Of a stretch of DNA of 24,775 bases, positions 1 through 24,775 are shown one piece after another. Numbering within the stretch: position 1 is the stretch's first letter; each line of letters opens with the position of its first letter. This stretch comes from a virus, in the IMG/VR virus record IMGVR_UViG_3300028925_001568, positions 1-24,775 of that record. One strand, given 5' to 3'. The notes beneath the pieces were generated by a model. That model had not been told where the DNA came from. It was given only the letters and a program-made list of their open reading frames with translations, and made no database searches. The translations under genes and the position numbers were made by a program.

Positions 1-38
1 GAGCTGATTCACAACCAATTACTGACATTAATCTCTAA
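1..38 (+). CDS. C-terminal end of an upstream phage gene (partial)
   Basis: Only the last 11 codons are in the window, reading ADSQPITDINL and then TAA. The stop shares two bases with the ATG of the next gene (TAATG), the same junction style used repeatedly in this genome, which is why I believe this frame is coding. Nothing can be said about function. It would be co-transcribed and probably translationally coupled with the 1139-residue protein that follows. Confidence 0.5.
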   Translation, partial: ADSQPITDINL

Positions 39-3000
39 TGCCAAGATTTAGAGTCAATATAGCTCCAGGTGTCTCACAAATAATGGACGCACAGACAGAA
101 GACGAAGCAAGAAAAAAAGTAAGAGCAGAAATGGCTAAAGGTGCTGTATCGCCATTTTATGATGAGCTTTACTTTGATTATGAAACTGGTGTCAATCTAC
201 AAGATTTAAGACAAAAACTTGGTAGAGCTGAAAAATTGACAGAGGAAAATAAAGTTTTAGATCAGCTTTTTACCAAAGTAAAAAAATCAAAATCCCCTAC
301 AGAACAAGAAGACATAATGGAAAATGAAGTTGGTACTGCTGGTTATATAAGAAATACAAAAGGTCAACTTGCTTTAACACCTTACGGTTTGGAGTTACTT
401 GGACAACCTGTACAACAAAGAAAATTACAAGATGGCTCAACTATCAATTTAAATACTATTATTGATGAAAATAGCTTCAACCTAAAAACTGGAGATGCGG
501 CTGATTTAAGCGGTATAGCAGGGCCTGTAGTTTCAACTATAGTTGCTTTTATGCCTCAAACTAAAATTTTAAAAGCATTTACAACTTTGTTTGGCAAAAG
601 AAAACCATTAGCTAATACTTTCGTGGCTGGTGCCGCTTCTTCTATTGGTAAAGGTGGTGAAGAATATCTTGACACTTTAGAGGGTTTTCAGTTACAGGAT
701 CGTGATGAGTTAATAGATTTAGGGATGGAAGAGTTTATTATCGGGTCTGCTGGTCAAGGTATATTTGGTGAACTGCCAGCAAAAGTTTATAGAATGTTTT
801 TAGGCAAAAGAGCACCAATAGAAAATCAAAGAATTGTATATCAAATGTCTAAAAACAGAAGTTGGAATGATGTTGCAAAACTTGACGAAAGCCTCGGGAA
901 AGAGGCAACTGAGAAAGAAATTAAAAAAGCTATAAAAGATGGCAAAGTTAAAAAATTTGATTATGAGTTTTCTCGTGGTGCAATACCATCACAAACAACT
1001 TTGGGCAGAATGTTGCCTGGTAAGTATCAACAGTTTGCTGAACAAGTTATTGGTAACAACAGAGATGTTGCTAATGCTGCAGCTTTACGAGCAGAGTTAG
1101 ATTACATTTTAACTGGTATAAAAAAAGAAAGAACTGCACTTAATTCATATATGTCCGAGTCATCAAAAGAAGGATTAGATGAGTCAGTAAATGCTGCGCT
1201 ACAAAAACTAAGACTTGACGAGCAAGATGTCACTACTGCTTTACAAAAATTACTTAAAGATATTGGAGCTGATGTTTTAGAAGTTAGTAACTATGGCAAT
1301 GTACCTTCAAGGTTTGCTTTTGGTGAAACACTGAAAGATACCTTAAGTTCTGCAAGAGGAGCAGTTACAAGGGCTAGTGGAGAAAGATACAGAGCTGTAG
1401 ATCAAAAGTTTTTAGACATAGCAAGTCCAGATAATGTAAAAATTGATGGCCGTGGTAATCCATTATTTACAGGGCCTAAAACAGAAACTGAAGCAAACAA
1501 AGCTAGAGTTATAAATAAGGCTATTAATGGAGTAATTCTTAAACATGTAAGAGTTGCACAAGATCTTGTTGCCTCATACAAAGACAGTGGTAATTTTTGG
1601 AAGTTAAAACAACCGGGACAAGAGATATCTGGTGGTCTTGTAGAACAATTAGATGGAATATTAGCTAATATGTCTAAAAGAGCAAAAGATGCTGTTGATG
1701 GCGATGCTCCAGGTATAAATCTACAAGAAATTAGAAACGATATAAGTAACATTAGAGATTTTACAACAGAAGTTATTGGGTCATCACACGAAAGAAAATT
1801 ACTTACAGATGTTATGAGAACTCTTGATGATTACAACATGAAAAATGGTGTAAGTCTTAATAATGGTGACAGCATACTTACTGAACTTGCACAAGATGGT
1901 AATAAAGTAATAAATCAAGCATTGGCAAACTCTGGATTTAGGTTGATGCCTAAAGATGTAAAAGTAATAAAAAGAGCAATAGACGATTTAAGAGATGCAA
2001 ACAAAAGTCATTTTGAAAGAATGCAACCTTTTGATACTTTAGAAATGGATAAACTTATTTCAAATGCAAGAAAGGGATCTATAAATGCAGACAAAGTTTA
2101 TTCAGAAGCCATACTAAAAGGTAGTAATACACAACTTAACAACATATTTAAAGGTTTGCGTGATTATGACGAATACCTAGATAAGATTGGCAAAACTAAA
2201 CTTAATGAAGCTGGTGAAAAAATAACTACTGAAAATTCTTTAAAAGCACAACTTAAAAACAGATTGTTTGCAGATGCTTTTCAAGGTGCGACAAAAGATG
2301 GTTTAACAGATGTAGACTTTACACAATTTGCAAGATCAATGTTGAAGTTTGATATGGAAAATGCAGGCAAGTTTGATTCTTTGTTTACTAACTCAGCAAC
2401 AGGACAACAATCAGGAACTCGTGTACTACAGACAATTAATCAATTAAATATGATTAAGCCCAATTTAAAACCTCAAGCACTTAAGAACTTAGTCAATAAT
2501 TTTACTGTTAAAAATGCAAGTCAAGGTCTTAATGCTGAAGCGCAAGGTAGAGCTTTTATTGATGGTCTTGAAGACTTGGCAAAAGCTTCAGAAGAAAGAG
2601 CTAGATTTGAAGCAAACAGGGCCATATCTCAACTACCACAAGCAGGTATAGAAGAAACAGTTAATAAAATATTTAGACCTGGATCTGCTGAGAACATAAG
2701 GTTATTAAAAGAAACATTAAAAGATACTCCTGAAGTATTTAATAGTATTCAACAAGCTAGTATGCAAAAGCTTTTAGCTAAATCTATAGACTTTAATGGC
2801 AAAGGTAAGATTACGGATTTATTTAAACATCAGAACCTCAAAACAGCTTTAGACTCTTATGGTGATGAAACTCTAGAAGCTATGTTTGGTAGAGATATAG
2901 CTAAAGGATTAAGAAACTTTCAAAAAGAGGTAGATGTATTGACTATAGGTGAATCTGGTAGAAGTGGCGGGGCTGGTGGTCTAATAGCTGCTGGTATTGC

Positions 3001-3457
3001 TGCTAGTATTGTTTTTGCTCCATTGTCTACTTTACCTGTATTAACAAGCTTGGCTTTAGTAAGAGCTTTATTTACAAACAGAACTTTTGTAAGTCTAATG
3101 GCAAAAACAGATCAAGGATCTATTGCAACAGCAATAAAACTATTTAATACAGCAGCTAGGCAAGCAGGATTAAGATATGTGGATGGAGAATTAGTACCTT
3201 TTGCTTCTGGAGCTGCTAACTTAATTGACCAAGGTTTAGGTTTAGGCGCAACAGCAATCGGTATCACAGATAATGATGTAGAAGGTGCAACTGACGAAGG
3301 ATTCAACATGTTCCAACAACTGAGAAATCAAGTAACGGCACCAATCAAACAATTACCAAGTCTACCTGATGTTCAATCAACCGGTTTACCTGATGATCCT
3401 ATGTCACAAGATCGTTTAGACTTTGCAGAAAAAGTAGCTGGTAGACCAATACTTTAA
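38..3457 (+). CDS. Very large phage protein, probable virion/ejection protein
   Basis: An 1139-residue protein with no domain I recognise with certainty. It is mostly hydrophilic and predicted helical, rich in Lys, Asn and Asp, with two hydrophobic stretches: about residues 158-187, and a longer Gly/Ala/Leu-rich one at about 978-1012 that could insert in a membrane. Long helical proteins with late hydrophobic segments and no enzymatic motifs are typical of internal virion or DNA-ejection proteins of podovirus-like phages, but that assignment is inference from size and composition. The start follows directly on the upstream stop (TAATG). The gene converges on the primase-helicase gene, and the two stop codons overlap. 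A tail, tape-measure-like or other structural role is equally possible. Confidence 0.8.
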   Translation: MPRFRVNIAPGVSQIMDAQTEDEARKKVRAEMAKGAVSPFYDELYFDYETGVNLQDLRQKLGRAEKLTEENKVLDQLFTKVKKSKSPTEQEDIMENEVGTAGYIRNTKGQLALTPYGLELLGQPVQQRKLQDGSTINLNTIIDENSFNLKTGDAADLSGIAGPVVSTIVAFMPQTKILKAFTTLFGKRKPLANTFVAGAASSIGKGGEEYLDTLEGFQLQDRDELIDLGMEEFIIGSAGQGIFGELPAKVYRMFLGKRAPIENQRIVYQMSKNRSWNDVAKLDESLGKEATEKEIKKAIKDGKVKKFDYEFSRGAIPSQTTLGRMLPGKYQQFAEQVIGNNRDVANAAALRAELDYILTGIKKERTALNSYMSESSKEGLDESVNAALQKLRLDEQDVTTALQKLLKDIGADVLEVSNYGNVPSRFAFGETLKDTLSSARGAVTRASGERYRAVDQKFLDIASPDNVKIDGRGNPLFTGPKTETEANKARVINKAINGVILKHVRVAQDLVASYKDSGNFWKLKQPGQEISGGLVEQLDGILANMSKRAKDAVDGDAPGINLQEIRNDISNIRDFTTEVIGSSHERKLLTDVMRTLDDYNMKNGVSLNNGDSILTELAQDGNKVINQALANSGFRLMPKDVKVIKRAIDDLRDANKSHFERMQPFDTLEMDKLISNARKGSINADKVYSEAILKGSNTQLNNIFKGLRDYDEYLDKIGKTKLNEAGEKITTENSLKAQLKNRLFADAFQGATKDGLTDVDFTQFARSMLKFDMENAGKFDSLFTNSATGQQSGTRVLQTINQLNMIKPNLKPQALKNLVNNFTVKNASQGLNAEAQGRAFIDGLEDLAKASEERARFEANRAISQLPQAGIEETVNKIFRPGSAENIRLLKETLKDTPEVFNSIQQASMQKLLAKSIDFNGKGKITDLFKHQNLKTALDSYGDETLEAMFGRDIAKGLRNFQKEVDVLTIGESGRSGGAGGLIAAGIAASIVFAPLSTLPVLTSLALVRALFTNRTFVSLMAKTDQGSIATAIKLFNTAARQAGLRYVDGELVPFASGAANLIDQGLGLGATAIGITDNDVEGATDEGFNMFQQLRNQVTAPIKQLPSLPDVQSTGLPDDPMSQDRLDFAEKVAGRPIL

Positions 3458-5577
3458 TTATCCTCAAAGAAGGTAGGATCTACAGCGACAAACCTTTTAG
3501 CTGGTCTGCCTTTACCACCAATTTTTATCTCAACTTCTTGTATTTCGCCTGCATTCTTTAACCTTTCAATAATCTCTTTTACTTCATAAGACTTCATACT
3601 ACGGAAAAGTTCATGTCTATCGACCTCACGTTTAGATATACCTTCACCATTCCTGGATCTAATAAAAGACAATACCTGTTTAATCTTAGATTCTGTAGCA
3701 CTACTAGCCACCTTATCTCTACAAGCTTCTATAAAGACTAAATCGTAGTATCTTATAAAATCTACAGACCAACGAGTAACATCTCCTGTAATCATTGTAG
3801 CGTCAGGATGAGATGCCAAGGTGCATAACAAAGACAAACGCATAGCTTTCTCTTTAGAACGGCTTAGAAGTGGCTCTAGGTTATCTTTTTCAAGTATATC
3901 TTGTCTTTTAACTATCTCACGTGCAAAGTCTTGCAAGACCTCTTCTGATTCCTTATCAAACTTTAATACTATCTGATTCAAATCCATCTCTGCATTGTCT
4001 CTGGATAGATCACTCATAGATCCTCTTTGTCTTCTAATGTAATTTACCCAATTAACAATAGAGATAGGTGGTGATTTATATTTTTTTAACTCACCTACTC
4101 TTCTTGGTTCAGTAGACTCAACGACTACAAAACGATTTAGGAATCCGTCTGCAATCCTGCCACCATTCAAGGCATTGTAAAAATTCTTTGGTACTGACAG
4201 TCCAACTAAGGTTATGGCTGGTTTATGCGTTACCCTGCTCATCATTTGTTCTTTATAGTTTTCCTGCACATTCATTAAAGAGTAGTTATCTGGTCTTAAT
4301 ACACCATGACAACGACCCCATGCTTCCATAAGTGTTTGTATGCCATCTTCTTTATTAGTATTACCTGACGCACCTATTGCTTCTAGCCTTTTACCAAACT
4401 CATCCATAACAGTAATTTGTGTTGGCCTCATCTTTAAAACAGAATGCACAGCACCGCTTGATGTATAACCATCTCCTACTACAAGCTTTTCATGGTCACT
4501 AGCATTTAATACACTTTCTACAAATGTTTTAATATTTTCTTTACCCTGTCCAGACTTAGCTATACCCATAAAATACATAGATGAAAAGTTATTCATGTTA
4601 GTTCTATAGATACGGCCGCAGGTGACACTAGCTAATGCTAACGCTCCTATGAGTGATAACTCTGGTTGTGGTACTTGTGCTATCTCTTCACAAAATTCAA
4701 ACATATCTTTTAGTAACCCTGGTGGATTAAATAAATCTTTAGGTTTTTGTATAGATTCTGTAGCTTGTATAAACAATGGTGCTATCTTATTTTTTCTATC
4801 ATGTGTGCTTTTGACACTTTCAACTACCAAGTCTATTTCTTTTTGTGCTAATGGTGGATTGTTATTTTTGTTCCAGTTTTGTAGAAAGATCTTTACAAAT
4901 TCTAAATTAACATTTTTAGAAATAAGGTAGCCAGCTATTCTTGCAGCCCCATCATTTCTTGATCCTTCCAGCACACCATCTAATGAAAAAGGTGCAGTTT
5001 GTATTCCTGTCTCAGTTTTAGGAACGCCTGTAATTTTTTGAAACTCAATTTCTGTAAAGTCTGGTAGATCATTGTGGTCAAATATTTTCCAATCTGTAAA
5101 AGTAACTGGTTTATATACTTGACCATTAGCATGTCTATTCCATGGTGCTATTATTAAGCCACCCATTCCTCTTATATCTATCAATCTTTCTATAGGAGTA
5201 TCGTTAGTTCGTCTTGTAGCAAAGGTAGTATAATTTTGTGGATTGTTATAATAGTAGTGCATACCTTTACCAGTTATAACTTTAAATGGACAAGCAGGCA
5301 GATTCTTCTCAACCCAATCCATAGCTTCTGGAGAGTCAGCATCAACGACTACAAACTTACCGCAAACTAAAGCAACTTGAAGGTTGTCTCTGTCCTTAAA
5401 CCATGATTCTACAAGGGTTCTATCGGGTCTAGTCTCTTTATACTGCTCCCAACTACCAAGGAAAGGTGGTGGTTTTTTGTTAGATCTTTGTAAGGGAACA
5501 ACATTATAACCATCATCATAGTAGGCAAGTGCTTGCTCTAAGGATGTGTCGTCCTCAGTTACATTCAGCTGAAACAC
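3454..5577 (-). CDS. Bifunctional Prim-Pol primase / DUF3987-type helicase
   Basis: A 707-residue replication protein. The N-terminal half resembles the archaeo-eukaryotic Prim-Pol domain: VVVDADS at about 76-82 supplies the metal-binding DxD, and TGKGMHYYY at 102-110 is the conserved (S/T)GxGxH block. Residues 204-260 look like a primase C-terminal helical domain. A RecA-fold ATPase of the DUF3987 type follows, with a P-loop GIAKSGQGKEN at 338-348 (Glu, not Ser/Thr, after the Lys) and Walker B ITVMDEFG at 388-395. A winged-helix-like tail lies at about 640-700. Such fusions prime and unwind DNA at phage forks. The start is GTG, one base after the stop of the HTH gene; no in-frame ATG lies before the catalytic DxD, so GTG (or an undetected TTG) must serve. 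No primase or polymerase gene is otherwise visible. Confidence 0.9.
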   Translation of the reverse strand: MFQLNVTEDDTSLEQALAYYDDGYNVVPLQRSNKKPPPFLGSWEQYKETRPDRTLVESWFKDRDNLQVALVCGKFVVVDADSPEAMDWVEKNLPACPFKVITGKGMHYYYNNPQNYTTFATRRTNDTPIERLIDIRGMGGLIIAPWNRHANGQVYKPVTFTDWKIFDHNDLPDFTEIEFQKITGVPKTETGIQTAPFSLDGVLEGSRNDGAARIAGYLISKNVNLEFVKIFLQNWNKNNNPPLAQKEIDLVVESVKSTHDRKNKIAPLFIQATESIQKPKDLFNPPGLLKDMFEFCEEIAQVPQPELSLIGALALASVTCGRIYRTNMNNFSSMYFMGIAKSGQGKENIKTFVESVLNASDHEKLVVGDGYTSSGAVHSVLKMRPTQITVMDEFGKRLEAIGASGNTNKEDGIQTLMEAWGRCHGVLRPDNYSLMNVQENYKEQMMSRVTHKPAITLVGLSVPKNFYNALNGGRIADGFLNRFVVVESTEPRRVGELKKYKSPPISIVNWVNYIRRQRGSMSDLSRDNAEMDLNQIVLKFDKESEEVLQDFAREIVKRQDILEKDNLEPLLSRSKEKAMRLSLLCTLASHPDATMITGDVTRWSVDFIRYYDLVFIEACRDKVASSATESKIKQVLSFIRSRNGEGISKREVDRHELFRSMKSYEVKEIIERLKNAGEIQEVEIKIGGKGRPAKRFVAVDPTFFEDN

Positions 5578-5578
5578 T

Positions 5579-5926
5579 CTAGGCTTCTGTTTCTAAAATT
5601 TGTGAGACAGATCCGTAAATAGATTCATAATCTAATCTGCCGTCAGTAGCTCGTATAATTTGTTTTGCTTGATTAATAGTAGGTTGTCTGTATCCATATC
5701 TCCAGGACTTACATGATGCTTCAGAACAATCAAACTTTATCGCAGCTTCTTTTTGTCCTAAAAATTCTATGTAATCTCTTAGCGAATACTTTTTAACCTT
5801 CCTGTCGGTGTGGTTTGGTTTTATTCCCATAGTTTCAAATTCCTTTAGTTTTTTAGTTGCTAGTGTTTTTGTCCTAAAATAATAATTGGCTTGCCATGTC
5901 TGATCTTCTTTGTTGACGTTCGTCAT
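5579..5926 (-). CDS. YdaS/Cro-like helix-turn-helix DNA-binding protein
   Basis: A 115-residue protein whose second half (about 48-105) has the layout of YdaS/Cro-type regulators: a Gln-Lys-Glu-Ala-Ala helix, a recognition helix with Ser-Cys-Lys-Ser-Trp, then the ending QAKQIIRATDGRLDYESIYG, very like the end of YdaS proteins. The N-terminal 45 residues are basic and unassigned. It has a good ribosome site (AAGGAG, 7 bases before ATG) and lies one base upstream of the primase-helicase, so the two form a leftward operon. Its own upstream region carries a 7-bp dyad and two copies of ACATATTGTA, which suggests autoregulation and control of the divergent Sak4 operon. Whether it represses or activates cannot be read from sequence. 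Confidence 0.75.
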   Translation of the reverse strand: MTNVNKEDQTWQANYYFRTKTLATKKLKEFETMGIKPNHTDRKVKKYSLRDYIEFLGQKEAAIKFDCSEASCKSWRYGYRQPTINQAKQIIRATDGRLDYESIYGSVSQILETEA

Positions 5927-5944
5927 TACTTCTCCTTTTTTTCA

Positions 5945-5977
5945 ACATATTGTAAAAATAATATTTTACATATTGTA
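5945..5977. promoter_or_regulatory. Putative operator pair in the divergent HTH/Sak4 promoter region
   Basis: Two direct copies of ACATATTGTA (5945-5954 and 5968-5977), 23 bp start to start, flank the dyad TGTAAAA-6 nt-TTTTACA (5951-5970). The second copy overlaps a -35-like TTTACA (5965-5970), followed 18 nt later by TATAAT (5989-5994), a plausible rightward promoter for the Sak4 gene. The same near-palindrome recurs at promoters in the 13-15 kb region. Binding by the adjacent HTH protein is inference. Confidence 0.6.
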
Positions 5978-6028
5978 TCTATGTGTTATATAATATGCAA
6001 GTTAATTTTAATTAAAAGGAGATTGAGA

Positions 6029-6742
6029 ATGGAATTATCAAATAGAATAGTATCTCCGCATAAGTTAGTTCAGAACCAAGGTGCAAAAATCTTGGTGTAT
6101 GGAATGGCTGGAGCGGGTAAAACAACTTTAGCTAAAACTGCTCCAGGCAAGGTTCTTGTAATAAGTGCCGAGGCTGGTTTGTTATCTATTAAAGATGCAA
6201 GCAATGTGGAAGCTATAGAAGTAAAAGAAGCGTCTGAAGTTATGCAACTGCATGATGCTTTGAAGTCTGGAGAATTACAATATGACACTGTGTGCTTAGA
6301 TTCAGTTTCTGAAATAAGCGAGATCTTATTGACATGGGAGAAATCTCGTAGCAAAGATCCACGAATGGCTTATGGTAATGTCCAGGAATCTGTAACAAAT
6401 TTAATGCGTGCTTTTAGAGATCTAAATATGCACGTGTTATTTCTTTGCAAGGAAGATGTAGTAAATGATGACGGCGTTCTTAGACATGCACCAGCAATGG
6501 TCGGGACTAAGTTAGGAGCTAAAATTACATACTTCTTTGACGAGGTTCTTGCTTTACGAATCATTGAAGATCAAGATGAGGATGGTAAGAATGTGCAGGT
6601 TAGGTGGCTACAAACTACATTTGGTCAAGGCTATCAAGCTAAAGATCGTAGTGGAAAACTCGAAAACTTCGAGAAGCCAAATATAAGTGCTCTAATTGAG
6701 AAGTTAGGGTTTACGTTAATCAATGACAAAAAGGAGAAATAA
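6029..6742 (+). CDS. Sak4-like RecA-fold ATPase (AAA_24 family)
   Basis: A 237-residue P-loop NTPase with Walker A GMAGAGKT at 25-32 and Walker B TVCLD at 87-91, and the short single-domain build of phage Sak4/AAA_24 proteins. These are RecA/Rad51-like enzymes that promote single-strand annealing, usually together with an SSB. I start at ATG 6029, which has AAAGGAG 8-10 bases upstream; the open frame extends to 5891 but that part runs back through the divergent promoter and into the HTH gene, so it is not coding. The SSB-like gene follows with no gap, supporting a Sak4-SSB pair. The protein could instead be annotated simply as a phage nucleotide-binding protein; the fold is sure, the annealing role is inferred. 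Confidence 0.88.
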   Translation: MELSNRIVSPHKLVQNQGAKILVYGMAGAGKTTLAKTAPGKVLVISAEAGLLSIKDASNVEAIEVKEASEVMQLHDALKSGELQYDTVCLDSVSEISEILLTWEKSRSKDPRMAYGNVQESVTNLMRAFRDLNMHVLFLCKEDVVNDDGVLRHAPAMVGTKLGAKITYFFDEVLALRIIEDQDEDGKNVQVRWLQTTFGQGYQAKDRSGKLENFEKPNISALIEKLGFTLINDKKEK

Positions 6743-7201
6743 ATGTCTGATTTTAATGATGTAGAATTTTTTGATAATATAGAGGAAATGTCCTCGGCCG
6801 CAACTCTTGCGCCTGATGGAGAACATAATGCACAAGTTATTGCAACGGATAAGTATAAATCCAAAGCAGGTAACTGGACTTTGCAGGTTACGTATCAATT
6901 AGATGGCGGTAAGTATCGTGATCATATAGAGTGGTACAACCTTTGGGCTGCTAATGAAGACAACAAGCGTATAAGTACTGAGATATTTACTAGGCTTACT
7001 AAGGCTGTTGGCTTTAAAAAGTATCCAGAAGACCACGGTGATTTTGTTGGTAAGAGATTGATTATAAAGACTGAACAAGTTGATGATCAGTTTCAAGGTG
7101 ATAATGGTGTTGTGAATACTAAGAAGACGAAGATCCGATTGTATTTGCCAGAAGCTGATGCTGACATGACTCCACCTAGAGAGGCAGTGCCACCTTTTTA
7201 A
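6743..7201 (+). CDS. Single-stranded DNA-binding protein-like (DUF669 type)
   Basis: A 152-residue protein resembling DUF669 phage proteins: a DGEHNAQVIATDKYKSKAGNW start to a beta-rich OB-like domain, a central SxKAGN-Wxxxx-YxL pattern, and an acidic, disordered end. It finishes ...REAVPPF. A terminal Pro-Phe after an acidic linker is the tip by which bacterial SSBs recruit partners, so this tail probably plays the same part. The gene directly abuts the Sak4-like gene and is followed by an intrinsic terminator, so the two form a short two-gene rightward operon. Role inferred: coat single strands during replication and recombination and load Sak4. Confidence 0.82.
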   Translation: MSDFNDVEFFDNIEEMSSAATLAPDGEHNAQVIATDKYKSKAGNWTLQVTYQLDGGKYRDHIEWYNLWAANEDNKRISTEIFTRLTKAVGFKKYPEDHGDFVGKRLIIKTEQVDDQFQGDNGVVNTKKTKIRLYLPEADADMTPPREAVPPF

Positions 7202-7218
7202 GTAAAGGTGTTAAAACT

Positions 7219-7241
7219 AAGGGGCGTTAAGCCCCTTTTTT
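7219..7241 (+). terminator. Rho-independent terminator of the Sak4-SSB operon
   Basis: AAGGGGC (7219-7225), a 5-nt loop GTTAA, then GCCCCTT (7231-7237), followed by a run of T. It lies 18 bases after the SSB stop codon. Confidence 0.9.
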
Positions 7242-7314
7242 AATGCAATCTTTTGCTTTTCCTTGATAACTTATTCTCAGTTCTTTGAAACGACCATTCT
7301 AAAAATTTGTCTAC

Positions 7315-7343
7315 TAAAATATAAAACCTGTTCATCACAGGTT
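7315..7343 (-). terminator. Leftward terminator overlapping the DUF3310 stop
   Basis: AACCTGT/ACAGGTT (7325-7331 with 7337-7343) forms a 7-bp stem with loop TCATC. Read on the minus strand it is followed by a T-rich tract (TTATATTTT). The stem contains the final Asn-Leu codons and the TGA of the DUF3310 gene. It would end the leftward operon that starts near 8966. Confidence 0.65.
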
Positions 7344-7556
7344 CACCATTTTATTACGGAGCCTGGTTAGATACCAAACTGCTTTGTCTATATCTTCTAG
7401 GTTAGCTTCTTTGTGATCTTCTCTATAAATATATTTAATTGAGTTGCCTTTACAATAACCTTTAAACTCTTCGGGAGTAAGCATGGCCTCTATAATATCA
7501 ATACATTCGATAGAGCCTTTCTTATAGTGTGGTGGGTGGTTTACATTATCCGTCAT
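7335..7556 (-). CDS. DUF3310 family phage protein
   Basis: A 73-residue protein with the full DUF3310 signature: VNHPPHYKKGSIECIDIIEA near the N-terminus, then GYCKGNSIKYIYR, and DIDKAVWYLTRL at the end. The family is common in phages near nucleotide-metabolism and recombination genes and has been called a nucleotide-kinase-related protein, but its biochemical function is unsettled. The ATG overlaps the end of the 46-residue gene before it by 11 bases. It is the last gene of the leftward exonuclease operon. Confidence 0.88.
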   Translation of the reverse strand: MTDNVNHPPHYKKGSIECIDIIEAMLTPEEFKGYCKGNSIKYIYREDHKEANLEDIDKAVWYLTRLRNKMVNL

Positions 7557-7686
7557 TTTCTAGTTCCTTTAGTTTATTGGTAACTTTTGCACAAAATAAG
7601 TTATCTTCAGTTTGTTTTAGCATTTCTTTAAGCCAAACTATCTGCTCCTCATACTTAGCTATCTCTTTGTTTAATTCTTCATTCAT
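7546..7686 (-). CDS. Small coiled-coil protein (46 aa)
   Basis: A short leftward frame reading MNEELNKEIAKYEEQIVWLK and onward to a Lys/Glu-rich end (ELENDG). It is almost wholly predicted helix with heptad-like Ile/Leu/Val spacing, so a small coiled coil is likely. Support comes from position: its ATG overlaps the exonuclease stop by 8 bases (ATGAATGA), and its own stop overlaps the DUF3310 start by 11 bases, filling the operon with no gap. Function unknown. Confidence 0.7.
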   Translation of the reverse strand: MNEELNKEIAKYEEQIVWLKEMLKQTEDNLFCAKVTNKLKELENDG

Positions 7687-8563
7687 CACTTTCTTCTCTG
7701 TAAAAACTACCAGTATCAAGATCTACAACGTTAGGACTGTTATAAATTGTAGTTGGTGCGCCATTTAATACTGCATTGTAATCTTCTAAGTAATCACTTA
7801 AAAAGTTCCAACCCATTTCCATGTCGGTATGATTCATTTTGAACAGTTTGTTTGCATAAGGTGGTTTCTTTTCTTGTGCAACAAATACAAAGTCATGTAC
7901 TTCAAACCCTGCACTTTCAAAACCACGTTTATACCAAGCGGCCTGTAGATCATAAGAGTATCTTCTACAAGAGTTAGTAAAACCCTTTACAGAACAATCA
8001 ATGGTAGTTTTGTAATCTACAAGCACTATAGCATTCTTTCCGTGTGGTTTATCAAATGGATTTAAAATTACATCTGACCTGGTTTTACACAACAAACCAT
8101 TCTCGAACCAGTATATAGACACCTCGTAGGGTGAATCAAAGACCTGTGGATAGTCTTTATATGGGTTTAGATAGGCTTTAGCTTCTGGTACTAAACTGTT
8201 AGACATGCTATATATGGTATCTTTGTCCTTCTCATTAATAACAGTTAAACCTTTAGCAAGACTTTCCTGCTTTAAAGCTTTGTTACTAGCAGTGTATGGA
8301 GATCCGGTTATAGTTACTACATCACTAAAGAAAGCTCCTTCTCCCTCAACAATCAAGGAATGTGCAGCAGATCCAAAGTTCATAGCAGAGGTTGGCTCAA
8401 TAACTTCTTCTAAAGCATGTAGCTGACTCTGACTAAACCTTCTAATGCTAGATGAGGATATTCCTGGACTACTGTGATAAAAGTTATTAGACATGTTAGG
8501 GAAATAATAAGCGTCTCCCACTACCACATGTGGCTGTTCTTCTAGTATTTGTGGTAACTTCAT
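7679..8563 (-). CDS. PD-(D/E)XK exonuclease, RecE/Cas4-like
   Basis: A 294-residue nuclease with the motifs of the RecE C-terminal / Cas4 / lambda-exonuclease superfamily: FGSAAHSL at 63-70 (conserved His), Asp164 in TRSDVIL, VDYKTT at 182-187 (the D-x-K active-site pair), and YDLQAAWYKRG at 204-214 (the QxxxY motif). Such enzymes resect duplex ends to expose single strands for a phage annealing protein. The Sak4-like ATPase and SSB-like protein on the opposite strand are natural partners. The start overlaps the preceding gene by ATGA. An internal Met at residue 24 (MSNNFYH) could also be used. No Cas4-type Fe-S cysteine cluster is evident, so RecE-like is preferred. Confidence 0.87.
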   Translation of the reverse strand: MKLPQILEEQPHVVVGDAYYFPNMSNNFYHSSPGISSSSIRRFSQSQLHALEEVIEPTSAMNFGSAAHSLIVEGEGAFFSDVVTITGSPYTASNKALKQESLAKGLTVINEKDKDTIYSMSNSLVPEAKAYLNPYKDYPQVFDSPYEVSIYWFENGLLCKTRSDVILNPFDKPHGKNAIVLVDYKTTIDCSVKGFTNSCRRYSYDLQAAWYKRGFESAGFEVHDFVFVAQEKKPPYANKLFKMNHTDMEMGWNFLSDYLEDYNAVLNGAPTTIYNSPNVVDLDTGSFYREESDE

Positions 8564-8775
8564 GAGGTATCCTTCCTTACAGTCTTTACAGCTTCTTTAA
8601 CTAAATGCCTACCTTCTTTTACACTTGGCGCACAATCTAGTGCTACTTGTGTAAAGAAAGTTATGCCGAACCAGACTACTTCTGGTACGCCTAAGTCTTG
8701 TGCTTTTTCTGTTAGATCCAATAGATCTTCATAAAGTTCAGCACGAAGCTCGTCATGTTGATCTACTTGACTCAT
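8560..8775 (-). CDS. Hypothetical small phage protein (71 aa)
   Basis: Not recognised. It has an acidic N-terminal helix (DELRAELYEDLLDLTEKAQDL), a more hydrophobic middle (VVWFGITFFTQVAL) that could be an amphipathic or buried helix, and a basic end. It overlaps both neighbours by 4 bases (ATGA at each junction), so it is translated as part of the exonuclease operon. A helper of the exonuclease is possible, but only position suggests it. Confidence 0.75.
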   Translation of the reverse strand: MSQVDQHDELRAELYEDLLDLTEKAQDLGVPEVVWFGITFFTQVALDCAPSVKEGRHLVKEAVKTVRKDTS

Positions 8776-8966
8776 GATGCCTCCTTATTTTTTACAGCCA
8801 ATTCATCAACTGCTAACTGTAGTTCTTTAATAGCAACACCACACTGCCATATATGATAATTAATCTTATCTTGTTCTATCTGTTTCTCTAAGTCTTCCTT
8901 AGATGGGTTTGTATAATTAACTACTTCGTCAATGATGTCAGATATAGTTACTTCTTTTTTACTCAT
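8772..8966 (-). CDS. Hypothetical small helical protein (64 aa)
   Basis: Not recognised. It is Lys/Glu/Asp-rich and predicted helical throughout, with one Trp-Gln-Cys in the middle. It is the first gene of the leftward operon, with TAGGAG about 6 bases before the ATG, and its stop overlaps the next start by ATGA. Confidence 0.72.
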   Translation of the reverse strand: MSKKEVTISDIIDEVVNYTNPSKEDLEKQIEQDKINYHIWQCGVAIKELQLAVDELAVKNKEAS

Positions 8967-8988
8967 AATTACTCCTATGTGTTTATAG

Positions 8989-9017
8989 TTTGTATATTAA
9001 CTTATATTATGTATAAT
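8989..9017 (+). promoter_or_regulatory. Candidate promoter for the methyltransferase operon
   Basis: TTTGTA (8989-8994), a 17-nt spacer, then TATAAT (9012-9017), 53 bases before the ATG at 9071. The region between the divergent genes is very AT-rich, so chance matches are possible. Confidence 0.5.
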
Positions 9018-9070
9018 GTCTACAAGCAGTAACAAAGTAAATTACATAAAGTAACAAAGAGAGGTAAAAA

Positions 9071-9274
9071 ATGGGTAGAACAAACGATTTATACATGATG
9101 ATGAGGCTAGCTTATGAACAAGCTGTAGATGATTACAATAATAAAAAAACTGATTCAGTTCTAAAATCATACAAAAAATACCACATAATTAATGTAGGTA
9201 TGGGGAGCTATGATCCACAAAACGAGCTAATGAATTTTTATAACGAGGATAATAGTTTAGATTCTATTATATGA
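9071..9274 (+). CDS. Hypothetical small protein before the methyltransferase (67 aa)
   Basis: Not recognised. The frame has AGAGAGG 7-10 bases before the ATG and ends ...DSLDSII, with its TGA inside the ATGA that starts the methyltransferase. Composition is Tyr/Asn/Asp-rich with no membrane segment. Translational coupling suggests it is made together with the methyltransferase, but nothing in its sequence shows a role there. Confidence 0.72.
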   Translation: MGRTNDLYMMMRLAYEQAVDDYNNKKTDSVLKSYKKYHIINVGMGSYDPQNELMNFYNEDNSLDSII

Positions 9275-10467
9275 AGGTACTAAGTTTATTTGACGGCATG
9301 AGTTGTGGTCGGATTGCACTTGATCAGCTTGGTATACCAGTAGAAAAGTATTATGCAAGTGAAATAGATAAATATGCTATTAAAGTCAGTCAGGCCAACT
9401 ACCCAGATATTGTCCAAGTAGGGGATATTTGCAACTTAGATGCTAAAGATTATCAAGATGTAGATCTAATAATAGCTGGTTCTCCTTGTCAGGGTTTCAG
9501 TTTTGCAGGTAAACAGCTTGCTTTTGATGACCCTAGATCTGCATTGTTCTTTGAGTTCATTCGCTTATTAAAAGAAATAAAGCCTAGATACTTCTTGTTA
9601 GAGAATGTAAGAATGAAAAAGGAGTTCTTACAGGTTATATCCCAACAAGTCTCAGAGTGTTATCCAGAGATAGCTTTTGGCATAGAGCCTATTTTTATAA
9701 ACAGTTCGCTACTAAGTGCTCAATCAAGACAAAGGTTTTATTGGACTAACATTCCAGGAATACAAGAGCCCGAAGATCAAGGCATAGTGCTTAAGGATAT
9801 ATTGGAAGATAACTTTAATAGTGAGAGGGATAAATCACATTGCATTGATGCTAACTACTACAAAGGTGCTAGTGTTGAACAATACAAAAAGAAATCAAGA
9901 CGGCAGTTGGTCAATAAACCTATACAAGTAGGAACTGCTATTGATATTAACGGACATGACATACTTAAAAGAGTCTACAGCCAAGATGGTAAGTCTCCTA
10001 CTGTAAACACTTGTCAAGGTGGTAACAGAGAGCCAAAGGTAGTTACAGGTGGCGCATTTCGAGGCAGAGCCTATGATAATAAAGGTAAAAGAATGGATAA
10101 AGACGGTATTTCTGTAGCAAATAAGACAACACAGATGCTTGAACTTCGTAAAGATGATAAGTCAAACGCTATAACAACAGTTGGTAAAGATAGTGTGGTG
10201 GTTGAAGAGTCAAAACTGCGAGAGAAGTCTAAAACAGTTAGATCTGGTGGCAGAGGATCTTATGATAGGCATGAATGGGATAGTGTTGACGAACTACATT
10301 GGCGTAAGCTTACTCCTAAAGAGTGTGAAAGATTGCAAACAGTCCCAGATGATTACACAAACCATGTATCTAACACTCAAAGATATAAGATGTTAGGTAA
10401 TGGTTGGACAGTTGCAGTTATCAAACATATTTTTCAGAATATGGATTATGAAGGTAACAAAGCTTAA
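9271..10467 (+). CDS. DNA (cytosine-5)-methyltransferase
   Basis: A 398-residue C5-methyltransferase with its motifs in order: I (LSLFDGMSCG, 4-13, SAM binding), IV (GSPCQGFSF, 70-78, catalytic Cys73), VI (LLENV, 109-113), VIII (QSRQRFYWTN, 151-160), a variable target-recognition region, then IX (KLTPKECERLQTVP) and X (YKMLGNGWTVAVI) at the end. The middle block DANYYKG...KSRRQLV is common in phage enzymes of this type. No restriction endonuclease gene is beside it, so it is an orphan, probably protecting phage DNA from host restriction. Its target cannot be read from sequence. The start is coupled to the 67-aa gene (ATGA), and the next gene begins inside its last codons. Confidence 0.95.
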   Translation: MKVLSLFDGMSCGRIALDQLGIPVEKYYASEIDKYAIKVSQANYPDIVQVGDICNLDAKDYQDVDLIIAGSPCQGFSFAGKQLAFDDPRSALFFEFIRLLKEIKPRYFLLENVRMKKEFLQVISQQVSECYPEIAFGIEPIFINSSLLSAQSRQRFYWTNIPGIQEPEDQGIVLKDILEDNFNSERDKSHCIDANYYKGASVEQYKKKSRRQLVNKPIQVGTAIDINGHDILKRVYSQDGKSPTVNTCQGGNREPKVVTGGAFRGRAYDNKGKRMDKDGISVANKTTQMLELRKDDKSNAITTVGKDSVVVEESKLREKSKTVRSGGRGSYDRHEWDSVDELHWRKLTPKECERLQTVPDDYTNHVSNTQRYKMLGNGWTVAVIKHIFQNMDYEGNKA

Positions 10468-10630
10468 CAAGGTCAAGTGTAGTATCTGTAATGGCTACAT
10501 CAAACCTGTAAAGAACAAAGACGGTCAGGTGGTTTGGGAGCATGGTAATAATGCTGAGCCTATTAATCAAGGCCGTTGTTGTGATGATTGTGAATGGGCA
10601 CAGGTTATACCAGCTAGGTTGAAGTATTAG
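10448..10630 (+). CDS. Small cysteine-rich (zinc-ribbon-like) protein
   Basis: A 60-residue protein with CSIC at 11-14 and CCDDC at 44-48, spaced as for one zinc ion, plus the phrase GNNAEPINQGRCCDDC and the ending VIPARLKY. I recognise this as a conserved phage small-protein type (Cys-x2-Cys ... GNNA-P ... GRCCDDC ... VIPAR) without known function. The start chosen is the ATG at 10448, inside the last codons of the methyltransferase; the longer open frame from 10400 adds unrelated residues read out of frame from that gene. Confidence 0.8.
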   Translation: MKVTKLNKVKCSICNGYIKPVKNKDGQVVWEHGNNAEPINQGRCCDDCEWAQVIPARLKY

Positions 10631-10662
10631 CTTTTGTTTAAATTATCGTGGTAAGATGCGAT

Positions 10663-10902
10663 ATGCCAAAGATTGTTGAAATTAAAGACAAGATGGGTAA
10701 GCCCTCACTCCAGGAAGTAATACACAGATTAGATACTATGTTTGATCACATGGTTTATCGGGGTGAAGATCGTCTTAATATAATCTTAGCAAGTTTAAGT
10801 TTTTGTATCTCACAACTAAGTTTGGAGTACAAAGATAAAGATCTTGCAGACTTGGTTGATGAGCTTTTAGCACAATATATTGACAATACTGCTAACAAAT
10901 AG
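10663..10902 (+). CDS. Hypothetical helical protein (79 aa)
   Basis: Not recognised. It begins MPKIVEIKDKMGKPSLQEVI and continues as two or three likely helices ending LADLVDELLAQYIDNTANK. An upstream GTG at 10648 would add five residues, but ATG 10663 seems better. No strong ribosome site is present for either. The gene is the last of the methyltransferase group, and the iterated ATTATTGTC motif begins at its stop codon. Confidence 0.7.
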   Translation: MPKIVEIKDKMGKPSLQEVIHRLDTMFDHMVYRGEDRLNIILASLSFCISQLSLEYKDKDLADLVDELLAQYIDNTANK

Positions 10903-10975
10903 ATTATTGTCTATTATTGTCATAATGTCATGACAGCTAAAAACATGATAAGAATAGGCTTTTGACGATTATTGT
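10882..10975. repeat. Iteron-like ATTATTGT cluster with a palindrome
   Basis: ATTATTGTC occurs twice in tandem (10903-10911 and 10913-10921) and ATTATTGT again at 10968-10975. An inverted GACAATA lies at 10882-10888 within the end of the preceding gene, and the palindrome TGTCATGACA lies at 10926-10935. Such clusters bind regulators or initiators, but no direct evidence of either is present. Confidence 0.5.
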
Positions 10976-11072
10976 ATTTTTTTCATTTTTGTCACAAGGG
11001 AATGAAAGAAACTTACTAAATATATGAGATACTACTTGACTAGTTATAGACTCTTCAAGTATCCTCACAATA

Positions 11073-11089
11073 CACTTTAGGGTAAAGTG
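11073..11089. repeat. Hairpin/dyad upstream of the small terminase
   Basis: CACTTTA-GGG-TAAAGTG is a perfect 7-bp dyad followed by GGGGTAGG, 38 bases before the small-terminase start. It could be an operator, an mRNA hairpin, or part of a packaging site; there is no T-run after it, so it is not an ordinary terminator. Confidence 0.5.
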
Positions 11090-11126
11090 GGGGTAGGTAT
11101 TATTTAAAACTTACTTCTACTCTAAT

Positions 11127-11753
11127 ATGCACAACATGGGATATAGAAAAAATAACTTAGAATATGAACCTATAATCTCTTCTGAGGAAGAAGCTCCCAT
11201 AGAGTATTGTAATCTCGACAACTCCCTCAACAGACGACAACGCAACTTTATCTGGATCTCAGTTAATAATCCAAGACTATCATTAGTGGAATGTGCCTAC
11301 AAAGCCGGTTACACATCACCTCGTCAGGCCGCAAACAAACTCATGAACAAGCCTATTATTCGTAAAGAATATAACTATCTTATGAACGAGGCCAAGAAGA
11401 AGTACGAACTCAATTATGATCGGGCAGTCCAGGATCTTTATGATATTCGTGATAAGGCAATGGAGGCGGGGTCTTTTAACGCGGCCATATCTGCCCAGAA
11501 CTCGCTTTTAAAAGTCGGGGGCTTAATTGTAGATCGTAAAGAGGTAATGTTTGGCAAGGTGGATCAAATGAGTCGGGATGAAGTAGAAGCCAGGTTATCG
11601 CAGCTGCTGGGTAATGTTGTGGAGGCTAGTCTAGAAAATAAATCACCGGATCCAGTCCCGGAACAAATCCAAGAAGATATAGATACTATGACTGATAAGG
11701 AAGAAGAAGAGAAATTTGAGGAAGGTTGGACTGGTAAAGAAGAAAAGGCATAA
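11127..11753 (+). CDS. Terminase small subunit-like protein
   Basis: A 208-residue protein. Residues about 36-85 (NRRQRNFIWISVNNPRLSLV, ECAYKAGYTSPRQAANKLM, then KPIIRKEY) match the DNA-binding part of small terminases of the Terminase_2 kind: a run of crops-like 'NRRQRNFI', a helix-turn-helix with AGYTS, and the 'NKPIIRKEY' helix. The middle is helical, and the last 45 residues are acidic and probably disordered. Small terminases recognise the packaging site and load the large terminase. It stands alone, about 7 kb before the large terminase. There is no clear ribosome site; Met4 is an alternative start. Its codons are richer in C and G than the neighbours (CTC, CCC, CGG). Confidence 0.72.
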   Translation: MHNMGYRKNNLEYEPIISSEEEAPIEYCNLDNSLNRRQRNFIWISVNNPRLSLVECAYKAGYTSPRQAANKLMNKPIIRKEYNYLMNEAKKKYELNYDRAVQDLYDIRDKAMEAGSFNAAISAQNSLLKVGGLIVDRKEVMFGKVDQMSRDEVEARLSQLLGNVVEASLENKSPDPVPEQIQEDIDTMTDKEEEEKFEEGWTGKEEKA

Positions 11754-11829
11754 CTAATTTTTGAGAGGAGTTGAGAAGTAATCTGTTAAATCAAACTATG
11801 CCTTAATCGGAATATAACAAATTACTTCT
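11745..11829. repeat. Interlocking inverted repeats in a convergent junction
   Basis: AAGGCATA (11745-11752) is complementary to TATGCCTT (11797-11804). AGAAGTAATCTGTTA (11774-11788) is complementary, with one mismatch, to TAACAAATTACTTCT (11815-11829). The arms alternate 1-2-1'-2', a pseudoknot arrangement if transcribed. The element begins in the last codons of the small-terminase gene and ends before the leftward 28-aa gene. No T-run follows on either strand. Confidence 0.55.
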
Positions 11830-11847
11830 AATTGTACAAGGTTTTAG

Positions 11848-11934
11848 TTATTCGTCTGGTGCTACAGGCTCACTCAGTAAATAGACTATGATATAGATTG
11901 CAATGGTAATGTAGAAGGCGGTATCAACTGACAT
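11848..11934 (-). CDS. Single-span membrane micropeptide (28 aa)
   Basis: MSVDTAFYITIAIYIIVYLL then SEPVAPDE: one continuous hydrophobic stretch of about 16 residues with a short acidic tail, so a single inner-membrane span is likely. The ATG overlaps the stop of the 56-aa gene by 11 bases, continuing the chain of overlaps in this leftward operon. It resembles the 22-aa peptide at 14747-14815 (DTxFxITxxxYxxVxLxS in both). Possible roles for such peptides include membrane-located inhibition of a host protein or lysis control; none is shown. Confidence rests on overlap and paralogy, as the frame alone is too short. Confidence 0.6.
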   Translation of the reverse strand: MSVDTAFYITIAIYIIVYLLSEPVAPDE

Positions 11935-12094
11935 CAGATACCTCGTTAAGTTCTTCTATGCTAATAAATTCGTCTAAGTGGTAACTATGTTTATTCATAA
12001 GAATAAGATTTACATGCTTAATCAGATCTAAAAGATTATCAGCTTCAATAATACCTTCTTCTCCTGTTACAGTTTTCCATTTATAATGTTTCAT
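11924..12094 (-). CDS. Hypothetical small protein (56 aa)
   Basis: Not recognised. MKHYKWKTVTGEEGIIEADN opens a small domain that may be a beta hairpin and helix, ending EELNEVSDVS. Its ATG shares a base with the previous stop (TAATG), and AAAAAGGAGCAAGACTA lies before it, giving a good ribosome site. Confidence 0.68.
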   Translation of the reverse strand: MKHYKWKTVTGEEGIIEADNLLDLIKHVNLILMNKHSYHLDEFISIEELNEVSDVS

Positions 12095-12465
12095 TAGTCT
12101 TGCTCCTTTTTATAGCCAAAATATTCTTCAACAGTTTCAATAAAATTAATTGTTACTATTCTGTCTTCTTCTTCCATTGGATCTCCGTCATGAATACAAA
12201 TACTCTTACCAATTAAATCTTTAGGCTTTTGTATATCTTCATATTCTCCAAATTCAAAACAGTTCCAAATTTTTGAGTCCCAATCTGACATTCTCGGGTT
12301 ATGTATATGGCAATAACCATTTTCTACAAAATCATTATATTCAGCGTTAAAATCATCATCAGCTAAAGCTACTAAAATGCCACCACTTCTAAAGTGTCCG
12401 ACTTTTCCAACTGTTTCACAACCAATAACTAGACTGTGCTTTTGTTTTTTAGATTCTTCAATCAT
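12094..12465 (-). CDS. Hypothetical protein of the leftward accessory operon (123 aa)
   Basis: Not recognised. The body (KHSLVIGCETVGKVGHFRSG, then GILVALADDDFNAEYNDFVE) looks like a compact alpha/beta domain with no known catalytic motif, rich in Asp and Glu. I chose ATG 12465 with AGAGAG just upstream; the frame can be extended six codons to a TTG at 12483, which is less likely. The start overlaps the upstream gene by 8 bases. Confidence 0.68.
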   Translation of the reverse strand: MIEESKKQKHSLVIGCETVGKVGHFRSGGILVALADDDFNAEYNDFVENGYCHIHNPRMSDWDSKIWNCFEFGEYEDIQKPKDLIGKSICIHDGDPMEEEDRIVTINFIETVEEYFGYKKEQD

Positions 12466-12805
12466 TGTTTTGCTCTCTATCAAGTAAATCAGAAAAGTTA
12501 ATCTGTATTACGCCAGTACCAGGATGGCAGTAATCATCATACTCATCTTCATACTCGTCAACAAAGCCAATCCCAAACTCGCACTCTAATGGATCTAAGA
12601 TCTTATCTGCATGGTTGCCACCATATCTAAACAGATCAATTACATTGTCGTTATTATCAGTAGCGTAATGGATACAATGTCCACCGCAGGTAAAATAAGT
12701 TTTATCCTCATCTTCAACAACAGTAAACTCTTGGTCTTGTAAGCCTACGCTATCCTTGATTTTTTGTAATGGTATTGGTTCGATTGGTCGGTAATATGTT
12801 GACAT
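12458..12805 (-). CDS. Hypothetical acidic protein (115 aa)
   Basis: Not recognised. It has a strongly acidic C-terminal half (VDEYEDEYDDYCHPGTGVIQ) and a central CGGHCIHYAT with two Cys and two His residues close together that could bind a metal. Highly acidic small phage proteins are sometimes DNA mimics that inhibit host nucleases or restriction enzymes; that is only a possibility here. The gene lies in the leftward operon, two bases after the 32-aa gene. Confidence 0.68.
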   Translation of the reverse strand: MSTYYRPIEPIPLQKIKDSVGLQDQEFTVVEDEDKTYFTCGGHCIHYATDNNDNVIDLFRYGGNHADKILDPLECEFGIGFVDEYEDEYDDYCHPGTGVIQINFSDLLDREQNND

Positions 12806-12807
12806 GA

Positions 12808-12906
12808 TTAAAATCCCTCTTTGAATAAATTAAATAAAGCACGCAAACGCCATTCAGATAAATAACGTAAATGCTTTGGTATTGGGTTTGGATATTGGTT
12901 GTTCAT
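12808..12906 (-). CDS. Small basic peptide (32 aa)
   Basis: MNNQYPNPIPKHLRYLSEWR then LRALFNLFKEGF: a Pro-rich start and a basic amphipathic helix. The ATG overlaps the stop of the 128-aa gene (ATGA), and the stop lies 2 bases before the next start, with AGAGGGAT in its last codons as a possible ribosome site for that gene. It is too short to be sure of on its own; the exact fit between its neighbours is the main argument. Confidence 0.6.
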   Translation of the reverse strand: MNNQYPNPIPKHLRYLSEWRLRALFNLFKEGF

Positions 12907-13289
12907 GCTGACACCTCTTGTCTTGCAAGTACAGACCATAAAGGTTTTAAGTAACTTGCTTTTCTGACTGGTGCTTTACTAACAAGCCATTGATTATCTT
13001 TATAGATATAGATCCATTCAATATCAAACTGTACATCTTCTAGATAAGCGTCTAAGTTTGGATATGTAAATGGTTTATCTTTGTGGACTCTATCTTCAAT
13101 GGACTCTGCAACAGTCTTTTTAAGACTAGAAAAATAGCCTTGATTAACAAGGTCTTGTGCTTTCTTGGTGGTGTTGTAATGGTCGTTTAATAGTTGACCA
13201 TTGTATTCCGGGTATCCATCATAATGGCAGTAAGCTACTACTACCTCTCCGTTTGGCTGTTCTACAGCTATATTACTTCTTGTTCCCAT
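12903..13289 (-). CDS. Conserved phage protein of the MGTRSNIAVE type (128 aa)
   Basis: The opening MGTRSNIAVEQPNGEVVVAY followed by CHYDGYPEYNGQLLNDHYNT is a pattern I recognise from a widespread phage small-protein family (MGTRS.I ... YCH.DGYP...G..L..HY). Its function is unknown. The rest is basic and helical, with a Trp-rich beta section (IEWIYIYKDNQWLVSKA). It has a good ribosome site (AAAGGAG) and is the first gene of the leftward small-gene operon. Confidence 0.82.
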   Translation of the reverse strand: MGTRSNIAVEQPNGEVVVAYCHYDGYPEYNGQLLNDHYNTTKKAQDLVNQGYFSSLKKTVAESIEDRVHKDKPFTYPNLDAYLEDVQFDIEWIYIYKDNQWLVSKAPVRKASYLKPLWSVLARQEVSA

Positions 13290-13458
13290 AATTACTCCTT
13301 TTATATGTATGGTTAATAAAGTGTGAGGCTTTGTTTATAATCTCGTTTGTTACTTTCAAAGGTTTTTAAGCTTTGCCGACTATATAGTAGTTTGCTGAAA
13401 GTAGAGTACAGGTATCATTTAATAGCTTACCTCTTCTATGTGCTAACCTCACTATCTA

Positions 13459-13486
13459 ATGATACATTATGTATCTAACATGTCAA
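13459..13486 (-). promoter_or_regulatory. Leftward promoter with an embedded operator
   Basis: On the minus strand TTGACA (13486-13481), a 16-nt spacer, and TATCAT (13464-13459). The perfect palindrome GATACAT-T-ATGTATC at 13461-13475 covers the -10 and most of the spacer, so bound protein would block RNA polymerase. A second copy of the core, ACATAATGTA, lies just upstream at 13499-13508. It would drive the six leftward genes. Confidence 0.68.
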
Positions 13487-13620
13487 GCATTATAGTCAAC
13501 ATAATGTAACTAATTAATATAATGTAATGTATTTATATGCAGGGATTTTGTAAGTTAATCGCATTACCCTTGTCTCTTGATCACTCGCTAAATAAAAAAG
13601 CTAGACACAATGGCTTAACA

Positions 13621-13658
13621 GTCGGGTCGGTAGTCGGGGTGTCGGGATAATCAATCGG
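13621..13658 (+). repeat. GTCGGG repeat cluster A
   Basis: GTCGGG at 13621, 13633 and 13641, plus TCGG and ATCGGG variants, in otherwise AT-rich DNA. Followed by an A/C-rich tract and then the inverted repeat AGATCC (13717-13722) / GGATCT (13738-13743). Confidence 0.75.
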
Positions 13659-13762
13659 GTCAGGTTGTTGTAGACCATACACACAATATAACACACAACA
13701 ACACAGTCCAGGAATAGATCCACCCGGTAATTAGCTGCGGATCTGGGCTATATTAACTAGAG

Positions 13763-13790
13763 TTGCAATTTGTACCCATTATGATATATT
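13763..13790 (+). promoter_or_regulatory. Promoter of the 85-aa gene
   Basis: TTGCAA (13763-13768), a 16-nt spacer and TATATT (13785-13790), 30 bases before the ATG. A degenerate form of the operator (GCAATTTGTA) overlaps the -35. Confidence 0.6.
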
Positions 13791-13820
13791 AAATGTTCAA
13801 TCTATTTATAAGGAGAAGTA

Positions 13821-14078
13821 ATGAGAAGATTTGAACAAGACGCAATAGTCAATCAAATGATGGTAGGACTATGTATTAGAACAGAGGCTGCAATGGTCGT
13901 AGCAACGAAAGAGAAGAACTATAAGGATATGAAAACAATAGCTCTGTGGTATAAAGACATGGCTGATATTAAGCAGGGCATAGCTGACAAATTAGCTATA
14001 GCTTTGTTAGTGCCATACGACCAGAAGATAGTAAAGGATATAGTTACTAAGATATCTAATGAAGTATCGTTAAAGTAA
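13821..14078 (+). CDS. Hypothetical helical protein (85 aa)
   Basis: Not recognised. MRRFEQDAIVNQMMVGLCIR opens an almost entirely helical, Lys-rich protein with no membrane span and no cysteine pair. The translation start AAGGAGAAGTAATG is shared with two other genes here. It has its own promoter and a terminator 23 bases after the stop, so it is a single-gene transcript. Confidence 0.75.
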   Translation: MRRFEQDAIVNQMMVGLCIRTEAAMVVATKEKNYKDMKTIALWYKDMADIKQGIADKLAIALLVPYDQKIVKDIVTKISNEVSLK

Positions 14079-14098
14079 ATAACTAAACCTAACTACCA

Positions 14099-14123
14099 AG
14101 CCCGACCTAGTGTCGGGTTTTTT
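14099..14123 (+). terminator. Terminator of the 85-aa gene; source motif of the GTCGGG repeats
   Basis: CCCGAC (14101-14106), loop CTAGT, GTCGGG (14112-14117), then six T. The 3' arm hexamer is repeated three more times just downstream, at 14126, 14133 and 14141. Confidence 0.92.
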
Positions 14124-14125
14124 AT

Positions 14126-14146
14126 GTCGGGAGTCGGGCTGTCGGG
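14126..14146 (+). repeat. GTCGGG repeat cluster B
   Basis: Three GTCGGG hexamers (14126, 14133, 14141) directly after the T-run of the terminator. Each could pair with the single CCCGAC arm at 14101. Confidence 0.85.
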
Positions 14147-14194
14147 ATTACTTGCCAAGTGCAGGAACTAACACAAACATAACACACACAGGAT

Positions 14195-14212
14195 AAACCG
14201 GGTTGGATCTCC
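14195..14212. repeat. GGATCT/AGATCC inverted repeat
   Basis: GGATCT-CCGGGA-AGATCC, a perfect 6-bp dyad. Related dyads occur at the same place in the cassettes before (13717-13743) and after (GGATC...GATCC, about 14490-14509). Confidence 0.75.
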
Positions 14213-14247
14213 GGGAAGATCCCCAGAAAAACAATATGAATGATGTG

Positions 14248-14275
14248 TTGACATTTTGTAGACAGTTGATATAAT
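14248..14275 (+). promoter_or_regulatory. Strong promoter of the small RNA
   Basis: Consensus TTGACA (14248-14253), a 16-nt spacer and consensus TATAAT (14270-14275). The operator core ACATTTTGTA (14251-14260) overlaps the -35. Transcription should begin near 14281-14284. Confidence 0.85.
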
Positions 14276-14281
14276 TAGGGT

Positions 14282-14422
14282 ACGTTAAGTGCATTACTTA
14301 TCTGACATGTAGGGAAGACTCAACAACAAAGGAGCAAATTGCTCACAGCCCAATGAGGCACAGAGAGATTCCGCGAGTATAAGTAACCACGAGTTAAAGC
14401 CCGTTCAGTCGGGCTTTTTTTT
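14282..14422 (+). ncRNA. Putative phage small RNA, about 140 nt
   Basis: A perfect sigma-70 promoter and an intrinsic terminator bound a stretch with no credible ORF. Predicted structure by hand: TTACTTAT (14294-14301) pairs with ATAAGTAA (14379-14386) as a long-range 8-bp helix enclosing a small hairpin GAGCA-AAT-TGCTC. Alternatively TAAGT (14286-14290) pairs with ACTTA (14296-14300). The 3' end is the terminator stem. AAAGGAG just before the small hairpin looks like a ribosome-binding sequence, but no frame of more than 14 codons follows. It may be a regulatory RNA, a decoy, or the leader of a micropeptide. No known RNA family recognised. Confidence 0.62.
14396..14422 (+). terminator. Terminator of the small RNA
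   Basis: AAAGCCCG (14396-14403), loop TTCAGT, CGGGCTTT (14410-14417), within a run of eight T. The 3' arm again contains GTCGGG, repeated at 14425. Confidence 0.93.
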
Positions 14423-14536
14423 ATGTCGGGATTCGGGATAAGTTTGTCGTTCCAAGCCAAGAGTAAACACAATAGGAGGCCTAACACAGGATCCAGGAGG
14501 CGCAGATCCGAGCCCTGGTGTGGATGTTTGCTGAAG

Positions 14537-14565
14537 TTGACAAAATGTATCTGGTATGGCTTAAT
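14537..14565 (+). promoter_or_regulatory. Promoter of the 51-aa gene group
   Basis: TTGACA (14537-14542), a 17-nt spacer and CTTAAT (14560-14565, 4 of 6 consensus bases). The operator core ACAAAATGTA (14540-14549) overlaps the -35. Confidence 0.65.
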
Positions 14566-14591
14566 GGATCTTTAATTACAGGAGAAGTAAT

Positions 14592-14747
14592 ATGTATAAG
14601 ATAGTAAGGTTCACATTTGATAACAATCACCCAGACAATCACAGAGTGATTGATACTGGCCTAACCTTAGAAGAAGCACAGGAGCATTGTCAAAGCGATA
14701 AGACGCATGAACCAGGGATTTGGTTTGACGCTTATGAGCAAGAGTAA
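14592..14747 (+). CDS. Small phage protein of the GLTLEEAQ family (51 aa)
   Basis: MYKIVRFTFDNNHPDNHRVI then DTGLTLEEAQEHC, ending GIWFDAYEQE. I recognise this pattern (M-Y-x-[IV]-x-R ... I.[TS]GLTLEEAQ.HC ... WFD.[YF]E) from small proteins found in many unrelated phages; function unknown. It has a good ribosome site (AGGAGAAGTAAT) and its own promoter. The TAA overlaps the ATG of the membrane micropeptide (TAATG). Confidence 0.82.
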   Translation: MYKIVRFTFDNNHPDNHRVIDTGLTLEEAQEHCQSDKTHEPGIWFDAYEQE

Positions 14748-14815
14748 TGGACACATTGTTCTTGATTACAGTTGGTTTGTATGTGCTGGTATTCCTTATG
14801 TCGGGTCGGGCTTAG
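14747..14815 (+). CDS. Single-span membrane micropeptide (22 aa)
   Basis: MDTLFLITVGLYVLVFLMSG then RA: nearly all hydrophobic, a single membrane span. It starts in the overlap TAATG with the 51-aa gene. Nine of 18 aligned residues match the 28-aa leftward peptide at 11848-11934. The codons for MSGR lie in a GTCGGGTCGGG repeat, so the gene end may have been shaped by repeat insertion. Coding status is likely but unproven for so short a frame. Confidence 0.55.
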   Translation: MDTLFLITVGLYVLVFLMSGRA

Positions 14816-14821
14816 CTCATT

Positions 14822-15079
14822 ATGACTATGACTGACAAGATAGCCAGCACTGCGGCCACACACAATGAGGCTAACAGATCTTCCAGGTCTTACGGATATG
14901 TCGGGTACTGTCATGTCGGGAAGCCAAGAGTCTGGTCTATGTCTTTGCAAGACTGCGAAACACAAGCAAAGGAGTTTGCCCGGTCACGGCCGCGGCATCT
15001 GACCCGGAAAGGTATATTTATCTACAAGTTAGCAGAAGAAAAAGAATTAATTAAGGTGTTGACATTATGTAACCAATAG
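14822..15079 (+). CDS. Hypothetical basic protein containing GTCGGG repeats (85 aa)
   Basis: Not recognised. The centre reads YGYVGYCHVGKPRVWSMSLQ and then DCETQAKEFARSRPRHLTRK, the latter resembling conserved helical parts of small phage proteins. Two GTCGGG copies (14900, 14915) encode the Val-Gly pairs. It is more GC-rich than its neighbours. There is no ribosome site before ATG 14822 or the alternative ATG 14828, so it probably depends on coupling to the micropeptide 6 bases upstream. The last codons contain the -35 of the next promoter. Confidence 0.6.
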   Translation: MTMTDKIASTAATHNEANRSSRSYGYVGYCHVGKPRVWSMSLQDCETQAKEFARSRPRHLTRKGIFIYKLAEEKELIKVLTLCNQ

Positions 15080-15089
15080 TGCTTATAAT
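15059..15089 (+). promoter_or_regulatory. Promoter of the 70-aa gene
   Basis: TTGACA (15059-15064) and TATAAT (15084-15089) with a 19-nt spacer, longer than ideal. The operator core ACATTATGTA (15062-15071) overlaps the -35, as in the other units. Confidence 0.6.
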
Positions 15090-15126
15090 AGGTCATCTTA
15101 ATTAACAAGACTTTAAGGAGGTCAAA

Positions 15127-15339
15127 ATGAAGATTGAAATAAATATGTATGATGAGACTGGTGAGAATATCATTGCCAAAGCTATGGAGACTGATTGTAA
15201 GAGCTTAGTTGTCAATGGAGTTCATGTTATATCAGATGGTGGAGTTGGTGCTGAGATGAGAGAACTTATAGGTAACTCAGGTGTAAGAGATGGTGGAACT
15301 ATACAGGGTTATTTAGGTAACATAGAACCAATTAACTAA
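15127..15339 (+). CDS. Hypothetical small protein (70 aa)
   Basis: Not recognised. MKIEINMYDETGENIIAKAM begins a beta-rich domain, followed by a Gly-rich second half (ISDGGVGAEMRELIGNSGVR). It has a strong ribosome site (AAGGAGG), its own promoter, and a terminator 15 bases after the stop, so it is a single-gene transcript. Confidence 0.75.
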   Translation: MKIEINMYDETGENIIAKAMETDCKSLVVNGVHVISDGGVGAEMRELIGNSGVRDGGTIQGYLGNIEPIN

Positions 15340-15354
15340 ACTAATCGGAGTAAC

Positions 15355-15381
15355 AAGGGGAGCAATACGCTCCCTTTTTTT
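15355..15381 (+). terminator. Terminator of the 70-aa gene
   Basis: GGGAGC (15358-15363), loop AATAC, GCTCCC (15369-15374), and seven T. Confidence 0.92.
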
Positions 15382-15383
15382 AT

Positions 15384-15577
15384 GGGTCGGAGTCCCAAAG
15401 GATCACAAAAGTCGGTCGGTATCGGCGATACAAAAGAGGGGGGGGACACAAAAGTGCAGGGCAATATAATACACACACAAGGTTAGTAACAGACACAAAC
15501 AAAATACATATTTAACACAATGCTAGTAATTTTTATATAATTTCTGATACAATCAGATTTTAACTAAATGGTGCCAC
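15384..15577. other. Degenerate fourth spacer cassette and leader of the morphogenesis operon
   Basis: Contains GGTCGG, GTCGGTCGG and ATCGG remnants (15384-15426), GGATC, a run of eight G (15438-15445), an ACACACACA tract, and the dyad CTGAT-ACA-ATCAG (15544-15556) just before the first structural gene. A TATAAT-like sequence lies at about 15534-15541, but no good -35 was found. Confidence 0.5.
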
Positions 15578-15868
15578 ATGGACGAAGATATGATGGGTAT
15601 GCAGGTTGATCCAGTAATGATGCCTGAACAACAGATGATGCAAGGGACTCCAGGGCCCCAACAAATGCCAGATCAAATGCAGTCAGAAATGGATTCTATA
15701 GCAGGTTCTGATCAAGAAGAGGCTAAACAAGCCCTCACACAAATTATTAAAATTCTACAACAAATGGTATCTCAAGGTGCTGGTGACGAAGAGATAGAAG
15801 CTTTCCTACAGCAAGTAGGTATAACCATGGAAGAACTACAGCAAGCTAGGGAGATGTTTGGTATCTAA
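15578..15868 (+). CDS. Met/Gln-rich small protein of the morphogenesis operon (96 aa)
   Basis: Not recognised. The first 40 residues are a low-complexity Met/Gln/Pro stretch (MDEDMMGMQVDPVMMPEQQM), the rest a helical domain ending EFLQQ-type repeats and EMFGI. It is acidic. Such tails are common in virion accessory proteins. The stop overlaps the next start (TAATG). Confidence 0.72.
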   Translation: MDEDMMGMQVDPVMMPEQQMMQGTPGPQQMPDQMQSEMDSIAGSDQEEAKQALTQIIKILQQMVSQGAGDEEIEAFLQQVGITMEELQQAREMFGI

Positions 15869-16266
15869 TGAATATGAGACAAATGTTAGGTGAATCTGGT
15901 CGTACCATGTCAAACATGGAATTTGAAAAATTAAAAAACAACGAACCACGATTTGAAGATAGACCACCTGAACTACAAATATTTTCTTTAAATAGCGAAA
16001 TTGACAACCTTATGAAGACTTATGAGATGATGGTACGTAACCAAGATCTTGAAGGTGCAAAACAGATTGTTAATCAGATTGACCAAATAGAACAACAAAA
16101 GATACAGATTCAAAATGCTCCATTTATGTTGAAAGAAGGTAATCTAGGATTAGATCCTGATGCAGGAATGCGTGGGACTCAGGCCATGATGGGTGAATCT
16201 GGCAGAACTATGTCTAATCAAGACAGGCAACAAATAGACGATATACTCCAATCTATAGCTAAATAG
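15868..16266 (+). CDS. Hypothetical protein with a duplicated MxGESGRTMSN motif (132 aa)
   Basis: Not recognised. The motif M-x-GESGRTMSN occurs at residues 6-16 and again at 107-117, flanking a helical Gln/Asn-rich centre. The repeats differ at the DNA level in several third positions, so the match is kept by selection rather than being a fresh duplication. The gene starts in the overlap with the 96-aa gene and ends 6 bases before the 827-residue gene, so the three are an operon. Confidence 0.73.
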   Translation: MNMRQMLGESGRTMSNMEFEKLKNNEPRFEDRPPELQIFSLNSEIDNLMKTYEMMVRNQDLEGAKQIVNQIDQIEQQKIQIQNAPFMLKEGNLGLDPDAGMRGTQAMMGESGRTMSNQDRQQIDDILQSIAK

Positions 16267-16272
16267 CCAAAC

Positions 16273-18756
16273 ATGGCTACAAGAAGTGAAACACTTTCAG
16301 AACTAAAAACCAAGATAGCATCTGGCAATGTTAGTGACGCTTACCGTACTTTTGAAGAACTACCTGTCGTAGATCAAATAGCTGTTAGCATAGCTCCTGG
16401 TATAGGAGATGTTTTAGCGGCCTATGAAATAAAAGAATTTGGCTCTAGGGCTAAAACTAACATAAAAGATAAAGATTACCTAGGTGCCGCAGGTAACACA
16501 GGCTTACAAGTCTTATCAGGCATAAGCTTAATACCATTGTTTAGATTTCTTAGAGGTGCTAAAGCTGTAGCTAAGTCTGGTGCAAAAGCAGTAGACGTTC
16601 CTAAAACCCCTAAAACAATCCCTCAGGAACCATTACAGCTAGCACCACCTAAGAAACAAAAAATTGAATTACCTAAAGTAGAACCTTTCCAACCGAAAGG
16701 TATGGCTGAAATACAATACAATGTAGGTGAAGATCTAGCTCTATCTTCTAAGGCTAGGAAATGGGTAAACGGTGCAGAACAAAATCAAATAACAACTTTA
16801 GGTAAAAAAGTACAAAAACTACCTGTAGAACAATGGGTTAAGAAGCTAGAAGACGCTGGCATACCTAAAGGCGAGCTTAGATTACTTAAAATTCTAGATG
16901 AATCTAACTCTATTCACCCTAAGTTGCTTAATGAAGCTGCTGGATCTAAAAATATTTCTAGAGGGTTCCTTGATGATTACATGTCTAGATCACAAAGGGA
17001 TGCTATACAAGTACGTAAGGTAGAAATGAAAGATTACGAAGCTCCGGGTCGTACTCCTGATTTTGTGCGAAGTAGCAATGAAACTCAAAACACCTATTTT
17101 GTAAGAGGATCTGGTAAAAATAGAACTAAATCAGACCATTACACAGATCTTAGATACAAAGATGGACTTAAAGGCGATGAAGCTTATGTATTTGATGCAG
17201 TTGGTGGCTTTAAGCCAACTGCAAGATATACACAATACAAAGACAGTTTTTCACCTAAAGATTCAGATGCCATAGCTAAAGCTTTGAAAGAAATAGATAT
17301 TTTAGATAATCCAGATGCTGTAGGCGATACTATTTTTAGAATGCAATCTGATTTTCAAGGTGAGGTTGCTGATACCTATTTACCAAAAGCAAGAAGAGCT
17401 AGATCCCAAGCTGCTGATATTTTATTTTCATTAAGCAGAATACCTAAAGTTTATAGCGAAGTTAATACTTCTTTTGCCTCAAACATAGAAGGTCTTTTAG
17501 TGCAATCAGGCTCTCAAGCACGTAATGCACAACAAAATCTTAGACCAGAGTTTTTGGATGCTATAGCTAAATCTAGTAAAGATAATGACGCAGCACTTAA
17601 AAAATACCTAGGGCCAGATTTATATAAAACTTATGTTGACGATACTCTAGGGGAAAGAATACCCGGTAAGTTCTTTACACCTAACGATGCTATTGAAGAT
17701 CTAGGAATGGTATCAAATGCAAATTTGACTGATCTTATTACAAAAATGCTTGCTGATAAAAACATAACTAGCCCTGAAGTATTAGTAAAAAGAATATTTG
17801 GCGATGGGCCTGAGGCAGTAGCTAGTAAAAATTTAAAAAAAATATTAGCAGATTATGGTGGTGAAACAGAAGTTGTACCTGTTATTAAGGAACTATTTAC
17901 TAGAAAAAAAAATATGGAAGCTATTAATGCAAAAATAATAGTTAAATCTCCATCAGGCTTTGTAGAGCCAGCAAAACAAAAAGAGTTACTTAAAAAACTT
18001 AAAGAATATAACTATCAAGTAGACGCAACTAATAAAGCAATAGCTGACGGTGCTGATATAGACATAAATAAAATAGCAGATTCCTTAGACTCAGATGCTG
18101 TTAGATTAGGTATTGATGAATTTTCCATTACTCCTAAAGATATTGAAAGAATCACAGGCAAACCTTTTACTGAATCTTTAATTAAAACACCAGAAGATAT
18201 ATTTTATATGCTTGATAAAGCTGGCAACCAAAAATACATTAATGTGCCAAATAACCCTATGGATCTAAGTAAAGCTTATTTTGATGACATAGCAAACATA
18301 CCTTACCTTAATACGTTCCCAATAAAAAACGGTGTTGATGTTTTAAAAAGAGCAGTTAGCATCAATGCAAAGGGACTAGGTATGAAAGTAGATCCTTACT
18401 TTGATAAAGGCAAGTCTCAATATCATAAATTACCAGTTAGAGCTAATATTTTAAAAAGCCACAAACAAGATAGAGATTTAATCTTCATAGGAGATACACA
18501 AGCAATAAGCGAAGGCTTAGATACAGAAGTAATAAAGGCTTATCAGAGTGGGCAGAACGAAATTAAAAAAGTATTAAAAGAATTAGGCGTTGATGAAAAA
18601 GGTACCTTAACAACCATTAAGAACACAGGAACTGAATTTGACGGAACTTATCTTAGATTTACTGATGAACTTAAAAAAGCTATTGAAGAACAAGGTATTA
18701 ATGCTTTTAAAGACGGTGGCGCAGTAGATATTGATAAAATGTTAGCTGAAATATGA
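16273..18756 (+). CDS. Large phage protein upstream of terminase, probable virion protein
   Basis: An 827-residue protein that I do not recognise. Residues about 30-100 (PVVDQIAVSIAPGIGDVLAA then Gly/Ala-rich helices) are hydrophobic enough to be membrane-active; a Pro/Lys linker follows, then long mixed alpha/beta sections. The end is FKDGGAVDIDKMLAEI; short DGG-containing tails like this are frequent in structural proteins of marine phages. Its size and place directly before the large terminase (4-base overlap, ATGA) suggest a virion or ejection protein. An enzymatic role, for instance modification of the host, is not excluded. Confidence 0.78.
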   Translation: MATRSETLSELKTKIASGNVSDAYRTFEELPVVDQIAVSIAPGIGDVLAAYEIKEFGSRAKTNIKDKDYLGAAGNTGLQVLSGISLIPLFRFLRGAKAVAKSGAKAVDVPKTPKTIPQEPLQLAPPKKQKIELPKVEPFQPKGMAEIQYNVGEDLALSSKARKWVNGAEQNQITTLGKKVQKLPVEQWVKKLEDAGIPKGELRLLKILDESNSIHPKLLNEAAGSKNISRGFLDDYMSRSQRDAIQVRKVEMKDYEAPGRTPDFVRSSNETQNTYFVRGSGKNRTKSDHYTDLRYKDGLKGDEAYVFDAVGGFKPTARYTQYKDSFSPKDSDAIAKALKEIDILDNPDAVGDTIFRMQSDFQGEVADTYLPKARRARSQAADILFSLSRIPKVYSEVNTSFASNIEGLLVQSGSQARNAQQNLRPEFLDAIAKSSKDNDAALKKYLGPDLYKTYVDDTLGERIPGKFFTPNDAIEDLGMVSNANLTDLITKMLADKNITSPEVLVKRIFGDGPEAVASKNLKKILADYGGETEVVPVIKELFTRKKNMEAINAKIIVKSPSGFVEPAKQKELLKKLKEYNYQVDATNKAIADGADIDINKIADSLDSDAVRLGIDEFSITPKDIERITGKPFTESLIKTPEDIFYMLDKAGNQKYINVPNNPMDLSKAYFDDIANIPYLNTFPIKNGVDVLKRAVSINAKGLGMKVDPYFDKGKSQYHKLPVRANILKSHKQDRDLIFIGDTQAISEGLDTEVIKAYQSGQNEIKKVLKELGVDEKGTLTTIKNTGTEFDGTYLRFTDELKKAIEEQGINAFKDGGAVDIDKMLAEI

Positions 18757-20213
18757 ATCTAGCACACCTTTCAGATCAAGAAATCAAAGAAACCTTAGTT
18801 TTAAAAGAACGCTTAGAGCTCCTTAAGAATCAAAAAAACTGTCAAGATAATTTTTTAGACTACGTTGAATACATGTGGCCAGAGTTTATATGTGGTCGCC
18901 ATCACAAGATATTTGCGCAGAAACTAGAAGATGTAGCTAATGGCAAGATTAATCGTCTTATTGTTAATATGCCACCTAGACACACTAAATCTGAGTTTTG
19001 TTCAACCTATTTTCCTGCATGGATTATGGGCAAGCAACCAAAACGTAAAATCATGCAAACAACTCACACCGGCGAGCTTGCTGTACGATTTGGTCGTAAA
19101 GTTAGAAATATGATGGATACAGATGAATATAAAAGAATTTTTACAGACGTACATTTAAAAGCAGACAGTAAATCTGCTGGACGTTGGGAGACTGACAAAG
19201 GTGGAGAATATTTTGCAGCTGGTGTTGGTGGTGCTATTACAGGTCGTGGTGCTGATTTACTTATAATTGATGATCCACATTCAGAACAAGATGCTCTTAG
19301 CCCGAGTGCTTTAGAATCATGTTGGGAATGGTACACCTCAGGGCCTAGGCAGCGTTTACAGCCTGGTGGAGCTATTATTTTAGTTATGACACGTTGGAGT
19401 TCCATAGATCTAACAGCTAAGTTATTAGACGCACAAAAAGAATCAGCCGCAGATCAATGGGAAGTTGTAGAGTTTCCTGCTATTTTTCCAGATACTAATA
19501 ATGCTTTGTGGCCTGAGTTTTGGGCTATAGAAGAATTAAACAAAGTTAAAGCATCACTACCAGTACAAAAATGGAACGCCCAGTGGATGCAAACCCCAAC
19601 CTCTGAAGAAGGATCTATTGTTAAACGTGAATGGTGGAATCTATGGGAAGGTGATTCTTTACCGCCTGTAAGTTATATTATACAAAGTTACGATACTGCC
19701 TTTTCTAAAAAAGAAAACGCTGATTACTCGGCTATATCTACATGGGGTATATTCCGTCCTACACCTGATTCACCTGATTGTATTATCTTACTAGATGCAC
19801 AAAAAGGACGTTGGGATTTCCCAGAACTAAAACGCATAGCTTATAACGAATATAAATACTGGGAACCTGATATGACGTTAATTGAAGCAAAAGCCTCTGG
19901 AACGCCTTTAACTCATGAACTTAGAAGGCTAGGCATACCTGTTGTTAATTACTCACCAACCAGAGGACATGATAAATCTACTCGTATGCACTCAGTAGCA
20001 CCTATTTTTGAATCTGAATTAGTGTACGCACCACAAAAGAAATTTGCTGAAGAAATGATTGAAGAATGCGCTGCATTCCCTTTTGGTAAAAATGATGATT
20101 TGTGTGATACTATGACCCAAGCTCTCATGAGATTTAGAGAAGGCGGATTAGTTTCTCTTGATGATGATTATTCCGATGAAGCAAAAGCACCAGTTAGAAG
20201 GGTATATTATTAA
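18753..20213 (+). CDS. terL: Terminase large subunit
   Basis: A 486-residue packaging motor. ATPase: Walker A-like PPRHTKS at 74-80, Walker B LLIIDDPH at 169-176, and coupling motif MTRWS at 212-216. Nuclease: Asp314 in YDTAF, Glu378 in IEAK, and KNDDLCD at 446-452, the three acidic positions of the RNase H-like fold. Length is normal for the family. It overlaps the 827-residue gene by 4 bases and the portal gene by one (TAATG). It cuts concatemers and drives DNA through the portal. The small subunit lies 7 kb upstream instead of next door. Confidence 0.96.
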   Translation: MNLAHLSDQEIKETLVLKERLELLKNQKNCQDNFLDYVEYMWPEFICGRHHKIFAQKLEDVANGKINRLIVNMPPRHTKSEFCSTYFPAWIMGKQPKRKIMQTTHTGELAVRFGRKVRNMMDTDEYKRIFTDVHLKADSKSAGRWETDKGGEYFAAGVGGAITGRGADLLIIDDPHSEQDALSPSALESCWEWYTSGPRQRLQPGGAIILVMTRWSSIDLTAKLLDAQKESAADQWEVVEFPAIFPDTNNALWPEFWAIEELNKVKASLPVQKWNAQWMQTPTSEEGSIVKREWWNLWEGDSLPPVSYIIQSYDTAFSKKENADYSAISTWGIFRPTPDSPDCIILLDAQKGRWDFPELKRIAYNEYKYWEPDMTLIEAKASGTPLTHELRRLGIPVVNYSPTRGHDKSTRMHSVAPIFESELVYAPQKKFAEEMIEECAAFPFGKNDDLCDTMTQALMRFREGGLVSLDDDYSDEAKAPVRRVYY

Positions 20214-22687
20214 TGGCGATAGAAAAAGATATAAATCCAACAGTCCTAAACGAAGAAAACCAAATGTCTCTAGGGGACGAAGGTATGGACGTAGTTCTTG
20301 CGGCCATTGAAGAGGCTGGTACAGATGACTTTGTTATGCAAGAAGATGGTAGTGCAATACTAGAATCTAGTATGCAAGAACAAGTAGAAACTGGATTTGA
20401 TGAAAACTTAGCTGAATCTATGGACGATAGAGATCTAAGTAAGATTGCTAACGAACTTACGGATGGCATAGAAAAAGATAAGTCATCTCGCGAAGATTGG
20501 GAAAATACATATACAGACGGCTTAAAGTATTTAGGCATGAAGGTTGATGATGAAAGATCAGAACCTTTTGCAGGGGCTTCAGGAGTTGTTCATCCATTAT
20601 TAGGTGAAGCAGTTACAACTTTCCAAGCACAAGCTTACAAAGAATTGTTACCTTCTGGTGGGCCTGTAAAAACACAAGTTATTGGTGCCTACGATTCTGC
20701 TGTAGAAGAACAAGCACAAAGAGTAAAAGAATTTATGAACTATCAGATAACTCACGTTATGGAAGAGTTTGATGAAGAGTTAGATCAAATGTTGTTTTAC
20801 CTACCTCTAGCAGGTTCAGCATTTAAAAAGATTTACTATGACGAATCAATAGGTAGAGCTGTTTCTAAGTTTGTAGCACCAGAAGATCTAATAGTTCCTT
20901 ACTTTACAACTGATTTAGAATCATGTCCTAGAATTACTAATGTTATTAAAATGCCAGAGAATGAGGTTAAAAAGTTACAAGCCTTAGGTTTTTATAGAAA
21001 AGTTGATGTTGACATGGGTGGTGATAACCAAGTTTATTCTGAAGCAAAAGAAGAAATAAACAAATTATCAGGTATGGAACCTTCTTACGATGACGGAGAA
21101 ATATCTTTATTGTATGAAGTGCATTGCAATTTAGAACTTGATGGTTTTGAAGACATTGGTCAAGATGGTGAAGCTACTGGAGTAAAACTTCCTTACATTG
21201 TTACACTTGATACAGGCTCTAGTGAAGTATTATCTATACGTAGAAACTTTAAAGAAGAAGATCCATTAAAAAATAAAATAGAATACTTTGTGCACTTTAA
21301 GTTTTTACCAGGTTTAGGATTTTATGGCTTTGGTTTAACTCACATGATAGGCGGCTTGTCTAAAGCATCCACTTCTATTTTAAGACAGTTAATTGATGCT
21401 GGTACTTTAGCTAACTTGCCTGCTGGTTTTAAAACTAGAGGTATTAGAATTAGAGATGAAGATACTCCAATACAACCGGGTGAATTTAGAGATGTAGATG
21501 CTCCGGGTGGATCACTAAGAGAATCTATACAGCCATTACCTTTTAAAGAACCAAGTGCTACTCTTTTAAATTTACTAGGAATACTAGTAGATGGTGGTAA
21601 AAAGTTTGCATCTATTGCTGAAATAAATACAGGTCAAGGTAATCCAAACGCACCTGTAGGCACAACTCTAGCTTTATTAGAAAGATCTACTAAAGTATTG
21701 TCTGCTATACATAAAAGACTACACAACTCGCAGAAGAAAGAATTTAGATTATTAGCACAAGTATTTAAAGAATACCTACCACCAGAATACCCTTATGCAA
21801 TACCAGGTGGCAACGCTCAAATTAAATTAACAGACTTTGATGAAAGAATAGATATAATTCCTATATCCAATCCAGATGTATTTAGCCAATCTCAAAGAAT
21901 TGCTATGGCTCAAGAAATGATGCAGTTGGTACAATCAAACCCAGAAGTTCATGGGCCTAATGGGGTATATGAATCATACAAAAGAATGTATGCGGCCATA
22001 GGTGTGGATAATATAGAACAAATACTAACACCTCCACCTCCAACAGAACCTAGTCCTTTAGAGGCAGGTTTTGAAAACAACAAACTTTTGTTAGGTCAAC
22101 AAGCTCAAGCTTTTGCTCAACAAGACCATGATTCGCATATAAAGACACACATGGCTATACTTAATACGCCTCCTGTACAAATGAATGCACAAGTACAAGC
22201 ACTAATACATTCACACATTATGCAACATTTACAAATGAAGTCTGATGTTTTAGCTGAACAACAAATGCCACCAGAAGCTATGCAACAATTTCAACAGTTG
22301 CAACAACAAGCACAACAGGCTAATCCAGCAGAATCACAACAAATAATGCAACAAGCAAGCGATATACTTGCTCAGTTTTCAGCTCCCATCATGGCAGAAC
22401 TTATTACAGAGTATAGTCAAAAAGTTTCAGATCCTAGTGATGAAGATCCATTGGTTTCTATTAGAAAACAAGAACTTGCACTAAAGGGTCAAGAACTGTC
22501 TATGGAACAACAACAATTCTTACAAGAAGAAAAACGTAAAGCTTTAGATGCTCAAAGAAGAGTTAATGTAGACAAAGAAAGAATAGGATCTATGGAAGAT
22601 ATAGCAGATTTAAGAGATGAAACTGCCAGAGCAAGGCTAGAACAACAAGCTCGTTTTAAATTATTAGATTTGCAAAATCAAAAATAA
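20213..22687 (+). CDS. Portal protein
   Basis: An 824-residue protein placed directly after the large terminase, with a region I associate with large portals of podovirus-like phages: ERSEPFAGASGVVHPLLGEA near 115-135, then KELLPSGGPVKTQVIG, a long core with FKKIYYDES and APEDLIVPY, and INTGQGNPNAPVGTT near 470. The C-terminal quarter is a Gln-rich coiled coil (QQFQQLQQQAQQANPAESQQ) and a charged helix, as expected for the barrel of P22-type portals. It forms the ring through which DNA enters and leaves the head. Confidence 0.88.
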   Translation: MAIEKDINPTVLNEENQMSLGDEGMDVVLAAIEEAGTDDFVMQEDGSAILESSMQEQVETGFDENLAESMDDRDLSKIANELTDGIEKDKSSREDWENTYTDGLKYLGMKVDDERSEPFAGASGVVHPLLGEAVTTFQAQAYKELLPSGGPVKTQVIGAYDSAVEEQAQRVKEFMNYQITHVMEEFDEELDQMLFYLPLAGSAFKKIYYDESIGRAVSKFVAPEDLIVPYFTTDLESCPRITNVIKMPENEVKKLQALGFYRKVDVDMGGDNQVYSEAKEEINKLSGMEPSYDDGEISLLYEVHCNLELDGFEDIGQDGEATGVKLPYIVTLDTGSSEVLSIRRNFKEEDPLKNKIEYFVHFKFLPGLGFYGFGLTHMIGGLSKASTSILRQLIDAGTLANLPAGFKTRGIRIRDEDTPIQPGEFRDVDAPGGSLRESIQPLPFKEPSATLLNLLGILVDGGKKFASIAEINTGQGNPNAPVGTTLALLERSTKVLSAIHKRLHNSQKKEFRLLAQVFKEYLPPEYPYAIPGGNAQIKLTDFDERIDIIPISNPDVFSQSQRIAMAQEMMQLVQSNPEVHGPNGVYESYKRMYAAIGVDNIEQILTPPPPTEPSPLEAGFENNKLLLGQQAQAFAQQDHDSHIKTHMAILNTPPVQMNAQVQALIHSHIMQHLQMKSDVLAEQQMPPEAMQQFQQLQQQAQQANPAESQQIMQQASDILAQFSAPIMAELITEYSQKVSDPSDEDPLVSIRKQELALKGQELSMEQQQFLQEEKRKALDAQRRVNVDKERIGSMEDIADLRDETARARLEQQARFKLLDLQNQK

Positions 22688-22706
22688 ACCTTGCAAAATT
22701 AAAAAT
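22670..22706 (+). repeat. 21-bp tandem duplication at the portal C-terminus
   Basis: TTGCAAAATCAAAAAT (22670-22685) and TTGCAAAATTAAAAAT (22691-22706) differ at one base and are 21 bp apart. The first copy encodes the last portal residues and is followed by its stop; the second is noncoding. Confidence 0.8.
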
Positions 22707-22726
22707 GACACAACATAATAAAACAC

Positions 22727-22933
22727 ATGTATAAAAGAACAGACATAAGTCAACAAAAAACACCAAAAGTATTAAAGAATAAAAACAGCTATAGTAATAA
22801 AGGCACTGCGCCTTTGAAAACTAAAGCAGGTACTTTTTCAACAAGCACAACACCAAAGCCTGGTATGGGAAAAGGGAAAGCTAGAGGTATGGGTGCTGCT
22901 GAATTTGGTGGTAAGTTTTCAGGCATTTATTAA
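22727..22933 (+). CDS. Small basic Gly/Lys-rich protein (68 aa)
   Basis: Not recognised. MYKRTDISQQKTPKVLKNKN is followed by a Thr/Ser/Lys stretch and a Gly-rich end (GMGKGKARGMGAAEFGGKFS). It is strongly basic and probably disordered, so it may bind DNA or act as a head component. The stop overlaps the next start (TAATG). No clear ribosome site. Confidence 0.68.
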   Translation: MYKRTDISQQKTPKVLKNKNSYSNKGTAPLKTKAGTFSTSTTPKPGMGKGKARGMGAAEFGGKFSGIY

Positions 22934-23139
22934 TGTCGTCAATTTGGCTTGCTGAAAAATTTATAAAAGAAATTGAAGCAAGAAGAGAAGATACGAAGGA
23001 TGCTATGTTATCTGGTTGTAAAGACTTCTCTCAGTATGAATATCTGCGTGGCCGTTACAGTTCTCTAGCCGATGCAGAAAATATTTTTAGAGAGCTGCTA
23101 GGAAAAATACAAGAAGATGACGAAGATACACATACCTGA
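22933..23139 (+). CDS. Hypothetical helical protein (68 aa)
   Basis: Not recognised. MSSIWLAEKFIKEIEARRED then a helical segment with CKDFSQYEYLRGRYSSLADA, ending in an acidic QEDDEDTHT. Short proteins of this plan (helix, YxxxRGRY, helix) occur between portal and scaffold in phages and may be head-assembly accessories. It overlaps the GroES gene by 23 bases. Confidence 0.72.
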   Translation: MSSIWLAEKFIKEIEARREDTKDAMLSGCKDFSQYEYLRGRYSSLADAENIFRELLGKIQEDDEDTHT

Positions 23140-23611
23140 TCACGTAGCAAAAGCAATAGAGTCAGAACAAAAACCAAAACCCGAACAAACAACTCCAATT
23201 CCAGAAACTCCAGAGAATGATGCTTATGTACAAGGATCAGCTAGAGTTTTAGATCCTACGCTATTAGAAAAAAGTTTTTTAGATCGTATGCCACAACCAA
23301 CAGGTTGGAGAATATTAATACTACCTTACAAAGGTAAAGCAGTTACAGAAGGCGGAATTCACTTAGTTCAATCTACCGTAGATAGAGAATCTCTAGCTAC
23401 AGTTGTTGGGTATGTGGTAAAAATGGGCCCTGATTGCTATGCGGATGCAAATAAATTTGCTAAACCATGGTGTCAGGAAAAACAATGGGTATTGATAGGT
23501 AGATATGCTGGTGCTCGCTTTAAGTTGGGTGATGAGTCTGAATGCAGAATTATTAACGATGATGAAGTGATAGCTACCATAATGGATCCTGACGATATTC
23601 TTGCAGTATAA
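23117..23611 (+). CDS. GroES-like co-chaperonin (Cpn10)
   Basis: A 164-residue protein whose C-terminal two thirds fit the Cpn10 fold: GWRILILPYKGKAVTEGGIH (the conserved start, with GG-I), then LATVVGYVVKMGPD (the V..VG block), WVLIGRYAGARFKLGD, and NDDEVIATI-DPDDIL at the end. The first 50 residues are a Pro/Glu-rich extension. Its place between portal and scaffold, just before where the capsid gene is expected, matches phage co-chaperonins such as T4 gp31, which replace host GroES so that GroEL can fold the capsid protein. The start lies inside the preceding gene; there is no other in-frame ATG before the domain. Confidence 0.85.
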   Translation: MTKIHIPDHVAKAIESEQKPKPEQTTPIPETPENDAYVQGSARVLDPTLLEKSFLDRMPQPTGWRILILPYKGKAVTEGGIHLVQSTVDRESLATVVGYVVKMGPDCYADANKFAKPWCQEKQWVLIGRYAGARFKLGDESECRIINDDEVIATIMDPDDILAV

Positions 23612-23621
23612 GGAGCAAAAA

Positions 23622-24563
23622 ATGGCAGAAGAAAACGCAAAATTAATAGAAGAAACAGAAATAGAAGAAGGTGAAATTGTTGAGCTAGATCCTATTGAGG
23701 ATGAAAAACCTCAAACACAAATTCCTATGGAGTCTGTTGATAAGGAAGCTGAAACAAAAATAGAAAATGTTTCTGATACACCAGAAGAAAAACAAGAAGA
23801 AGAGTTAGAAGATTATTCTAAAAGCGTACAAAAAAGAATAAACAATTTAACTAGGAAGCTAAGAGAAGCAGAAAGAGGTCAAGAATCTGCATTTGAATAC
23901 GCACAAAAAACTTCTGTTGAGAATCAGCATCTAAAACAAAAAAGTTCAAACTTAGATAGATCTTATTTAATGGAAGCAGAAAATAGGCTCAAGTCTCAAA
24001 AACAACAAGCTATGTCTGCATTAAAGTCAGCACACGAAGTACAAGACTATGATAAAGTTGCAAAAGCACAAGATGTTTTAGCAAAAATAGCTGTTGAAGA
24101 GAACAAAGTCTCTACATCAAAAATGGCATTACAACAACAACCTGCACAACAAACAATACAGCCTGCACAACAACAATACGTGCAACAAGAACAACAATTT
24201 AAATCACCGCCAAAGTTAGATGAAAAACAAGAAAAGTGGGTAGACAACAATTCTTGGTTTGGTGAAGATGAAATTATGACACTTGCAGCTTTTTCTATAG
24301 ATCAGAAGTTAGTACAAGAAGGTTTTGACCCTAAGACTAATGACTACTACAATGAAGTTGATAAAAGATTACGACATGAGTTTCCACACAAGTTTGATGA
24401 GCCTTCTAACCAATCGAAGCCTCAACAAAAGGTGGCCTCCGCAGGCAGAGTAGCTGGTAATACTAGCTCAAAAAGACAAGTTAAGTTGTCGCCAGCAGAG
24501 GTTCAAATGGCAAAAAGATTAAACGTACCCTTAACAGAGTACGCAAAATATGTTAAAAGGTAA
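23622..24563 (+). CDS. Putative capsid scaffolding protein
   Basis: A 313-residue protein with an acidic disordered N-terminus, a long coiled coil at about 70-160 (SKSVQKRINNLTRKLREAER and following), a Gln-rich linker with the duplicated phrase QQPAQQ/IQPAQQ, a WVDNNSWFGEDEIMTLAAFS block and a basic C-terminal helix ending TEYAKYVKR. That order, a highly charged coiled coil with a basic tail placed before the capsid gene, is the pattern of phage scaffolding proteins. The chosen ATG has AAGGAG 8 bases upstream; a TTG at 23601 is in frame but unlikely. Confidence 0.75.
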   Translation: MAEENAKLIEETEIEEGEIVELDPIEDEKPQTQIPMESVDKEAETKIENVSDTPEEKQEEELEDYSKSVQKRINNLTRKLREAERGQESAFEYAQKTSVENQHLKQKSSNLDRSYLMEAENRLKSQKQQAMSALKSAHEVQDYDKVAKAQDVLAKIAVEENKVSTSKMALQQQPAQQTIQPAQQQYVQQEQQFKSPPKLDEKQEKWVDNNSWFGEDEIMTLAAFSIDQKLVQEGFDPKTNDYYNEVDKRLRHEFPHKFDEPSNQSKPQQKVASAGRVAGNTSSKRQVKLSPAEVQMAKRLNVPLTEYAKYVKR

Positions 24564-24568
24564 TAGAC

Positions 24569-24775
24569 ATGACAGAAAATGACAACAAAGATTTAAACAG
24601 AACCTCGCGTTCTGCCGACACTCGAGCAAAAAAAGAAGCTCGCAAACCATGGAGCCCGCCATCATTATTGGACACTCCTCCTGCACCTGAAGGTTATACT
24701 TACAGGTGGATTAGAGCCGAAACTTTAGGCGTTGAAGATCATAAAAATTTAACTGCAAGATTGAGCGAAGGTTTT
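24569..24775 (+). CDS. Conserved phage head-region protein (partial, runs off the window)
   Basis: The first 69 residues are present. After a basic, disordered start comes KPWSPPSLLDTPPAPEGYTY then RWIRAETLGVEDHKNLTARL. I recognise this block (WSPPS.L..P.APEG...RWIR.E..G..D..N...RL.EG) from small proteins beside the capsid gene of many marine phages; function unknown, possibly a virion component. It starts 5 bases after the scaffold stop. Confidence 0.8.
   Translation, partial: MTENDNKDLNRTSRSADTRAKKEARKPWSPPSLLDTPPAPEGYTYRWIRAETLGVEDHKNLTARLSEGF

Follow-up and report, generated by a model that had tools for sequence, protein, structure and literature searches.

A conserved promoter–terminator unit without a usable reading frame in a phage contig very probably encodes a structured small RNA

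The window, by which we mean the whole stretch of DNA analysed, comprises 24,775 bp of a marine bacterial virus with about 36% G+C (IMG/VR record IMGVR_UViG_3300028925_001568), and encodes a terminase, a portal protein, a primase and a cytosine methylase. By terminase and portal, the nearest described phages are 023Pt_psg01, DSL-LC04 and the SAR11 phages HTVC027P and HTVC023P, with identities of 58–63% for the terminase and 44–48% for the portal. Among genome records, the one close match is a gammaproteobacterial MAG whose terminase is 82% identical to that of the window; the host clues diverge, as the nearest isolates grow on SAR11. Positions 14248–14422 comprise a promoter and a terminator, and the roughly 115 nt between them hold no usable frame; the small genes adjoining this unit matched no protein family. 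The unit and the related regulatory sites are as follows.

14248–14275, plus strand: sigma-70-type promoter, TTGACA-16-TATAAT, matching the consensus at 12 of 12 positions.
14251–14260, plus strand: operator-like motif ACATTTTGTA, overlapping the -35 box and common to neighbouring phage promoters.
14281–14420, plus strand: small RNA as modelled, with a predicted start at 14281–14283 and a body of about 115 nt followed by the terminator.
14396–14422, plus strand: intrinsic terminator with U8, placed at 14396–14417 with a T run extending to 14422.
13461–13475, 13499–13508, 14251–14260, 15062–15071 and 5945–5977 (two sites): ACATnnTGTA sites at phage promoters.

The first-pass annotation of this DNA had reported an ORF-less unit bounded by a consensus promoter, the nearest to consensus in the window, and an intrinsic terminator. 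Both points were borne out, the promoter being the sole 12/12 match at 16–18-bp spacing; a second 12/12 match, at 15059, has a spacing of 19 bp. The two elements were also found in all five distinct homologous sequences described below, with a promoter match of 11/12 in contig L146 and terminators 96–100% identical. Promoter-like matches were not enriched as a class in the window (34 vs 38.4 expected from shuffles), and terminator-like sites were (14 vs 5.3). When the window and eleven other loci were scanned for promoter–terminator units without a sizeable frame, the window yielded no further example; a scan of all loci with a narrower promoter motif returned the RNA unit in its homologues and one different unit in contig L029.

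The motif ACATNNTGTA (ACATnnTGTA) occurs seven times in the window against 1.45 expected, a count reached by none of 100 shuffles. The copies at 14251 and 15062 lie in the -35 region, and those at 13464–13508 in a divergent promoter region, with a full-dyad operator-like site, GATACATTATGTATC, at 13461–13475. The RNA unit and its neighbours probably belong to one phage regulon, under a regulator acting at the ACATnnTGTA sites. An earlier proposal that the RNA might serve as a decoy for the operator-binding protein found no support, because ACATTTTGTA, in the -35 region, is untranscribed.

The RNA unit was identified in seven other IMG/VR contigs (L143, L144, L145, L146, L148, L149 and L150), each found by three separate RNA anchors; together with the window, these eight carry five distinct RNA sequences in three sublineages. 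Contig L017, reached by a terminase query, is the same contig as L150 and aligns over the whole unit within a 700-bp region; L088 is likewise identical to L145. A covariance model, R1, scored the window RNA at 162 bits and all homologues at 159–167 bits. It detected no further members in the fetched loci and 78 whole records, where weak matches corresponded to common terminators. Upstream of the unit lies a gene of the MRRFEQ.. family, 30–100% identical to the window copy, with a second small gene interposed before the RNA unit in the L017/L143/L144/L145 type. Downstream, where the contig extends far enough, a MYKI.. gene usually follows, replaced by an unrelated gene in L146. In four relatives (L010, L049, L051 and L053), a promoter and the MYKI gene come immediately after the upstream terminator, without the RNA, and the majority of related phage records searched lack the unit. 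The RNA is therefore an accessory cassette, sporadically present in related phages.

No reading frame is conserved across the RNA homologues. The longest frames within the unit comprise nine codons (ATG at 14353) and seven codons (GTG at 14289); for the longest plausible frame of 14 codons noted previously, no counterpart with a start codon was found. A micropeptide messenger had also been suggested, and in the window the AAAGGAG stretch does lie upstream of the nine-codon frame. This ATG, however, is AAG in the L143 type, the next longest frame has seven codons, the homologues differ by three 1-nt changes in length, and the GAG of the Shine–Dalgarno-like stretch is paired. The length differences, the loss of the ATG and the want of a common frame exclude the suggestion, and we regard a peptide product as scarcely credible. 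The product of the unit appears to be a folded RNA and not a protein; its predicted parts are as follows.

14289–14301, plus strand: 5' strand of helix P1, GUG (14289–14291) and UUACUUAU (14294–14301), with the same fold in all homologues folded.
14302–14312, plus strand: 5' side of internal loop J1/2, CUGACAUGUAG, nearly invariant.
14313–14321, plus strand: 5' strand of helix P2, GGAA, GA and CUC.
14332–14344, plus strand: hairpin P3, GAGCA-AAU-UGCUC, holding the GAG of AAAGGAG.
14348–14359, plus strand: hairpin P4, GCC-CAAUGA-GGC.
14363–14372, plus strand: 3' strand of P2, GAG, a bulged A, GA and UUCC.
14373–14378, plus strand: 3' side of J1/2, GCGAGU, invariant.
14379–14390, plus strand: 3' strand of P1, AUAAGUAA (14379–14386) and CAC (14388–14390), again with the same fold.

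The predicted folds of all forms share one architecture, in which P1 is followed by the internal loop, P2 and a three-way junction bearing P3 and P4; the tandem G-A of the P2 3' strand may pair with 14317–14318. The 8-bp helix annotated at first pass (14294–14301 with 14379–14386) appears in the minimum-energy fold of every homologue folded, and what it encloses proved to be another helix and a two-hairpin junction rather than one short hairpin. The AAAGGAG stretch had been described as single-stranded, which is correct only in part, its GAG (14332–14334) being paired in P3; this hairpin is one pair shorter in the L143 type. A role as ribosome decoy, also put forward, is unsupported because this Shine–Dalgarno-like GAG is base-paired in all forms. 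The fold energy is modest with the terminator (z = -2.7) and unremarkable for the body without it (z = -1.4 to -1.65). The phage-encoded packaging RNA of phi29 resembles the window RNA in having a closing helix and a three-way junction. The window RNA differs in coming from another phage type, in lacking an Rfam match and in its sporadic occurrence; an RNA essential to the packaging motor would be expected in every member of its phage group.

The sequence of the body is kept above that of the flanking DNA in the relatives. Over the positions aligned between the window and L143, identity is 84% in the body and 96% in the terminator, compared with 66% in the upstream linker and 52% in the downstream linker; the flanking proteins are about 30% (upstream) and 73% (downstream) identical. 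These values bear on the reading of the unit as the decayed remnant of a protein cassette that kept its promoter and terminator by chance. Neighbouring cassettes of the same layout do bear small genes, but decay would not predict a body far better conserved than the linkers, which makes this origin very improbable unless the lineages parted very recently.

Substitutions avoid the pairs. Among the 128 modelled columns, of which 64 are paired, 21 are variable, and 3 of these 21 are paired against about 10 expected (P=2.7e-4), a count obtained with P3 put in register by hand, an adjustment that touches P3 alone. In the unadjusted alignment, paired columns account for 7 of the 26 that vary (P=0.007); when the single-sequence fold of the window replaces the consensus, they account for 6 of 21 (P=0.0015). 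All three paired columns that vary keep pairing. Two are the sides of a compensatory change at 14319/14365, CUC-GAG in the window vs AUC-GAU in the L143 type, which turns C-G into A-U; the third, at 14295/14385, is an A/G change opposite U (U-A/U-G) that retains pairing in P1. The classical covariation score, comprising one compensatory pair and one G-U change with 94% of cells paired, was not significant, being reached by shuffles in 56/500 cases on an alignment in which P3 was misregistered by one column. Covariation is weak because diversity is small, with in effect two sequence groups. Within the unpaired regions, 16 of the 17 columns of J1/2 are invariant (P=0.014 vs other unpaired columns), and the presumed G-A pairs and P4 with its flanks are nearly so. 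The segments that vary are the leader at the 5' end, the A-rich strand of the junction and the strand that precedes the terminator.

Conservation alone cannot tell DNA from RNA function, and the unit stands in an array of repeated linkers, so we considered that promoter and terminator might be mere parts of a DNA-level element, such as an origin or a site of packaging or recombination. We hold it to be improbable: the substitutions track RNA pairing and include a compensatory change, the repeats are the linkers and not the body, and absence from most related records searched argues against an essential role of such kind. Taken with the promoter and terminator kept in relatives, the conservation and the placement of substitutions give good support to a small-RNA gene, and 14248–14422 is very probably a real RNA gene. 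That it is a conserved phage RNA gene can be claimed strongly; its mechanism can be put forward only conditionally.

ALTERNATIVES and known kinds were weighed for this mechanism, namely antisense, leader, DNA element, remnant and peptide. The position of the RNA right after a strong promoter and before a terminator would suit a cis-acting leader that steers terminator readthrough into the downstream gene, be it a riboswitch, an attenuator or an antiterminator. The HK022 put RNA, a folded nascent RNA that acts in cis to suppress termination, similarly lies directly behind a strong phage promoter (PMC9378689). In contrast to put, the window RNA runs at once into a conserved terminator, and the gene downstream, which differs between relatives, comes with a promoter-like site of its own (TTGACA at 14537). 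The same gene arrangement also occurs without the RNA, and a different gene follows in L146, so the RNA is not the leader of the downstream gene. Nor was a terminator/antiterminator switch found, as pairing of any body stretch with the terminator arm would be too weak to compete (at best -5 to -6 kcal/mol, vs about -12 for the terminator itself). We thus rate control in cis as unlikely.

A trans-acting antisense RNA, with an unpaired segment directed at host or phage mRNAs, perhaps with Hfq, is possible, if on the doubtful side. The A-rich junction strand AACAACAAA is open, the U8 tail is long, and this is the commonest mode of known phage small RNAs (PMC12197685). However, it is this open A-rich strand, together with the 5' end, that varies most; no 12-nt complement was found in the rest of the window or in L017, and the two lineages had no target in common within the incomplete phage genome. 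Base-pairing phage small RNAs such as lambda PreS and OOP, P22 sar and VP882 VpdS (PMC12197685) are similarly thought to tune host or phage genes; in the window RNA, by comparison, no complementary target was found, and the conserved part is an internal loop and not an open seed.

The reading we prefer, held tentatively, is a stand-alone, regulon-controlled gene for a structured small RNA that acts in trans through protein binding at the loop. Transcription of an RNA of about 140 nt would begin at the unit's strong host-type promoter and stop at its terminator, and this structured RNA would most likely act in trans. The invariant loop (CUGACAkGUAG / GCGAGU) and adjoining G-A pairs might be bound by a host or phage protein, which the RNA would then titrate or redirect during infection. 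A bound internal loop is favoured over an antisense seed because the loop is invariant and changes occur both in the A-rich strand of the junction and in the 3' single strand, a preference drawn from few sequences, and loop invariance could instead reflect short divergence. The RNA probably does a job during infection. Of the trans-acting RNA first envisaged, the small-RNA gene has stood; action in trans is an inference, and no target was found in the phage sequence searched. A sponge for CsrA was dropped, as GGA motifs, inspected by eye, are few and none lies in a hairpin loop.

We regard the RNA as a new family of a known kind, phage small RNAs. None of the Rfam 15 families matched in the window (best sub-threshold score 15.6 bits vs a gathering threshold of 42), and an Rfam scan of the locus, DNA similarity to a reference phage collection and a gapped pattern in GTDB genomes gave no match. 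Three DNA patterns in IMG/VR retrieved the same true homologues plus chance matches, and a fourth, based on P1, added non-homologues alone. One match, in L175/L176 (L175:5853-5948), had both P1 arms at L143-type spacing, antisense to an SNF2-like helicase gene. It was set aside as its core is unrelated (16/75), the sites are missing from related helicases and the phage itself is no near relative; the P1-arm match is probably coincidence. The nearest kind in the literature comprises small RNAs encoded by virulent phages, among them T4 band C and D and PAK_P3 sRNA1/2 (PMC4933390). Like the window RNA, these known non-coding RNAs are phage-encoded and of unknown or unproven function, but they come with expression data, whereas the window RNA is known from comparative evidence. 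The literature searched on HTVC023P-type phages does not mention non-coding RNAs.

Expression, pull-down and deletion work would have a concrete target here, a conserved RNA whose promoter, fold and invariant loop are well defined and which standard gene calling would overlook. A broader view, which we consider doubtful, is that the RNA represents a new structured class in an abundant marine group, titrating a host protein via its loop and carried as cargo of interchangeable promoter–cargo–terminator cassettes; if so, the second, unrelated ORF-less cassette, in L029, would mean that these phages habitually carry RNA cargo.

The L029 unit (1533–1740), in a related phage contig, has a different sequence, a 9-bp closing helix (UGAUGUGUU/AACACAUCA) and a fold z of -2.9, and yielded neither an Rfam family nor a homologue. 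In another relative, a strong hairpin, GTAGTCAGG/CCTGACTAC, separates the end of a gene from a terminator (L063:3697-3796). Within the window, GTCGGG-type stretches recur at 13623–13647, 14123–14147, 14422–14446 and 14897–14921. The last lies inside a gene; copies after terminators belong to shared intergenic linkers composed of GTCGGGAGTCGGG, then AACACACA, then GATCC, before the next promoters, and such linkers could permit cassette exchange. On the minus strand, a conserved region at 13290–13450 precedes the MGTRSN gene, with a frame of 43 aa in L146 (IPVLYWDANAF...) that is shortened in the window. Finally, a micropeptide, MQGFCKLIA..., may be encoded almost without a leader at 13537–13650; short frames related to it occur in L144, L145 and L146 (MQGF[WY]RLIASVPSL) and in L017 (MARCSGLIASAPSL), and several of the changes among them look synonymous.
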